A stretch of 64,000 nt of DNA from Mesorhizobium prunaredense (lineage in GTDB: Bacteria; Pseudomonadota; Alphaproteobacteria; Rhizobiales; Rhizobiaceae): assembly GCF_900156895.1 (NCBI RefSeq), contig NZ_FTPD01000056.1, forward strand, positions 208,034 to 272,033. The letters run 5' to 3'. Positions 1-64,000 of this stretch are shown here, in pieces. Position numbers and translations under genes: made by a program. How positions within the stretch are numbered: position 1 is the first letter of the stretch; each line of letters starts with the position of its first letter. Below the pieces are notes generated by a model. It saw nothing but the letters and a program-made list of their open reading frames with translations, ran no database searches and was not told where the DNA came from.

Positions 1-549
1 TTTAAGCAGTAGATAGAGCAATGGAATAATGATTGCAGCGAACATGGCGAGAAGAGAATCGATTCTGAACATTAAAGCCAATGCGCCGCTGACGGTGAAG
101 AAGAGCGGCAAGGCAGCAAGTGCGGTCCCGCTGATGTAATCGCTCACGACATAAACATCATGAGTAAGTAACGCCAGCGTATCGCCATGGCGCCGCCGGT
201 TGGAGAAAGCAAGCGGCAAGGCCTGAAGATGGTCGTAAACTCGGATTTTCAAGTCCGCCAGTATTCGTGTTGTCGTCCCACCAAGCAGGTATATATTGCT
301 GAATTTTAAAACAGCCTGAACCGCGAACAGCGCCAATGCACCTAGAAAAAGTACCTGAATATCAATCGTGCTGCTGCCTGCGCGTTCCCCGAGGAACGTT
401 TCAGCAAGCCTGCCACCAAGCCAAGGCATAACCAACAAAGCAGCGCTTTCGCATAGCATCAATACCAGGCCAACGGCCAACGCCAGGCGATAAGGTGCCG
501 CTAATGTCAGCAGCATGTTTGTCTCACTAATTTTCGACAATCTGTTCAT
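1..549 (-). CDS. ABC exporter, transmembrane domain (partial, cut by window edge)
   Basis: The first 183 codons are visible and the frame stays open to base 1, so the ATPase domain would lie outside the window. Hydrophobic segments near residues 20-45, 70-90 and 140-183 are separated by a charged stretch (RILADLKIRVYDHL) typical of the first intracellular loop of type I ABC exporters (6-TM plus nucleotide-binding domain). There is no N-terminal C39 peptidase domain. It lies 116 bases downstream of a nucleotidyltransferase-family gene on the same strand, an arrangement seen in lasso-peptide export operons. The substrate is unknown; export of a peptide or lipid is inferred from the family and context. 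Confidence 0.8.
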   Translation of the reverse strand, partial: MNRLSKISETNMLLTLAAPYRLALAVGLVLMLCESAALLVMPWLGGRLAETFLGERAGSSTIDIQVLFLGALALFAVQAVLKFSNIYLLGGTTTRILADLKIRVYDHLQALPLAFSNRRRHGDTLALLTHDVYVVSDYISGTALAALPLFFTVSGALALMFRIDSLLAMFAAIIIPLLYLLLK

Positions 550-665
550 AGTTCCACAAGAGATCGATCGACGTGATCTGCTGGAGTGAGCACCAAGAGG
601 CAGGCTGCATCCTCAACCGCCGTAGAATTTCTTACGATTTCGGAATCACGCGCCCGCAGAGAGTC

Positions 666-1817
666 TCAACTATCCCGGTTGCGTAAATACTTCAAAGACC
701 CGGCCAGGGCCCGGCGTAAGTAGAGCCAAGGCAGCCACGATAGGTTTGCCTGGCGATATTTTTGCCGCATATGGGTTGCCGGCGGGAAGAGGAGTTCGGT
801 CAGGAAACCGGACCTGCTTCGCACGCCTCTCGCGGCCTGGAAGTCCATCCATATTCGGTACCACCTGGGTCCGCTGAGATAGCCAGACGCGGTCTCTGTC
901 GGTCCAGGACGGGAAAGCGCGCCAGACACGGCTTCGGGTATGGTGGCATGAAAGCGGGCTCGGGTCGCCTCGATGCCGTCCAGACAGGTCGCCCGCAATC
1001 CTTTACGCTCGGCAAGTTCAACAAATTCATTGCGTTGCGACGGCGATAGCATCGAAAACAGAAGCTGAATGTCGTAAAACCAGATCAGTCGATCGCCGCC
1101 ATAATATTCCACGCCATCGACATAATACAAAGCGTGCTTGTGGACCGCTCGATGCATGCAGGCGAGCACGAGCGCGTGCACCGGATCAGCTGCGAGGGCA
1201 TTCGTGCTTAAGTTCGGCAGTGGCCGGGCCCCGGAGCGCAATTCTTCATACGAGAACAGATTTGACAGGAGTGTGGAATTGGTGATCCGCCAATGCAAAT
1301 CGAGGGTGTGTTCCTGATTGGAGGCGGGATCTGTCCAGCTGTAGCTCGTCTGACCGCTAATGACGTCCGCTCTTGTTCCCAGTTCACGAAACCCCAGGGT
1401 CTCTAAGGCTTTGGCTACCCGATCACGGGTGTCCGACGGCACGAGGAGGTCCGTGTCACCTCTTGTACGCAGGAAAGGCGCCGGATAGACATCGTAGGCT
1501 AGGGCCGTGCCTTTGAACAGAATTGGATGGACGCCAATAGCCACGAGCCGCTCCAGTACTTGATTCAGCAAGTACTGGTGGCGCATCTCCCACAATGCTT
1601 GAGCAGTAGCCTGCTGCCGACAAGCATCCAAAATAACTTTCGGCCAGCCCAAGTCACCGCGTTCGCGATCTGCAATAAAATGATGAAGCAGCGACTGGAC
1701 ACCGTGATAAGCACTCTGCTCGAGGAGGCCGTCCACGAACTCATCGTTGCCGTGCTCCGGCCAAGGCGGATTATCGCCACGTAAGGTGGCGCAAAGCAGC
1801 TCATCAATTCCCTGCAC
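666..1817 (-). CDS. Nucleotidyltransferase-family protein (NTP_transf_5-like)
   Basis: The product is about 383 residues. The motif ILFKGTALAYD followed by RTRGDTDLLV has the G-x-D-x-D arrangement of the polymerase-beta-like nucleotidyltransferase fold as found in the 'uncharacterised nucleotidyltransferase' family, whose members often accompany lasso-peptide and other RiPP genes. The frame is open up to 2006, but that extension runs through palindromic repeat DNA (1933-2034). I prefer the GTG at 1815-1817, which has GGAG eight bases upstream. It is followed on the same strand by an ABC exporter. Its target (metabolite, peptide or protein) cannot be read from the sequence. Confidence 0.72.
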   Translation of the reverse strand: MQGIDELLCATLRGDNPPWPEHGNDEFVDGLLEQSAYHGVQSLLHHFIADRERGDLGWPKVILDACRQQATAQALWEMRHQYLLNQVLERLVAIGVHPILFKGTALAYDVYPAPFLRTRGDTDLLVPSDTRDRVAKALETLGFRELGTRADVISGQTSYSWTDPASNQEHTLDLHWRITNSTLLSNLFSYEELRSGARPLPNLSTNALAADPVHALVLACMHRAVHKHALYYVDGVEYYGGDRLIWFYDIQLLFSMLSPSQRNEFVELAERKGLRATCLDGIEATRARFHATIPEAVSGALSRPGPTETASGYLSGPRWYRIWMDFQAARGVRSRSGFLTELLFPPATHMRQKYRQANLSWLPWLYLRRALAGSLKYLRNRDS

Positions 1818-1932
1818 GACTAAAGCTCCGTTGCCGTTCGCAGCCCCCAAATCAGGCTGGTGGCACCTGTTACACAATAGCGGGGTTTTTCCAGATCTGG
1901 CGCCATTTTGAGGGCTCGACACTTGTGCCTGA

Positions 1933-2034
1933 GCATCGGATTCGCCCAAAAACCGGTGCCCACTCCTGGGTCCGATGCTTGTTGTTTGAGCATCGGATTC
2001 TCGCAAAACCGGTGCCCAGTTTTGGGTCCGATGC
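1933..2034. repeat. Two tandem copies of a palindromic interspersed repeat
   Basis: Two units of about 46 bases (1933-1978 and 1990-2034) each begin with GCATCGGA and end with its inverse TCCGATGC, with a conserved core around ACCGGTGCCCA. They lie between the convergent-side ends of two minus-strand genes. Related but diverged palindromes with a GCATnn...nnATGC frame occur at 11081-11124 and 17416-17459, so this is probably a dispersed repeat family of the genome. Confidence 0.75.
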
Positions 2035-2041
2035 GGTGCTT

Positions 2042-3589
2042 TCAGCGCCGCCCCCTAGCCAGGCTGCCGAGGATGCCGCGCACGATCGCCCGTCCAACCG
2101 ACGTGCCGACCGAGCGAACCACCGATTTGATCGCCGCCTCCGCCACCGTCTGGCGATTGGACGCTCGCGGCGCCGGTGCTCGCCTGCCGCCGGTGGGCTG
2201 GGGGGCGGGATCGTCATTGCCGAAGCCTGGAATGGTCCAGCGCGAGCCGCCGCTCTCCTGCTGCTGCGCCTCCGCATCCAACGCATCCTTGGCTTTTTTC
2301 TGCAGCATCTCGAAAGCCGATTCGCGATCGACGGTCTGATCGTACTGTCCCGCAACCGGGCTCTCGGTGATCAGCGTGCGGCGCTCGTCAGGCGTGATCG
2401 GGCCAAGTCGCGACGACGGCGGGCGAACCAGCGTCCGCTGGACCATCGACGGAACACCTTTGGCTTCCAGCGTCGAGACCAGCGCCTCGCCGGTGCCGAG
2501 TTGCGTGATCACGGTAGCACAGTCGAAGGCGGGATTGGGCCTGAACGTCTCGGCGGCGGTCCTCACGGCCTTCTGCTCCCGTGGCGTGTAGGCGCGCAGG
2601 GCGTGCTGCACCCGGTTGCCGAGCTGGGCCAGAACGGTCTCGGGGATATCCAGCGGATTCTGGGTGACGAAGTAGACGCCGACTCCCTTCGAACGGATCA
2701 GGCGGACCACCTGTTCGACGCGGTCGATCAGCACCTTAGGCGCGTCGTCGAACAGAAGGTGCGCCTCGTCGAAGAAGAAGACCAGCTTTGGCTTGTCGGG
2801 ATCGCCGACTTCGGGCAGCTCCTCGAACAGTTCCGACATCAGCCACAACAGGAATGTCGCATAGAGCCGGGGATTCATCATCAGCTTGTCGGCGGCCAGC
2901 ACGCTGATCGCGCCGCGCCCGTCGCGGGTGGTGCGCATGATGTCGGCGATCCGTAATGCCGGCTCGCCGAAGAAATTCGTCGCGCCCTGCTGCTCCAGAA
3001 CCAGCAGGGTGCGCTGGATCGCGCCAACCGAAGGTTTCGTTACATTGCCGTAGCGAGCGCCGATTTCTTCGGCGCGTTCGGCGATGTTGGCAAGAAGCGC
3101 TTGCAGGTCCTTCAGGTCCAGCAGCAACAAGCCTTCCTCGTCGGCGATACGGAAGGCGATGTTCATGATGCCTTCCTGCGCCTCGGACAGGTTCATAAGG
3201 CGCGACAGTAGCAGCGGGCCCATTTCAGAGACGGTGGCGCGGATAGGGTGGCCCTGCTCGCCGAAAAGATCCCAGAAGATGACCGGAAATTCCTGGAAAT
3301 CATAGGGATCGAGTTTGACCTGCTCGGCGCGCTTGACCAGAAAATCCTGTGCCGTGCCCATCATGGCGATACCGGACAGGTCGCCCTTGATGTCGGCGCA
3401 GAAGACCGGCACGCCGGCATTGGAGAAACCTTCCGCCAAAATCTGCAAGCTCACGGTCTTGCCGGTGCCGGTCGCGCCGGTGACCAGGCCATGACGATTG
3501 CCATACTGAAGCAGCAGGTTTTCGGCGCGCTGGTGGCTGTCATCAGGCTTTCGGCTGGCTCCGATGAAAATACTGGTGTCGTCAGCCAT
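2042..3589 (-). CDS. HerA-like ATPase, DUF853 (helicase HerA-like C-terminal domain) family
   Basis: The product is 515 residues starting [10 protein letters not shown]. It has a Walker A motif near residue 38 (GATGTGKT), a Walker B-type [10 protein letters not shown], and late motifs ([12 protein letters not shown]) typical of the DUF853/HerA-FtsK superfamily of bacterial P-loop ATPases. The C-terminal 100 residues are low-complexity and basic, ending in a hydrophobic/Arg-rich tail. The ATG at 3589 is chosen because GGAG lies nine bases upstream and the homologous part begins there; the frame is open further upstream but reads as non-coding. It is monocistronic, divergent from mutA. Its exact role is unknown; NTP-driven work on DNA or protein is inferred from the family. 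Confidence 0.93.
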
Positions 3590-3846
3590 GTGTCGGGTCT
3601 CCGCAACCTGAAGTGTTGAATGCCCTGATCTATTGAAAGTAGCGGGGCTCGCCGCAGGTATAATGACGCCACTGCGCAGCGACAATGGCCATGGTCGAAA
3701 TTGGGTTTTGGAGCTTGCGGATTTTGCGCATGTTTGGCAATCGGTTGACGGTTCACCGTAGCAGGACGCGTGTTGCATTGTGATATGCGACGGGGAACCG
3801 TAGACTGACGTTCCAGGCCTATCGGCCGAGAAGACGAGGAGAGCGG

Positions 3847-5282
3847 ATGGCCGGTGCCTTGAACCACGATGCCGAACTTCCGAACCCTGACCGGCAGCGG
3901 TGGCTGGCCCTTGCGGAAAAAGCCATGGCCGGCGGATCCTTCGAGGAAAAGCTCGTATCCCATACGGACGATGGCATCCGCATCGAACCGCTTTATGATC
4001 GTTCGGTCACCGCAGAGCCTCTCGCACGGACAAACCCCGGATCGCCGTGGATCGTCAGCCAGCGTATCGACGATCCGGATGTCGGCCGCGCCAAAGCCCA
4101 GGCCCTGGAGGACGTCGCACAGGGCGCCACCGGATTGTCGCTTGTCTTCGAAGGCGCGCCGAATGCGTTCGGCTACGGCCTGCCTAGGACTGCCGAGGCG
4201 CTGGAGACCGTGCTCGACGGCGTGCCGCTCAACCGCATCCAGGTCCGCATCGACGCGCATCCCTGGAGCCGCGCCGTGGCCGACTGGCTGGTTGCGTTCT
4301 TGAGCAAGCGACGGTCAGACCCGGCAAAGCTCAACCTGTCCTTCGGCATCGACCCGGCGGCGATCTTTGCCGGAACCGGCCGGTTGCGGATGTCGATCGA
4401 GGCCTTGCAGGCATCGATGCCGCAGTCCCTGGCGCACTTTTTCTCGATGGGCGTGCCCGGGGTCCTGCTGGAGGCAGACGGACGCGTCTTCCACAATGCC
4501 GGCGCAACCGAAGCGCAGGAGCTGGGCGCCATGATGGCTTCGGCGGTCTCCTATCTCCGGATGTTTGAGGAGGCGCGCCAGCCGCTTGTCTATGCGGCGC
4601 CCCATATCGGCTTTGCGCTAAGCGTCGACCAGGACCAGTTCGTATCGATGGCCAAGGTCAGGGCCCTACGCAGGCTGTGGGCGCGGGTCCAGGAGGCATG
4701 CTCGATCTCCGCCGCTACTGCCAACATCCATGCCGAGACATCGTTCCGCATGATGACTTCGGCGGACCCGGAGACAAACATCCTGCGCACCACGATCGCC
4801 GCTTTTGCCGCGGCAGCCGGCGGGGCGGATTCGGTCTCCATCCTGCCGCATACTATCGCGCATGGCCTGCCGGCGGGCTTTGCCCGCCGTGTTGCCCGCA
4901 ATACGCAACTGATCATGGTCAACGAAAGCCATATCGATCATGTCGCCGACCCTGCTTGCGGTTCGGGCGCCGTTGAAGCGCTGACTGCCGAACTCTGCGA
5001 AGCGGCGTGGGAAGAATTCCAGCGGATCGAGGCGGAAGGCGGCGTTCTTTCCAGTCTGCAGCAAGGACACATCCAGAAACGGGTTCAGGCGGCCCCCGCC
5101 CGCCGCAATGCTGCCTATCAGGCGGGCGAGCGGGCCATCATCGGCACGACGCTTCACCCGTCGAAGACCGAACGTCCGGTCGAAACCTTGGCGGCGGAGC
5201 GGCGGCCCGCGGTCACCGAGGGCGTCGCGGTGTGCGAGCCGCTGTTTCCGATCCGTATCGATCAATCGATCGGAGCAGCGTC

Positions 5283-5286
<4 letters not shown>
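3847..5286 (+). CDS. mutA: Methylmalonyl-CoA mutase small (beta) subunit
   Basis: This 479-residue protein has the TIM-barrel part of the methylmalonyl-CoA mutase fold (for example [20 protein letters not shown] and [20 protein letters not shown], the counterparts of segments in the large subunit). It ends without a cobalamin-binding domain, so it is shorter than the classical propionibacterial small subunit, which carries a degenerate one. It is expected to pair with the next gene product in the adenosylcobalamin-dependent interconversion of (R)-methylmalonyl-CoA and succinyl-CoA (propionate, odd-chain fatty acid and branched amino-acid breakdown). Its stop overlaps the start of the large subunit (ATGA), implying coupled translation. 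Confidence 0.93.
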
Positions 5287-7406
<2,120 letters not shown>

Positions 7407-7410
7407 ACCT

Positions 7411-7464
7411 GTTATAATCCATGTTGCAACGACCGACAATTTGAGTTATAATTGGCGTTGCAAC
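7411..7464 (+). promoter_or_regulatory. Promoter and duplicated operator of the AbrB/Doc module
   Basis: Two direct copies of GTTATAAT-n4-GTTGCAAC lie at 7411-7430 and 7445-7464. The GTTGCAAC half is itself a perfect palindrome. TTGCAA (7424-7429) in the first copy and TATAAT (7447-7452) in the second are exactly 17 bases apart, a good sigma-70-type promoter. Repressor bound to either copy would therefore cover a promoter element. This layout suggests autoregulation by the AbrB-type antitoxin or the antitoxin-toxin complex. Confidence 0.75.
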
Positions 7465-7477
7465 AAAGGCTGAGCCC

Positions 7478-7699
7478 ATGAACACGACCATTCGCAAAAT
7501 CGGCAATTCCGAAGGCGTGATCCTGCCCAAGGAAATTCTTGACCGCCTGAACCTGAAGGCCGGCGATCAGCTTGAAATCGTCGAAACGAGCAAGGGCATC
7601 GCCCTTCAGCCAGTGGACGATAGCTTTGAGCGGCAGATGGAAGCTGCTCGTCAAGTCATGGACAAATACAAAGTCGCGCTTCAGAAGCTCGCCGAATGA
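7478..7699 (+). CDS. AbrB/MazE-type (SpoVT-AbrB) antitoxin
   Basis: The product is 73 residues. The N-terminal half, TIRKIGNSEGVILPKEILDRLNLKAGDQLEIV, is a swapped-hairpin AbrB DNA-binding domain. The C-terminal helix (about residues 50-73) would wrap and neutralise the toxin. The stop overlaps the start of the toxin (ATGA at 7696-7699), and a duplicated operator lies directly upstream, as expected for an autoregulated type II toxin-antitoxin pair. Pairing an AbrB antitoxin with a Doc toxin, rather than a Phd antitoxin, is a known alternative arrangement. Confidence 0.9.
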   Translation: MNTTIRKIGNSEGVILPKEILDRLNLKAGDQLEIVETSKGIALQPVDDSFERQMEAARQVMDKYKVALQKLAE

Positions 7700-8085
7700 G
7701 CTGGGAGTTCCTGAGCCGGCGTGCGGTCGAAGCGATGCACGCCGAGCAGTTGCGTCGGCACGGCGGAGCGCACGGTTTGAGGGATGAGAATGCCCTCGAA
7801 TCGGCGCTCGCCCGAGCCGAGAACAAGGCGAACTATGGTGATCCATCGATCGAGGATCTGGCCGCGGCCAATATCTTCGGCATCGCCAGAAATCACGCCT
7901 TTGTCGACGGCAACAAGCGCACGGCCATCGTCGCCGCCGGCGCGTTCCTGATTGTCAACGGCTATGTGCTGACGGCCGACAACGGCACGATCTATGAGTT
8001 CGTCATGGGCGTCGCCGCCGACGAGATCGACGAGGCTGGGGCGGCGGCATTCTTCCGCGACCATGTCGTCAAGATCGAGGTCTAG
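7696..8085 (+). CDS. doc: Doc (death-on-curing) family Fic-fold toxin
   Basis: This 129-residue protein contains the motif NHAFVDGNKRTA (about residues 71-82), matching the Doc/Fic signature H-x-F-x-D-G-N-K-R. Doc proteins phosphorylate elongation factor Tu and block translation; AMPylation is the activity of wider Fic proteins. The ATG overlaps the antitoxin stop by four bases. The intact motif suggests an active toxin. The 3' end overlaps the convergent Gre-factor gene by four bases. Confidence 0.92.
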   Translation: MSWEFLSRRAVEAMHAEQLRRHGGAHGLRDENALESALARAENKANYGDPSIEDLAAANIFGIARNHAFVDGNKRTAIVAAGAFLIVNGYVLTADNGTIYEFVMGVAADEIDEAGAAAFFRDHVVKIEV

Positions 8086-8555
8086 TTGTCGGAGAGCTTG
8101 ACGATTTCCCACTCCTTGCCGTTCACCACGGCAATTTCGCCGACCTTCTTGCCGAACAAGGCCAGGGCCATCGGTGAAACATGGGAAATCGTCCCCTTGG
8201 CCGGATCGGCCTCATCCTCGCCGACGATCTTCCAGTGCACCTTCCTGCCGTCATCGCCTTCCAGGGTGACGCCCATGCCGAAGCGAACCAGGTCGCTGCC
8301 CGGTTCCGGCACGGAAAGCTCGGCGCTTTCACGCCGCGCGGTCCAGTAGCGCAGGTCGCGCGAGATGAGCGCGATGCGCTCGCGGTCGGCCCTCTTCTCC
8401 GCTCTGCCCAGATCATCGCGCAGGGCAGCCAGTTCGGCGTCGATCAGCGCCAGGCCGCGTTGCGTCACCAGATTGCGATGGTGGCTGATCGGCCGCTCGC
8501 CGATGCCGGCGATGGCGTTTTCGCTATCCTCTTCGCGGGTGAAGGCTCTGCTCAT
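8082..8555 (-). CDS. GreA/GreB-family transcript cleavage factor
   Basis: The product is 157 residues. The N-terminal part (residues 28-75) forms a predicted coiled coil (LVTQRGLALIDAELAALRDDL and onward), and the C-terminal part (GVTLEGDDGRKVHWKIVGEDEADPAKGTISHVSPMALALFGKKVGE) is the FKBP-like domain of GreA/GreB. Such factors enter the secondary channel of RNA polymerase and stimulate cleavage of backtracked transcripts. The acidic tip region is not the canonical GreA sequence, so it may be a paralogue rather than the housekeeping GreA. Monocistronic and convergent with doc. Confidence 0.85.
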   Translation of the reverse strand: MSRAFTREEDSENAIAGIGERPISHHRNLVTQRGLALIDAELAALRDDLGRAEKRADRERIALISRDLRYWTARRESAELSVPEPGSDLVRFGMGVTLEGDDGRKVHWKIVGEDEADPAKGTISHVSPMALALFGKKVGEIAVVNGKEWEIVKLSDN

Positions 8556-8673
8556 CAGTCGAGCTTATGCCTCGCGCGGCGACTTCACAAGCTATTGCCG
8601 GCAAACCGGATCTGCCGATCCGGTCTGGCACGATTCCTGCGGCGCGACGGCCGAACGCTGGGAATCTGTGCCG

Positions 8674-10050
8674 ATGTTGAACAGACGAAAATTGCTTGTG
8701 CAGACTGCCGGTTTCGCCGTCCTGGGGCTCTCGCTCGGCAAGGCGGCGGCGGGCAGCCTGCCTGGCATCGACAATGCCTCGATGCGCGGCTCGATCAACG
8801 CTGCCGACCTCGGCGTGCAGCCCGGCGCGCTTGACGACCAGAGCAAGGCCTTCGCCACGCTGCTGCGCGAGGCAAACGATCGCGACATGCCGGTGTTCCT
8901 GCCGCCGGGGACCTATGTCGTATCCAACCTTTCGCTGCCCGGCCGTATCAGACTTTCCGGCGTGCCCGGCGCATCGCGGATCGTCTATGGCGGCAACGGC
9001 CATCTGCTCATGGCCGAACAGGCCGAGCATATCGAATTCACCGGATTGGTATTCGACGGCACCAATCGCCGGATCGGCGATTATGCGCAAGGCCTGCTCG
9101 ACCTCCGCCGCGTCGCTCACCTCGTCATCGACAATTGCCAGATCACCGGCAGCGGCAAGAGCGGCCTGGCGCTCGAGCACGCTTCGGGCCGCATCGAGCG
9201 CTCGGAAATATCGGGCGCGGCCGACGCCGGCATCTATTCGGTCGAAGCCGCCGGCCTGGAGATATCAGGCAACACCGTTTCCGATTGCACCAATGGCGGT
9301 ATCCTCGTGCACCGCTGGCAAGCGGCTGAGGACGGCACCATCGTCAGCGGCAACCGCGTCGAGCGTATTCAGGCGCGTAGCGGCGGAACCGGCCAGAACG
9401 GCAACGGCATCAATGCGTTCCGCGCCGGTAACGTCTTCATCTCGGGCAATATCGTCTCGGACTGTGCGTTTTCGGCGATCCGCGCCAACAGCGCGAGCAA
9501 CCTGCACATCACCGGCAACACCTGCTCGCGGTCGGGCGAAACGGCGCTCTATTCCGAATTCTCCTTCGAAGCGGCGATCGTCAGCAACAACATCGTCGAT
9601 GGCGCCGCCAATGGCATCTCGCTCGTCAATTTCAACGAAGGCGGCCGCCTGGGCGTGTGTTCCGGAAACATCGTCCGCAACCTCTCGACCAGCGGCCCCT
9701 ACCCTGCCGATCCGCCCGGTTTCGGCATCGGTATCAACGTTGAGGCGGATACCACCGTCTCCGGCAACGTCGTCGAGAATGCACCACTCTACGGCATGCA
9801 CATCGGCTGGGGGCCGTTCATGCGTAATGTGGTCGCCACCGGAAATATTATCCGCAAGGCCGGAACCGGCATCGCCGTCACCGTGGTCGATGGTGCTGGA
9901 ACGGCGGTCATCTCCGACAATGTCATCGACGGCGCCCAAAACGGCGCGATCGTCGGCCACCGCTGGGCCGAGCCGGTGACCGGCGATCTCGCCTCATCAG
10001 GCAATGCCGGCTATGCGCATCTGACCATCGGACGCAATCATGTGAGCTGA
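8674..10050 (+). CDS. Tat-exported right-handed beta-helix repeat protein (TIGR03808-like)
   Basis: This 458-residue protein begins with a twin-arginine signal (NRRKLLVQTAGFAVLGLSL, then AAAG as a likely cleavage site). The rest is built of irregular repeats such as ISGNTVSDCTNGGI, ISGNIVSDCAFSAI and ITGNTCSRSGETAL, the pattern of a parallel beta-helix (pectate-lyase-like fold). It fits the family of twin-arginine-translocated uncharacterised repeat proteins found in rhizobia. The ATG at 8674 places the RR motif at residues 4-5; upstream in-frame codons would bury the signal. A role on periplasmic polysaccharide is possible but not shown. Confidence 0.88.
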   Translation: MLNRRKLLVQTAGFAVLGLSLGKAAAGSLPGIDNASMRGSINAADLGVQPGALDDQSKAFATLLREANDRDMPVFLPPGTYVVSNLSLPGRIRLSGVPGASRIVYGGNGHLLMAEQAEHIEFTGLVFDGTNRRIGDYAQGLLDLRRVAHLVIDNCQITGSGKSGLALEHASGRIERSEISGAADAGIYSVEAAGLEISGNTVSDCTNGGILVHRWQAAEDGTIVSGNRVERIQARSGGTGQNGNGINAFRAGNVFISGNIVSDCAFSAIRANSASNLHITGNTCSRSGETALYSEFSFEAAIVSNNIVDGAANGISLVNFNEGGRLGVCSGNIVRNLSTSGPYPADPPGFGIGINVEADTTVSGNVVENAPLYGMHIGWGPFMRNVVATGNIIRKAGTGIAVTVVDGAGTAVISDNVIDGAQNGAIVGHRWAEPVTGDLASSGNAGYAHLTIGRNHVS

Positions 10051-10060
10051 ATGCCCGTTC

Positions 10061-11065
10061 TCAGCTCAGCGCAGCGGAGGGGCGGAGTGAGCCGACCTTG
10101 GCGCCGATCCGGCTTTCTATGGGCGGATGTGCCTGTTCGATCAGTATCGCCGCCAGAGCCTTGTCGGGGTGCAAAACCCTGGCCATGCACGCCGCGACCA
10201 TGACTTCAGCGGCGCGGCCGGCGCCATCATCGCATTTCAGTGCAATGCCAAGGCCAAGCTCGGGAAGTGCCGCGCAATAGACGCCTTCGGCCCCTCCCTT
10301 CACAAAAATCCGACCTGACGCGGCCTGCATCAGCGCAACATCGGCCCTGCCCGTGCCGGCGACCAGAAATGGCTCGGCCATGCAGGCGGAAAGGAGCCGC
10401 TTTGCGGCCTTGGCGCGAATGGGTTCAAAGCCGATACCTGTCGCCATGCGGGCAAAGCCGAGCGCGAAGCTGCGCAGCGGCACGGCATAGGTCGGGATCG
10501 AGCAGCCGTCAGTGCCGCAATGATCGACATCATGGGCGGCACCGGTCACCGCTTGCATTGCATCGCGCACCATCTCTTGCGAGGCATGGCCTGGTTTGAC
10601 GTAGCCGCGATGGGCGATGCCGGCGTGGACGCAGGTGCAGAGAAAGCCCGCATGCTTGCCAGAACAATTGTTGTGCAGCGCGTTTGGCAAATTGCCGGTG
10701 CTGGCCAGCGCAACTGTCGCGTCATGGCTGGACGGCCAATGGGCGCCGCATTCCAGCGCCGCCACGTCCAGCCCGGCCTTGGCCAGCATCGCCCGCGCCA
10801 GTTCGACATGCGCCGGCTCGCCGGAATGTGACGCGCAGGCCAGCGCCAGTTCGCGGTCGCCGAAACCGTACGCATCGGCGGCGCCGCTTTCGACCAGCGG
10901 CAGCGCCTGGATCGCCTTGACCGCCGAGCGCGGGAACACCGGGCGAGCCGTATCGCCGATTTCCAGGAACGGCTTACCATCGGCATCGAACACCGCAATG
11001 GCGCCACGATGCGCGCTCTCGACCACGGCGCCGCGCAAAACTTCGACCAGAACCGGATTTGTCAT
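10061..11065 (-). CDS. Asparaginase, rhizobial type (Asparaginase_II family)
   Basis: The product is 334 residues starting MTNPVLVEVLRG. Signature stretches include FPRSAVKAIQALPLVESG, NNCSGKHAGFLCTC and GTDGCSIPTYAVPL, which define the asparaginase II family unrelated to the E. coli enzymes and typified by Rhizobium etli AnsA. It hydrolyses L-asparagine to aspartate and ammonia. The ATG at 11065 is chosen because GGGGA precedes it; the open frame upstream passes through an interspersed palindrome (11081-11124). It stands alone on the minus strand. Confidence 0.9.
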   Translation of the reverse strand: MTNPVLVEVLRGAVVESAHRGAIAVFDADGKPFLEIGDTARPVFPRSAVKAIQALPLVESGAADAYGFGDRELALACASHSGEPAHVELARAMLAKAGLDVAALECGAHWPSSHDATVALASTGNLPNALHNNCSGKHAGFLCTCVHAGIAHRGYVKPGHASQEMVRDAMQAVTGAAHDVDHCGTDGCSIPTYAVPLRSFALGFARMATGIGFEPIRAKAAKRLLSACMAEPFLVAGTGRADVALMQAASGRIFVKGGAEGVYCAALPELGLGIALKCDDGAGRAAEVMVAACMARVLHPDKALAAILIEQAHPPIESRIGAKVGSLRPSAALS

Positions 11066-11080
11066 GAATTCCCCGCTAAC

Positions 11081-11181
11081 GCATGACCTCGAAAATCGGA
11101 TTCGATTTTCGAAAAGGATCATGCGTAAAATCAAAGTGTTACAGCGTCCTTTGCGCGCCCGGAAGGGCGCGCGGCGCTGTA
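11081..11181. repeat. Palindromic repeat followed by a GC-rich hairpin
   Basis: The palindrome at 11081-11124 begins GCATGA and ends TCATGC, with the inner hairpin CGAAAATC/GATTTTCG. It is followed at about 11142-11180 by a second strong stem (ACAGCG...CGCTGT enclosing GCGCGCCC/GGGCGCGC). The second stem lies just downstream of the thiolase stop on the minus strand and could act as a terminator, although no strong U-run follows. Both look like members of dispersed rhizobial repeat families. Confidence 0.6.
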
Positions 11182-11194
11182 ATGCGGGCCGCTT

Positions 11195-12361
11195 TTATCT
11201 GATCCGATCGAGAATGGAAACGTAGTTGGCGACCGCGGCGCCGCCCATATTGAAGATGCCGCCGAGCTTGGCGCCCGGCACCTGGATGCCACCGGCCTCG
11301 CCGACGAGCTGCATGGCGCTCAGCACATGCATCGACACGCCGGTGGCGCCGATCGGATGGCCCTTGGCTTTCAGCCCGCCTGACGGATTGACCGGCAGCC
11401 GACCGTCCTTCGCCGTCTCGCCGTCCAGCGCCAATTTTGCGCCCTCGCCCGGTTTCGCCAGGCCCATCGCCTCATATTCGATCAGCTCGGCGATGGTGAA
11501 GCAGTCATGCGTCTCGATGAAGGACAGATCGTCGAGCGTCACACCGGCCTTGTTCAGCGCCTGGTTCCAGGCCTGCTCGCAACCCTCGAATGCCAGGATG
11601 TCACGCTTCGACATCGGCAGGAAATCCTGCACATGCTCGTTGGCGCGGAAAGCGACGGCGCGGCGCATCTTCAATGCCGTCGCCGTGTCTGCAAGCACCA
11701 GGGCGGCGGCGCCGTCCGAGACCAGCGAGCAGTCGGTACGCTTCAGGGGACCGGCGACGAAGGGGTTCTTCTCGCTCTCGTGCCGGCAGAACTCATAGCC
11801 GAAATCCTTGCGCATCTGCGCGTAGGGATTGTCGACGCCGTTCCTGTGGTTCTTGGCGGCGATCATCGCCAGCGCGTCCGACTGGTCGCCATAGCGTTGG
11901 AAATAGGCTTGCGCGATCTGGCCGAAAACGCCGGCGAAGCCTGCCGGGGTGTCGCCCTCCTCGGGCAGATACGAGGCCTTGAGTAGGTTCTTGCCGATTT
12001 CTGGACCTGATGTCGTCGTCATCTGCTCGGCGCCGACCACCAGCACGATGCGCGCCGCATTGGCGTCGATGGCACAGATACCTTGCCTGACCGCCGCCGA
12101 GCCGGTGGCGCAGGCGTTCTCGACGCGCGTCGCCGGCTTGAAGCGCAGCCGGTCGTCGGCCTGCAGGACCAGGCTTGCGGTGAAATCCTGTGCGGAAAAG
12201 CCGGCATTGAAGTGGCCGAGCACGATCTCGTCGACCTCGTCCGGACCGATGCCGGCATGATCGAGCGCCTCATTAGCCACCTTGGTGATCAGGCCCTCCA
12301 GCGTCTCGCCTTCGAGCTTGCCGAAGCGCGAATGCGCCCAGCCGACGATGCATGCTGTCAT
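11195..12361 (-). CDS. Thiolase-family acetyl-CoA acetyltransferase (SCP2-like)
   Basis: The product is 388 residues starting MTACIVGWAHSRFG. ENACATGSAAVRQG supplies the nucleophilic Cys region, NPSGGLKAKGHPIGATG the C-terminal catalytic His region and GGIFNMGGAAVANYV the terminal glycine-rich motif, all features of the thiolase superfamily. The overall pattern resembles the SCP2/lipid-transfer-type thiolases rather than PhaA or FadA. The ATG at 12361 has GGAG six bases upstream; an ATG four codons earlier is possible. It is divergent from betI, but nothing ties it to betaine metabolism. The substrate is unknown. Confidence 0.88.
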   Translation of the reverse strand: MTACIVGWAHSRFGKLEGETLEGLITKVANEALDHAGIGPDEVDEIVLGHFNAGFSAQDFTASLVLQADDRLRFKPATRVENACATGSAAVRQGICAIDANAARIVLVVGAEQMTTTSGPEIGKNLLKASYLPEEGDTPAGFAGVFGQIAQAYFQRYGDQSDALAMIAAKNHRNGVDNPYAQMRKDFGYEFCRHESEKNPFVAGPLKRTDCSLVSDGAAALVLADTATALKMRRAVAFRANEHVQDFLPMSKRDILAFEGCEQAWNQALNKAGVTLDDLSFIETHDCFTIAELIEYEAMGLAKPGEGAKLALDGETAKDGRLPVNPSGGLKAKGHPIGATGVSMHVLSAMQLVGEAGGIQVPGAKLGGIFNMGGAAVANYVSILDRIR

Positions 12362-12536
12362 GGTTTTCTCCATCCCGCGGGCCGGGCTACGCGATGTCGC
12401 GGCGCGCTATCAACATTGTTCAAGCATGAACCGTTCCAGCGACTTCGTAAAGGGGCCAGAACCACACAACCACTTGATCTTGATATCTGGTCACGGCAGC
12501 TGACATTTGCCACATAATCGCCTCGGATTTTTGTTG

Positions 12537-12550
12537 ATTGATCCGTCAAT
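12537..12550. promoter_or_regulatory. Candidate BetI operator
   Basis: ATTGA-TCCG-TCAAT is a perfect inverted repeat embedded in TTGATTGATCCGTCAATAAA, 36 bases upstream of the betI start. It closely resembles the ATTGA...TCAAT-type site bound by the choline-responsive repressor BetI in other proteobacteria. Repression of the bet operon by its first gene product, relieved by choline, is the expected mode. Confidence 0.65.
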
Positions 12551-12585
12551 AAAAAATAATCTTGCCGCAACGGACCGGAGCAAAG

Positions 12586-13176
12586 ATGCCGAAAATCGGA
12601 ATGGAGCCGTTGCGCCGCAGGGCGCTCATCGACGCGACGATCTCGGCGATCGGCGAGCGCGGTTCGCTTGATGTGACGATGTCGGAAATCGCCGGGCGCG
12701 CCGGCGTGTCCTCGGCACTTGCGCATCACTATTTCGGCGCCAAGGACGAACTTTTGCTGGCGACGATGCGGCACATCCTGGCCGAGTTGACCGCCGACAT
12801 GCGGCGCGCGCTTCGATCGGCCAACACGCCACGCCAGCGCGTTTCGGCGGTGGTCGCCGTCAATTTCTCCGACGTCCAGTTCCAGCCGGAAACGATAGCC
12901 GCCTGGCTCGCCTTCTATGTCGAGGCGCAGAAATCGCCAGCGCTGCGCCGGCTGCTCAAGGTCTATGCGCGGCGCCTGCATTCCAATCTGTTGAGCGGCC
13001 TGACCGGCATTCTGCCGAGAAGCGAAGCCGACCGCGTTGCCGAGGCGACAGCGGCGCTGATCGACGGGCTCTACATCAGGCGCGCGCTGAAGGACGGCGT
13101 GCCCAATGCCGCGACCGCGATCGCGCTGATCGAGGACTATCTCGAAACGAAACTCGGCCGGCGGAGCGCGCAGTGA
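12586..13176 (+). CDS. betI: Choline-responsive TetR-family repressor BetI
   Basis: The product is 196 residues starting [18 protein letters not shown], the characteristic N-terminus of BetI. A TetR helix-turn-helix follows ([28 protein letters not shown]). The ATG at 12586 has GGAG five to six bases upstream. It heads an operon encoding choline-O-sulfate to glycine betaine conversion, and its stop overlaps the GTG start of betC. A palindromic operator candidate lies just upstream. Confidence 0.95.
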
Positions 13177-14702
13177 CGTCCAAGCGACCCAATTTCCTGA
13201 TCGTCATGGTCGATCAGCTCAATGGCACATTGTTCCCGGATGGGCCGGCGGACTTCCTGCATGTGCCGCATCTGAAGGCGCTGGCTGCGCGGGCCGCGCG
13301 CTTCAAAAACAATTACACCGCCTCGCCGCTCTGTGCGCCGGGCCGCGCGGCGTTCATGAGCGGCCAGTTGCCGTCGCGCACCGAGGTCTATGACAATGCC
13401 GCCGAATTCGCCTCTTCGATCCCGACCTATGCGCATCATCTGCGCGCCGCCGGCTACCACACCTGCCTGTCCGGCAAGATGCATTTCGTCGGGCCGGATC
13501 AGTTGCATGGCTTCGAGGAGCGGCTGACCACTGACATCTATCCGGCCGATTTCGGTTGGACGCCGGATTATCGCAAGCCCGGCGCGCGGATCGGCTGGTG
13601 GTATCATAATCTCGGTTCGGTGGCCGGCGCCGGTGTCGCCGAGATCACCAACCAGATGGAGTATGACGACGAAGTCGCCTATCATGCGGTGCAGAAGCTT
13701 TATGATTTCGCCCGCGTCTCGGACGAGGCCGCACGCCGGCCGTGGTGCCTGACCGTCTCCTTCACCCATCCGCACGACCCCTATGTCGCGCGGCGGCGCT
13801 ATTGGGATCTCTACGAGAACTGCCCGGCGCTCGAGCCAGAAGTCGGCTTCGTCCCCTACGACCAACAGGACCCGCATTCGCAGCGGCTCTACAGCGCCAG
13901 CGACTATGACAGTTTCGACATCACCGGCGAGCAGATCCGCCGCGCGCGGCGTGGCTATTTCGCCAGCATCTCCTATCTCGACGACAAGATCGGCGAATTG
14001 CTGTCAGTGCTCGAGCGCACGCGAATGCTCGATGACACGATCATCCTGTTCTGCTCTGATCACGGTGACATGCTCGGCGAGCGCGGCCTGTGGTTCAAGA
14101 TGTGCTTTTTCGAGGGCTCGGCGCGGGTGCCACTGATGATCGCCGGAAAAGACATTTCGGCCATCCTGATCGACGCGCCGGTCTCCAATCTCGACGTCGC
14201 GCCGACGCTTTGCGACCTCGCCGGCATCGACATGAGGGCGATTGCGCCATGGACCGACGGCCAGTCGCTGCTGCCGCTGCTCGACGGCAAGGAACGCACC
14301 GCACCGGTGCTGATGGAGTATGCGGCCGAAGGCTCCAACGCGCCGATGGTGGCGATCCGCGAGGGCCGTTACAAATTCATCCATTGCGAGATCGATCCGC
14401 CGCAACTGTTTGATCTTGAATCGGATCCGCGGGAATTGATCAACCTCGCCGCCGACCCGGCGCACACGGCTTTGGTGGCTTCTTTCACCGACAAGGTCCG
14501 GGCGCGCTGGGACATGGCTGCCTTCGATGCCGCCGTACGCGCCAGCCAGGCGCGCCGCTGGGTGGTCTATCCGGCGCTGCGCAACGGCACGCATTACCCC
14601 TGGGAATTCCAGCCGCTGCAGAAGGCCTCGGAACGTTACATGCGCAACCACATGAACCTCGACCTGCTCGAAGAGCAGAAGCGCTTTCCGCGAGGCGAAT
14701 GA
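13173..14702 (+). CDS. betC: Choline-sulfatase
   Basis: This 509-residue protein has the sulfatase signature C-x-P-x-R at C54-A-P-G-R58 ([14 protein letters not shown]), where Cys54 would be converted to formylglycine. Metal-binding segments VDQLNG and SDHGDMLGE are also present. It hydrolyses choline-O-sulfate to choline and sulfate, supplying BetA. The GTG start overlaps the betI stop by four bases, and its own stop overlaps the next gene, so the three are probably cotranscribed. There is no signal peptide, consistent with the cytoplasmic choline sulfatases of rhizobia. Confidence 0.96.
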
Positions 14703-15706
14703 TGACAACCCTTGTCCCCTCCCTCGATCACCTCAAACAGGCCTATGCCGTCACCGCCAAGGCGACGCAGATCACGCCGCTGCTGGAATCGGCGGCCTTG
14801 GCCAGAGAGACCGGCGCCGCGCGCGTCTTCGTCAAGCCGGAGTCGCTGCAATGGGCGGGTTCCTTCAAGGTGCGCGGCGCCTATTGGCGGCTGAAGCGGC
14901 TTTCGCCCGATGAAGCCAGGAAGGGCGTTGTCGCCTATTCCTCCGGCAATTTCGCGCAAGGGCTGGCCGCCGCCGGCCAGGCGCTGGGCATTCCGGTGAC
15001 CATCGTCATGCCGATCGACGCGCCGGCCGCCAAGCGCGACGCAACGACCGGCTATGGCGCGCGCGTGGTGCTGACCGACCATGGCGAGCGCGCGCGTGAG
15101 GAGGTTGCCGCCGCCACGGCGCGCGAGATCGCCGAGACCGAGGGGCTGGCGCTGCTGCATCCGTTCGACGACCCCGAGATCGTCGCCGGCCAGGCTGGTG
15201 CCGGGCTGGAGGCACTAGAGCAACTCGACGCCAGGAATGCCAGCGCCGATCTGCTGTTCTGCGCGGTCGGCGGCGGTGGGCTGATCGGCGGCGTTTCGCT
15301 GGCTTTCCACTATCTGTCGCCGGCGACCGAGATCATTGGCGTCGAGCCGGAAGGTTTCGACGGCATGGGCGCATCGCTGGCGCATGGCGTCATCGAAACC
15401 ATGCCGATCGGGCCGAAATCGATATGCGACGGGCTGATGGCGCGCAAGCCCGGCGACGCGCCATTCGCGGCGGTCAGAACCGCGGGCGTTCGCGGCATCA
15501 CCGTCGACGATCAATCGGTGCGCGGCGCGATGCGCATCGCCTTCGAACGGTTGAAGCTGGTGCTGGAACCTTCGGGCGCTGCATCGCTGGCGGCGCTGCT
15601 CGGCGGCAAGGTGGATGTGAGCGGCAAGAGCGTGCTCGTGGTGGCAACCGGCGGCAATGTCTCGCTCGCCGATTTCATGACGCATATGAACGATGGGCGC
15701 ATATGA
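14699..15706 (+). CDS. PLP-dependent threonine/serine dehydratase inside the bet operon
   Basis: This 335-residue fold type II PLP enzyme has Lys57 in GSFKVRGAYWRL as the Schiff-base lysine. The glycine loop AVGGGGLIGGVS would bind the cofactor phosphate. It lacks the C-terminal ACT regulatory domain of biosynthetic IlvA, so it is a short catabolic-type dehydratase or serine racemase relative. It overlaps betC by four bases and precedes betA by three, so it is an integral operon member. Betaine breakdown through sarcosine and glycine can yield serine, and deamination of serine would be a sensible role, but that is inference. Confidence 0.88.
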   Translation: MMTTLVPSLDHLKQAYAVTAKATQITPLLESAALARETGAARVFVKPESLQWAGSFKVRGAYWRLKRLSPDEARKGVVAYSSGNFAQGLAAAGQALGIPVTIVMPIDAPAAKRDATTGYGARVVLTDHGERAREEVAAATAREIAETEGLALLHPFDDPEIVAGQAGAGLEALEQLDARNASADLLFCAVGGGGLIGGVSLAFHYLSPATEIIGVEPEGFDGMGASLAHGVIETMPIGPKSICDGLMARKPGDAPFAAVRTAGVRGITVDDQSVRGAMRIAFERLKLVLEPSGAASLAALLGGKVDVSGKSVLVVATGGNVSLADFMTHMNDGRI

Positions 15707-15709
15707 ACC

Positions 15710-17362
15710 ATGCTTGAGGCGGATTTCGTCATCATCGGCGCCGGCTCGGCCGGCTCGGCCATGGCCTACCGGCTGTCGGAGGATGGCAAATATTCGGTGA
15801 TCGTCATCGAATTTGGCGGCAGCGACGTCGGGCCGCTGATCCAGATGCCGTCTGCGCTGTCGATCCCGCTCAATATGAGCCTCTACGACTGGGGTTTTGC
15901 CAGCGAGCCGGAGCCGCATCTCGGCGGCCGTGTGCTGGCGACGCCGCGCGGCAAGGTCATCGGCGGCTCGTCCTCGATCAACGGCATGGTCTATGTCCGC
16001 GGTCACGCCCGCGATTTCGACCATTGGGCCGAACAGGGCGCGGCTAGCTGGGGGTTTGCCGACGTGCTCCCCTATTTCAAGCGCATGGAGGACGCCAACG
16101 GCGGCGAGAACGGCTGGCGCGGCCACGGCGGCCCGCTGACCGTGCAGCGCGGCTCAAGGACGAATCCGCTCTACGGCGCCTTCGTCGAGGCAGGCCGTCA
16201 GGCTGGCTTCGAGCTGACCGACGACTACAACGGCGCGAAGCAGGAAGGCTTTGGGCCGATGGAACAGACCATTCGCGGCGGCCGCCGCTGGTCGGCGGCG
16301 AGTGCCTATCTCAGGCCGGCGCTGAGGCGGAAAAATGTAAGCGTGGTCAAGGGTTTCGCCCGGCGGGTGATCATCGAGAATCAACGCGCCACCGGTGTCG
16401 AGATCGAAGTGCGCAGACGGATTCAGGTGATCAAGGCGCGACGTGAAGTGATCGTTGCCGCCTCCTCGATCAATTCGCCCAAGATCCTGATGCTGTCCGG
16501 CATCGGCCCGGCCGAACATCTCAGGGAATACGGCATTCCGGTGATCGCCGACCGGCCCGGCGTCGGCCGCAACCTGCAGGACCATATGGAGCTCTACATC
16601 CAGCAGGAATCGACGCAGCCGATCACACTGAATTCGGTGTTGAACCCGTTCTCCAAGGCGCTGATCGGCGCGCAATGGCTGTTCTTCAAGTCGGGCCTCG
16701 GCGCAACCAACCATTTCGAGGCGGCCGCCTTCGTGCGCTCGCGCGCCGGCGTCGACTATCCCGACATCCAGTATCATTTCATCCCGGCGGCGGTCCGCTA
16801 TGACGGCAAGGCGGCGGCGAAGGCGCACGGTTTCCAGGCGCATGTCGGGCCGATGCGATCGAAGTCGCGCGGTTCCGTCATGCTGCGCTCGCCCGATCCC
16901 AGATCGAAGCCGGTGATCCGCTTCAACTACATGTCGCATCCGGAGGACTGGATCGAGTTCCGCCACTGCATCCGGCTGACGCGCGAGATCTTCGGCCAGT
17001 CGGCATTCGACCCTTATCGCGGCAAGGAGATCTCGCCGGGCTCGCACGTCCAGTCGGACGACGATCTCGATGCCTTCATCCGCGATCACGCCGAAAGCGC
17101 CTACCACCCTTGCGGCACTTGCAAGATGGGCCGCAAGGATGATCCGATGAGCGTCGTCGATCCGGAATGCCGTGTAATCGGCGTCGACGGGCTGCGGATC
17201 GCCGATTCTTCGATCTTCCCGCGCGTCACCAACGGCAATCTGAACGCGCCGTCAATCATGACCGGCGAAAAGGCCGCCGACCACGTTCTCGGCCGCACGC
17301 CGCTGGCGCCGTCCAACCAGGAACCATGGATCAATCCGCGCTGGCAGGTGTCGGATCGATAG
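15710..17362 (+). CDS. betA: Choline dehydrogenase (GMC oxidoreductase)
   Basis: The product is 550 residues. The N-terminal FAD Rossmann motif [18 protein letters not shown] and the GMC signatures [23 protein letters not shown] and [16 protein letters not shown] are present. C-terminal [10 protein letters not shown] contains the His typical of the GMC active site. It oxidises choline to betaine aldehyde and can carry on to betaine. It sits three bases after the dehydratase gene. The 161-base gap to betB contains a palindromic repeat. Confidence 0.95.
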
Positions 17363-17415
17363 AACGACGTGCGTCCATTCGGACGCACAAGCGCTCTATC
17401 GCTTTTTTAGTCCTC

Positions 17416-17459
17416 GCATCGTGCTTTCCGAAAATCGATTCCGATTTTCGGGCCGATGC
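17416..17459. repeat. Interspersed palindrome between betA and betB
   Basis: A unit bounded by GCATC and GATGC contains the near-perfect hairpin CCGAAAATCG...CGATTTTCGG (17428-17451). The same core GAAAATCG...CGATTTTC appears at 11081-11124. In this place it could act as an mRNA-stabilising or attenuating stem within the bet operon. Confidence 0.7.
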
Positions 17460-17523
17460 GATAAGCGATGATCCGGCGGTGTCCGCCCGCCGGTCCCATC
17501 GAAAAAAGTTTGGAGAAGGTCCC

Positions 17524-18987
17524 ATGCGCGCCCAGCCAAAGGCATCGCACTATGTCAACGGACGCTACATCGACGATGAGCAAGGTGCGCCGCTGCCGGT
17601 CATCTATCCGGCAACCGGCGAGACCATCGCGATGCTGCGTTCGGCGACGCCGAACGTGCTGGAACTGGCGATCGAAGCAGCGCGTGCAGCACAACCGGCC
17701 TGGGCGCGGCTGAAACCGGTCGAGCGCGGGCGCATCCTGCGCCGCGCCGCCGACATATTGCGCGCGCGCAACGCCGACCTGGCGCGCATCGAGACGCTGG
17801 ATACCGGCAAGGCGATCCAGGAGACGCTGGTGGCGGACGCGCCGTCGGCGGCCGACTGCCTCGAATATTTCGGCGGCGCGGTCGCTGCCTATAATGGCGA
17901 GTCCGTCGATCTCGGCGGCCCCTTCGCCTATACAAGGCGCGAGGCGCTGGGCGTCTGCGTCGGCATCGGTGCCTGGAATTATCCGATCCAGATCGCCGGC
18001 TGGAAATCGGCGCCGGCACTCGCCATGGGCAACGCCATGGTGTTCAAGCCGTCGGAGAACACGCCGCTGTCGGCGCTGGCGCTCGCCGAGATCTACACCG
18101 AGGCCGGCCTGCCCGACGGGCTGTTCAACGTCGTGCAAGGCTATGGCGATGTCGGCGCCGGCCTCGTCGGCCACGATGTCGTCGCCAAGGTCTCGGTGAC
18201 CGGTTCGGTGCCGACCGGCCGCAAGGTGCTGTCGCTCGCCGGCTCGAAGATGAAGCATGCCACCATGGAGCTTGGCGGCAAGTCGCCGCTGATCATCTTC
18301 GACGATGCCGACCTCGAAAATGCCATCGGCGGCGCCATGCTCGGCAATTTCTATTCGACCGGCCAGATCTGCTCCAACGGCACGCGGGTCTTCGTCCAGA
18401 AGGGCATCCACGACCGTTTCGTCGAACGGCTGGTCGAGCGGACCAAAAAAATCCGTGTCGGCGATCCGCTCGACCAGGAAACGCAGATGGGACCGCTGGT
18501 CTCCAAGGCCCAGCACGAGAAGGTCATCGGTTATATCGAAGCCGGCAAGCGGGATGGTGCCGTGCTCGCCTGCGGCGGCAATGTACCTTCGCTGCAAGGT
18601 TTCCAGGGCGGCTTCTTCGTCGAGCCGACGGTCTTCACCGGCGTCACCGACACCATGCGCATCGCGCGCGAGGAGATTTTCGGGCCTGTCATGAGCGTGC
18701 TGAAATTCGACGGTGAGGACGAGGTGATCGACCGCGCCAACGATACCGAATTCGGCCTTGCCGCCGGCGTGTTCACGCGCGACCTGTCGCGCGCCCACCG
18801 CGTCATCGCCGAGTTGCAGGCCGGCACCTGCTGGATCAACGCCTACAACCTGACGCCCGTCGAAATTCCCTTCGGCGGCTTCAAGCAGTCGGGAATCGGG
18901 CGAGAAAACTCGCTTGCCGCGTTGGCACTCTATTCGCAGTTGAAGTCGGTCTATGTCGAGACCGGCGACGTCGCGAGCCCCTACTGA
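17524..18987 (+). CDS. betB: Betaine-aldehyde dehydrogenase
   Basis: The product is 487 residues of the aldehyde dehydrogenase superfamily. The catalytic Glu lies in [12 protein letters not shown] (about residue 249) and the catalytic Cys in [14 protein letters not shown] (about residue 283). The NAD-binding segment [31 protein letters not shown], with its NYP/W pattern, is typical of BetB. It oxidises betaine aldehyde to glycine betaine. The ATG at 17524 follows GGAGAAGG. Here betB is last, whereas Sinorhizobium has the order betI-betC-betB-betA. Confidence 0.95.
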
Positions 18988-19017
18988 GGCTCATCGGGCC
19001 GCCGCCGTTCGGAGATC

Positions 19018-20538
19018 TTAAAACGTCTGGTTGTAGGCGCCGACCTCAGGGCTGCGGCGCAGCACCGCGTCGACGGCTTCGAACATCTGCCGGCGCCGCT
19101 CCGACGACACCGGGCTCTCCACCACGACGACAAGCTCCGGCTTGTTCGACGACGCCCGCACCAGGCCCCAGGTGCCGTCCTCGGCAACGACGCGAACGCC
19201 ATTGACGGTGATCAACTCGGCGATCTTCTGGCCGGCGAAGACCGCGCCGTCATGCTTCATGGCCTGAAAGTCGGAAACGACCCGCTCGACCACGCCATAT
19301 TTCAGCTCGTCGGCGCAGTGCGGCGACATGGTCGGCGTGCCGAAGGTCAGCGGCAGGTCGCGATAGAGATCGGCCATGCTGCTTTTGGGGCTGCGATCCA
19401 GCATCTCGCAGATGGCGATGGCTGTGATCAGACCATCGTCATAGCCGCGCCCGATCGGCGGGTTGAAGAAGAAATGACCGGATTTCTCGAAACCGGCGAT
19501 GGCGCCAAGCTCGGCCACGCGCCGTTTTATATAGGAGTGGCCGGTCTTCCAATAATCGGTGACGGCGCCATCGGCGCGCAGCGCAGCGTCGGTATTGAAC
19601 AATCCGGTCGACTTGACGTCTACGACAAAGGTCGAGCCGGGATGCAGGCGCGCAATGTCCCGCGCCAGCATGACGCCGACCTTGTCGGCGAAGATCTCGT
19701 TGCCCTCATTGTCGACCACGCCGCAGCGGTCGCCATCGCCGTCGAAGCCAAGCCCGACGTCTGCTCCTGTCTCCAGCACCTTGTCGCGGATCGCGTGCAG
19801 CATCTTCATGTCTTCGGGATTGGGGTTGTAGTTCGGAAACCTATGATCGAGTTCGACATCGAGCGGGATCACCTCGCAGCCGATCCGTTCCAGCGCTTCA
19901 GGTGCAAAAGCGCCGGCGGTGCCGTTGCCGCAAGCGGCGACCACCTTGAGCTTTCTCGCTATGCGCTTGTCGCGCGTCAGGTCGTCCAGATAGATCTTGC
20001 GGAAATCCGCAACGAAGTCATAGGAGCCGCCGCCGACAAGGTCGAAGTCGCCGGCAAGCACGATCGCCTTCAATGCGCTCATTTCCTCCGGACCGAAGGT
20101 CAAGGGGCGCGCCGCCCCCATCTTGACGCCGCTCCAGCCGTTCTCGTTGTGCGAGGCGGTGACCATGGCGACAGACGGCGTGTCGAGCGCGAACTGGGCG
20201 AAATAGGCCATCGGCGACAGCGCCAGCCCGATATCCCTAACCCGCGCGCCGGCGGCCATCAGCCCGGAAACCAGCGCCAGCTTGATCGCCAGCGAATAGG
20301 AACGGAAATCATGCCCGGTCACGATATCCGGCCCGGCGCCCAAGCGCCGGATCAGCGTGCCGAGCCCCATGCCGAGCGCCTGGACACCGATCAGGTTGAG
20401 CTCCGGCGGCTCGGCAGAGCCCGGATGGCCGAACCACCAGCGCGCATCATACTCACGAAAGCCGGACGCCTTGATCAGCGCCGAGGTTTCAAACTCGAAG
20501 GTGTTGGGAAGGGCTTCGCTAACAATCTTCAGGGACAA
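19018..20538 (-). CDS. Phosphomannomutase/phosphoglucomutase
   Basis: The product is 506 residues of the alpha-D-phosphohexomutase family. The phosphoserine loop is TASHNENG (Ser129). The metal loop is DGDGDR at D266-D268-D270-R271, and the sugar loop lies around GFEKSGHFFF. The C-terminal phosphate-binding loop is RASSNKPELVVVVE. It interconverts hexose 1- and 6-phosphates for polysaccharide and nucleotide-sugar synthesis. The start is probably TTG at 20538, with GGAG eight bases upstream; no ATG lies close to the conserved N-terminus. Confidence 0.93.
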   Translation of the reverse strand: MSLKIVSEALPNTFEFETSALIKASGFREYDARWWFGHPGSAEPPELNLIGVQALGMGLGTLIRRLGAGPDIVTGHDFRSYSLAIKLALVSGLMAAGARVRDIGLALSPMAYFAQFALDTPSVAMVTASHNENGWSGVKMGAARPLTFGPEEMSALKAIVLAGDFDLVGGGSYDFVADFRKIYLDDLTRDKRIARKLKVVAACGNGTAGAFAPEALERIGCEVIPLDVELDHRFPNYNPNPEDMKMLHAIRDKVLETGADVGLGFDGDGDRCGVVDNEGNEIFADKVGVMLARDIARLHPGSTFVVDVKSTGLFNTDAALRADGAVTDYWKTGHSYIKRRVAELGAIAGFEKSGHFFFNPPIGRGYDDGLITAIAICEMLDRSPKSSMADLYRDLPLTFGTPTMSPHCADELKYGVVERVVSDFQAMKHDGAVFAGQKIAELITVNGVRVVAEDGTWGLVRASSNKPELVVVVESPVSSERRRQMFEAVDAVLRRSPEVGAYNQTF

Positions 20539-20741
20539 GACAGCAACTCCAAGCGGCTGGATTCAGAGTGGTTTCAACGCAGGTGGCCACGCCTATAACA
20601 CGAGCCGTTAAGCGGTGTTTATCGCGCAGGGAACTTAAACCTGTATGACGTTAAGGCGAAACGGCAAGAAATGCGACAGAAGCGCTGCCATTGGCGCTTG
20701 CAGGAACGAAGTACGGCGGCTATAAGCCCGCGGTCTGGTCA

Positions 20742-20818
20742 CGGAGTGTAGCGCAGCCTGGTAGCGCACATCGTTCGGGACGATGGGGTCGCAGGTTCAA
20801 ATCCTGCCACTCCGACCA
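20742..20818 (+). tRNA. tRNA-Pro (anticodon CGG)
   Basis: A 77-base cloverleaf: acceptor stem CGGAGTG paired with CACTCCG, D-arm GCGCAGCCTGGTAGCGC, anticodon stem CATCG/CGATG with loop TTCGGGA (anticodon CGG), T-arm CAGGTTCAAATCCTG, and encoded CCA. The downstream kilobase is AT-richer than its surroundings and carries unfamiliar small membrane genes. Confidence 0.95.
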
Positions 20819-21058
20819 GAAAAAACAGATACTTAGCTTTTTCCCGAAAAGTGCTACCCACCTGAAACCTTTATTGGCAGGACCGGAAGTAGCAACCCTG
20901 AAGCTTTGCCATGTCCTCGCCTGGGACATAGATCGCGTATCGTGAATTGGGGCTTCGCGGACCTCCAGATTGAAGGGCTGCAAGGCGCAATTGCCGTTCA
21001 GTTGGCCGCCGCTCTTCTTCTCGACGATGAAGTACCTTGCTCTGGCGCTGCGATGAGG

Positions 21059-21763
21059 TCAGCGCGTGCGTGATGTTATCTCACGGTATGAGAGTAGTGC
21101 GTAGATAAAGGTCAGTGTCCCGGCAAGTTCGAGACCTTCTTCGATGTTCGCCAGCATGCGATAGCGCAAGGATTCCATGCCTTCCGCCTCTGCAACGCTG
21201 CCGCCGACCATTTCAAGCCCGACCGCTCCGCCAAGAAACAGCGCCGCCGAAACCGCCAACAGCACTGCCAGTGATGTCGGGAAAGAGCGGATAAATGGAA
21301 CAAAGGCAGCTAACCCCACCAAGCTAAGAATGCCTGCCGGCGCTGCCCATGCAAAATACAGCAGGCCCGTATTGGTTGACCTCGCAGCCAACGCAGCGGA
21401 TAGCTTCTCATGAAGGCCAGTGAATTCATCGAAACAAAGAAGCAGGAACAGGAAGCCCAGGAAGTACCAATGCCAAGTGAACTGACTGCTACGGCCCGCC
21501 GCATCGTCTCCGCACTGAAATAGAAGACCGCTGCAGAAAAAAAGCACCAGCACGGAAACCCAAGTGAACGCGCTCCGTTCCACATCCACATCAAGGAGCC
21601 ATACTTTTGTCGAAAGGTCCGGTTCCCGTCCAGCGTACAAGCTTAAATCTTGTACAAAACTTGCACAAAGAATCAGCAGAGATAACACTGCAACAATGGC
21701 GAGTATCGGTCTCCATTTGCTGAACAGAAGCGGGGCTTCCTTTTCCACACTTGCAATTGTCAT
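21059..21763 (-). CDS. Hypothetical multi-spanning membrane protein
   Basis: I do not recognise the family. The product is about 234 residues with roughly six hydrophobic segments (around residues 18-37, 65-83, 95-112, 127-148, 156-180 and 205-220) and a charged C-terminus. A 33-base tandem duplication (21735-21800) repeats the first eleven codons. The ATG at 21763 has AAGGA upstream, supplied by the duplicated copy; the outer ATG at 21796 adds eleven identical residues and has a poorer ribosome site. Base composition is lower in GC than the flanking genes, and the gene lies just downstream of tRNA-Pro, so horizontal acquisition is possible. Confidence 0.6.
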   Translation of the reverse strand: MTIASVEKEAPLLFSKWRPILAIVAVLSLLILCASFVQDLSLYAGREPDLSTKVWLLDVDVERSAFTWVSVLVLFFCSGLLFQCGDDAAGRSSQFTWHWYFLGFLFLLLCFDEFTGLHEKLSAALAARSTNTGLLYFAWAAPAGILSLVGLAAFVPFIRSFPTSLAVLLAVSAALFLGGAVGLEMVGGSVAEAEGMESLRYRMLANIEEGLELAGTLTFIYALLSYREITSRTR

Positions 21764-21800
21764 AAAGGCTTCCTTTTCCACACTTGCAATTGTCATAAAA
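21735..21800. repeat. 33-bp tandem duplication across a start codon
   Basis: Two adjacent 33-base copies (21735-21767 and 21768-21800) are identical except at the last base. Each contains a start codon on the minus strand followed by codons for TIASVEKEA. Because 33 is a multiple of three, the frame is kept and the outer start adds eleven residues. The short perfect repeat suggests a recent slippage event. Confidence 0.9.
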
Positions 21801-21843
21801 GTGTCACATAGAAGTTAGTAACTTGTCAACCAATGGCGTTCCC

Positions 21844-21963
21844 ATGCGCAGCGACGGAAACAAGTTCGAGTTATTGCTCGGCGCAGGCGTGCTTGCTCTC
21901 CTAATGGCATTGGCCGGGCTCATCGCTTTCTACGAGGTTGAGGTGGTATTTCCGTTGGGGTAA
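21844..21963 (+). CDS. Possible 39-residue single-span membrane peptide
   Basis: A short frame beginning MRSDGNKFELLLGAGVLALL has one strong hydrophobic segment (about residues 9-30) and ends EVEVVFPLG. The ribosome site is weak. It is divergent from the preceding membrane-protein gene. The coding assignment rests only on the hydrophobic pattern. Confidence 0.35.
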   Translation: MRSDGNKFELLLGAGVLALLMALAGLIAFYEVEVVFPLG

Positions 21964-22352
21964 CGCGGGCGGGCATCTCGAGCAGCCTGATCGTGATCTG
22001 CGGCTTACGGAAAAAATACGTAACGTTTCCCGACATCGCCCGCCTCTAGCCGGCGGGCTGGCCGATGTTCCGCGCCAGGCAGCTAAAGCGCGTCGCGTTT
22101 GACCGGCCTCATGCGACGCGCGTTCCGTGCGCTGACTGAAGAACGTCGCAGCTCATTCAATCCGTATCGAGGTGCCACGTGCCGACGCCAATAGGCCTCA
22201 GCTCGCGACGGCGTGCCGGGAGGCATCACGGAACGCTCCGTGACTTGGCTGGTTATATCCAGACGCTGCGGCAGCAAGGGCCCGATGGCGCGAAATTTCA
22301 GCGACCACGCTCGTTGGCTTCCACAGGCTTGATACAAACAAAGAGGCATCCG
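21964..22352 (+). other. Gene-free stretch with a weak EcfG-like promoter
   Basis: No convincing gene. At 22230-22254, GGAAC is followed 16 bases later by GGTT, one mismatch from the EcfG/RpoE2 consensus, about 100 bases before the downstream APH/AAA gene. Short inverted GACGCG stretches occur around 22090-22130. A 26-codon hydrophobic frame ending at about 22049 has no start and may be a remnant. Confidence 0.3.
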
Positions 22353-23915
22353 ATGATCGTCGAGGATCAGCAATCCGTGGCCGCGATGTTGATGGACCCT
22401 GCCGCATATGGCGAGAGCGGGCCGGTCGAGGCGATCGAGACCCATATCTCGCGTATCTTCCTGGTTGGCGAGCGCGCCTACAAGATCAAGCGAGCGGTCA
22501 GGCTGCCCTATGTCGACTTCTCGACCCCGGCGCTGCGGCTCGCCGCTTGCGAGAAGGAGGTCGAGCTCAACTCCAGGACTGCCCCCGGCCTCTATCTGGG
22601 GGTGCGGCGCATCACCCGAGAGGGCGGCGGCGAGCTGGCCTTCGACGGATGCGGCGAACTGGTCGATGCGGCGATCGAGATGGTCCGCTTCGATCAGTCG
22701 AAGCTGCTCGATCGAATGGCAGTCGGTGGCGAGCTGACGCCTGCGCTGATGACGGATGTCGCGCGCATGATCGTGCTCTATCATCGCGGCGCGCCGGAGA
22801 TCCACAGGGGCAGCGGATCCTCGAACCTGGCAGGCGTGCTCGCCATCAACGAAGCCGGCTTTGCCACCAGCCATGTTTTCGACGAAGCCGAGATAAAGGC
22901 GTTCACCGGGATTTTCCGCACCGCCCTCGCCCGTCATGGCGCGTTGCTCGACCGGCGGGAGACGGCAGGCAAGATCCGGCGATGCCATGGCGACCTGCAT
23001 CTGCGCAACATCTGTCTCTTCGACGGAGAGCCCCGCCTCTTCGATTGCATCGAATTCAATGACCAGATCGCCAGCATTGATGTGCTTTACGACCTGGCTT
23101 TCCTGCTGATGGACCTCTGGCATCGCGGCTTTCCGGAGCTCGCCAACCTGGTGACGAACCGCTACCTCGACGAAGCAAACGACGAGGACGGCTTCATCCT
23201 CCTGCCGTTTTTCATGGCAGTGCGGGCCGCGGTGCGCGCGCATGTCACCGCAACCCAGATCGAGGAAGGCGGTGACATGCCCGGCGGCCTGGTTGCCGAG
23301 GCCAGATCCTATTTCGAGCTTGCCCGAACACTTCTCCAGGAAAAGCCGCCGCGGCTGATCGCCATCGGCGGCTTGAGCGGTTCCGGCAAGACGGCCGTTG
23401 CCGAGGCACTCGCCGCCCATGTCGGCCCGCCGCCCGGCGCGCGCATTGTCGAGAGTGACCGCATCCGCAAAGCCATGCATGGGGTACCGGCCGAGACGAA
23501 GCTGCCGGACAGGGCTTATCGACCTGATGTGTCCGACCGCGTCTACCGCGAAATGGCATGGCGCGCCGACTTGATTCTTTCCGAAGGCGGCTCGGTGGTC
23601 GCCGATGCCGTCTTCGACCGGCCGGCCGATCGCGACCGCATCGAAAAGGCGGCAAGTGATAGAGGCGTTGCTTTCGCCGGATTCTGGCTCGAGGCGGATC
23701 CGCTCGTTCTTTGGCGACGGGTAAGCGAGCGCCGGGGTGGCCCTTCCGACGCCACTGTCGATATCTTGTCGCGGCAATTGCAGCGAAATGCCACCCCATC
23801 CTCCTGGCGCAAGGTCGACGCCGATCGAAATCTCGCCGATATCGCCACCGAGTTGGCAAGCGTTTCGGAAGCGGCCGCTGCTGCGCAGGGTGCTCCACTC
23901 AAGACAGCATGGTGA
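22353..23915 (+). CDS. Bifunctional aminoglycoside phosphotransferase-like/AAA kinase protein
   Basis: This 520-residue protein has two parts. Residues about 1-320 form an APH/kinase-like domain with the catalytic-loop signature CHGDLHLRNICLFDG and the metal-binding IEFND. Residues about 330-510 form a P-loop kinase domain with Walker A GGLSGSGKTAVAE. The fusion is widespread in proteobacteria and annotated as a bifunctional APH/ATP-binding protein; its substrate is unknown and antibiotic resistance should not be assumed. The ATG at 22353 has GAGG seven bases upstream. The trxC-like gene follows 25 bases later. Confidence 0.88.
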   Translation: MIVEDQQSVAAMLMDPAAYGESGPVEAIETHISRIFLVGERAYKIKRAVRLPYVDFSTPALRLAACEKEVELNSRTAPGLYLGVRRITREGGGELAFDGCGELVDAAIEMVRFDQSKLLDRMAVGGELTPALMTDVARMIVLYHRGAPEIHRGSGSSNLAGVLAINEAGFATSHVFDEAEIKAFTGIFRTALARHGALLDRRETAGKIRRCHGDLHLRNICLFDGEPRLFDCIEFNDQIASIDVLYDLAFLLMDLWHRGFPELANLVTNRYLDEANDEDGFILLPFFMAVRAAVRAHVTATQIEEGGDMPGGLVAEARSYFELARTLLQEKPPRLIAIGGLSGSGKTAVAEALAAHVGPPPGARIVESDRIRKAMHGVPAETKLPDRAYRPDVSDRVYREMAWRADLILSEGGSVVADAVFDRPADRDRIEKAASDRGVAFAGFWLEADPLVLWRRVSERRGGPSDATVDILSRQLQRNATPSSWRKVDADRNLADIATELASVSEAAAAAQGAPLKTAW

Positions 23916-23940
23916 CGGCGACGCGCATAAAGATGGGTGA

Positions 23941-24396
23941 ATGGGCATGACGCAGGAAAAACTGGTGGTCTGCGGCAAATGCGGCGGGGTCAATCGCCTG
24001 CCGCCGGGACGGGATGCCGGGGAGGCGAGATGCGGAAAGTGCGGCTCCAGGCTGTTTTCGGGTCACCCGGCAGACGTCGATGCACAGAGTTTCGATCGCC
24101 AGGTCACGCGAAGCAGCCTCCCCGTCGTCGTCGACATCTGGGCACCATGGTGCGGCCCGTGCAAGATGATGGCGCCGGCCTATGAAGCGGCAGCCAACGA
24201 ACTGGAGCCGCATGTTCGCCTGATCAAGCTCAATTCCGACAATGAGCAGGCCGTTGCAGCCAGGCTCGGTATCCGCGGCATCCCGACCATGATTCTCTTC
24301 CACGGCGGACAGGAGGTTGCGCGCACATCCGGCGCAATGACGGCGGGGCAGATCGTCAGGTGGGTCCGCGATCATCTGCCGACGGCCGCGGCCTGA
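23941..24396 (+). CDS. trxC: Thioredoxin 2 (zinc-ribbon thioredoxin)
   Basis: The product is 151 residues. An N-terminal zinc ribbon has two CxxC pairs (C11/C14 and C31/C34) and precedes a classic thioredoxin domain with W70-C71-G-P-C74. The cis-proline loop GIPTMILF follows. This is the TrxC architecture, a cytoplasmic disulfide reductase usually induced under oxidative stress. It lies 25 bases after the APH/AAA fusion on the same strand and is probably cotranscribed with it. Confidence 0.95.
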   Translation: MGMTQEKLVVCGKCGGVNRLPPGRDAGEARCGKCGSRLFSGHPADVDAQSFDRQVTRSSLPVVVDIWAPWCGPCKMMAPAYEAAANELEPHVRLIKLNSDNEQAVAARLGIRGIPTMILFHGGQEVARTSGAMTAGQIVRWVRDHLPTAAA

Positions 24397-24674
24397 AAGC
24401 CGTCACGCTGTGGATTCGCTGATCCGCATCAGCAAAGGCGCCAACGAAAGCAAGCTGGGCGACTTGGCGGCCGACGCGCGGAGGCAGAAGCCATATGATG
24501 ACCTAAAGCCTGTTGCAGGCTGTTCCCAGGCCCAAATGGCTTGCGCAAGCTCAATAGTCCGGGCGATGCGCGAGAAACGCCTTGCCGGTGCCAACACCGC
24601 GCCGCGGTGCTCGGGCTCGGTGCGAAGGGCGCCTAACGAGCGTATTTTGCGCGCCACGCACCGCGCCGGCTTGC

Positions 24675-25643
24675 CTAGGCAATGTCGTCGCGAATGCAGG
24701 CCTTCAAATGGCCATCGGACGTTGTTGCCCGTAATGGCGGGACGATGCCGGCGCAAGCATCCAGGGCAACCGGGCAGCGGGTTCGGAAAACACACCCGGT
24801 TGGCGGATTTGCCGGGCTTGGAATGTCGCCCTTCAGCACCTGCCGGCCTTGCCTGGCCAATGGGTCGAGCGACGGAATGGCCGAGAGCAGCGCGCGCGTA
24901 TAGGGATGCTGTGGCCGGGCATAGAGCGCGGCCGCCGGTGCGACTTCCATGATGCGGCCGAGGTAGAGGACGATCACCGTGTCGCAGATATATTCGACGA
25001 CGGCCAGGTCATGCGAAATGAACAGCATGGTCAGGCCGAGCCGGACCTGCAGGTCGCGCAAAAGATTGATGATTTGCGCCTGGATCGAGACATCGAGGGC
25101 AGAGACCGGCTCGTCGGCGACGATGAATTCGGGTTCGAGCGTAAGCGCCCGGGCGATGCCGATGCGCTGGCGCTGCCCGCCCGAAAATTCGTGGGCGTAG
25201 CGATCATAGGCATCGACTGGCAGCTCGACAGCAGCAAGCGCCCTCTCGGCCTTCGCCCGCCGCTCGCGCCTGCTGCCGATGCCCTGAATATCGAGGCCTT
25301 CGGTCAGGATCTGACCGATGGTCATGCGCGGCGACAGGCTGGCGAACGGATCCTGGAAAATATACTGCATCTTGCGGCGCTGGCGAACCAGCGGCCCGGC
25401 GCTCAGCTTGGTGATATCGACGCCGTCAAACCTTATTTCGCCGGACGTCGGCTCGATGAGACGCAGCACCGAGCGGCCGATCGTGGTCTTGCCGGACCCG
25501 GACTCGCCGACGAGGCCGACCACCTGGCCGCGCGCGATGTCGAAGGAAATATCGTCCAGCGCCCTGACGACGGGACCGCGCGAGAACGCCGTGGGCGCAA
25601 AATGCTTGGTCAGGTTCCTGACCGTAAGGAAGGGAGCGTCCAC
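24675..25643 (-). CDS. Oligopeptide/dipeptide-type ABC transporter ATPase (DppF/OppF-like)
   Basis: The product is 322 residues. Walker A is GESGSGKTT, the Q-loop is IFQDPFASLSP, the signature is FSGGQRQRIGIARAL and Walker B is FIVADEPVSALD. The C-terminal oligopeptide extension contains the Cys cluster CVFRTRCPVALDAC. The start is a GTG at 25643, ten bases after GGAGG and just past the stop of the preceding ATPase gene. It is the last gene of the leftward transporter operon and would energise import with its partner at 25646-26653. Confidence 0.93.
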   Translation of the reverse strand: MDAPFLTVRNLTKHFAPTAFSRGPVVRALDDISFDIARGQVVGLVGESGSGKTTIGRSVLRLIEPTSGEIRFDGVDITKLSAGPLVRQRRKMQYIFQDPFASLSPRMTIGQILTEGLDIQGIGSRRERRAKAERALAAVELPVDAYDRYAHEFSGGQRQRIGIARALTLEPEFIVADEPVSALDVSIQAQIINLLRDLQVRLGLTMLFISHDLAVVEYICDTVIVLYLGRIMEVAPAAALYARPQHPYTRALLSAIPSLDPLARQGRQVLKGDIPSPANPPTGCVFRTRCPVALDACAGIVPPLRATTSDGHLKACIRDDIA

Positions 25644-25645
25644 TG

Positions 25646-26653
25646 TCAGAGATCCTCCCAGCGCAAACAACGGCTTTGCTGGGTCGACGTCGCCGCGAAC
25701 AATGGCGGTACAGCAGTGCGGCAGGCATCGACAGCCAGGACGCAACGCGGCGCGAAAGAGCAGCCCTTGGGCAGCAGGGCCAGTGATGGAACATTGCCGG
25801 CGATGGTCGGCAGCGGCGTTCCTGCTGCCTTCAGCGTGGTGGCCTGGCCAAGCCGCGGCACCGAACGCATCAGCCCGGCGGTGTAGGGATGACGCGGACG
25901 GGTGAACACCTCGCTCACCGGACCCGATTCCACGATGCGCCCGGCATACATCACCGCGACCCGGTTGGCGATCTCGGCAACGACGCCGAGATTGTGCGTG
26001 ACGAACAGAATGCCCATGCCGCGTTGCGCCTGCAGCGCGGCCAGCAGGTCGAGAATCTGGGCCTGGATGGTGACGTCGAGCGCGGTGGTCGGCTCGTCGG
26101 CGATCAGCAAGGTCGGATCGCACGACAAGGCCATGGCGATGGTGGCGCGCTGGCGCATCCCTCCCGACAGTTCATGCGGATATTGCCGCGCCCGCCGATC
26201 AGGGTCGGGAATTCCGACCTGAGCCAGCAGCCGCACGGCATCAGTGGCCGCATCCCGATGCGACCTGCCGAGATGGATGCGGATCGGCTCGGCGATCTGT
26301 TCGCCGATGCTGTAGACCGGATTGAGGCTGGTCATCGGCTCCTGGAACACCATGCCGATGTCGTTGCCGCGCACCTTGCGCAGCGACTCGGGATCGAGGC
26401 CGGTCAGTTCGGTCACGGTGCCGTCCCTGCGCCGCAGCGCGATCGATCCCTCGGCGATGCGTCCGATCTTCTTCGGCAGCAGGCCGATGATCGACAGGCT
26501 GGTGACCGACTTGCCCGATCCCGACTCGCCGACCAGTGCAACCGTCTCGCCCGAACCTATCACCAGGTCGACGTCCTGCACGGCGGCGATGTCGCGTCCG
26601 GCGATACGGAACACCGCCCGCAGACCGGAAATCGAGAGGATCGGCGCGTCCAC
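25646..26653 (-). CDS. Oligopeptide/dipeptide-type ABC transporter ATPase (DppD/OppD-like)
   Basis: The product is 335 residues: Walker [11 protein letters not shown]-loop [11 protein letters not shown], signature [15 protein letters not shown], Walker [13 protein letters not shown], and a terminal Cys cluster [14 protein letters not shown] of the oligopeptide family. The GTG at 26653 is the likely start, two bases after the stop of the DapA-family gene, giving tight coupling. It pairs with the DppF-like ATPase and the two permeases of the same operon. Confidence 0.93.
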
Positions 26654-26655
26654 GG

Positions 26656-27573
26656 TCAGCGCAGCAAGCCGACGTCGCGAAGGATGATGTCGACCTTTGC
26701 GGCTTCCTCGTCGTTCAGGCTGCGTTGCGGCCGCGCCATGGTGTTGGAGGCGATGATGCCGAGGCTCCTCATCGCGGTCTTGAATGCGCCGACCCCGGCC
26801 GAGCCGGCGCTCGTCCTGCCGAGCGAGATCCAGACGATCTCGAACAGCTTCAACAGCCGCTCCTGCTCCAGGCGGGCTTCGGCGTGCTGACCCGCCTGCA
26901 CCAGGTTCCACAGCCTGACGTAACCGTGCGGGTCGACATTGGCGAGGCCCGGCACGACCCCATGCGCGCCCATGGCAAGCACGCTGTCGACCAGGATCTC
27001 GGACCCGGTCATGCCGAAAAAATTCGGGTCGTTGGCCATGTCCTTGAGCACATAGCGCAGATTGCCGTCGTCGCCGCTGGAATCCTTGATGCCGGCGATA
27101 GCGCCCTCGCTGGCAAGGCCGACGGTGGTCTGGCGCTCCAGCTTGACATGGACGCAGACCGGGATGTCGTAGGCGATGATCGGGATGTCGACCGCGTCCT
27201 TGATATAGCGGAAGTGATCGCCGATCTCGGGCTGGCTGGTGCGGGCATAGAACGGCGCGGTGACCACAACTGCGTCAGCGCCGGCCGATCTGGCTGTCAG
27301 GGCGTGGTTGATGACGCGATCGGTTGTCGGGTCGATGACCCCGGCGAAGATCGGAACGCGGCCATTGTTGACCTTGACCGCGTGCTCGATGATGGCCCGG
27401 CGGCCGGCCTCGTCATGGAACACCACCTCGCTGGTCGAGCCGAGCACGAACAGGCCGTGAACGCCGCCGTCGAGCAGGTTTTCGATGGTCCGCGTGAACG
27501 ACGCAAAATCGACACTGAAATCGGCATTGAGCGGGGTGACGACGGGTGGCACGACGCCGGTAAACAGGGGCAT
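26656..27573 (-). CDS. Dihydrodipicolinate synthase/N-acetylneuraminate lyase family protein
   Basis: This 305-residue TIM-barrel enzyme keeps the Schiff-base Lys163 (GIKDSSG) and the catalytic Tyr135 (IIAYDIPV). Residues FVLGSTSEV replace the GTTGE motif of true DapA, suggesting an aldolase for another 2-oxo acid rather than lysine biosynthesis. It is embedded in an ABC transporter operon between the permeases and ATPases, so it probably acts on the imported compound or its product. The substrate is unknown. Confidence 0.9.
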
Positions 27574-27591
27574 TTTTTCAAAACCTTCAGG

Positions 27592-28506
27592 TCAGTTGAG
27601 ATCGGAACGAGGGTCGAATGCATCGCGCAGGCCATCGCCGATGAAGTTGATGGCCAGCACGGTGAGCACGAGTACGGCGCCGGGAAACATCCATTGCCAG
27701 GGGTATTGCTCGAGCACCACGGTGGAACGGGCGAGATTGAGCATGTTGCCCCAGCTGGCTTCGGGCGGTGCGATGCCGAGGCCGAGGAAGGAAAGGCCGG
27801 CTTCGAGCAGAATTGCATTGGCGATCTGCAGCGTGGCGTAGACGACAAGGATGTCGATGCAGTTCGGCAGGCCGTGACGGAACAGGAGATGCGGCAGCCC
27901 CGCTCCCATGCCTCGGGCGGCGACGACGAAGTCCCGCTCGCGCAGTTCGAGCAGCCGGGCGCGCACCATGCGCGACAGCACCGGCCATGAGAGCAACGAG
28001 ATCACCAGGATGGTCGGCGCGATGCCGGTGCCGGCGATCGAAGCGAGCACGAGCAGGAAGATCACCGGCGGCAGCGTCATTGCGAGGTCGACGAAGCGCA
28101 TCACCGTGCCGTCGACAAGGCGCCCGCCGAAGCTGGCGACGGCGCCGACCAGGAAACCGATGACGATCGAGATGGCGACCGAGCAGACGGCGACCAGCAG
28201 CGAGATCCGTCCGCCTTGCAGCAGCCGGGCCATGACGTCGCGGCCGACGCCGTCGCTGCCTAGCCAATGAATGGCGGACGGCCCCTTGTTGATCGCCCTG
28301 AGATCGATGGCATTGGGGCTGAACGGCCACCATAGGGAATAGGTCGAGACCGCCAGCAGGATGGGGACGACGATAAGCAGACCGGCGCGCGCCGCACGAT
28401 TATCAAAGAAACGGTCGAGCGCGCGGCGGACCGGTCCCTTGGTTTGCGGCCCGGCTGTCGGGACGACTGTCGGGTCAATTGCCGGATCTGGTGCGGTGAT
28501 CGTCAT
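27592..28506 (-). CDS. Peptide-type ABC transporter permease (DppC-like)
   Basis: The product is 304 residues with an N-terminal transmembrane helix near residues 38-58 and five further segments. The permease EAA-like loop ([35 protein letters not shown]) contacts the ATPase. The ATG overlaps the stop of the DppB-like gene by four bases. With its partner it would form the inner-membrane pore of the importer. Confidence 0.92.
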
Positions 28507-29465
28507 CGCGACACCTGAATGCGCGGGTCGACGACGGCATAGACGATATCGGTCAGGAGATTGACCAGAATGACGCAGATGCCGATTACCAGAGTGGCGC
28601 CCATGATCACCGGGTAGTCCCTTGTGCCGACGGCGTTGACCAGCAGCAGGCCCATGCCCGGCCAGTTGAACACGCTTTCGAGGAAGATGGCGCCGCCGAT
28701 GGCGATGCCGACCGTCGACCCGATCAGGGTGATAACCGGTAAAAGCGCATTGCGGGTTGCATGCTTGATGATCACCCAGAATTCGCGCACGCCCTTGGCA
28801 CGTGCGGTCCGCACATAGTCCTGGTTGAGCACTTCCAGCAGCGATGCGCGCATGTAGCGCATGATCAGCGCGGCGTGTCCGATGGACAGCAGGCAGGCGG
28901 GCAGGACCAGGTGCGCGAACACGTCCGCTACGGAAAAAGGCGCGCCGGCGGTTTGCATGCCGCCTGATGGCGCCCAGCGCAGCAGCACCGAGAAAAAGTA
29001 CAGTCCCAGAAGCGCCGTCAGAAACGCCGGGCTGGAGATGCCGACGAAAGCAACCACCGACAGCGCGATGTCGGGCAGCGCGTTGCGGCGGACGGCGCTG
29101 AAGATGCCGGCGGAAATGCCGAGCACGATGGCGATGGCCAGGCCGGTGCCCATCAACAGCGCGGTTGGGCCAACGCGCTCCATGACCAGCGGCAGCACGG
29201 CAACGCCGCTGCGCTGGATCGAATAGCCGAAGTCGCCGCCGAGCGCAGCGCGAAGCCAGGCGAGGTATTGCACGGGAAGCGGCTGGTCGAGCCCAAGCCG
29301 GTCGCGCAGGACTTCGAGGTCGGAAGCAGACATCGGGCTGGACGGATTGATATAGGCATCGATCGGATCGCCGGGCGCCAGCCGCAGAAGGATGAAGATG
29401 AGGACGCTCAGGGCGACCAGCATCAACAGTCCTGTAGCGCTGCGGCGGGCAATGAAACTCAGCAT
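28503..29465 (-). CDS. Peptide-type ABC transporter permease (DppB-like)
   Basis: The product is 320 residues starting [16 protein letters not shown]. Six hydrophobic segments and the conserved DppB loop ([22 protein letters not shown]...) are visible, as is the DppB-family N-terminal LRLAPGDP. The frame is open further upstream but the family begins at this ATG. It forms a pair with the downstream DppC-like permease, which it overlaps by four bases. Confidence 0.92.
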
Positions 29466-29547
29466 TGGCTGTCCGTGGCGATGGTGAGCGGAGCCGGCAT
29501 CGTGCCGGCCCGTTTCGTTGGCGGGCCGGAATGGCCCGCCAGCCGTT

Positions 29548-31128
29548 TTACTGGATGCCCCAGCGTTCCGGGTGAGCCGCATAAGGACCGCCGGCCGGCG
29601 CCGGCGTCCAGACAAAGTCACGCAGCTTGTTAGAGGCTACGCCATAGCGGTTGGCCACCCATAATGTCGCCCAGGGCAGATCCTTGTTCATCACCTTGCA
29701 GACTTGCTGCCAGGATTGATCGATCTTGGCCGGATCGGTCTGGGCGAGCGCAGAGTCCAATGCGGCGCTGAGATCATCGAACTCGATGCGCATGGTGTTG
29801 AAGCCTGCCGGCGGAATCTGGGACTTGTTGAGACCCGGGCTGATGCCAGCCGGATTGGGACCGTTCTGCAGGCCGGCATAGACCATCGCAAACGCGTTCC
29901 AGTCGGGCGTGCCTTCCTTGTAGACGATGCCGTTGTAAGTCGGCGTATCGACGACGCGCGGCACCACATTGATGCCGACCTCGGCCAGCATCGACTGGAT
30001 GGCGGCCATCACGTTGGCGGCTTGCGGCGAGCCGTAATAGGTCAGCAAGGTGATCGGCTTGTCGCCGTTGATCTTGTCCCAGCCCGCCTCGGCAAGCAGA
30101 GCCTTGGCCTTGGCTGGATCATAGGCATAGGGTTCGAGGCCCTGCGGGAGCAGATGCGGCGCGACGTAGCCGCAATTGGCCGGCTTGGCCGCGCCGCCAT
30201 AGAGGCTCTCGATGATGGCATTGCGATCGATCGCATACATGATCGCCTGGCGGACGCGAACATCCCTGAACAGCTCGACCTTCTGGTTGAGGCCGATGTA
30301 GTTGACCACATAAGAAGCGCCCTCGATCACCTTGAAATTGCTGTCACCCTTGAACGACACTGCATCGTCGGGCTCGACATAGGTGAACTGGATTTCACCG
30401 GCGCGCAGCGCCGCAACGGCCGCCGCTGGGCTCTCGAAATACCGGTTGATGAGCACGTCGACCTTCGGCTTGCCGCCGCGATAGTCGTCATCCGCGGCCA
30501 GTTCGACATATTGGTCGCTGACATAGCGCTTGAACTTGAAGGGGCCGGTGCCGACCGGCGTGGTGGACCACCAGGTGCTTGTGGCCAGCGTTTCCGGCGG
30601 CATCGCGGCCAGGGCATGCTCCGGCAGGATCATCACCTGCGAGAGAATAGGCAGGAAGGAGCCGTTGGGCTTCGACAATTTGACCACCACGGTGCGATCG
30701 TCCGGCGCATCGACCGACGCGATATCGCCGAGACGCGCGGCAAACAGACTGCCGGACGCCTTGTTCCTGGCGAGCTCAAGCGTGAACTTGACGTCCTTGG
30801 ACGTGAACGGCTTGCCGTCGTGCCAGGTCTCCTGGGCAAGGTTGAACGTGTAGGTCAGTTGGTCGTCGCTGACCTTGTAGTCCTTGGCCAGATCGCCTTC
30901 GAGCTCGGTCAGTTCGGCGTTGTAGATGACCAGCGGTTCAAAATAGGTGCTGAGCCAGGTAAAGCCGCCGGTCGCAGCCAGCGGATTGAAGTTCTTGGGA
31001 AAGCCGCCGGGACCGACGTCGAAGCCCCCGGCTATGGTCTTGGCGTCCTGTGCCTGGACGCTGGTGGCCTGGCCGCCGAGCAGCAGCCCGGCAACAGTCA
31101 GATGACGAGCTATGGTCTTGATGCGCAT
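29548..31128 (-). CDS. Periplasmic solute-binding protein of peptide/opine/nickel ABC family (SBP_bac_5)
   Basis: The product is 526 residues with an N-terminal Sec signal ([19 protein letters not shown], cleavage near VQAQ-DAK). The mature part has the family 5 features [19 protein letters not shown] and [17 protein letters not shown]. It would capture the substrate in the periplasm for the DppBCDF-like proteins encoded downstream. The family carries peptides, opines, some sugars and metal chelates, so the name 'peptide' is not a substrate assignment. It heads the leftward operon, 40 bases after the GntR regulator. Confidence 0.93.
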
Positions 31129-31168
31129 GGTTTTCCTCCCTTGGCATTGTCAGGTAGTCCGGCGTTGG

Positions 31169-31918
31169 TCAGGCAATCCGGTTTTTGGCGATCACTTGCT
31201 GAATCCCCCTGTAGTGGTCGTCGAGGCGCTGACGCGCCCGGTCGACATCCTTGGCGGCCACCGCCTCAACGATCTCGTGATGGTCGCGCCAGGTCGCCAG
31301 CGGCGTCGGATTGTCGAGGCTGGTGAAATTCGAGGCCTTGTTGAACGCCACCCAGAAGATGTCGATCAGCGCGCTCAACATGTGATTGTTCTGGCAGCGG
31401 AACAGCAACTGGTGGAATTGCTGGTCCTCTTCGGCAAAGCTCTCCTGGCGCTCGGCGCGCCGCCGCATGCTTTCGGTCAGCTGGCGCAGAGCGGCGATGT
31501 CTTCGGCGCTGATCATCTCGATGGTTTTTGCGATCAGGCCGGTCTCAAGGACGCGGCGGATCTCGCGCAGCTCCTCGACGTCGCGCAGCGAATCCTGCAG
31601 GCCGTATGCCAGATTATCCAGCAAGGGCTTGAACGAGAATTCCTTGACGAACACGCCAATGCCCCGACGCGTCTCCAGAATGCCGATCGACTCCAGCGCC
31701 TTGATCGCTTCGCGCACCGAGTTGCGGCCGACGCCGAGCCGCTGCGCCAGGAAGGTCTCCGGAGGCAAGGGGTCCCCCGCCTTGAGCTGATTGCTCTGGA
31801 TATATTTCCTGAGGCTCTCCTGCACGCTGACGTGAAGCAGCGGCGGTCGGGTCAGCGGTTCGATCGATTTTTGGTCCGGGTTCAACTTGGTTTCCGAGCT
31901 CGACTTGGGTTCCGACAT
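31169..31918 (-). CDS. GntR-family regulator with FCD domain
   Basis: The product is 249 residues. The winged helix (about residues 25-95) includes SVQESLRKYIQSNQLKAGDPLPPE and LGVGRNSVREAIKALESIGILE. The FCD ligand-binding domain (about 100-240) retains typical metal/ligand residues (D in the EEDQQFHQLLF region, H in DHYRGI). The ATG at 31918 has GGAG five bases upstream. A 20-base palindrome sits between it and the divergent dehydrogenase operon. Effector-controlled repression of both operons is the likely role. Confidence 0.92.
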   Translation of the reverse strand: MSEPKSSSETKLNPDQKSIEPLTRPPLLHVSVQESLRKYIQSNQLKAGDPLPPETFLAQRLGVGRNSVREAIKALESIGILETRRGIGVFVKEFSFKPLLDNLAYGLQDSLRDVEELREIRRVLETGLIAKTIEMISAEDIAALRQLTESMRRRAERQESFAEEDQQFHQLLFRCQNNHMLSALIDIFWVAFNKASNFTSLDNPTPLATWRDHHEIVEAVAAKDVDRARQRLDDHYRGIQQVIAKNRIA

Positions 31919-31989
31919 TTTGCTCCCAGCGCCGCTGCAATTGCGGCCGATGGCGCGTCGCAAAGCGGCCGGTGCTTGTAGCATAGCGA

Positions 31990-32009
31990 CTTGTAGGATA
32001 TCCTGCAAG
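31990..32009. promoter_or_regulatory. Candidate GntR/FCD operator palindrome
   Basis: CTTGTAGGATATCCTGCAAG is a 20-base palindrome with a single mismatched pair. It lies between the divergent GntR gene and the first Gfo/Idh/MocA gene, 22 bases before the latter's start. TTGTnnGATATCnnnCAA-like sites are typical for FadR/FCD subfamily regulators, so it is probably bound by the neighbouring regulator. Confidence 0.7.
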
Positions 32010-32030
32010 CAAGAGGATTGCATCGCTGAA

Positions 32031-33002
32031 ATGAAGATTGTCCTGGCCGGCTCAAGCCATTGGCACGCCGAAATGCATCTCGACGCTGCAGGTTTTTGCG
32101 GCACCGAGATTGCCGGCATTTGGGATGAGGACGCGCAGCATGCGCGCGCCTTCGCGACGCGCCAGCATTTGCCGTTCATCACCGACTTTGCGAAAATCCT
32201 CTCCAGCCCGCCGGACGCGATCCTGCTGATGGGACACCCTTCGACGGTGCCGGCGCGGGCGCGTGCCGTCATCGAAGCCGGCATACCGCTGATCCTGGAA
32301 AAGCCGGCGGCCAGCAGCACCGCAGCGTTGGCTGCGCTCAGCGAACTGGCGAGGCAGCACCAGGCCTTTGTCAGCGTTCCCCTGCCCAACCGCTTTGGGC
32401 CGGCCGCCACTGCCTTTGAACGGCTGCGCAGCCAAGGCCGCGCCGGTGCGGTCGCGCATTGCCAGTTCCGGCTGGTCAATGGCCCGCCGCAGCGCTATGC
32501 GGCCGACGGCGTCGCCTGGATGGTGGATCCGGCGATCGGTGGCGGCGGCGCGCTGAGGAACCTCGGCATACACGGCGTTGACGCCGCGCTCGGCCTGGCA
32601 ACCGGCGCGCTCAGGCTAAAAACCGTCTCGATCGAGAACCGCATTCACCGCGCCCCGGTCGAGGACCATGCGCTGCTTGTACTGGAAGACGCTGCCGGAG
32701 CGTTGTTCGTCGTCGAGGCCGGATACACTTTTGCTTCGATGCGCCCCGGCGGCGATTTCGAATGGCGCATCGTCAGTGAGAATGCGACCCTCATCGACTA
32801 TGGCGAGCGCGCCTTCTGTGCGACGCTCGACGATGGCGCTATCATAGAATTGCCGATCGAATTGCCGGCGACGCGCTACCGCCTGTGCATGAGCGACACG
32901 CTCGACCGGCTGGTTCGAAAAGCGCCGCCGGCGACTTCGATCGATGACTATGTTGCGGCGATGTCGCTGATCGACGCCGCGTATGAAAAGGCAGGACGAT
33001 GA
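32031..33002 (+). CDS. Gfo/Idh/MocA-family oxidoreductase
   Basis: The product is 323 residues. The N-terminal nucleotide fold is MKIVLAGSSHWHAEMH, lacking the usual GxGxxG and carrying GSSHWH instead. The EKP motif (LILEKPAAS) and the C-terminal beta-sheet domain with GGGALRNLGIHGVDAALGL follow. Members oxidise sugars, inositols or related compounds with NAD(P). The first gene of a rightward operon, it overlaps the next gene by four bases. The altered dinucleotide loop is unusual and might affect cofactor use. Confidence 0.88.
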   Translation: MKIVLAGSSHWHAEMHLDAAGFCGTEIAGIWDEDAQHARAFATRQHLPFITDFAKILSSPPDAILLMGHPSTVPARARAVIEAGIPLILEKPAASSTAALAALSELARQHQAFVSVPLPNRFGPAATAFERLRSQGRAGAVAHCQFRLVNGPPQRYAADGVAWMVDPAIGGGGALRNLGIHGVDAALGLATGALRLKTVSIENRIHRAPVEDHALLVLEDAAGALFVVEAGYTFASMRPGGDFEWRIVSENATLIDYGERAFCATLDDGAIIELPIELPATRYRLCMSDTLDRLVRKAPPATSIDDYVAAMSLIDAAYEKAGR

Positions 33003-33994
33003 TTGGAATAGGCATTATCGGAGCGGGCGATTTCGGCGCCGCCCATGCAAGGGCAATCAAGCAGGTGCAGGGCCTGCATCTCGTCGCATCGTGCCGCGGG
33101 AATAACGATGCCCTGGCCGCCTTCACCAGCGAACATGGTGGTCGCGGCTACACCGACTGGCGCAAGCCGCTCGACGACAAGGATGTCGACGCCGTCCTCA
33201 TCGCCAGTCCTCACCATCTCCATGCCGAAATGGCCATCGGCGCGGCGAACGCCGGCAAGCACATCATGCTGGAAAAACCGATGGCGCCGACGGCGGCGGC
33301 CTGCGATGCGATCAACGCCGCCGTGGCCGCCGCTGGCGTCAAGCTGATGGTCGCCCATCTCATGCATTTCGCGCTGCCTTGCATGGCGGCCAGACAAATG
33401 CTTGAGCAAGGAACGCTCGGCCGGCCGCTCGTCGGATCGAGCTGGATCATCAAGCTGTGGATGGAGCACAATCGCCGCGACTGGCACCTGCGCAAGGCGA
33501 CCGGCGGCGGCATGCTGTTGACGGCCGGCATCCATGCGCTCGACCGCCTGGTCTGGCTCATGGATGACGACGTCGTGTCGGTGAGCGCCATGCTTGACGC
33601 CATGTCCCATGACCAGGAAGCCGACGACACTGCCCTGCTCGGACTGCGCTTCGCCGGCGGCGGACTCGGCCAGGTGCAGAGCGTCGGCTATCGCAATGGC
33701 GCGGCCGGCTACGCCATGGACCTGGTCTGCGAGCAGGCAACGCTGCGCATCGACATGGGCCGCGGCACGATGCTTGGCCGCGACACGGCCTGGACCGACC
33801 TGCCCGGCTCATTCGAGCCGAACTGGATGCATGCCGCGCTGGTGCGCGAATGGAGCGCGATGCGCGATGCCATTGCCGACGACAAGCCGGTGCCGGTCGA
33901 CGGCGCCTATGGCCGCAATATCATTGCCATCATCGAGGCCGCCTTTGCGTCGAACGAAACGCGCCGCGAGCACGAGATCGCCGGTGCGCCCTGA
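32999..33994 (+). CDS. Gfo/Idh/MocA-family oxidoreductase (second copy)
   Basis: The product is 331 residues with a canonical NAD(P) fold (IGIIGAGDFGAAHARAI), the EKP motif (IMLEKPMAP) and the C-terminal signature GGGMLLTAGIHALDRLVWL. Unlike its upstream neighbour the glycine-rich loop is intact. The two genes overlap and are distant paralogues, so they may catalyse successive or opposite redox steps on the same carbon skeleton. Its 3' end overlaps the second DapA-family gene by 11 bases. Confidence 0.9.
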   Translation: MIGIGIIGAGDFGAAHARAIKQVQGLHLVASCRGNNDALAAFTSEHGGRGYTDWRKPLDDKDVDAVLIASPHHLHAEMAIGAANAGKHIMLEKPMAPTAAACDAINAAVAAAGVKLMVAHLMHFALPCMAARQMLEQGTLGRPLVGSSWIIKLWMEHNRRDWHLRKATGGGMLLTAGIHALDRLVWLMDDDVVSVSAMLDAMSHDQEADDTALLGLRFAGGGLGQVQSVGYRNGAAGYAMDLVCEQATLRIDMGRGTMLGRDTAWTDLPGSFEPNWMHAALVREWSAMRDAIADDKPVPVDGAYGRNIIAIIEAAFASNETRREHEIAGAP

Positions 33995-34937
33995 GCTCGA
34001 CGATCACCTGAGCCACTTGCCCGCACACGCGCCGCGCGGCGTCTGGGGCGCGGTGATGCTGGCCATCGACGATCGCGGGGCAATCGACTGGGAAGCGACG
34101 GAGGAGACGATCGCCCGGCTCTGCGCATCAGGCGTCGATGGCATCTATTCCAACGGCACGGCCTGCGAATTCCACTGCCAGACCGAGCCCGAGTTCGACC
34201 GGCTTTGCGCCCTGATGGCCGCGATTGCCGGCCGCGCGCGCCTGCCCTTCCAGATCGGCATCAGCCAGTCCAATCCGCGCGTCGCACGCGAGCGGCTGAT
34301 GCGGGTGTCGGCGCTTCGTCCGGCCGCGGTGCAATTCACCTTGCCCGACTGGTGGCCGCCCAGCGACGGCGAGGTCATGCGCTTCGTCGGCGGTCTGTGC
34401 GAGACCGCGCCCGACATGCCGCTGGTGCTCTACAATCCACCGCATGCCAAGCGCCGCCTGACGCTCGAAGGCATCGCCAGGCTGCGTGCGTCGGTGCCGT
34501 CGCTGGTCGGCGCCAAGCTGCCGGGCGGCGACGCCGGCTGGTACGCCGACATGCGCCGCGAACTGCCGGGATTTTCGGTCTTCGTACCCGGCCATACGCT
34601 GGCGACGGGATTCGCCCGGGGCGCCCACGGCAGCTATTCGAACGTTGCCTGCCTCAACCCCAAGGGCGCGGTAATGTGGTGGCAGACGATCCGCACCGAC
34701 GTGGCAGCCGCTGCCGAGGTCGAGACGCGCATCCAGGCCTTTCTCGCCACCCACGTACTGCCCTTTCGCGCGCGCTACGCTGTCAGCGATGCGGCGCTTG
34801 ACAAAGCGATGGCCGCGGCCGGCGGCTGGGCGCCGCTTGGCCCGCGACTGCTCTGGCCCTACAGCTCGGTTCCCGACGAGGCGATCGCGACGCTGGCCCA
34901 AGCCGCACGAACGGCCTTCCCCGGATGGTGGCAGTGA
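33984..34937 (+). CDS. Dihydrodipicolinate synthase-family protein (second in the locus)
   Basis: The product is 317 residues and probably starts at the GTG at 33984 (MRPELDDHLSH), 11 bases inside the preceding gene. The family Schiff-base Lys178 (VGAKLPGGD) and Tyr150 (LVLYNPPHA) are present. It is only distantly similar to the DapA-family protein at 26656-27573, and its SNGTACEF replaces the GTTGE loop. It probably performs an aldol cleavage or dehydration in the same catabolic pathway. Confidence 0.87.
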   Translation: MRPELDDHLSHLPAHAPRGVWGAVMLAIDDRGAIDWEATEETIARLCASGVDGIYSNGTACEFHCQTEPEFDRLCALMAAIAGRARLPFQIGISQSNPRVARERLMRVSALRPAAVQFTLPDWWPPSDGEVMRFVGGLCETAPDMPLVLYNPPHAKRRLTLEGIARLRASVPSLVGAKLPGGDAGWYADMRRELPGFSVFVPGHTLATGFARGAHGSYSNVACLNPKGAVMWWQTIRTDVAAAAEVETRIQAFLATHVLPFRARYAVSDAALDKAMAAAGGWAPLGPRLLWPYSSVPDEAIATLAQAARTAFPGWWQ

Positions 34938-35035
34938 CCTCGGCTAATCGCCTGTGCCTGCCCCCTGATCCAAGAGGAACAACCATGGCCTGTTCCGGAT
35001 TTGACGCCTGACGGACTCGTGGTCATGCTGGACTG

Positions 35036-35806
35036 ATGACAAGGGGTGTACTGCTGGACCTCGCAGGCGTCATCTATGATGGCGAGACCGCCATACCAGG
35101 CGGGATCGACGCCGTCACGCGTTTGCGCCGGGCCGGCTTGGCCATACGCTTCATAAGCAATACCACGCGCTCTTCGAAACAGAGGGTTCTCGAACGTCTG
35201 CAGGCGATGGGGCTCACCGTTGCCAAGGCAGATGTTTTCACCCCGGCGCACGCAGCTCGCGAATGGCTGCTTCGCAATGGCCGTGCGCCATACTTGTTGG
35301 TCCACCCCGGCCTTGCGCCGGATTTTTGCGAACTGCCAGATCGCGACAATCGCGCCGTCATCGTCGGCGATGCCGGAGACGCCTTCACCTATGCGGCGTT
35401 GAATGACGCGTTCCGCGAGCTGAGCGCCGGGGCCGAATTGCTGGCCCTTGCCACCAACCGGACGTTTCGGGATGCCGACGGCGAGCTCAGCCTCGATGCA
35501 GGGCCATTCGTCGCGGCATTGGAGTTTGCCTCGCTGAAACGCGCAACCGTTCTCGGCAAGCCGTCGTCGGAATTCTTTCTGTCGGCGCTGGCAAGCATGG
35601 ACTGTCCGCCAGACCAGGCGATCATGGTCGGCGACGACGCCGAGGCCGACATAGCTGGCGCGCTGCACGCCGGACTGTCGGGCGCATTGCTGGTGCGGAC
35701 AGGCAAATACCGGCAGGGCGACGAGAAACGGTTTGATCCGCGCCCGACCGCAACCGTCGCCGATCTCGCGGCGGCGACCGACTGGATCCTTGCTCGCCGA
35801 GACTGA
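35036..35806 (+). CDS. HAD-superfamily IIA hydrolase (LHPP-like)
   Basis: This 256-residue protein has motif I LLDLAGVIYDG, in which the second Asp is Ala as in LHPP-type members. The later motifs are ISNTTRSSKQ (II), GKPSSEFF (III) and MVGDDAEADIAGALHAG (IV), matching HAD subfamily IIA. Phosphatase activity on a small phosphorylated metabolite is expected. It follows the catabolic operon by 98 bases, in which a strong ribosome site precedes an 8-codon frame, so it may or may not be cotranscribed. Confidence 0.88.
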   Translation: MTRGVLLDLAGVIYDGETAIPGGIDAVTRLRRAGLAIRFISNTTRSSKQRVLERLQAMGLTVAKADVFTPAHAAREWLLRNGRAPYLLVHPGLAPDFCELPDRDNRAVIVGDAGDAFTYAALNDAFRELSAGAELLALATNRTFRDADGELSLDAGPFVAALEFASLKRATVLGKPSSEFFLSALASMDCPPDQAIMVGDDAEADIAGALHAGLSGALLVRTGKYRQGDEKRFDPRPTATVADLAAATDWILARRD

Positions 35807-36037
35807 TTGCGCGGGCTGAACCGGCCGTACAGCGCAAGCAGCCCAGACCTTCTGCGCGGAATAAACGAAGTGCAATTGAATGCTGATCACAACGGAAGGC
35901 GGATAACAGCGTGCGCTTCGCCAGCGGTGAAAGTCTGACAGTACCGGTGGACGGCAAGAAACTGACCCATATCCGGGGGTGCCGATGGCTTTCCAGAGAT
36001 ACCAGGGTACAGTGCTCGAAACTGGCAGGGTGGTGTG

Positions 36038-36821
36038 ATGTCGACCATACTTGTGACTGGGGCAACGGGTGGGATCGGGCAAGCAATTTGCGAACGGCTT
36101 GCGGCCGGTGGCGCACGTCTGATTGTAGCGGCCCGCAATCAGGTGCGGCTTGAGTCGCTCGCTTCGACCCTGCCTGCACCAGCCAACGGTTCGCATGAAG
36201 CTATACCGGTTGATATGGCATCCGATGCCGCTTTGGGCGAGTTTGATCGGCACCTCGCCACGTCGGGCCTCAAGCTTGATGGGGTCGTTCTTATGCCGCC
36301 CCAACCGCATTCATCCGCTGACCCTATGCCCGAGCCAGAGGTCTGGCGAACGCTGTTTCAGATAAGCTTCGTTGGGCCGCTGTCCCTGTTGAAGTCGGCA
36401 ATCGCTCGGATGGAACCGGCCCCTGAAGCAGGCCGTCGCTGCAAGGTCGTAATCATTTCCGGCATTTCTTCGGCTCAGGTTCTTTAGCCACTACGCTACC
36501 GCAAACGTCATCCGCACCGCGTGGCTGGGAGAAGCGAAAACGCTTGCCTTTGCGCTCGGCGAAAGAGGTATTCATGTGAACACTCTTTCACTCGGTGGCA
36601 CGCTTTCGCCCTGGTATCGGGATGCAATTGGCAGGCGAGCGCAGGACGCCGGCGTGACGTTTGAAGAAAGGATTGCGGTCGAGACCGACAATATTCCACT
36701 CAAAAAGTATGGGACGCCGTCTGAAGTTGCCGTCGTCGTCGAGAGCTTGTTGTCGCCCCTCACTGATCACATGACAGGCTTGAACATTCTACACGATGGC
36801 GGATTCACTCGGGCTTATTGA
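36038..36821 (+). pseudogene. Short-chain dehydrogenase/reductase, frameshifted
   Basis: The first part (36038-36487) encodes an SDR N-terminus with the cofactor motif TGATGGIGQAI and ends in a stop after ISGISSAQVL. Reading continues in another frame from about 36484 (FSHYATANVIRTAWLGE...) to HDGGFTRAY at 36821, giving one complete SDR of about 260 residues. A one-base shift near 36482-36487 separates the halves. The active-site Y-x-x-x-K reads Y-A-T-A-N, so the lysine is missing too. It is either a decaying gene or a divergent SDR with a sequencing error. Confidence 0.8.
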
Positions 36822-36938
36822 GGACGCCCTGAGCGCGATTGCGGGGCTGACCTTCCATGTTGTCCGTGGTTGCCTGATCGGCGGCCTTTCAGCCTGAGCT
36901 GCTCCACGCGTCGGCTACCAAGTGTCAGGCTTTTACCA

Positions 36939-38471
36939 CTAGGTCATCTGGCGCTCCATTTCCACCTCGGCCCCCAGACTTTCGATGTCGCGGAAGATCG
37001 AAGCGACAGCCAGCGTGCGCCCTTCGCGCTTGAAACGGAGCAGGCAATCCCTGGCAACGATGTCGCCATCGATCGCGATCTCGTCCCATTGCGCGGCATG
37101 GCCGACATAGTTGATGGGAACATCGTAGTGCTGGCTCCAGAAGAACGGCACGGCGACGAATTTCTGGCGATGGCCGAGCATGTTGAGGGCTGCGGTTCGC
37201 CCCTGCCGCTCGGCAACAACCCAATGCTCGACCCGAATGTTTTCGCCACTGTGGGGGTCCGGCCACCGCGCAATGTCGCCGGCCGCGAAGATGCCTGGTG
37301 CGCTCGTCTCCAAAAAGGCGTTTACCGCGACACCGCGGTCAAGGGTGAGCCCCGCCGTTTCGGCAAGCCCTGTCCGCGGTCGCACGCCGATGCCGGCGAC
37401 GACGAGATCCGCCGCCAACGTATCGCCACCGCTGAGTTTCACCTTGCTGGCGTCGATGCTGCTCGCGGTGTGCTCGAGATGGAACACGACACCATTCTCC
37501 TCATGGAGGACGCGGATGAAGTCGGCCATTTGCGGACCCATGATCCGTTCCATGGGCCGTTTTTCCGGCGCCACGACATGAACTTCGATCGCGCGCGAGC
37601 GCAGGGCCGCGGCAACCTCCAGGCCAATGAAACTGGCGCCAAGCACGACGGCGCGGCGCGCAGTCGTGGCCCGCTCGATGATCGCCTTGCAGTCTGCGAA
37701 CGAGCGCAGCGTGTGAACATGTGGCTGGTCGGCGCCGGGTATGGTCAGGCGAACCGGTTCGGCTCCGGTCGCCAGGAGTAGCCTGTCGTAGGCAGTCCGG
37801 GCTCCGTCCGCGAGCACAACCTCGCCAGAACGTGCATCGATGCTGGCGACATCCGCATTGAGGCGCAGGTCGATATCGTTCTTCGAATAGAAGCTTTCTC
37901 GGCGCAGCGGAATCCAATCCTCCGGTGCTTTGCCGGCGAGGTAGTCCTTGGAAAGATTGGGCCGATCAACCGGCGGCGCTTCGTCGTTGCTGAGCATGAC
38001 AATGCTGCCTTGATAATGTTCGCGCCGCAGTGTTTCTGCCGCCGCGAAACCGGCGGCGCCGCCGCCGACAATGACGATTTTTTCGGGAGCTTGGCCGGAG
38101 CCGCCAGGGCGCGGCTTGGACACCGTCCGCTTGCGCTTCTCGCCCACGACTATCCGATCATCGCGTTGTTCCACCGACCAGCACGCGAGTGGACTGAAAG
38201 CAGGGGCGCGCAAGGCCTCGCCTGTCCGCAAATCGAAACACGCGTGATGCCAGGGACACCGGACGGTGTCTTCCACCACAAGACCGTCGACGAGCGGCCC
38301 GCCATAATGTGTGCATGTCGCCCCGATGGCAAAGATCTCGGCCCCGCGGCGCACCAGCAGCACCTCGTCATCGCCGCAATGGCCGAGGAGCTTTGCGCCA
38401 TCGGCAAGGTCGGATAACGCGATGCCCTCGACCAGATCCGGCCCGGTTGGTTTGGTATGACCTTCAGCCAT
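36939..38471 (-). CDS. Rieske domain fused to ferredoxin/NAD(P)H reductase-type FAD oxidoreductase
   Basis: This 510-residue fusion has an N-terminal Rieske [2Fe-2S] domain with C53-T-H55 and C72-P-W-H75. An FAD domain follows (IVIVGGGAAGFAAAETLRR from about residue 120), with an inner NAD domain (VVLGASFIGLEVAAALR) and the FAD-binding FAAGDIARWPD. The arrangement resembles AIF-like and rhodocoxin/putidaredoxin reductases with an attached Rieske ferredoxin, so one chain could carry electrons from NAD(P)H to the cluster. The ATG at 38471 follows AGAGGAAA. The partner enzyme is not evident nearby. Confidence 0.92.
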   Translation of the reverse strand: MAEGHTKPTGPDLVEGIALSDLADGAKLLGHCGDDEVLLVRRGAEIFAIGATCTHYGGPLVDGLVVEDTVRCPWHHACFDLRTGEALRAPAFSPLACWSVEQRDDRIVVGEKRKRTVSKPRPGGSGQAPEKIVIVGGGAAGFAAAETLRREHYQGSIVMLSNDEAPPVDRPNLSKDYLAGKAPEDWIPLRRESFYSKNDIDLRLNADVASIDARSGEVVLADGARTAYDRLLLATGAEPVRLTIPGADQPHVHTLRSFADCKAIIERATTARRAVVLGASFIGLEVAAALRSRAIEVHVVAPEKRPMERIMGPQMADFIRVLHEENGVVFHLEHTASSIDASKVKLSGGDTLAADLVVAGIGVRPRTGLAETAGLTLDRGVAVNAFLETSAPGIFAAGDIARWPDPHSGENIRVEHWVVAERQGRTAALNMLGHRQKFVAVPFFWSQHYDVPINYVGHAAQWDEIAIDGDIVARDCLLRFKREGRTLAVASIFRDIESLGAEVEMERQMT

Positions 38472-38782
38472 TTTCCTCTCCCTTGGTGCGATCCCCTGTA
38501 AGGACGAGAAGCGGGAAATCGTCAGGTCACCAGCCTCGGCATACCTTCTGCCTGGCGGGCGCGCGCGTTCAGGGTTCTCGGACACCGCTTGTGCCCAAAC
38601 GTCCGGCCGCCTCATTCGTTGCCTGTTGGGCAGTACATGCCGTCGATTTCCTGGCGTTTGGATTCGTTGCCGCGGCTGCAACGGTCGATTGTCGAACGCA
38701 TCTCGGACTGAAGGAATGGCGCCGTCGCGTAAACTTTTTCGCCGGACATGCGTTGTTCGTTCTCCAAGCCAAGGAGACAGCC
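38472..38782. other. Intergenic stretch upstream of a stress-type SDR
   Basis: No gene seen in this 311-base divergent region between the Rieske-reductase and the SDR. It must hold the promoters of both. No good EcfG-type element (GGAAC with CGTT) is present; GGAAT at about 38717 has no matching -10 element. Confidence 0.4.
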
Positions 38783-39754
38783 ATGCAGATGAAATCGGAA
38801 ATCGCCGGCGAGGCGGCCAAGCAACGCCACATCCAGCGCGGCATCGACGCCAAGGACAAAGCGAAGGGCAACGGCAAGCAACAAGGCGCCATGCAGGCCG
38901 GAGCACGCAAATATCCCGAGCCACCCTTTCCCGAGCAGCACCAGCCGAAGCCGGGGCACGAATGGGCGATTGAGCCGGCGCCGCTTTACGACGCGCCATT
39001 CTATATCGGATCAAAAAAGCTGGATGGCAAAGTGGCCATCATCACCGGCGGCGATTCCGGCATCGGCCGAGCCGTGGCCGTGCTCTATGCGCGCGAAGGC
39101 GCCGATGTGGCGATCGTCTATCTGACCGAGGACAAGGATGCTGAACAAACGAAGAGGGCCGTCGAAGCCGAGGGCCGTCGCTGCATGCTGGTCAAGGCCG
39201 ACGTCAGCGAACGCGACCACTGCCACAATGCTGTGGCTGAGGTGGTGAAGGAATTTGGCCGGATCGACGTGCTGGTCAACAACGCCGCTTTCCAGGTCCA
39301 TTCCAGCGACTTCAGCGAGCTGACCGAAGAGCATTTCGACACGACGCTGAAGACCAACCTCTACGGCTATTTCCACATGGCGCAGGAGGCCGTGCCGCAT
39401 ATGAAGCCCGGTTCGGCGATCATAAACAGCGGCTCCATAACCGGCATCGAGGGCTCGAAGCAGCTGGTCGACTACTCGATGACCAAGGGCGGCATTCATG
39501 CCTTCACGCGCGCACTGTCCGGCAACCTCATCGAAAAGGGAATTCGGGTGAACTGCGTGGCGCCGGGCCCGGTGTGGACGCCGCTCAACCCGTCGGACAA
39601 GCAAGCCGGCGACGTTTCGAAATTTGGCGCAGGCACGCCGATGAAACGGCCGGCGCAACCGGAGGAAATCGCGCCCGCCTATGTGTTCCTCGCCTCGCCG
39701 CATTGTTCAAGCTACATCACCGGCGAGATATTGCCGATCATCGGCGGCTACTGA
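38783..39754 (+). CDS. SDR-family oxidoreductase, general-stress type
   Basis: This 323-residue protein has an unusual hydrophilic N-terminal extension of about 80 residues (rich in K, Q, P; YPEPPFPEQHQPKPGHE). The classical SDR fold follows: TGGDSGIGRA, NNAAF, catalytic Ser in INSGSITGIEG, and Y-S-M-T-K. The extension and fold match the YhdF/YhxC/YdaD-like stress dehydrogenases. The ATG at 38783 follows AAGGAGAC. The substrate is unknown. Confidence 0.93.
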   Translation: MQMKSEIAGEAAKQRHIQRGIDAKDKAKGNGKQQGAMQAGARKYPEPPFPEQHQPKPGHEWAIEPAPLYDAPFYIGSKKLDGKVAIITGGDSGIGRAVAVLYAREGADVAIVYLTEDKDAEQTKRAVEAEGRRCMLVKADVSERDHCHNAVAEVVKEFGRIDVLVNNAAFQVHSSDFSELTEEHFDTTLKTNLYGYFHMAQEAVPHMKPGSAIINSGSITGIEGSKQLVDYSMTKGGIHAFTRALSGNLIEKGIRVNCVAPGPVWTPLNPSDKQAGDVSKFGAGTPMKRPAQPEEIAPAYVFLASPHCSSYITGEILPIIGGY

Positions 39755-39842
39755 GAACTTGTCGCCCGCCCGGCCTCGATCAGCGTGGACCTCTCGCCGG
39801 TGCCGGTGGTAGCGGCGATCTCAGATATGAAATGGTCGACAG

Positions 39843-41555
39843 ATGTATTTCATTGCCTTGGCGACGGACTATGACGGCACGCTGGCGCACGATGGGATCG
39901 TAGCTGAAAAGACGCTTGCAGCCCTCGAACGGTTCAAGAAAAGTGGCCGCAAGCTCATCCTCGTCACCGGCCGAGAACTGCCCGACCTCAAGCGGGTTTT
40001 TCCCGAGCTCGGCGTGTTCGACAAAGTCGTCGCCGAAAATGGGGCGTTGATCTACACGCCGGCCAGCGAGGAAGAACGTGCGATCTCACCGGCACCGGCG
40101 CCGAAGTTTGTCGCCAGGTTGAAGAAGCGCGGCGTCAAGCCGCTTTCAGTCGGACGGTCGATCGTCGCGACCTGGGAACCATACCAGGCAACAGTTCTTG
40201 AGGTCATCAAGGAACTTGGGCTGGAGCTGGAAATCATCTTCAACAAGGGCGCGGTGATGGTGCTGCCCAGCGGCATCAACAAGGCAGCCGGGCTGGCAGC
40301 CGCACTTGAGGACCTCAGGCTGTCGCCACACAATGTGGTCGGTATTGGCGATGCTGAAAACGATCATGCGTTCCTGCAGGCCTGCGGCTGCAGCGTCGCT
40401 GTCGAGAACGCCCTTGCGGCAGTCAAGGATACAGCGGATCTTGTAACGCGCGGCGCGCGTGGAAAGGGCGTCGAGGAACTGATCGAAAAGCTGGTCAAGC
40501 GTGATCGGGAATTTGTCCGAAAAGGCCGTGACGGCATCCTTCTTGGTTCGGTCGGCGGCGACGAAGTCTATCTGACGCCGACCGACACGGTCCTGATCGC
40601 CGGAAGCTCCGGCATCGGCAAATCCACCTTGGCCACCGCGCTGACGGAACGCTTCGTCGAGAACGGATTCCAATTCTGCGTTTTCGATCCGGAAGGCGAC
40701 TATGACGGCCTCGAAGGCGCCGTCCGGATAGGCGATGGCTCAAGCGAACCGACAAAGGCACAAGTGCTCGACCTGATCGAAAAGCCCGACACCAATGTGG
40801 TCGTCAACGGGCTGGCGTTGCGGGTCAATGAGCGACCAGACTTCTTTGCCGACCTGCTCCCCGGTCTTGGCAATTTCCGCTACCGCACGGCGAGGCCGCA
40901 TTGGCTGGTCATCGACGAGGCGCATCATCTTCTGCCCAAGAGGCGCGACGACACGCGCGCCATCCTGTCGTTGGAATTGCCGGGCACTGTCCTGATCACC
41001 GTTCATCCGGAAGCGATCTCGACCGACGCCCTGCGTCTGGTCACTGCCGTCATTGCGCTCGGTCCCAAGGCCAAGAATGTCATCAAGGCCTTTTGTCAGG
41101 AGACGGACACCAAGCCGCCAAAGGATATTCCCTCGCCAGAAGGCGAGCGCGTGCTGTTCTGGCGGCCGCAAGCCCGCAAGAAAATTGCCATGGTCAAAGC
41201 GATCGAGCCGCGCCAGTCGCTCAAGCGTCACAGCCGCAAGTATGCAGAAGGTCAACTCGACGAGGCCGGCAGCTTCTATTTCAGAGGTCCCGACGACGCG
41301 ATGAACCTCCGGGCCCACAACCTGATGATCTTCGCTCAGATTGCCGATGGCATCGACGACAGAACCTGGGAGCATCACCTGCGCGCCGGCGACTATTCCG
41401 AATGGTTTCGCCGACAGATCAGGGACAAGGAGCTGGCGCGCGAGACCGCCGAGGCGGAAAAGGACGAAAGGCTCTCGGCGCAGGAAAGCCGCGAGCACGT
41501 TCTGGATGCGGTACGTCGCCGTTATACGGCTCCTGCCACCGCCCCGGAGGAATAG
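39843..41555 (+). CDS. HAD-IIB phosphatase fused to a HerA-like P-loop ATPase
   Basis: This 570-residue protein has two domains. Residues 1-215 form a Cof-type HAD phosphatase (D9-Y-D11-G-T13, VTGRE, and GIGDAENDHAFL with D170/D174). Residues about 235-530 form a P-loop ATPase with Walker A GSSGIGKST (254-262) and DEAH at 358-361, plus a FDPEGDYDGL segment resembling the HerA/VirB4 group. The C-terminal 40 residues are charged. The fusion occurs in alphaproteobacteria as a protein of unknown function. It stands 88 bases after the stress SDR. Confidence 0.88.
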   Translation: MYFIALATDYDGTLAHDGIVAEKTLAALERFKKSGRKLILVTGRELPDLKRVFPELGVFDKVVAENGALIYTPASEEERAISPAPAPKFVARLKKRGVKPLSVGRSIVATWEPYQATVLEVIKELGLELEIIFNKGAVMVLPSGINKAAGLAAALEDLRLSPHNVVGIGDAENDHAFLQACGCSVAVENALAAVKDTADLVTRGARGKGVEELIEKLVKRDREFVRKGRDGILLGSVGGDEVYLTPTDTVLIAGSSGIGKSTLATALTERFVENGFQFCVFDPEGDYDGLEGAVRIGDGSSEPTKAQVLDLIEKPDTNVVVNGLALRVNERPDFFADLLPGLGNFRYRTARPHWLVIDEAHHLLPKRRDDTRAILSLELPGTVLITVHPEAISTDALRLVTAVIALGPKAKNVIKAFCQETDTKPPKDIPSPEGERVLFWRPQARKKIAMVKAIEPRQSLKRHSRKYAEGQLDEAGSFYFRGPDDAMNLRAHNLMIFAQIADGIDDRTWEHHLRAGDYSEWFRRQIRDKELARETAEAEKDERLSAQESREHVLDAVRRRYTAPATAPEE

Positions 41556-41594
41556 GGTGGAATAGAGAGGAATAGGGAGCGAAAAGGATCGCCC

Positions 41595-41774
41595 ATGCAC
41601 ATCATTCTCGGAGGCACGGGCCATGTTGGTTCTGCTGCAGCCATGTCGCATTTACAGCAGGGCGAAGCAGCGGCCGGGCTGATCGCGTCATCCATGCGGA
41701 GTTCCAGTTCATCCATGGCGTTTCCGACTGGTCAGGGTTCACTGTATCCACTAGCAAAGAGGCGCAGGTCATAG
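41595..41774 (+). pseudogene. Truncated NmrA/NAD(P)-binding Rossmann protein
   Basis: The first 26 codons read MHIILGGTGHVGSAAAMSHL followed by QQGEAA, an N-terminal Rossmann motif of NmrA-type SDRs. The similarity then stops abruptly, and the frame continues as unrelated serine-rich sequence to 41774. Its tail overlaps the convergent TIGR02588-like gene. It appears to be a 5' gene fragment left by a deletion. Confidence 0.5.
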
Positions 41775-42178
41775 GCCTCGGGATCGCGACGAAAGATCAA
41801 CGCGCCCTTCCGTTGGGATTTCTGTGGGACATAGTCGAGCGTAGCGCTGCTCTCCTCGACGACCTCATCGCCATTGCGGAGCTCACCTTTGATCTCGACA
41901 GCAGCAACCGATTTCCCCGCCCTGTTTGCAGCGGCGAACTCGACCACGTAGCCGCCCTCGGTGACCGCGACGCCAAGCGGCAGCACAACGATCCGGGCGG
42001 TCCCATCGCGCGTGCTCAAGCCATCGACGACAAGATAACTGAGCACGGCAAGCAGAACTATGGAGCTTATCCCCGCCACGACCCACTCCGTGACCGAAGT
42101 CCCGGGTTTGCGTGTCTTTGCTTTGTTGTCGGACTGCTGCTTCTGTTGCTTGTCGCCTTTTGCGGAAGTCTTTGTCAC
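41732..42178 (-). CDS. TIGR02588-family protein
   Basis: The product is 148 residues. A Lys/Gln-rich N-terminus is followed by one transmembrane helix (about residues 30-53, VTEWVVAGISSIVLLAVLSY) and an extracytoplasmic beta-rich domain ending YDLRLFASGYSEP. It matches the small partner of TIGR02587 membrane proteins, two families of unknown function whose genes occur side by side. The GTG start overlaps the partner's stop (GTGA). Confidence 0.88.
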   Translation of the reverse strand: MTKTSAKGDKQQKQQSDNKAKTRKPGTSVTEWVVAGISSIVLLAVLSYLVVDGLSTRDGTARIVVLPLGVAVTEGGYVVEFAAANRAGKSVAAVEIKGELRNGDEVVEESSATLDYVPQKSQRKGALIFRRDPEAYDLRLFASGYSEP

Positions 42179-43017
42179 AGAATGAGCCTCGCAACCGCCG
42201 CCCCGAGCGCGCCAGGAAACGACAGAACCACGACTGCACTGAGTGTCTCCGAGAAGCCGGCGCCATCGCTCCTGCCGAACGTCCACAGGATGTAAAGGTT
42301 CACAAGCATCACCAGGACATAGCCGACGATCGCATAGCGAAAGAAGATGCTGACGAATCCAGCGCCTGGCTCGGGACTGTGCGAGCCGCGGAATTCGAAC
42401 TCGTAGACGAAGGCGTGCATGAGAGCGAGGGTGACCACCACCAGGGCGATTTCCTGCCAGGGTTGCATCTTGTAAGCGATGAGGACGACCTCTTCCGTTG
42501 GTGCGATGTTCACCGATAGAAACAGCGCTCCGACCACCATCAGGAACAGCTCTCCGGTGTAGCCGGGCTCGGGAATGTCCTCCTCTTCCAACAAACTCGT
42601 GCCGAGCTGAGCGCGTGCCAAGGATGCTCCGAGACTGCCTGGGACAATTTGCACCGCAATTTTGCCAATCGCCTCCCGTAGCGGCATTTCGGCGGTCACG
42701 ATGCCGAAAATAAAGAACACCGCCGTAGCCGCCACAGCGGCCACAAATATGGCCACAAAGGCATCGGCGATGCGGTCGCGCAGCGCCACCGTCTGGCGAA
42801 AGCCTCCATACTTGTGCAGCAGCACCAGCATTGGCAAAGTGACTGCGAGCAGCAGGGCGAGCCGCAGTGGATGAAGGTGAAAGCCCAGCGCCCAAGCTTC
42901 CATGGTCATCAGCACCGGGACGGCGAAGATCAACGCTCCGGCAAAGGCGCGGCCAAGGCCAATCCAGAACTCACGCGGCGTTGGTGCATGCCTGACGGTG
43001 ATATCGGTTGACGCCAC
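42175..43017 (-). CDS. TIGR02587-family integral membrane protein
   Basis: The product is about 280 residues with six to seven hydrophobic segments and an acidic loop LEEEDIPEPGYTGELFLMVVGALF. The likely start is GTG at 43017 with a strong GAGGAG five bases upstream; the open frame upstream lacks such a site. It is paired with the TIGR02588-like gene. GGAAC-N16-CATT upstream (43049-43073) is one mismatch from the EcfG/RpoE2 consensus, hinting at stress control. Function unknown. Confidence 0.88.
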   Translation of the reverse strand: MASTDITVRHAPTPREFWIGLGRAFAGALIFAVPVLMTMEAWALGFHLHPLRLALLLAVTLPMLVLLHKYGGFRQTVALRDRIADAFVAIFVAAVAATAVFFIFGIVTAEMPLREAIGKIAVQIVPGSLGASLARAQLGTSLLEEEDIPEPGYTGELFLMVVGALFLSVNIAPTEEVVLIAYKMQPWQEIALVVVTLALMHAFVYEFEFRGSHSPEPGAGFVSIFFRYAIVGYVLVMLVNLYILWTFGRSDGAGFSETLSAVVVLSFPGALGAAVARLIL

Positions 43018-43048
43018 GTCCGCTCCTCGGAGATAGCCTGCGGGGAAC

Positions 43049-43073
43049 AATGTTTCCTGGGCAATCTTGTTCC
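43049..43073 (-). promoter_or_regulatory. EcfG-like promoter for the TIGR02587/02588 pair (weak)
   Basis: On the minus strand GGAAC (43073-43069) is separated by 16 bases from CATT (43052-43049), against the consensus GGAAC-N16/17-CGTT. It lies 32 bases upstream of the GTG start at 43017. Confidence 0.45.
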
Positions 43074-43137
43074 GGGCCACTGTATCTTCGCCACAGTCGA
43101 CGGCGCTGCGATGGTCAAAGCCAAGCCAAACCTGATG

Positions 43138-43162
43138 GGAACTCGCGAGCCAGCTTTCCGTT
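43138..43162 (+). promoter_or_regulatory. EcfG/RpoE2-type stress promoter
   Basis: GGAAC (43138-43142) and CGTT (43159-43162) are separated by exactly 16 bases, a full match to the alphaproteobacterial general-stress sigma factor consensus. It lies 54 bases upstream of the PPC-domain gene and is correctly oriented. Confidence 0.8.
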
Positions 43163-43216
43163 CAAACTCTCGATCGAATGACAATTCAAAGCCGACACAG
43201 CGTCTGGAGTGAAATC

Positions 43217-43660
43217 ATGAAATCGCAGCTCGTCGCCGAAAGCGCCGGACAAAGGACGTTCGTGGTGGTGCTTGACCCCGGCGAGGAAGCGTTCGCAGCA
43301 CTTACAGCCTTCGCGGTCGATCACGACATCGGCGGCGCCTCGCTGACCGCGCTCGGCGCCTTCGAAACGGCGACAGTCGGCTGGTTCGATATCAACGAAA
43401 AAACCTATCGAAAAATCCCAGTCCAGGAACAGTGCGAGGTGCTCAGCGCGATCGGCGATGTTGCTATCGGCGACGACGGCAAGCCCAGCCTTCACGTCCA
43501 TGCGGTGCTCGGATTGCGCGACGGCAGCACGAAGGGCGGACATCTGCTCGATGGCATTGTTCGGCCGACTCTCGAAGTCACATTGGTGGAAACGCCTGGT
43601 CATCTGCGCCGCAGAAAACGTCCGGAACTCGGCATCGCCTTGATTGATCTGGATGCCTGA
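43217..43660 (+). CDS. PPC-domain (DUF296) DNA-binding-type protein
   Basis: This 147-residue protein consists of a single PPC/DUF296 domain with the conserved metal-binding-type stretch SLHVHAVLGLRDGSTKGGHLLDG and RPTLEVTLVE. In bacteria these stand-alone domains form trimers and their function is unknown; in plants they accompany AT-hooks. The ATG at 43217 has GGAG eight bases upstream, and a full EcfG-type promoter precedes it, so stress-dependent expression is likely. Confidence 0.93.
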   Translation: MKSQLVAESAGQRTFVVVLDPGEEAFAALTAFAVDHDIGGASLTALGAFETATVGWFDINEKTYRKIPVQEQCEVLSAIGDVAIGDDGKPSLHVHAVLGLRDGSTKGGHLLDGIVRPTLEVTLVETPGHLRRRKRPELGIALIDLDA

Positions 43661-43701
43661 ACACGGATCAGGCCTGGTCCGCTGAACTGCGTCCGGTCCG
43701 A

Positions 43702-44976
43702 TCATCGCTTTTGTTTGATTTGTTTAGCATCCGCGGGCGCCTCGGGTGCGGCTTCCCAGCCGAACACGCTGCGGCCGCCGAGCGGATGCGACCGATCGAA
43801 CTCTCCGGCGACGATTTCCTCCAGGCTGGGGCCGGTGACATAGCGTTCGACCTGCCGCGACTGGTCGTCCAGCCGCTTCAAGGCACCGATTTCTTCGTCG
43901 CGACCGAGCCTGGCCTTGTGGACGGCCGACTTCAGGACGCCGATCGTCTCGTCATAGACTTTCAGCGGCACGGGGAATGGATGCCTGTCCTTGCCGCCAT
44001 GTGCCAGCGAGAAGCGCCCGGGATCGGAAAACCGGCATGGCGCGCCGTGCAGAACCTCGGCAACCAGCGCCAGCGCCCGCACCGTGCGCGCACCGACGCC
44101 GGGGACCAGGAGAAGTTCTGAGAAATCGGCGGGGCCACGCTCGGCAGCCGCCGCCATGTTGCCATGAAGACGACGCATGACGACATCGCTTTCGCGAACG
44201 TCGTGGTGCGCCGGCATGGCCAGGTGCGGCAGCATTGGCTGGTCGGGCTCCGGTGCGACAGCCACATCACGTTCGAGCGCGGCGAACTCCCTCAGAATGC
44301 GATCCGGTCCGAGATCCTGCAGGAGGTCCAACTGGCCCTTGCGCGAGGCGTCGGCGCGGCGGTCGGTCAGGTTGACGATCTCGCCCTGGTTGGCGCCTTC
44401 GATGGCGGCATGCGGCTGCTCGACGAAACTCTTCAGGCCTTCGGACAGCCAGTGATAGCGGCGCGCCACCTTGCTGTCGCCGTTCATGCCCTGCTGCACC
44501 ACGACCCAGTCGCCGTCATCGGTGACGATAAAGCCATGCAGATAAAGGTCGAAGCCGTCCTGGACGGCGGCGCTGTCAACCTTGGCGACGAGCCTGCTGG
44601 CCGTTGCCAGGGCTGTTCCATCGAAGCCGACGCGCTCGCCGATGACGGCAAGCTCATGCGGGGTTTTGCGCGAATGCGCGCCGCGGCCGCCGCACACGTG
44701 AATACCGAGTTCGCCGGAAAGCGGAGCCAAACCACGTTTGAGGGCACCGATGACGCTGGTCGTGATGCCGGAGGAATGCCAGTCCATTCCCATGACGGCG
44801 CCAAACGACTGGAACCAGAAGGGATGCGCCAGCCGGCGCAGCAGCTCCTCGCGACCGTAATGGTGAATGATCGCCTCACACATGACCGCGCTAAGCCGCG
44901 TCATACGGTCGCCAAGCCATTTCGGCACGCGTCCGCCATGAAGTGGGAGGTCTGCGCTTCCCGATCGTTGTGCCAA
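43702..44976 (-). CDS. DUF763 family protein
   Basis: This 424-residue protein begins RSGSADLPLHGGRVPKWLGDRM and continues with GMDWHSSGITTSVIGALKRGL and HLCGGRG-like ICGGRGAHSRKTP, matching the DUF763 signature. A helix-hairpin-helix-like segment (LLLVPGVGARTVRALALVAEVLHG) suggests DNA contact. The likely start is TTG at 44976, since the conserved N-terminus begins immediately after it. The biochemical function is unknown; a role in DNA repair is only suggested by the HhH motif and the nearby AlkB and NHEJ genes. Confidence 0.88.
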   Translation of the reverse strand: MAQRSGSADLPLHGGRVPKWLGDRMTRLSAVMCEAIIHHYGREELLRRLAHPFWFQSFGAVMGMDWHSSGITTSVIGALKRGLAPLSGELGIHVCGGRGAHSRKTPHELAVIGERVGFDGTALATASRLVAKVDSAAVQDGFDLYLHGFIVTDDGDWVVVQQGMNGDSKVARRYHWLSEGLKSFVEQPHAAIEGANQGEIVNLTDRRADASRKGQLDLLQDLGPDRILREFAALERDVAVAPEPDQPMLPHLAMPAHHDVRESDVVMRRLHGNMAAAAERGPADFSELLLVPGVGARTVRALALVAEVLHGAPCRFSDPGRFSLAHGGKDRHPFPVPLKVYDETIGVLKSAVHKARLGRDEEIGALKRLDDQSRQVERYVTGPSLEEIVAGEFDRSHPLGGRSVFGWEAAPEAPADAKQIKQKR

Positions 44977-45110
44977 ATCTTGCTGCCTGTTGCCGATCTA
45001 TGCCCTGCTCAACAGTAGGTATAGAAGGTGAAGAAGCAAATCCAGAACGGGTTCGCCGTGCATCTCAGCACTTATCGAACCGCAAAAACAGGAGCCGGTC
45101 TCGATTCTGG

Positions 45111-45758
45111 TCATCGAACTATCGCTTCTGATCGAGTCGACCGTTGCGGGCGCAGGGTCCGCAGGGTGATCGAATAACGGTGCGCGGCAACCGGCTGGAT
45201 GCTGTGCGCCCATTCGGTGCGCGCCCGGCCCGTCATCAGGTAAGCCGACCTTGGCTCGAGGGTGACGGTCTCGCGAGCCCATCTCGTGCCGTTCTTCCGG
45301 CGGAGCCTAAAGCTGCATGGCGCAAGAAGAGAAACGCCGGCCACGGCATCGAACTGCGGCTTGTCGCGATGCCAGCCGATACCCGCGCCGGGCCGGTACT
45401 CGTTGATCAAGACCTGCACGAAAGCATCGGCGGGCAGCCGCGCAAATGCCGCCACCTTGTCCCTGAGCGGCATCAGAAAAGCAGGGATCGCCGGCGCCTC
45501 GACGACTTTGCGTTGGTCAAAATCGTAGCGCAGGCCAAACCCGGCGACGCGCCGGTTTGCGAGATGGCCATGAAAGTCGAAAGGCTGGAAGGCGAGACTT
45601 TCGAGCTGCCGCACCAGCTCGGCCTCTTCCTCCGCCGTGATCAGCTCCGGCTGGTAGTGAAATCCTTCCGGCAGGTCGTCACGTGCGTGAAAGTCGGGCG
45701 CGAGCAACAGGTCGCCTTGTCCGGCGAATTGCGGCTGCCTGGTCTTGAGCGATGGCAT
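45111..45758 (-). CDS. alkB: AlkB-like 2-oxoglutarate/Fe(II) dioxygenase
   Basis: The product is 215 residues. The iron-binding triad is H130-x-D132 (GWHRDKP) and H185 (TEWAHSIQP). RYSITLRTLR supplies the 2-oxoglutarate-binding arginines (R194, R200). LINEYRPGAGIGWH matches the N-Y-Y-x-x-G region of the AlkB family. It would remove alkyl lesions from DNA or RNA bases by oxidative dealkylation; within the family it may be an AlkB2-type paralogue. It lies between DUF763 and the KTSC gene in the stress region. Confidence 0.9.
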   Translation of the reverse strand: MPSLKTRQPQFAGQGDLLLAPDFHARDDLPEGFHYQPELITAEEEAELVRQLESLAFQPFDFHGHLANRRVAGFGLRYDFDQRKVVEAPAIPAFLMPLRDKVAAFARLPADAFVQVLINEYRPGAGIGWHRDKPQFDAVAGVSLLAPCSFRLRRKNGTRWARETVTLEPRSAYLMTGRARTEWAHSIQPVAAHRYSITLRTLRPQRSTRSEAIVR

Positions 45759-45847
45759 CTACCCTAATTGGTGAAGCCAGCCCAAGGCGGCAAGGCCTTG
45801 GAGGCGTCGAGCCGGCCGGATCACCGCCTCCATATCTCGGGCGAGAC

Positions 45848-45872
45848 GGAACCTGGCTTGCCGGGGCGGGTT
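45848..45872 (+). promoter_or_regulatory. EcfG-like promoter upstream of the KTSC gene (weak)
   Basis: GGAAC (45848-45852) and GGTT (45869-45872) are separated by 16 bases, one mismatch from CGTT. It lies 28 bases upstream of the KTSC start. The same GGAAC-N16-GGTTAT form occurs at 22230. Confidence 0.4.
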
Positions 45873-45900
45873 ATTGTCCGGACGCATCGAGGGTTAAGAA

Positions 45901-46116
45901 ATGCCTTCAACTGCTATCCAGAGCATGAATTACGACCCGGCGACGAGCACCCTCTCCGTATGGTTTGTCCCAAGCGGAAATCGCTATGATTACCACGACG
46001 TGCCGCCGCAGACCTACGCAGCATTCCGCAAAGCCTCGGCAAAAGGCCGGTTCTTCAACGCTTTTATTCGAGACCGGTACAGCTACCATTTGGTACCCTC
46101 TGCACAGCGAATTTGA
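45901..46116 (+). CDS. KTSC-domain small protein
   Basis: This 71-residue protein is a single KTSC domain: SMNYDPATSTLSVWFVPSGN then YDYHDVPPQTYAAFRKASAKGRFFNAFIRDRY. The domain occurs alone or fused to lysyl-tRNA synthetase-like proteins, and its function is uncertain (RNA binding has been proposed). It is followed by about 490 bases of repeats without genes. A weak EcfG-type promoter precedes it. Confidence 0.88.
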   Translation: MPSTAIQSMNYDPATSTLSVWFVPSGNRYDYHDVPPQTYAAFRKASAKGRFFNAFIRDRYSYHLVPSAQRI

Positions 46117-46201
46117 CAGGTCGGGCCGATCGGCAGAGAACCTCGATAATTCCCGTCAGTCGCAATCGAAACGTTGGAGATTGGCCGAAACGCCCATCGC
46201 T

Positions 46202-46258
46202 TCGTCAGAGCAAGGAGCGAAGCGACGCGGCGCAGACCTTGGGATCCATGCCGTTACC
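46202..46258 (-). repeat. Interspersed repeat, left copy flanking the NHEJ locus
   Basis: Read on the minus strand, the segment with GTAACGGCATGGATC and GTCGCTTCGCTCC closely matches the plus-strand segment at 52631-52696. A shorter related stretch occurs at about 46520-46560 (GGCTCCTGCTCCGCGCTGGG then ATGACGAAA). The two main copies are inverted and bracket ku-ligD-ligase-ku. The interval 46117-46610 holds only repeats. Confidence 0.7.
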
Positions 46259-46304
46259 TTGGAGCGCTGCTGCGGTGCAGAACCTTTGATCGCGGAGGGC
46301 AGCG

Positions 46305-46480
46305 CCCCCCTCTGTCCTGCCGGACATCTCCCCCACTTGGGGGAGATTGCCAGCTTCGCGGACATCGTCCTTTTTTGCACGGTTGGTGGTTGGCGAAATC
46401 GGTGGTGACGTCCAATCTCCCCCCTAGTGGGTCCCTAGTGGGTCCCTAGTGGGGGAGATGTCCGGCAGGACAGAGGGGGG
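46305..46480. repeat. Perfect 32-bp inverted repeat around 112 bases
   Basis: The arm at 46305-46336 (begins CCCCCCTCTGTCCTGCC) is the exact reverse complement of 46449-46480 (ends GGACAGAGGGGGG). The inner ends add short hairpins (CTCCCCCACTTGGGGGAG). It has the look of a non-coding dispersed element or a miniature inverted-repeat element; no target-site duplication was identified. Confidence 0.85.
46424..46453. repeat. 11-bp tandem triplication (CTAGTGGGTCC)
   Basis: Two full copies of CTAGTGGGTCC plus a third partial copy are adjacent (46424, 46435, 46446), at the inner edge of the right arm of the 32-bp inverted repeat. It probably arose by slippage in the repeat arm. Confidence 0.85.
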
Positions 46481-46610
46481 CGCGAAGGATCGCTACATTG
46501 CGCTTTTATTCTGAGCCGCAGAGGTCGCTTGGCTCCTGCTCCGCGCTGGGATGACGAAACCACCCCGTGCCTTTGTCGTCCGTGGTGCGTCCGCTCGGTC
46601 GGCCGATCCC

Positions 46611-46838
46611 TCACTGCGCCGGGGGCGTACCGGGTTGATCGCCGCCCGTGGTCGTCTTCGGCGTCGGATCCTTGTCGATCTCGGGATTTTGGTCGACGGT
46701 GTTGGTGTTGCTCTGTGTCGGTTCAGTGCTGCTGGTGCTGCCCTGTGTCGGCTCGGCCTCGTTGCTGCAACCCGCCAGAGCCAGAGCCGCCACCAGCGCC
46801 GACAAAAACGACAGTCTCGTCAGTGATAATCCAGTCAT
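46611..46838 (-). CDS. Small lipoprotein, Thr/Pro-rich
   Basis: The product is 75 residues. The signal MTGLSLTRLSFLSALVAALA ends in the lipobox LAGC, so the mature protein would be lipid-anchored at Cys24. The mature part is low-complexity (T, P, Q, S, D) without recognisable domains. The ATG at 46838 has GGGAG upstream. GCAAC-N16-CGTT upstream (46865-46889) is a weak EcfG-like match. It is divergent from ku. Confidence 0.65.
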   Translation of the reverse strand: MTGLSLTRLSFLSALVAALALAGCSNEAEPTQGSTSSTEPTQSNTNTVDQNPEIDKDPTPKTTTGGDQPGTPPAQ

Positions 46839-46957
46839 GGCCAACCGCTCCCTTGCTGCTCGACAACGGCGGGTGGTGAATTTGGTTGCAGCGGAATGGC
46901 TTATCTGCTGGCCCACTGGCCCATGACCCCTCTGATCATCGCCGCGCAGGCGCCAAA

Positions 46958-46983
46958 GGAACAAATCGCGGCGCCGCCACGTT
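46958..46983 (+). promoter_or_regulatory. EcfG/RpoE2-type stress promoter of ku-ligD
   Basis: GGAAC (46958-46962), a 17-base spacer and CGTT (46980-46983) fully match the general-stress consensus, 40 bases before the ku start. Stress-inducible NHEJ under RpoE2 is established in Sinorhizobium meliloti, which supports this reading. Confidence 0.82.
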
Positions 46984-47023
46984 GCATTTCCTGAGCAATG
47001 TTTGTGACAGTGAGGCTATTGTC

Positions 47024-47893
47024 TTGGCGCCGAGAGCAAATTGGAAGGGTTTTCTGAAAATCGGAGAACTCAGCTGCCCAGTGGCGCTCTACACGGCTGC
47101 CTCAGCCTCAGAGCGGATCGCCTTCCACACGATAAACCGCGCCACCGGCCATAGGGTGCATCGCGCCTTCGTCGACAGCGATAGCGGCAAGCCGGTCGAG
47201 AAGGACGACCAGGTCAAAGGCTTTGAGATCGGCTCGGGTGAGTACGTCGTGCTCGAACCCGATGAGGTCGCAGCCGCTGTCCCGGAGAGCGACAAGACGC
47301 TGTCGGTCTCGGCCTTCATCGGCTGTGCCGATGTCGACGATGTGTATTTCGACAAGCCTTATTACCTGGCCCCGTCGGACAAACACGCTGAGGAAGCGTT
47401 TGGGCTGATCCGCGAAGGCATGCGCAGGAAGAAGGTCGCCGCGATCACCCAGACCGTGCTGTTCCGGCGCGTCCGGACCCTGCTTATCCGCGCCTATGAC
47501 GAAGGCCTGGTCGCAACGACGCTGAATTTCGACTACGAGGTGCGCTCGGCGGAGGAGGCTTTCGACAACATCCCCGGCTTGAAGATCGAGGGCGAGATGC
47601 TCGAACTGGCCGAACATATCATCAAGACCAAGAAGGGCAAATTCGATCCGACCAAATTCGACGACCGTTATGAGGCGGCGCTCGCCGAGCTAGTGAAGGC
47701 AAAGCTCGAAGGCAAGAAGATCGCCGTTCCGAAGCCGGCAAAGCGGGAGAAGGTCGTCGATCTTATGGATGCGCTGCGCCAGAGTGCCGGCGTTGGCGGC
47801 AAGCAGCCCTCGACAAGAAAGCCCGCGGCAAAGTCAAAGCCAGCGCGCCATGCCAAGGCGAAGCAGACAGCGCCGCGTCGGAAGGCCGGCTGA
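47024..47893 (+). CDS. ku: Ku DNA end-binding protein (NHEJ), first copy
   Basis: The product is 289 residues. LAPRANWKGFLKIGELSCPVALYTAAS is the standard rhizobial Ku start, and the Ku core runs to about residue 230, followed by a Lys/Ala-rich tail (KPAAKSKPARHAKAKQTAPRRKAG) that can contact DNA or LigD. The start is probably TTG at 47024, with GAGG eight bases upstream; the upstream open frame is not conserved-looking. It binds double-strand ends as a homodimer and recruits LigD, whose gene begins three bases later. A full EcfG-type promoter precedes it. Confidence 0.95.
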   Translation: MAPRANWKGFLKIGELSCPVALYTAASASERIAFHTINRATGHRVHRAFVDSDSGKPVEKDDQVKGFEIGSGEYVVLEPDEVAAAVPESDKTLSVSAFIGCADVDDVYFDKPYYLAPSDKHAEEAFGLIREGMRRKKVAAITQTVLFRRVRTLLIRAYDEGLVATTLNFDYEVRSAEEAFDNIPGLKIEGEMLELAEHIIKTKKGKFDPTKFDDRYEAALAELVKAKLEGKKIAVPKPAKREKVVDLMDALRQSAGVGGKQPSTRKPAAKSKPARHAKAKQTAPRRKAG

Positions 47894-47896
47894 CCG

Positions 47897-50446
47897 ATGG
47901 CGCTCGAGACCTACCGCAAGAAGCGCAATTTTTCCGTTACCCCGGAGCCGCAGGGCCGCAGGGCGCCCAGGACCGGCAACAGCTTCGTCATACAGAAGCA
48001 CGATGCCACCCGGCTCCATTATGATTTTCGTCTCGAAATGGACGGCGTCCTTAAGAGCTGGGCCGTCACAAAAGGGCCGAGCCTGGTCCCCGGCGAGAAG
48101 CGTCTTGCCGTCCACGTCGAGGACCATCCTCTGGAATATGGCGACTTCGAAGGCACAATCCCGAAGGGCGAGTATGGCGGCGGCACCGTCCTCCTTTGGG
48201 ACAGAGGCGCCTGGACGCCGATCGGCGACGCGCATCGCGGCTATGCGAAAGGCCATCTCGATTTCGAACTTCACGGCGAGAAGCTTGGCGGCCGCTGGCA
48301 TCTTGTGCGGATGGCCGGAAAGCCCCGGGAGAAGCGCGAGAACTGGCTGCTGATCAAAGGCGACGATGACGCCGCGCGCACCGAAGGTGATCCCGACATT
48401 CTGGACGAGCGGCCGGAATCCGTCGCGACCGGCCGCAAGATCGAGGACGTCGCCGGCGAAGAGCCCGGCTGGTCGTCCAAGACAGGGCGCATTCGCAAGC
48501 GCCGCGGCGGCAGCACGAGGGCCGGTCCAGCCGAAGAGCCTCCCGCCACTGGCAGCATTCCCGAACCGTCAAAGATCAAGGGCGCCAAGAAGGCGGCGCT
48601 TCCCGATTTCGTCGAGCCTACGCTGGCGACCCTGGTCTCGTCCGCGCCATCGGGCGAGCGCTGGCTGCACGAGATCAAATTCGACGGCTACCGGCTGCAG
48701 GCCAGGATCGAAGCCGGCCGCGTCAAACTGTTGACGCGAAGCGGTCTCGACTGGACGAAGAAATTCGGAAAGGCGGTCGTTTCGGCGCTGGCCGATATCC
48801 CTGTCGGGACGGCGCTGATCGACGGTGAACTCGTGGTCGAGACATCCGCCGGCGCATCGGATTTCTCCGCGCTGCAAGCCGATCTCAGCGAGGGCCGCAG
48901 TGATCGCTTTCGCTTCTACGTCTTCGACCTGCTTCATCTCGACGGCTACGATCTGCGCGACGTTGCGTTGATCAAGCGCAAGGAATTGCTGGAAAAGATC
49001 ATCGGCAGTGACAGCGGCATCATCAGCTACAGCGGCCATTTTGAGGAGGATGGCGCCCTGGTGCTGCGACACGCCTGTCGGCTGAGCCTGGAAGGCATTG
49101 TCTCCAAGCTTCGCGATGTGCCCTACCGCTCCGGCCGCAGCAAGAACTGGGTGAAGTCGAAATGCTCGGCGCGGCAGGAATTTGTCGTGGCCGGCTTTAT
49201 CCCCTCGACAACCTCGCGCAAGGCGATCGGTTCGCTTGTCCTGGGTGTCTATGACGACGGCAAGCTTCATCATGTCGGGCGCGTCGGCACCGGCTACACG
49301 GCAGCGGTCGCCGAGAGCCTGTTCAAGAAGCTCGAACGGATACGCATTCCGTCAAGCCCGTTCGACGAGCGGCTGAGCGCCGACGAGGCTCGGCTAGTCC
49401 GCTATGTCAGGCCGGACCTCGTCGCCGAAGTCGAGTTCCGGGCGTGGACCGCCGACGGCAATCTGCGCCACGCCTCGTTCCGCGGATTGCGCGAAGACAA
49501 GCCGGCGAAGGAGATCGTGCGCGAGACGCCGAAGACGAGCAAGGAGGTGGCTAAACCCCAGCGCCGGACCGTCAAGCTCACCCATCCCGACCGCCTCTAC
49601 TGGCCGGACGAGGGCGTGACCAAGGAAGGTCTCGCCGACTATTATGCCGAGGTCTGGCGCTATGCGTCGCCCTACATCGTCGGCCGGGCGCTGGCGCTGG
49701 TGCGATGTCCCAACGGGATTTCGGGCGAGCAATTCTTCCAGAAGCATGCCTGGAAGGGGCTCAATCCAAGCATCGTACTGGTCCACGACCCCAAGGATCC
49801 GCCCGACGAGCGGCTGATCAGCATCAATGATCTCGACGGGCTGATCGGTCTCGTCCAGTCGGCGGCGCTGGAGATCCACCCCTGGGGCTCGACGGTGAGC
49901 GATTGGGAGCGTCCGGATACGATCATCATGGATCTCGACCCCGGCGAGGGCGTGAGCTGGGAGGCGGTGATCGAAGCCGCCGTCGAGACCCGCGACCGGC
50001 TGAAGGATGCAGGGCTTGTCCCCTTCATCAAGACCTCCGGTGGCAAGGGTCTGCACGTCGTGGCGCCGTTGAAGCCGAAAGCGGAATGGCCTGTTGTAAA
50101 AGCCTTCACCAAGGCGATTGCCGACTCCATGGCTTCGGACAGTCCTGGCCGTTACGTCTCGACCATCACCAAATCCAAACGGCGCGGAAAAATCCTCGTC
50201 GACTATCTGCGCAACCAGCGCGGTGCGACCGCGGTCGCACCCTATTCGACAAGAGCACGGCCGGGTGCGGCGGTGTCGATGCCGCTTGCCTGGGACGAGC
50301 TCGGCCCCGGCATCGGATCGGCCTATTTTACCGTCGAGAACACGCCGACCCGGCTTGCCTCGCTCGCGTCGGACCCCTGGCAGGATTTCCGCGCGGCCGC
50401 AGCGCCAATCGAAGACCGTGCAAACCGGCGCAAGAAAGCGGCTTGA
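47897..50446 (+). CDS. ligD: Multifunctional NHEJ DNA ligase LigD
   Basis: The product is 849 residues with three domains in the order phosphoesterase, ligase, polymerase. The phosphoesterase (about 20-170) has FVIQKHDATRLHYDFRLEM. The ATP-dependent ligase (about 230-540) has nucleotidyl Lys261 in EIKFDGYRLQ. The polymerase/primase (about 570-840) has the metal-binding IIMDLDPGEG. It processes and seals broken ends held by Ku. It sits three bases after ku and is surely cotranscribed with it. Confidence 0.97.
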   Translation: MALETYRKKRNFSVTPEPQGRRAPRTGNSFVIQKHDATRLHYDFRLEMDGVLKSWAVTKGPSLVPGEKRLAVHVEDHPLEYGDFEGTIPKGEYGGGTVLLWDRGAWTPIGDAHRGYAKGHLDFELHGEKLGGRWHLVRMAGKPREKRENWLLIKGDDDAARTEGDPDILDERPESVATGRKIEDVAGEEPGWSSKTGRIRKRRGGSTRAGPAEEPPATGSIPEPSKIKGAKKAALPDFVEPTLATLVSSAPSGERWLHEIKFDGYRLQARIEAGRVKLLTRSGLDWTKKFGKAVVSALADIPVGTALIDGELVVETSAGASDFSALQADLSEGRSDRFRFYVFDLLHLDGYDLRDVALIKRKELLEKIIGSDSGIISYSGHFEEDGALVLRHACRLSLEGIVSKLRDVPYRSGRSKNWVKSKCSARQEFVVAGFIPSTTSRKAIGSLVLGVYDDGKLHHVGRVGTGYTAAVAESLFKKLERIRIPSSPFDERLSADEARLVRYVRPDLVAEVEFRAWTADGNLRHASFRGLREDKPAKEIVRETPKTSKEVAKPQRRTVKLTHPDRLYWPDEGVTKEGLADYYAEVWRYASPYIVGRALALVRCPNGISGEQFFQKHAWKGLNPSIVLVHDPKDPPDERLISINDLDGLIGLVQSAALEIHPWGSTVSDWERPDTIIMDLDPGEGVSWEAVIEAAVETRDRLKDAGLVPFIKTSGGKGLHVVAPLKPKAEWPVVKAFTKAIADSMASDSPGRYVSTITKSKRRGKILVDYLRNQRGATAVAPYSTRARPGAAVSMPLAWDELGPGIGSAYFTVENTPTRLASLASDPWQDFRAAAAPIEDRANRRKKAA

Positions 50447-50478
50447 GGACGGCACTACGAGTGCATGCATCGGAATAA

Positions 50479-51519
50479 TCAGGCGATCTGCTCGAAAGTG
50501 CATTGCTCCGGAGCCTTGTCCGGCCGCCAGCGCAGGAACTTGGTGCCGTGCCGGAAACGGTCGCCGGTGACGTGATCGAAGCGTACCTCGACCACCAGTT
50601 CGGGCCGGACCGGCTCCCATTCGCCGCTGCTCTCGGTGCTCCAGCGGCTCGGTCCGCCCGGCGCCTTTCCGGTAAAGCCGGGTGGCTCGCGCATGGCTTC
50701 GAGTTTGCGGGTAAGCTCGGCCCTGTCCTCCTTGGCAATGGTCGAGGTGAAACCGACGTGATCGAGCTTGCCGGCCTCGTTGTACAGACCCAGCAACAAT
50801 GAACCGACCTGCGGACTGTTGCTGAGATAGCGAAAGCCGCCGACCACGCAATCGGCCGACCGCAACCGCTTTACCTTCACCATCGCGCGCACCCCCGGTT
50901 GGTACGGACCGTCCAGCCGCTTGGCGACCACGCCGTCTGTCGCCCCATGTCCGGCATCCCCTAACCAGGAGCGGGCTTCCTTTACATCGCGCGTACAGTG
51001 CGAAAGCACGATGTTCCTGCGGTTTGCCGAAGCGACGAAAGCCTCAAGGATCGCTCGCCGTTTTTTCAGGGTCCGCGCCAACCAGACGGTTCCGTGCTCA
51101 TCGCAGAGCATGTCGAACAGGACGATGCGAGCCGGGGTTTCGGCGGACAGCTTGCGGATCCTGCTCTCGGCGGGATGAAGCCGCATCTGGAGCGCGTCGA
51201 ACGAAAACTTGCCGTCGACCGAGATGACGATTTCACCGTCGACGACAAAACGGCGCGACGGTAGTTCCTTCAATGTCGCGACGAGTTCGGGAAAATAGCG
51301 TCCGAGCGGCTTGCCTGACTTTGCGCGCAACTCCACCGCATCATCCTGCCGGAATGCCAGGCAGCGAAAACCATCCCATTTGCGTTCGTATTGCCATCCG
51401 TCTCCTTCGGGAATCGCATCGGCCGCCTTTGCCTCCATCGGAGGCGTATCGAGCGGCAGGAGGAAATCGCTGGATCGGCGGGTGCTGTCGAAAGCAGGAT
51501 CGCGGGGTATGACCTTCAT
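50479..51519 (-). CDS. ATP-dependent DNA ligase, ligase domain only (LigC/LigD-like)
   Basis: This 346-residue protein has the adenylation motif YERKWDGFRCLA (nucleotidyl Lys), the VVDGEIV and DGVVAKRLDGPY motifs and the oligonucleotide-binding domain to the end. It lacks phosphoesterase and polymerase domains. The ATG at 51519 is used because the open frame upstream of it has no homology. It follows the second ku gene by 41 bases on the minus strand, so the two probably form a unit, and it converges on ligD. Confidence 0.92.
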   Translation of the reverse strand: MKVIPRDPAFDSTRRSSDFLLPLDTPPMEAKAADAIPEGDGWQYERKWDGFRCLAFRQDDAVELRAKSGKPLGRYFPELVATLKELPSRRFVVDGEIVISVDGKFSFDALQMRLHPAESRIRKLSAETPARIVLFDMLCDEHGTVWLARTLKKRRAILEAFVASANRRNIVLSHCTRDVKEARSWLGDAGHGATDGVVAKRLDGPYQPGVRAMVKVKRLRSADCVVGGFRYLSNSPQVGSLLLGLYNEAGKLDHVGFTSTIAKEDRAELTRKLEAMREPPGFTGKAPGGPSRWSTESSGEWEPVRPELVVEVRFDHVTGDRFRHGTKFLRWRPDKAPEQCTFEQIA

Positions 51520-51560
51520 TGTGCTGCCTTTGTCCCCCAGCCCAGCCTGCTCCCAGGCGC

Positions 51561-52364
51561 TTATTTCCGCTTTCCGGCCTCCGAGCCGATGCTCTTGCGC
51601 AGCGCATCCATGATGTTGATCACGTTGCTGGCCGGTTGCTCGGCCTTGGTCTTCGCCTTGGCCGGACCCTTCTTGCCCTTCTTCTTCGAGGCAATGATCT
51701 CCAGCAGCCGCGCCTGGACGGGATCTCCAGTCATGGCGGGATCCCACTGCCTGGTTCGCTCATCGATAAGGGTCGAGACCATATCCATCAGTTTCGGGTC
51801 GGGTTTGACGTTGTCGATCTTGCCGAAATAATCCTCGGGATCGCGAACCTCGTCGCCATAGCGCAGTGTCCACAGCACGATGCCCTTGCCTCGTGGTTCA
51901 AGCATGACGGCGCGTTCGCGGCGGTACATGACCAGTCGCGATATTCCGACCGTCCCCGTCGATTGCATCGCGTCGCGAATGACCGAGAATGCCTCCTCCC
52001 CCACCGGGTCGTCAGGGGTGAGATAGTGCGGCTTGTCGTACCAGATCCAGCCGATGCTGTCGGCATCGACAAACATGTCGATGTCGATGGTGCGCGTGCT
52101 CTCGAGCGCGACCGCGTCGATCTCGTCGTCCTCGAGCAGGACGTATTCGTCCTCGCCGCGCTGGTACCCCTTCACCTCGTCGTCTTCAGCAACGGGCTTG
52201 CCGCTGACGGCATCGACATATTGGCTGACCACCCGATGCCCGCTCTTGCGATTGAGCGTATGGAACCGGACTTTTTCGCTCTCGGTGGTAGCGGGCGTCA
52301 TCGCGACCGGGCAGGTCACCAGCGAAAGCTTCAGATAGCCTTTCCAGAAAGGACGTGGCGCCAT
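51561..52364 (-). CDS. ku: Ku DNA end-binding protein, second copy
   Basis: The product is 267 residues starting MAPRPFWKGYLKLSLVTCPVAM, a second, clearly diverged Ku. Its C-terminal tail is short and basic (KKKGKKGPAKAKTKAEQ). The ATG at 52364 follows a GGGGG run; the frame is open further but without homology. A full EcfG-type promoter lies on the same strand 30 bases upstream. Multiple Ku proteins with different partners and stress control are known in rhizobia; whether the two form homo- or heterodimers is not predictable here. Confidence 0.95.
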   Translation of the reverse strand: MAPRPFWKGYLKLSLVTCPVAMTPATTESEKVRFHTLNRKSGHRVVSQYVDAVSGKPVAEDDEVKGYQRGEDEYVLLEDDEIDAVALESTRTIDIDMFVDADSIGWIWYDKPHYLTPDDPVGEEAFSVIRDAMQSTGTVGISRLVMYRRERAVMLEPRGKGIVLWTLRYGDEVRDPEDYFGKIDNVKPDPKLMDMVSTLIDERTRQWDPAMTGDPVQARLLEIIASKKKGKKGPAKAKTKAEQPASNVINIMDALRKSIGSEAGKRK

Positions 52365-52394
52365 CGAGCACCCCCGGCAGGAGTAAAACAGTCG

Positions 52395-52420
52395 AACGCA
52401 GCAGGGCGATCGATTGTTCC
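52395..52420 (-). promoter_or_regulatory. EcfG/RpoE2-type stress promoter of the second ku
   Basis: On the minus strand GGAAC (52420-52416), a 17-base spacer and CGTT (52398-52395) match the consensus fully, 30 bases upstream of the ku ATG. Confidence 0.8.
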
Positions 52421-52630
52421 AGCAGCGATTTTTTCGCGCGCCCAAGGCGAGCAGCCAAGAATCCATCTTTTTTCCGGTTCGAGAAGGAAGCGATGAACGC
52501 AAGCGCAGTTCGGGACGTACAAACAGCCCGGCGGCAGCGACGCGGCGCAGACCTCGCAGTGCTCCGGCCGACCAGAATCGAGCGCTACCACCCAGGCGCC
52601 GTTTCTGAACCGCAGCATTCTTTGGCGGAT

Positions 52631-52696
52631 GTAACGGCATGGATCTCAGGGTCTCCGCGACGTCGCTTCGCTCCTGCTCCGCCCTAGGATGACGAA
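52631..52696 (+). repeat. Interspersed repeat, right copy flanking the NHEJ locus
   Basis: Contains GTAACGGCATGGATC, GTCGCTTCGCTCC and GGATGACGAA, inverted relative to the left copy at 46202-46258. The surrounding gene-free interval 52421-52926 otherwise holds only a second partial match (GACGCGGCGCAGACCT, about 52539-52554, also found in the left copy) and no coding signal. Confidence 0.7.
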
Positions 52697-52926
52697 GGCG
52701 TTGTAGCTCGTTCTAATCGCTAGCGTTGGCGATAGCCCATGGGACAACCCTTTGCCGGAGAGCATCCGGGCCCAGAACCGGGTTCTCAATCGCATCGTTC
52801 GCCAATTTTTGCCAAGGGTTGATGAAACAATTTGCCCCAATCGCCGTTTCGCCAGCAAGCTGAATTTGGGCGAGGAGGAAGCCTGAGCAGCACCACGCCA
52901 GGGTTTCGGCCTTGGAGGTGAAGACT

Positions 52927-53631
52927 ATGCGCTTTAACGCCTTGAGATTCAAAGATCGAACGGATGCGGGGCGCCAGCTTGCCGCCGCTTTGACCAGGTT
53001 CGCGGCAACCGATCCACTGGTGCTGGCGCTGCCGCGCGGCGGCGTGCCGGTTGGCTTCGAAGTGGCGAAGGCACTCCGTGCCCGGCTCGACGTGCTGCTT
53101 GTGCGCAAGATCGGCGCGCCGGGCCATTCCGAATATGGCATCGGCGCGGTCGTCGACGGGGAAAATCCGCAGCTCGTCCTCAACGAGGAGGCGATGGCTT
53201 TGGTCCGGCCGTCAGACGAATACGTCGAAGCAGAGAAACGGCGGCAACTGCTCGAAATCGAACGCCGCAGAAAACTCTACCTCGGCAGCCGGCCTGCGGC
53301 TTCGGTCCTGGGCCAGACCGTCATCGTCGTCGATGACGGCATTGCGACCGGAGGCACGGTCAGAGTGGCGCTCAAGGCGCTAAGGAAGGATCGGGCGGCG
53401 CATGTCATGTTGGCCGTCCCGGTCGCACCCCGGGACACGCTGGACCTGATCAAAGCCGATGTGGACGAAGTGGTATGTCTCGCCACGCCTGAGCCTTTTG
53501 TTGCGGTGGGCCGATATTATGAGGATTTCGAACAGACCACGGACGCGGAGGTGATCCGGCTGCTGCGTGAGGCAGAGCAGTTTGAGAGCAGGTCGTCGAC
53601 GCGATCTGCCGAAGGAGCACGCCATGGCTAG
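52927..53631 (+). CDS. Phosphoribosyltransferase-family protein
   Basis: This 234-residue type I phosphoribosyltransferase fold has the PRPP-binding loop VIVVDDGIATGGTV. The N-terminal part LVLALPRGGVPVGFEVAKALRARLDVLLVRKIGAPG is typical of the stand-alone 'predicted phosphoribosyltransferase' group found with stress genes. The ATG at 52927 has GGAGG eight bases upstream. The substrate is unknown; some relatives are fused to hydrolases or erythromycin-esterase-like domains. Confidence 0.9.
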   Translation: MRFNALRFKDRTDAGRQLAAALTRFAATDPLVLALPRGGVPVGFEVAKALRARLDVLLVRKIGAPGHSEYGIGAVVDGENPQLVLNEEAMALVRPSDEYVEAEKRRQLLEIERRRKLYLGSRPAASVLGQTVIVVDDGIATGGTVRVALKALRKDRAAHVMLAVPVAPRDTLDLIKADVDEVVCLATPEPFVAVGRYYEDFEQTTDAEVIRLLREAEQFESRSSTRSAEGARHG

Positions 53632-53767
53632 CAAGGACCGACAACCGATGGAGATCGTCGAGCGCGGCGATATTTCTGCGCGAACTCAAAATAACCAAAT
53701 CGCGCCATCCGATAGAACCGCTCTTCAGTGGCGAATGGGCCTGAGCCGTACGGCCCCCTCCCCTTGA
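53624..53767 (+). CDS. Small hypothetical protein (47 residues)
   Basis: A short frame MASKDRQPMEIVERGDISAR and onward overlaps the end of the phosphoribosyltransferase gene by eight bases, with GGAG upstream of its ATG. No hydrophobic segment or known motif. Translational coupling to the upstream gene is plausible, but coding status rests mainly on the ribosome site. Confidence 0.4.
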   Translation: MASKDRQPMEIVERGDISARTQNNQIAPSDRTALQWRMGLSRTAPSP

Positions 53768-53834
53768 GCTTTGCAGCCACCTGAAGCGGCCCCAGTCAGG
53801 GCCGCGCTACCGCGCCCCAGCGGCGAGTGAGCCG

Positions 53835-54311
53835 TCAGTCGCGCAAACGATTGGCAGCGTAATCCTGGCGCTGCTCAGTTGCGATCTGCCTGGAATCCAG
53901 ACCGCGTTCCTTCGTATGCTGGCCCTTGTCGCGGTTGGACAGGACTTTGTTTTCCTCGAGCTTGTCCTTTGGGGTGGTGGTCATGGCGCCTGCACCGGAA
54001 CCCTTTCCCCGCGCACCCGCTCCGACGTGCTTCTTGCTACCTTTGCCATAGGCTTGCTCCAATTCTTGTTCGTCGGGACGGTTCTTGTGATGAACGCTCT
54101 CCTGATTTTCTCCGCGAAGGATGTTGCGATCGTCAGGGTCGACGAGGTCGGGTGCCTTGGGCCTGATTTCCGACCCCTTGCGCAGCGCTTCACGTTCCGC
54201 TGCTGATCGCTTCAGGTCAGCCTCAGCGTCGAAATCCTTGCCGGCGCCCTTCGTGTTCTCCCGCTTTTCAATGATGCGCAGTTGCTGCTCATGGGTTCTG
54301 CGTCCAGCCAT
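53835..54311 (-). CDS. Hypothetical charged low-complexity protein
   Basis: The product is 158 residues, rich in Lys, Arg, Glu, Asp, Gly and Gln, without hydrophobic segments, probably largely disordered (EKRENTKGAGKDFDAEADL; KGSKKHVGAGARGKGSGAGA). The ATG at 54311 has a strong GGAGG five to six bases upstream. It resembles hydrophilic stress-associated small proteins of rhizobia in composition, but I do not recognise a family. Confidence 0.6.
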   Translation of the reverse strand: MAGRRTHEQQLRIIEKRENTKGAGKDFDAEADLKRSAAEREALRKGSEIRPKAPDLVDPDDRNILRGENQESVHHKNRPDEQELEQAYGKGSKKHVGAGARGKGSGAGAMTTTPKDKLEENKVLSNRDKGQHTKERGLDSRQIATEQRQDYAANRLRD

Positions 54312-54669
54312 TGGTTTCCTCCAAGCTGCCTTGCGTTCGATTTTTTGAGGCCCAGATCGCTGGCGGAACCGTCGACTTCCGGTGATTGCAGTTGGCCACG
54401 GTGCTTGCCGAAGCGGACCAATCGTGCGCCACCACGATCTGAGCCTGTCCTTATGGCGATAATGGCAGGGCGGCGGGATCGTTCCGAGATGGCGGCCGAA
54501 TAAACCGTCTATTCGCTCATCTGCTCCGGGCTGCTCATCCGCATCTGCCATGATCCGTCAGTCTTTCGCCTCGCGGTGTTCCGATGGAACATCAGAGCAT
54601 CTCCGTCGTTCGGCGACTGATCGCCTATGTCCACGTCTGACGCCCCGCCGTAGCGAGCGCGTAAAGCTG
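54312..54669. other. Gene-free stretch with possible gene remnants
   Basis: No intact gene. On the minus strand at about 54509-54640 a frame reads SDVDIGDQSPNDGDALMFHRN then RKTDGSWQMRMS, resembling the end of a SnoaL/ketosteroid-isomerase-like protein; it has no start context and is probably debris. Confidence 0.3.
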
Positions 54670-54800
54670 CAAGAGGATGGACCGCACGATCAAGGACGCC
54701 ACGGTCAAACGCTTCTACTACGAGAGCCACGATCAGCTCAGGTAACACCTCGCCGACTTCGTTGCCGCCTACAACTTCGCTCGCAGGCTCAAGACCCTCA
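54670..54800 (+). mobile_element. IS481-type transposase remnant
   Basis: The frame KRMDRTIKDATVKRFYY...SHDQLR-stop-HLADFVAAYNFARRLKTL matches the C-terminal integrase-core region of IS481-family transposases. It carries an in-frame stop (TAA at about 54740) and similarity ends abruptly after RLKTLK, where GLTPYE is expected. No terminal inverted repeats were found. It is a dead fragment. Confidence 0.75.
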
Positions 54801-55015
54801 AGCGCGATCCAACGGACTCGCGAGCAGGTTACGCCGCCCTGCGCCGAACTGGAACTCGGTCGGGCTTGAGCAGCTCGTATCGATCAAGGGATCAAAAACC
54901 CGCACATCTGGCGAAGTCCTAGATGATTTCGGCACATTCTTTCGAGCGCACGATGCGATGAAGGGCTGATCGGAACTTTGCTTCCGCATTCTTGGCAGCC
55001 GAGGTTGGTTGGAAC

Positions 55016-56338
55016 ATGTCGCCCCGAGTCGAACGCATTCACAGCGATGAGCGTCTCCCGGCCGAGGTCGACGTCGTCATCGTCGGCGGCGGCATCCTCG
55101 GCTCTACGGCCGCCTATTTCCTGGCGAAGCGTGGCCTCTCTGTGGCTCTGCTCGAGAAGGGCCACGTCGCCTGTGAACAATCGAGCCGAAACTGGGGTTG
55201 GTGCCGCCAGCAGAACCGCGATCGGCGCGAACTGCCGCTCTCGGTGATCTCCATGCGACTGTGGGACGAGCTGACGCGCGATATCAATCGGGACCTTGGA
55301 TTTCGACGCTGCGGTCTCGTCTATGCCACTCACGACGAGGCTGTGCTCGCCGGCTGGGAAAGGTGGCGCGAGGTCGCCAGGGAGTACGAGGTCGACACCC
55401 GCATGCTGAGCCGGGCGGAGGTGGCCGAGCGCGTCCCCGAAGCGCGCGACAAATGGGTCGGCGGGACCTATTCGGACCGGGATGGTAAGGCCGAACCTGC
55501 GCTCGCCGCGCCGGCTATCGCCGATGGGGCCAGAGCTCTGGGCGCCACCATCCACCAGGAATGCGCCGCGCGGGCGCTCGACTTGGCCAATGGCAAGATT
55601 GCGGGCGTGCACACGGAGAAGGGCTACATCAGAACCAGCGCGGTGCTGTGCGCCGCTGGCGCCTGGTCCTCGCGCTTCCTTAGGCCGCTCGGGATCAGTT
55701 TCCCCCAAGCGAGCATCCGGCAGACCGCGCTGCGTTCCACCCCGACAATCAACATAGGCGAGGCGGTCTCCACACCCTACTGCACGATCACGCGCCGACT
55801 GGACGGCAGCTATACGCTTGCGATCAGCGGCAAGGCGAACCTCGAAATCACGCCCCAGGCTATCCGGTATAGCCGGGAATTCATGCCGCAATTCTTGCGT
55901 CGCCTGAAGAACGTCAGGCTCGGCATCGGCCAATCGTTCCTTTCGGGGCCGGATTCAATGCCGGCGCTGCTGACCAGCGACGATCGGATCTTCGAACAGA
56001 ATCGGGTGCTGGATCCTCCACCCTTAAAATGGCTGGTAAGCCAAGTGGTGGAGAGTGTCCGGAAGACCTTCCCCCAACTCGGCGATATAGAGATCGATAG
56101 TGCCTGGGGCGGCTTCGTCGATTGCACGCCGGACGCAGTGCCTGTGGTGTCGCAGGTGGACGGGGTGAAAGGCCTCGTCCTCGCGGCGGGCTGCTCGGGC
56201 CACGGCTTCGGTTTGGGCCCGGGGCTTGGCTATCTGGCCGCAGAGCTTGTCGTAAACGACACGCCTTGCGTCGATCCTACACCGTTCCGCCTGTCGCGTC
56301 TGGTCGACGGCTCGAAGCTGGACATCGCCGCTATCTGA
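55016..56338 (+). CDS. FAD-dependent oxidoreductase (DAO family)
   Basis: The product is 440 residues starting MSPRVERIHSDERLP. The FAD motif is VVIVGGGILGSTAAYFLAKRG with an acidic strand end (LLEKG). SSRNWGWCRQQNRDRRELPL is characteristic of a DAO subgroup in Rhizobiales. C-terminal GCSGHGFGLGPGLGYLAAELV closes the FAD site. It probably oxidises an amine or D-/N-substituted amino acid. It is isolated, flanked on both sides by gene debris, so it may have been imported or stranded by deletion. Confidence 0.88.
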   Translation: MSPRVERIHSDERLPAEVDVVIVGGGILGSTAAYFLAKRGLSVALLEKGHVACEQSSRNWGWCRQQNRDRRELPLSVISMRLWDELTRDINRDLGFRRCGLVYATHDEAVLAGWERWREVAREYEVDTRMLSRAEVAERVPEARDKWVGGTYSDRDGKAEPALAAPAIADGARALGATIHQECAARALDLANGKIAGVHTEKGYIRTSAVLCAAGAWSSRFLRPLGISFPQASIRQTALRSTPTINIGEAVSTPYCTITRRLDGSYTLAISGKANLEITPQAIRYSREFMPQFLRRLKNVRLGIGQSFLSGPDSMPALLTSDDRIFEQNRVLDPPPLKWLVSQVVESVRKTFPQLGDIEIDSAWGGFVDCTPDAVPVVSQVDGVKGLVLAAGCSGHGFGLGPGLGYLAAELVVNDTPCVDPTPFRLSRLVDGSKLDIAAI

Positions 56339-56589
56339 AGATCAGCCGGAAGTCAGGCCTGACGCGCACCAAGCGAAGTCAAAGTGTCAGCAGACGGGTG
56401 AGCGGAATCCCCACGTTCCCTCGCAGTCAAGTCTCCGGGTGCATGAGCGCAACGTGGTAGGAGTTGCACCAGAATCCGCTCGGGAGAGCGCCGCGCTCAT
56501 CGCGCTCGTCTTTGGCGCAGTTGGAACCGTCGCAGGAGTTCATTCTAGCGTTTTCTGCTTCTGCCGGTAAGGCGAATTGCTCGGCCCAT

Positions 56590-56770
56590 ACGCCGCGCCA
56601 GCGGCCGGGATGTTTGCCGCAACCTACACACGTGGCAGCGCAAACTTCAACGCCGTGGCCCTGCACTACGGCATCATGCGGGAGACCGGTTTCTACGGCG
56701 CTGGGGTGTCGTCGACAACGTCTTAACCAACCTGTGGGTGCTCGCCCCCTGCGCGGGGCACGCACGGCTT
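56590..56770 (+). pseudogene. DUF819-family membrane protein fragment
   Basis: AGMFAATYTRGSANFNAVAL and HYGIMRETGFYGAGV resemble the conserved core of DUF819 (YjcL-like) membrane proteins. A frameshift at about 56702 then gives VVDNVLTNLWVLAP in another frame, which continues the same family pattern. Both ends are missing. It is a short relic. Confidence 0.55.
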
Positions 56771-56971
56771 TATCTCACCCAGCTCTTCCACAGGCGGAGC
56801 GGCCCCGCACCTCGTCCACGCCGGAGGCGTCAATCTCGGCGCCGATTCTTACAAGCGCCCTCGCCCTGCTTCTCCCGGTTGTCCTTGGCCTGGGGCGGTC
56901 ATTGGCCCGGGACAACACACTGGAGGCAACCATGCCAACACCGCCGAGATCCTTGTCGACACATTTCGACG

Positions 56972-57363
56972 GCCGTGCGTTACAGGATTCCGCTCAAGCT
57001 TCTGGTGATCAAGAACAACATGCTCAACCAGATCGCCTGGGAGCAAATGATGTTCCTTGGCAACCTGCAATTTGCCTGCGAACTCCAGCCGATCGATTTC
57101 GCCCTGGCCGCGGAGGTCATGGGGGGCATCGGCTACCAGCGTCACCCGGCCTGAGGACGTCGATGGGGTTCTTGATGCCGCGTTTGCCGCGGAAGGCCCG
57201 GTGATCATAGAGGCGATCGTCGACGCATATGAACCTATGCTGCCGCCGCGCATGCCGAACGAATATCGCAAGAACATGCGCACGGCGCTGCGGGAAACGC
57301 CGGGCCGCAAGGAGATCGAAGCAAACCTCGCTCGGGAGCCGCTGAAGACGATGATGGGCTGAC
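56972..57363 (+). pseudogene. ThDP-dependent pyruvate oxidase-like enzyme, C-terminal fragment
   Basis: The frame AVRYRIPLKLLVIKNNML and NQIAWEQMMFLGNLQFACEL then QPIDFALAAEVMGGIGY is the typical ThDP-domain end of PoxB-like enzymes. After a frameshift at about 57132 the frame VTRPEDVDGVLDAAFAAEGP then VIIEAIVDAYEPMLPPRM continues it to the stop at 57363. The N-terminal and central domains, including the GDG cofactor motif, are absent. Confidence 0.75.
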
Positions 57364-57417
57364 GGCGCTTGCCTGTTTGGCGACCAAGCGCCGTTGACCT
57401 GCAGTGTTCCTGACCGG

Positions 57418-57662
57418 TCACTGCTTGGTGGCGCTGGATGTCTTTTCGCTCGCGGAATCTGGGCTGGATTGCCTGGGCGGGTCCTGCCCTTCGGATTGAC
57501 GGGTTTTGGCCTCAACCTCGTCCCTTGACCGGGTCAGGCCCATGCCGCCGGCAGGCTTCTTGTTACCGGCCGCCTCCTGGGAAAATGATCCGACGCGTCC
57601 GCAAATTTCTTGGGAGGGTACTTGGTCGCGCCATGTTCGTAACGGGTCTTGTTTTCAGTCAC
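57418..57662 (-). pseudogene. Small hydrophilic protein gene with probable frameshift
   Basis: A GTG at 57662 with GGAG seven bases upstream starts VTENKTRYEHGATKYPPKKF and ADASDHFP, then reads RRRPVTRSLPAAWA to a stop at 57534. In another frame from the same point the sequence continues QEAAGNKKPAGGMGLTRSRD then EVEAKTRQSEGQ and ends ASEKTSSATKQ at 57418, in the same compositional style. One small indel near 57575 would restore a protein of about 80 residues. Either a disabled gene or a sequencing error. Confidence 0.5.
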
Positions 57663-57826
57663 GGCGTTTCTCCGATTGCCTGACTCGCTTGCATAGCGAT
57701 TAAACGGTCCTGTGACGTCAGGGCTCCAACTGCCGGCACTCCTGATGGCCGCCAAATGCGACGCGGGCAGCACCCCGCGGTCACACGGCTGCCGAAGTTC
57801 GGCGACGCTCAGGCGTCCTGCGCCGG

Positions 57827-58075
57827 TCAGGCGTCCTGCCATGGCGCATGCAGGATGTCGGCGCCCGGCTGCTCGTCGAACAGAACCGCGCAGCCGCGCT
57901 CCCACGCCACCGGCGACAGTGCGTTGGCCACGATTTCGTCCGGCGAGATGAAATCACCGGTCAGCACCCGCAACTCTTCGACGGCTTTGGCCATCGACAC
58001 CAATCGCCCTGCGGCGCGGTCGGTGGTGCAGGCCTCGATGACGGAAACGAGTTCGATTATTTGGAACTGGCCCAT
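57827..58075 (-). CDS. Hypothetical protein under a stress-type promoter
   Basis: The product is 82 residues starting MGQFQIIELVSVIEACTTDR, predicted mainly alpha-helical, with an acidic C-terminus. Of two adjacent ATGs, the inner one at 58075 has the better spacing to GGAGG. No family recognised. A full EcfG-type promoter lies 38 bases upstream, which is the main clue to its role. Confidence 0.6.
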   Translation of the reverse strand: MGQFQIIELVSVIEACTTDRAAGRLVSMAKAVEELRVLTGDFISPDEIVANALSPVAWERGCAVLFDEQPGADILHAPWQDA

Positions 58076-58112
58076 CATAGGCCTCCGCAAACAGCATCCC
58101 TTCGCGGCTATG

Positions 58113-58138
58113 AACGTCGTAGCGATCAACAATGTTCC
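58113..58138 (-). promoter_or_regulatory. EcfG/RpoE2-type stress promoter
   Basis: On the minus strand GGAAC (58138-58134), a 17-base spacer and CGTT (58116-58113) match the consensus, upstream of the hypothetical gene at 57827-58075. Confidence 0.75.
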
Positions 58139-58216
58139 CCGGCCTGGTCAAACGGAGGCGAGCTTTCCGAACTTTGCCGCCAACGATTCGGCTTCAGCGC
58201 AGTGCATGCTGCTAAT

Positions 58217-59038
58217 TTAGGCGGGGTCTATCGCGTCCTTGAGCTTGCTCAGGAATGCCACCAGGGCATCCTCCGGCCGATCGGCCTCGTCGGTCAGCAT
58301 GTCGATACCCCAGCGTCCGAGAACCGCTTCCTGGACGACGCTCGGTTGCGGCATGAAGACGAACGATTTCGGACGATTCCTTTCATAACCGGACCGGCGC
58401 CAGGTTTCCCAAAGCCGATACAGCAACAGGCGGATGTTCATGTCTGACATGCTGTAGCCGATGAACAGGACGGTGCGCCCCAATGCGTCGGCGCGAAACT
58501 TCACGTCCAACGGCGACTCGAACGACAGCCGCTCGAAATAGTCGGACTCCGCCAGAACCAGCGATGCGTCGTCGTCGAAATCGCCGTGGTATTTAATGAT
58601 CTGGGTAACCTCGCCGTTCACCTTGGCGATATCCTTGGCATTGGCGACTTTTACGAACGCGCGGTCGTGGACTTCGAACGCAACCTCAAGGTTTCGATCA
58701 TAGTTGGTGGTGTAGATGATCGGAAAATCGAGTGACACGATCAGCTTGTGGATCGCCGATCCCTTGACTTTTTCCCGCGAGACGCTCCATTCGCGATCCA
58801 TCCAACTGCGCAAGGGGCCGAGACTGCCATGTTTTAGCCGGTAATATTCGGCAAGAGCCTGGTAGCTGGACTCGGGCCTGTCGACCACGTCTCGCTCGAG
58901 GCCGAGTTCATCCACCATATGCTCGATGAGCTTCTCCCAGGATGGCAGGCCGACGCTCATCGACACCCCCGCCCCGACGAACAGGATCGCTCGTCGCTCT
59001 TTCACGGATTGAGCCAGTTGCTCAAGTGCAGACGGCAT
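58217..59038 (-). CDS. SIR2-like domain protein
   Basis: This 273-residue protein is a single SIR2-like domain with ILFVGAGVSMSVGLPSWEKL (nucleotide-binding GAGxS), IYTTNYDRNLE (TxNYD, replacing the sirtuin TQNxD), KYHGDFDDDASLVLAESDY (HGD) and a late FIGYSMSDMNIRLLL (GYSxxD). This pattern is typical of stand-alone bacterial SIR2_2-type proteins, several of which act as NAD-depleting effectors in anti-phage systems. The ATG at 59038 is preferred over an upstream TTG. No partner gene (HerA, Argonaute, TIR) is adjacent, so the defence role is inference. Confidence 0.85.
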   Translation of the reverse strand: MPSALEQLAQSVKERRAILFVGAGVSMSVGLPSWEKLIEHMVDELGLERDVVDRPESSYQALAEYYRLKHGSLGPLRSWMDREWSVSREKVKGSAIHKLIVSLDFPIIYTTNYDRNLEVAFEVHDRAFVKVANAKDIAKVNGEVTQIIKYHGDFDDDASLVLAESDYFERLSFESPLDVKFRADALGRTVLFIGYSMSDMNIRLLLYRLWETWRRSGYERNRPKSFVFMPQPSVVQEAVLGRWGIDMLTDEADRPEDALVAFLSKLKDAIDPA

Positions 59039-59115
59039 GGCCAACTCACCGGGCAATGATCCAACACAACTGCGAACGGCGTCCTCTGTTCCGGAGAAGC
59101 CGGATCAGCGCCAGA

Positions 59116-59203
59116 TCTGTTCAGAAAATCGGGTCTGTTCAGAAATCGGGTCTGTTCAGAAAATCGGTCTGCTCGGAAAATCGGGTGTGTTCAGCAAATG
59201 CGG
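59116..59203. repeat. Five imperfect 17-18 bp tandem repeats
   Basis: Units resembling TCTGTTCAGAAAATCGGG start at 59116, 59134, 59151, 59168 and 59186; the last two are diverged. They lie in the divergent region between the SIR2 gene and the membrane-anchored hypothetical protein. Units are contiguous, without spacers, so this is not a CRISPR array. They may be operator sites or a slippage product. Confidence 0.85.
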
Positions 59204-59258
59204 CGCAGACTGGAACCGCTGAGCCAGATCGAAGTTTGGTTGCCAGGGAGACACCATT

Positions 59259-59576
59259 ATGGCCGCACGACGAGATCAGACCAAAGCGAGAGGCGATATT
59301 CAGGCCGGCGCGACACAGGATAAGACCCCGGGGTTCGACCCTGCCGCGGCACCTGAAAAGACCGACGCCGAAGCGGCCGGCGTGCCAAATCCTGTCGCCG
59401 AGGCTCGTCCACGGCGACAGCCTGAGTTCACGAATGAAGCAAGTTTCGGCGATGCGATGCGGCCGGCAGGAAGCGAGCCTGGTCTTCAGCCTGGCAAGAA
59501 CTGGCCGGTGCTGGTGATTGCGGCAGTCGTTCTCGTAGCGGCCGCGGCCTTCGTGCTAGCAGCCATGCTGCGCTAG
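59259..59576 (+). CDS. Hypothetical C-terminally anchored protein
   Basis: The product is 105 residues. A hydrophilic, Pro/Ala-rich N-terminal part of about 80 residues precedes one transmembrane helix near the C-terminus (WPVLVIAAVVLVAAAAFVLA). GGGAG lies upstream of the ATG. GGAAC at 59212 with AGTT 16 bases later is one mismatch from the EcfG consensus. No family recognised. The following interval 59577-59845 shows no gene. Confidence 0.6.
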   Translation: MAARRDQTKARGDIQAGATQDKTPGFDPAAAPEKTDAEAAGVPNPVAEARPRRQPEFTNEASFGDAMRPAGSEPGLQPGKNWPVLVIAAVVLVAAAAFVLAAMLR

Positions 59577-59845
59577 CGAGGTAGGTTTCGAGAGCTTATC
59601 GGCCCCCGAACATGAAACGGGCACAGATATACGTGAGCCATCCCCCGTGAACTTCCGTAAGGATCTGGCCGGATCCCCGCGCTGCCCTATCACGCCCGGA
59701 AGCATAGCTCAGTTCGGTGAGCGCCGTGATGAACCTAGCCGATCTTGCCGAAGATCGAGCCGATGATGCCACATGACGGCAGGTAGATGCCGAACAGCGC
59801 CGAGGCCATAACGTGGATGGCACCCAAATAAATCGATTCACCAAT

Positions 59846-60307
59846 TCACAAGCCACTCATGATCATTTTCCCGACTGCCAAAAGGCTCGGGTAATAGCCG
59901 CTGTACTTGGGCAGGCTACCGGGCATGTCCAGCACACGACGGTGATAGAATATATCCATCCGAACCGGCGGCAGCCGGGCCCCGGGCTCGAAATTGCTGG
60001 TCGGGATGAACATCACCTTGAACGGCCCAAAGCCGGCAACCTCCACAACCGGCTTGCCGCAAGTCCGGCAGACCCCGCGATTGAAGTTCGGCGGCGGACG
60101 GTATTTCTTGAATGAAATGTTGCCGGCGTTTTTCAGCACGACACCCTTGGCGCGAACGGCGACCACATCCGCGAACGGTTTGCCGTTGAACGCCTGGCAG
60201 ATCAAACAGTGGCACCGGAACCTGGCTTTCGGCGACGTATGCACCTCGAACGAGCAAGCGCCGCATTCGCAGGAGCCGTGTAGCGGCAACGATGGGTCGG
60301 TGGTCAT
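59846..60307 (-). CDS. GFA-family zinc protein
   Basis: This 153-residue protein has the Cys pattern of the GFA (glutathione-dependent formaldehyde-activating enzyme-like, CENP-V) family: GSCECGACSFEV, FRCHCLICQAFNGKPFADV and CRTCGKPV. These bind two zinc ions. The start at 60307 (MTTDPS) follows GAGGAG. Most such proteins are not formaldehyde-activating enzymes and the substrate is unknown. It is divergent from the TetR gene. Confidence 0.88.
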   Translation of the reverse strand: MTTDPSLPLHGSCECGACSFEVHTSPKARFRCHCLICQAFNGKPFADVVAVRAKGVVLKNAGNISFKKYRPPPNFNRGVCRTCGKPVVEVAGFGPFKVMFIPTSNFEPGARLPPVRMDIFYHRRVLDMPGSLPKYSGYYPSLLAVGKMIMSGL

Positions 60308-60552
60308 GTGCTGATGCTCCTCGGTTTCATTGGAAAACGGAATTCCGATCACCGAAGCATCATATTGAGGATGGTATCGATCGGTTGTCTGAACGGGGCG
60401 TGCGAGGAGACTGCCTAGCCGATCTGCGTCGGTGATTTTTTGCGATTGCGTTCATGGTCCACTCCGATGTAGACAGGAGAAACTTTCACCCTTGATGTAG
60501 CCGCTTAAGTAGCCACTGTCAACAATGTATTCACAAGAAACTTTGAGGTACC

Positions 60553-61170
60553 ATGCAGGACGCACCCAACCGCCCCTATCACCACGGTGATCTCCGCCGT
60601 GCGGTTATCGAGACGGCGTTGGATATGCTTCGGGAGGAGAAGGGCTGGCAGTTCACGCTGCGGGAAGTCGCCCGCCGGGCTGGCGTAAGCCACGCGGCAC
60701 CCTATAAGCACTTCCCCGACAAGGCCGCGCTGCTTGCGGAGATCGCAATGATTGGGTTCGACCGGCTGCGCGAGTCCCTATCGGCAGCGAAGTCTGAAGC
60801 GCCGAAAACTCTGCGCGACGAAATTACTCCGATAGCTCGAGCCTACGTCGCGTTCGGAACGGACAACCCGGCTCTCTACCGCCTTATGTTTAGCGCGGAG
60901 GAAGGGAAAGCGGTGGGCATGCATCTCAATGAGCGGGCGCTGGCGGTATTCGATGTTCTCCTCGAAATCCTCCGGCGCGGCCAGGCCGCGGGGAGCATTC
61001 GCAAGCGGCCGATAGAAGGTCAGGCGGCAGCCGGCTGGGGGCTCATCCACGGCATGACCATGCTTGCGATCGATGGGCTCCTGGTGCCCGAGAAGGTTGG
61101 ATCGGCGCCCTTGGATGCGGCCTTGAGCACACTGTTGGAAGGGCTGGGGAACCCAGCAACACAACACTAG
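60553..61170 (+). CDS. TetR-family regulator with WHG-type C-terminal domain
   Basis: This 205-residue protein starts MQDAPNRPYHHGDLRRAVIE; YHHGDLR is typical of a TetR subgroup. The helix-turn-helix is FTLREVARRAGVSHAAPYKHFPDKAALLAEIA. The C-terminal part with WGLIHGMTMLAIDGLL contains the W-x-x-x-H-G motif of the TetR WHG domain. The ATG follows TGAGG. It probably autoregulates and controls a nearby efflux or redox gene; the facing thioredoxin-reductase-like gene is convergent, not divergent. Confidence 0.92.
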   Translation: MQDAPNRPYHHGDLRRAVIETALDMLREEKGWQFTLREVARRAGVSHAAPYKHFPDKAALLAEIAMIGFDRLRESLSAAKSEAPKTLRDEITPIARAYVAFGTDNPALYRLMFSAEEGKAVGMHLNERALAVFDVLLEILRRGQAAGSIRKRPIEGQAAAGWGLIHGMTMLAIDGLLVPEKVGSAPLDAALSTLLEGLGNPATQH

Positions 61171-61238
61171 CTGGCGCCATCCCGTTCGCCCTATAATCCG
61201 CCTACCGTATATCTGTGCCCCTTTATTGTTCAGGGGCC

Positions 61239-62174
61239 TTATTCGTACCCGAAGGCAAAATCATTGTGCGCATCGGTCGCGGCGATCACAGCCTGGCCGA
61301 AAGCGACTGCGATCTGGTTCAGGGCACTGACCAGGTCGCCTATGGCATACACCCCATCGACCGAAGTCCGCTGATGCTTGTCGACGACGACATAGCCCTC
61401 GTCGCAGTATTCGATGCCCATTGCCAGCGCGAGTTCGGAACGCACCCGGCATCCCATCGCCGGATAGATGACGTCGAAATGGCGCATCTCGCCGTCCTTG
61501 AGGACGGCCTGGTAGCCGCTGTCGGTGGGAACAAACTTTTTGAACGCGTCGCAAACAGCAATGTTCTCTTCCATGGCCACGCGCCGTGTGCTGGCGGAGA
61601 AATCTGGAAGATAGCGTGCGAGCATTGTGACGTGCTGCGTATACTGCTTGAGGAACAAGGCCTCTCGCAGCACCTGCGCCTCGTGACCGATGACCGCGAC
61701 CTGACGATCTATGATTTCGTAGCCGTCACAAACCTGGCAAAGGCGTACGCTGCCTCTGGCGATGGCCTCGCGCAGACGCGGAATTGCAGGCACGACGTCG
61801 ACGATACCTGTCGCCAGAAATACCTTGCGGGCGACGATCCGCCCGCCGTTGGTCTCGGCGCCAAACCCGCCTACGGTCGGCTCGACGGATGACGCCTGGT
61901 CTTGGACCAGTGTCGCTCCGAACTTGGCGGCCTGGGCGCGAAGCCGCCGCAGAAGATCGGGACCACTGATCCCTTCCGGAAATCCCGGACAGTTGCGGCT
62001 TTCCGCAATCAGCATCGCGCGCGATTCACCCGCGTCGACCACGACGACCCGATGACGGAACCTGCCGAGATAGATAGCCGCCGCCAGCCCCGCAGGTCCA
62101 CCGCCAACAATGAGAACATCCGCTTCAGTCGCGGATGAGGCTGAATGTCGGCGTTTGCGCGCGGGTTGATCCAT
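61239..62174 (-). CDS. Thioredoxin-reductase-like FAD/NAD(P) oxidoreductase
   Basis: The product is about 311 residues. FAD motif ADVLIVGGGPAGLAAAIYLGRF, redox-active C-x-x-C in RLCQVCDGYEI (positioned like the CATC of TrxB), NAD region QVAVIGHEAQVLREAL without a canonical GxGxxA, and FAD-closing GVYAIGDLVSALNQIAVAFG. An alternative ATG at 62189 exists, but an EcfG-like promoter (62183-62207) overlaps it, favouring the ATG at 62174. Housekeeping TrxB is usually encoded elsewhere, so this is a paralogue that may serve an unknown disulfide substrate. Confidence 0.88.
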   Translation of the reverse strand: MDQPARKRRHSASSATEADVLIVGGGPAGLAAAIYLGRFRHRVVVVDAGESRAMLIAESRNCPGFPEGISGPDLLRRLRAQAAKFGATLVQDQASSVEPTVGGFGAETNGGRIVARKVFLATGIVDVVPAIPRLREAIARGSVRLCQVCDGYEIIDRQVAVIGHEAQVLREALFLKQYTQHVTMLARYLPDFSASTRRVAMEENIAVCDAFKKFVPTDSGYQAVLKDGEMRHFDVIYPAMGCRVRSELALAMGIEYCDEGYVVVDKHQRTSVDGVYAIGDLVSALNQIAVAFGQAVIAATDAHNDFAFGYE

Positions 62175-62182
62175 CCGCGCCG

Positions 62183-62207
62183 AACGCATTCATGGGAAAG
62201 ATGTTCC
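62183..62207 (-). promoter_or_regulatory. EcfG-type promoter candidate, possibly giving a leaderless mRNA
   Basis: On the minus strand GGAAC (62207-62203), a 16-base spacer and CGTT (62186-62183) match fully. The -10 element is only eight bases before the ATG at 62174, so the transcript would be nearly leaderless; a chance match is also possible. Confidence 0.45.
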
Positions 62208-62247
62208 AGTGCCGAAATCGAGCCACGAAATCTGTCGCGGCAAGGCG

Positions 62248-62721
62248 TTACCACTCGATCGCCGGCCGCGCGATCATCAGCCAGAAAATCCCGAGGACGG
62301 CAGCAAAGGCGGGAAAGCCGAAGGCGAACCACAGCCAGAAAAGCCTGATGTACCGGGCCGGCAGCGGGGTCCCCGTTTTGGCGGCTTCGGACGCCAGATT
62401 GCGCATCTCCATCTGCATCCATACCACCGGCAGCCAGAATGCGCCGGTGACGATGTAAAGCGCGATGGACAGCACGATCCAGCCTTCGGAGAGCGGGTAA
62501 CCCGCCTGCCAGGCGAGCGCGACGCCGGTTATCGGCTGCGCCACGACGGCAGTTGCCGTGAAGAGAAAATCGGCGACCACCACGATGCGCGCCACCGCCG
62601 CAATTGTTGCCGCATTGCCGGTCCTGTGGGCGAGAAGCATGAAGAAGGCAATGCCGGCGCCGGTGCCAAGCAGCACGCTGGCACCGATGACATGCAGGTA
62701 TTTCAGCACGAAATAGAGCAT
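62248..62721 (-). CDS. DUF2269 family membrane protein
   Basis: The product is 157 residues with four transmembrane segments. MLYFVLKYLHVIGASVLLGTGAG carries a conserved His, and WLPVVWMQMEMRNLA and RLFWLWFAFGFPAFAAVLGI fit the DUF2269 family. Its start codon overlaps the stop of the upstream SDR/DoxX-like gene (TGATG), indicating coupled translation and a shared function, which is unknown. Confidence 0.9.
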   Translation of the reverse strand: MLYFVLKYLHVIGASVLLGTGAGIAFFMLLAHRTGNAATIAAVARIVVVADFLFTATAVVAQPITGVALAWQAGYPLSEGWIVLSIALYIVTGAFWLPVVWMQMEMRNLASEAAKTGTPLPARYIRLFWLWFAFGFPAFAAVLGIFWLMIARPAIEW

Positions 62722-64000
62722 CAGCGCTCCTCCAGGATCGCCAAGGCGACGAAATGAAGGACGATGATCGGCAAGACCTTCAGGAATGGCCCAAGCGGTT
62801 CGTTCCACAGGTCCGGGCGCAGGAAAGTGCCCACGACCAGGTAGAACAGCGAGAGCGCGATGCCAGAGTAGAGACCTTTTCGCGCCGTTGGCCGCCAGGC
62901 TATGAGTGCGCCGACGACGATGTCGGCAAGAGCGCCGGCGATCACGGCAGGCGCCGACAACATGCCAGCCCCCGTGCTTTGCATGAGGTCGATCCCGTTG
63001 CCGTAGCCAGTGGTCAGCGACACAATCCCTGTCATGATCCAGAACACCGGCAGCACGACGAAGATTGCAGGCTTGATGACATAAAGCCCGGCAAACCATT
63101 TTTCCTGCACCGTCGCAGGATTGAGCGCGAGGAACTGCGCCAGGCTTTGTGGCCGCATGCCGGTCAGGGAAATCCAGTCCGAGGGATCTCCGAGCGCGCC
63201 CCGTGCGATCTCCCTGGCGGCATTGGTGCGCATTGGAGGCCGCCAGCCGAGCATCGCGGCAAAATCGCCGAGGCGGTAGAGAAGCCGCGCACCCCATCCC
63301 GGCAAGTCCAGCCTGGCTGCAGGAGCCCAGCCGAGCCAGCGGCGGAAACTACCGACGATCTCATCCATGGTCAGCTGTTCGGGACCGGCAAGCTCCAGCG
63401 CGACACGAGACGGACTGCCGGGATTGAGAAAGAAGAGCACAGTCGAGACCACATCCTTGAGTTGCACAACCTGCAGCCGGCCGGTATCTGGCATTGACGG
63501 CAGGACCGGCAGCGAGGCCAGCCCGCGAAACAATGCACTGGCCCCAAACACAGGCCGGCCGAGCACCACGGAGGGGCGAAGGATTATCCAATCGAGGTCA
63601 AGCGCCATCAGCGCCTGATCGCCGGCATATTTCGTCGCCGAGAACGACGAAGGCTGTGCCCGATCCACACCCATTGCCGAGAAGTGGATCACCTTGGCAA
63701 CACCGGCCCGCGCGCAGGCGAGAAAAAGAGCCGCCGCCGCATCGCGATGGACTTGCCCGGTCTTTTCGCGCGGGCTGTCCTGCAGAACGCCGGCACAGTT
63801 CACCACGGCATCGACGCCAGTCAGATGCGGCAGCCAATCTTCAGGGCGTAGCGCGGCGGCCATATCCAGCACCAACGTTTGATAATCACGGGCTGCATTT
63901 GCCCGAGGGCTACGGGCGATGCCGACCACCTCATGTCCTTCGGAAACGAGGCGGGTGCAGATCGAAGCGCCGATCAAGCCGGTGGCTCCAACAACGAGAA
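62721..64000 (-). CDS. SDR (NmrA-like) protein with DoxX-like C-terminal membrane domain (partial)
   Basis: The frame stays open to the window end, where LVVGATGLIGASICTRLVSEG supplies the Rossmann TGxxGxxG motif, so the start lies just outside. The N-terminal 285 residues form an atypical SDR (VVNCAGVLQ, HFSAMGVD, SATKYAGDQAL). The last about 130 residues are a DoxX-like four-helix membrane domain (LYVIKPAIFVVLPVFWIMTG to LHFVALAILEER). Such fusions are known in proteobacteria and associated with quinone or electron-transfer processes, but the role is not settled. Coupled to DUF2269. Confidence 0.88.
   Translation of the reverse strand, partial: LVVGATGLIGASICTRLVSEGHEVVGIARSPRANAARDYQTLVLDMAAALRPEDWLPHLTGVDAVVNCAGVLQDSPREKTGQVHRDAAAALFLACARAGVAKVIHFSAMGVDRAQPSSFSATKYAGDQALMALDLDWIILRPSVVLGRPVFGASALFRGLASLPVLPSMPDTGRLQVVQLKDVVSTVLFFLNPGSPSRVALELAGPEQLTMDEIVGSFRRWLGWAPAARLDLPGWGARLLYRLGDFAAMLGWRPPMRTNAAREIARGALGDPSDWISLTGMRPQSLAQFLALNPATVQEKWFAGLYVIKPAIFVVLPVFWIMTGIVSLTTGYGNGIDLMQSTGAGMLSAPAVIAGALADIVVGALIAWRPTARKGLYSGIALSLFYLVVGTFLRPDLWNEPLGPFLKVLPIIVLHFVALAILEER

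Follow-up and report, generated by a model that had tools for sequence, protein, structure and literature searches.

The question raised by this locus is whether two diverged Ku proteins, encoded face to face with two DNA ligases between them, serve two end-joining machines or a single one. The window, i.e. the whole stretch of DNA that was analysed, represents 64 kb out of a 7.0 Mb genome (82 contigs), and the nearest named relatives of its KuB, among the matches listed, are from Mesorhizobium (98% identity). Between positions 46958 and 52420, an EcfG-type site is followed by kuA and ligD and then, on the opposite strand, by ligC, kuB and a second EcfG-type site:

46958..46983, + strand: EcfG/RpoE2-type motif GGAAC-N17-CGTT, ending 40 nt before the kuA start codon
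47024..47893, + strand: kuA, 289 aa, TTG start at 47024, Glu15 at the filament-anchor position
47897..50446, + strand: ligD, PE-LIG-POL, 849 aa, directly 3' of kuA
50479..51519, - strand: ligC, ligase-only, ATP-dependent, 346 aa, PRK08224 type, 41 nt downstream of kuB
51561..52364, - strand: kuB, 267 aa, Leu15 retained at the filament anchor
52395..52420, - strand: EcfG/RpoE2-type motif GGAAC-N17-CGTT, ending 30 nt before the kuB start codon

The locus is real and its anatomy, as first described, is confirmed: the ORFs and their Pfam and NCBIfam domains place the four genes at these positions and on these strands, the two operons converging with 32 nt between the stop codons of ligD and ligC. 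Both Ku match PF02735 far over the Pfam cut-off and TIGR02772 (bacterial Ku, NCBIfam) over their full length, with 277 and 297 bits for a cut-off of 150. LigD carries in one chain the LigD_N (PE), DNA_ligase_A_M and A_C (LIG) and LigD_Prim-Pol (POL) domains (PF13298, PF01068, PF04679 and PF21686), is over the cut-off for TIGR02776 and PRK05972 (NCBIfam), and is 82% identical to the LigD found beside KuA in S. fredii NGR234. The ligase-only gene had been taken for a paralogue of ligD, and a close one it is not: its product contains the LIG domains without PE or POL, matches best NF006078/PRK08224 (459 bits, cut-off 296), which we take to be the LigC type, and scores 81 bits against the LIG domain of the neighbouring LigD versus 793 bits against itself. 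None of kuA, ligD, ligC and kuB was matched by PADLOC.

In the surroundings, genes for a DUF763 protein (43702-44976, - strand) and an AlkB-like 2OG-Fe(II) oxygenase (45111-45758, - strand) are located upstream of kuA. Both recur within 9 kb in the Mesorhizobium relatives L025-L028, four loci among the best 80 of 433, and neither appears within that distance in the 76 others. A SIR2-domain protein (58217-59056, - strand), whose gene is preceded by a relaxed EcfG-like site, gives a ThsA-like PADLOC match of 109 bits, and such a gene is again near the Ku locus in L025-L028. Around CTCCCCCACTTGGGGGAG, in the region 46300-46480, there is a palindromic repeat, and a similar stretch runs in the opposite sense; the repeat is presumably a dispersed rhizobial element.

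The presentation of the locus as a double-Ku system calls for one correction. Two ku genes are found in it, and they are two of the three of the genome, since a third ku is located on another contig (C21) with its own PE-LIG-POL ligD just upstream. The genome contains 16 LIG-domain matches, of which two are below the cut-off and some correspond to pieces. The third Ku and its LigD are, respectively, 86.7% and 76% identical to the S. meliloti Ku encoded at 1489863 on pSymB and to the PE-LIG-POL LigD beside it, a Ku which is itself of the third type. We take the pair to be the relative of S. meliloti Ku2-LigD2, which has its counterpart there and not in the kuA/kuB locus. Ku2 is said to act as a homodimer with LigD2 (Dupuy et al. 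2019, S. meliloti). The third Ku and its LigD likely form a homodimeric system, and for any second complex in the cell this unlinked pair would be a better candidate than KuB-LigC.

The EcfG consensus is GGAAC-N16/17-CGTT. Full stress promoters had been proposed for both ku genes, and as motifs they were borne out, GGAAC-N17-CGTT being present 30-40 nt upstream of each. The 64-kb window contains 8 strict sites, for 1.05 expected from shuffles and about 1.3 from the genome-wide rate (144 in 7.0 Mb). Shortly after six of the eight an ORF of 70 aa or more begins, some of these ORFs being unconvincing as genes. Over the whole genome, the reversed control outnumbers the strict motif (193 versus 144), and motif abundance was rejected on these counts as a proof of stress control; because the motif does not exceed this control genome-wide, the evidence lies in its position upstream of orthologues. 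For each distinct Ku start in the related loci, the preceding 250 nt were scanned for GGAAC-N16/17-NGTT, and a site was detected for 58 of 78 KuA and 63 of 85 KuB, when 0.9 and 0.4 were expected from dinucleotide shuffles. The strict CGTT form was present in 50/78 and 48/85 (0.3 and 0.2 expected from the same kind of shuffles), and the site ends 22-60 nt before the start codon for 47 of the 58 KuA sites and 60 of the 63 KuB sites. Several KuB genes devoid of a site stand in tandem behind kuA (e.g. L098, L104, L112). On the reverse strand of the same stretches, relaxed sites were counted for 16/78 KuA and 18/85 KuB, well above the forward-strand shuffle expectation against which they were set; divergent stress genes may account for them.

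For the third type, the stress motif was detected upstream of 0/3 ku and 0/2 of the accompanying ligD, and the search for sigma-70 promoters in 46400-53000 gave two for 1.3 expected, neither at a ku start. Stress control is likely shared by both operons, as judged from these motifs. The two Ku had been described as induced together in two specialised complexes; the joint induction stands at the level of motifs, which are common upstream of both genes in relatives, while the census described below disfavours the two complexes. A stress-controlled ku has a precedent in the class, since the Sphingopyxis ku-ligD genes are reported as a direct GSR target in a passage of PMC7083833. In Mesorhizobium loti MAFF303099, three of four ku (mll4607, mlr9623 and mlr9624) and one of three ligD (mll9625) are given as heat-induced in a section of PMC3989490; two of these ku have neighbouring locus numbers, and the likeness to the present locus is one of description only.

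KuA and KuB share 38% identity and each is about equally far from the third Ku (41%). In a tree of 169 Ku, KuA (80 sequences), KuB (86) and the third type (3) formed three clades with a support of 100 each; with more outgroups (220 rows), the support remained 100 for clade B and was 79 for clade A. The two tandem Ku of S. meliloti 1021 pSymB are distributed between them, the one at 1337188 falling into clade A and the one at 1338081 into clade B, with 64.5% and 64.8% identity to KuA and KuB of the window. A further S. meliloti Ku, on pSymA (L111), is of the KuB type and stands alone. An alphaproteobacterial locus, L129, carries a deep-branching KuA/KuB pair (48% and 52% identity) in convergent orientation with a LigD-sized gap.

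We use Ku1-Ku4, LigD2 and LigD4 as what we take to be the names of the S. meliloti genes, the tandem pSymB pair presumably being Ku3/Ku4. Dupuy et al. 2019 reportedly gave genetic grounds for a Ku3-Ku4 heterodimer acting with LigD4 in a stress-inducible NHEJ. The S. meliloti system and the present locus have clades A and B in common, together with the logic of two Ku for one LigD, and the first of the tandem pSymB ku is preceded, 29 nt upstream, by a relaxed RpoE2-type site ending in GGTT. They differ in that the S. meliloti ku are in tandem whereas kuA-ligD and kuB-ligC converge in the window; moreover LigD4, unlike the LigD of the window, is unlinked and lacks PE. We assume that LigD4 is the 667-aa LIG-POL gene product encoded at pSymB 665007. 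The Ku2-LigD2 and Ku3/Ku4-LigD4 pathways are both described, in a section of PMC12844678, as induced through RpoE2.

The inheritance of the two genes was followed across the order with a presence cut-off of E <= 1e-90, in 297 genomes whose completeness was 95% or more. KuA was present in 62 of them and KuB in the identical 62, the sampled genomes being kin so that 62 carriers are not 62 independent events, and no genome among the 297 had KuA or KuB alone at this cut-off. Each Ku was represented by 65 copies, with equal counts in every genome and three genomes with two of each. The pairs were linked within 9 kb in 63 of 65 cases; 50 were convergent, 8 on the same strand, 5 divergent and 2 on different contigs. 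The third Ku, used as control (E <= 1e-80), was found in 17/297 genomes, 5 with the pair and 12 without it. In a class-wide sample of 290 genomes, KuA was detected in five and KuB in the same five at E <= 1e-78, the cut-offs having been chosen after the class-wide KuA result was seen. Weaker matches, up to 1e-60, added 11 genomes for KuA and 13 for KuB, in partial agreement, and were treated as other Ku types. In G135, the last genome counted, the KuA match reached 4e-80, the next one being 1e-75, and the tree places G135 beside clade A.

The named loci are the best 80 of 433 confirmed KuB loci, a set biased to near relatives. Within it, 76/80 had a KuA-type match, one of them partial, within 9 kb. 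In 71 loci kuA was convergent (68 of these with LigD between the two genes), in five it was on the same strand, the partial KuA match of L099 being at the end of its locus, and two loci were cut by a contig end. The remaining two of the best 80, L083 and L086, showed KuB with no KuA nearby, the pair being present elsewhere in the species (L084, L046). These two second copies of kuB and that of pSymA (L111) may be redundant or may have switched partner. In Paracoccus aminovorans, kuA (L169, 4001-4834) and kuB-ligD (L170, 4001-4807) are 248 kb apart on one plasmid. This kuA is near PRC-barrel and ferritin-like genes.

Because the two ku genes occur together or not at all in the genomes surveyed, their products probably form one mixed ring rather than two machines, and the census extends to these genomes what had been the case of a single species, S. 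meliloti. The same joint inheritance would also follow from two homodimers acting in one pathway, or from carriage on a cassette. According to the latter explanation, the locus would be a mobile DNA-repair cassette of plasmids and accessory replicons, and joint presence would merely reflect the travel of a block. Relatives of both Ku are indeed common on plasmid records, the distribution is patchy within the genus of the window (both Ku in 4/9 sampled genomes, neither in 5/9), and one pair lies beside repABC: in Ensifer adhaerens (L105, 1-9569), the kuA-ligD/kuB module is about 1.5 kb from repABC on a 736 kb plasmid. Against this, the genes have repeatedly changed order and orientation, in some copies they are not linked, and both are equally numerous where the pair is duplicated; if the cassette involved no functional dependence, singletons would be expected, and there are none among the 62 genomes. 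We regard passive co-travel as very improbable. The E. adhaerens module has, in addition, a KTSC-domain gene between ligD and kuB.

The distribution of ligC bears on the two specialised complexes of the earlier note, in which KuA-LigD and KuB-LigC would be separate, homodimeric and co-induced. Such an arrangement would fit the window itself, where each ku has a stress-type site to itself and a separate ligase gene behind it, and a DLMxAL / INIMDAL-like motif is retained at the C-terminus in both Ku clades. In the best 80 of 433 loci, however, ligC is between the ku genes in only four, all of Mesorhizobium, and in 64 LigD alone is found between convergent kuA and kuB. LigC (E <= 1e-80) is present in 31 of the 297 genomes, 12 with the Ku pair and 19 without it; beyond the Mesorhizobium arrangement, it is near the pair in that sample only in G292 and G489. 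Relatives of LigC are encoded far from the Ku genes on S. meliloti pSymB and NGR234 pNGR234b. KuB, the supposed partner of LigC, was never seen without KuA in the 297 genomes at E <= 1e-90. KuA and KuB thus appear interdependent, since they occupy the same 62 genomes, and LigC stays outside that bond, since most of its carriers lack the pair. The best reading of LigC is that of a local addition to the locus, and two separate complexes are unlikely.

The usual description of bacterial Ku is that of a homodimer, and recent structures show filaments on DNA. The solved homodimers polymerise along DNA, both arms bearing a hydrophobic anchor loop. In B. subtilis Ku (bsKu), Leu30 inserts into the next ring, and the L30G or N32E substitutions eliminate oligomers while DNA binding is not significantly reduced, as stated in a passage of PMC12784961; for M. 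tuberculosis Ku (mKu), the L13A/V14A mutant is similarly described, in a part of PMC12658125, as deprived of filaments and still able to bind DNA. The anchor position (mKu Leu13 / bsKu Leu30) falls in an ungapped stretch of our alignment, a few residues past a near-invariant W-x-G. It is acidic in 86/90 KuA (86/91 with L129 counted in clade A) whereas it is Leu in 97/97 KuB, in 10/10 Ku of the third type and in 20/20 other alphaproteobacterial Ku. In the window, the Leu of filament formers is replaced by Glu15 in KuA and kept as Leu15 in KuB. Exceptions with Leu (L093, L164), Ala (L157, L129) or Gln (L032) show that not every KuA has the acidic anchor, which may have arisen later than the pair. 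L129, whose KuA combines an anchor Ala with an Arg at the position of mKu residue 30, may show the state that preceded the asymmetry.

With an acidic anchor in KuA and Leu in KuB, one arm of a mixed ring may be blocked. We tentatively suggest, as a possibility less probable than its contrary, that KuA and KuB form an obligate heterodimer for a self-limiting synapse, in which the KuB arm would stay sticky and the KuA arm would be blocked or re-specified. Two KuA:KuB rings, one per broken end, would then dock and stop without growth of a filament or, alternatively, would dock only in a fixed A-to-B direction. The asymmetry of the anchor, as read from the alignment, appears to be new here, and no earlier statement of the filament-arm idea was found in the open-licence PMC literature searched.

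The residues facing DNA and those at the dimer contacts were compared between the clades. Eight DNA contacts of mKu are named in a section of PMC12784962, and KuB retains mostly basic residues at two of them (62 and 88), where KuA is basic too. KuA has in addition an Arg at the position of mKu Tyr44 (80/80), which is Ser in 82/86 KuB. The basic tail after the C-terminal motif has a median of 32 aa and a net charge of +8 in KuA (for the 50/80 matched by the first pattern), and 12 aa and +4 in KuB (83/86). The other 30 KuA, inspected by eye, bear variants such as DLMEALRQSAG or DLLQALRESAG, so that the motif is kept in both subunits. In B. subtilis, a minimal C-terminal region of Ku binds LigD, according to a passage of PMC13201618.

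An enrichment of clade-specific residues in the published dimer bridge was expected and was not borne out by the column counts: 10/29 clade-conserved columns differ in the bridge, for 14/24 in the sling and 20/46 elsewhere. The Glu65:Arg30 salt bridge of mKu could be formed as KuA-Glu65:KuB-Arg30 in 77/80 pairs, within KuA homodimers in 0/80, within KuB homodimers in 20/80, and as KuB-65:KuA-30 in 0/80. This argument is weak because the other alphaproteobacterial Ku mostly lack Arg30 too (present in 3/21, one being the KuA-like L129). His32, also named in this interface of mKu, is common to both clades. The pattern is at most suggestive of a KuA:KuB pairing.

The differences in DNA-contact residues, notably at Tyr44, would also suit two Ku homodimers with differing end preferences in one LigD pathway, for instance each at a different end or each at a different stage, early or late, without any mixed ring; joint inheritance is explained equally well in this way. 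The loss of several mKu DNA contacts in KuB would be more easily tolerated in a mixed ring, and the S. meliloti genetics reportedly favour the Ku3-Ku4 heterodimer. Two homodimers sharing one pathway are, in our opinion, improbable.

We consider it probable, from the inheritance of the two genes and the Ku3/Ku4 case, that a single end-joining machine, induced by stress and built on a KuA:KuB heterodimer, is encoded at this locus. The EcfG general stress sigma factor would transcribe kuA-ligD and kuB-ligC from opposite ends through the motifs observed there. KuA and KuB would pair as one asymmetric ring on DNA ends, and the ring would recruit the PE-LIG-POL LigD via the conserved C-terminal motif of Ku. 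LigD, as predicted from its domains, would then trim, fill and seal the ends. LigC would be an optional extra ligase behind kuB in a part of Mesorhizobium, perhaps for nick sealing. It resembles the mycobacterial LigC, of which a section of PMC5663958 treats, by its match to PRK08224, and differs from it in that the ligC of the window follows a ku gene, the sole primase-polymerase of the locus being that of LigD.

If the heterodimer is right, the locus resembles eukaryotic Ku70/Ku80 in having two diverged subunits in one ring; in Ku70/80 too, as a passage of PMC12784961 has it, the filament-interface residues are not conserved. The locus differs from Ku70/Ku80 in that the Pfam matches of KuA and KuB are confined to the Ku core and in that the ligase is LigD. 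The KuA/KuB pair would have an origin separate from that of Ku70/Ku80. If the proposed pairing is true, a two-subunit Ku arose among bacteria in parallel with Ku70/Ku80, in an alphaproteobacterial branch and with one filament-blocked subunit. The bridging of ends by Ku rings, now inferred from homodimer filaments, would become testable by subunit-specific mutation. Genomes with multiple Ku would be recast as well, their number of ku genes exceeding the number of their NHEJ machines.
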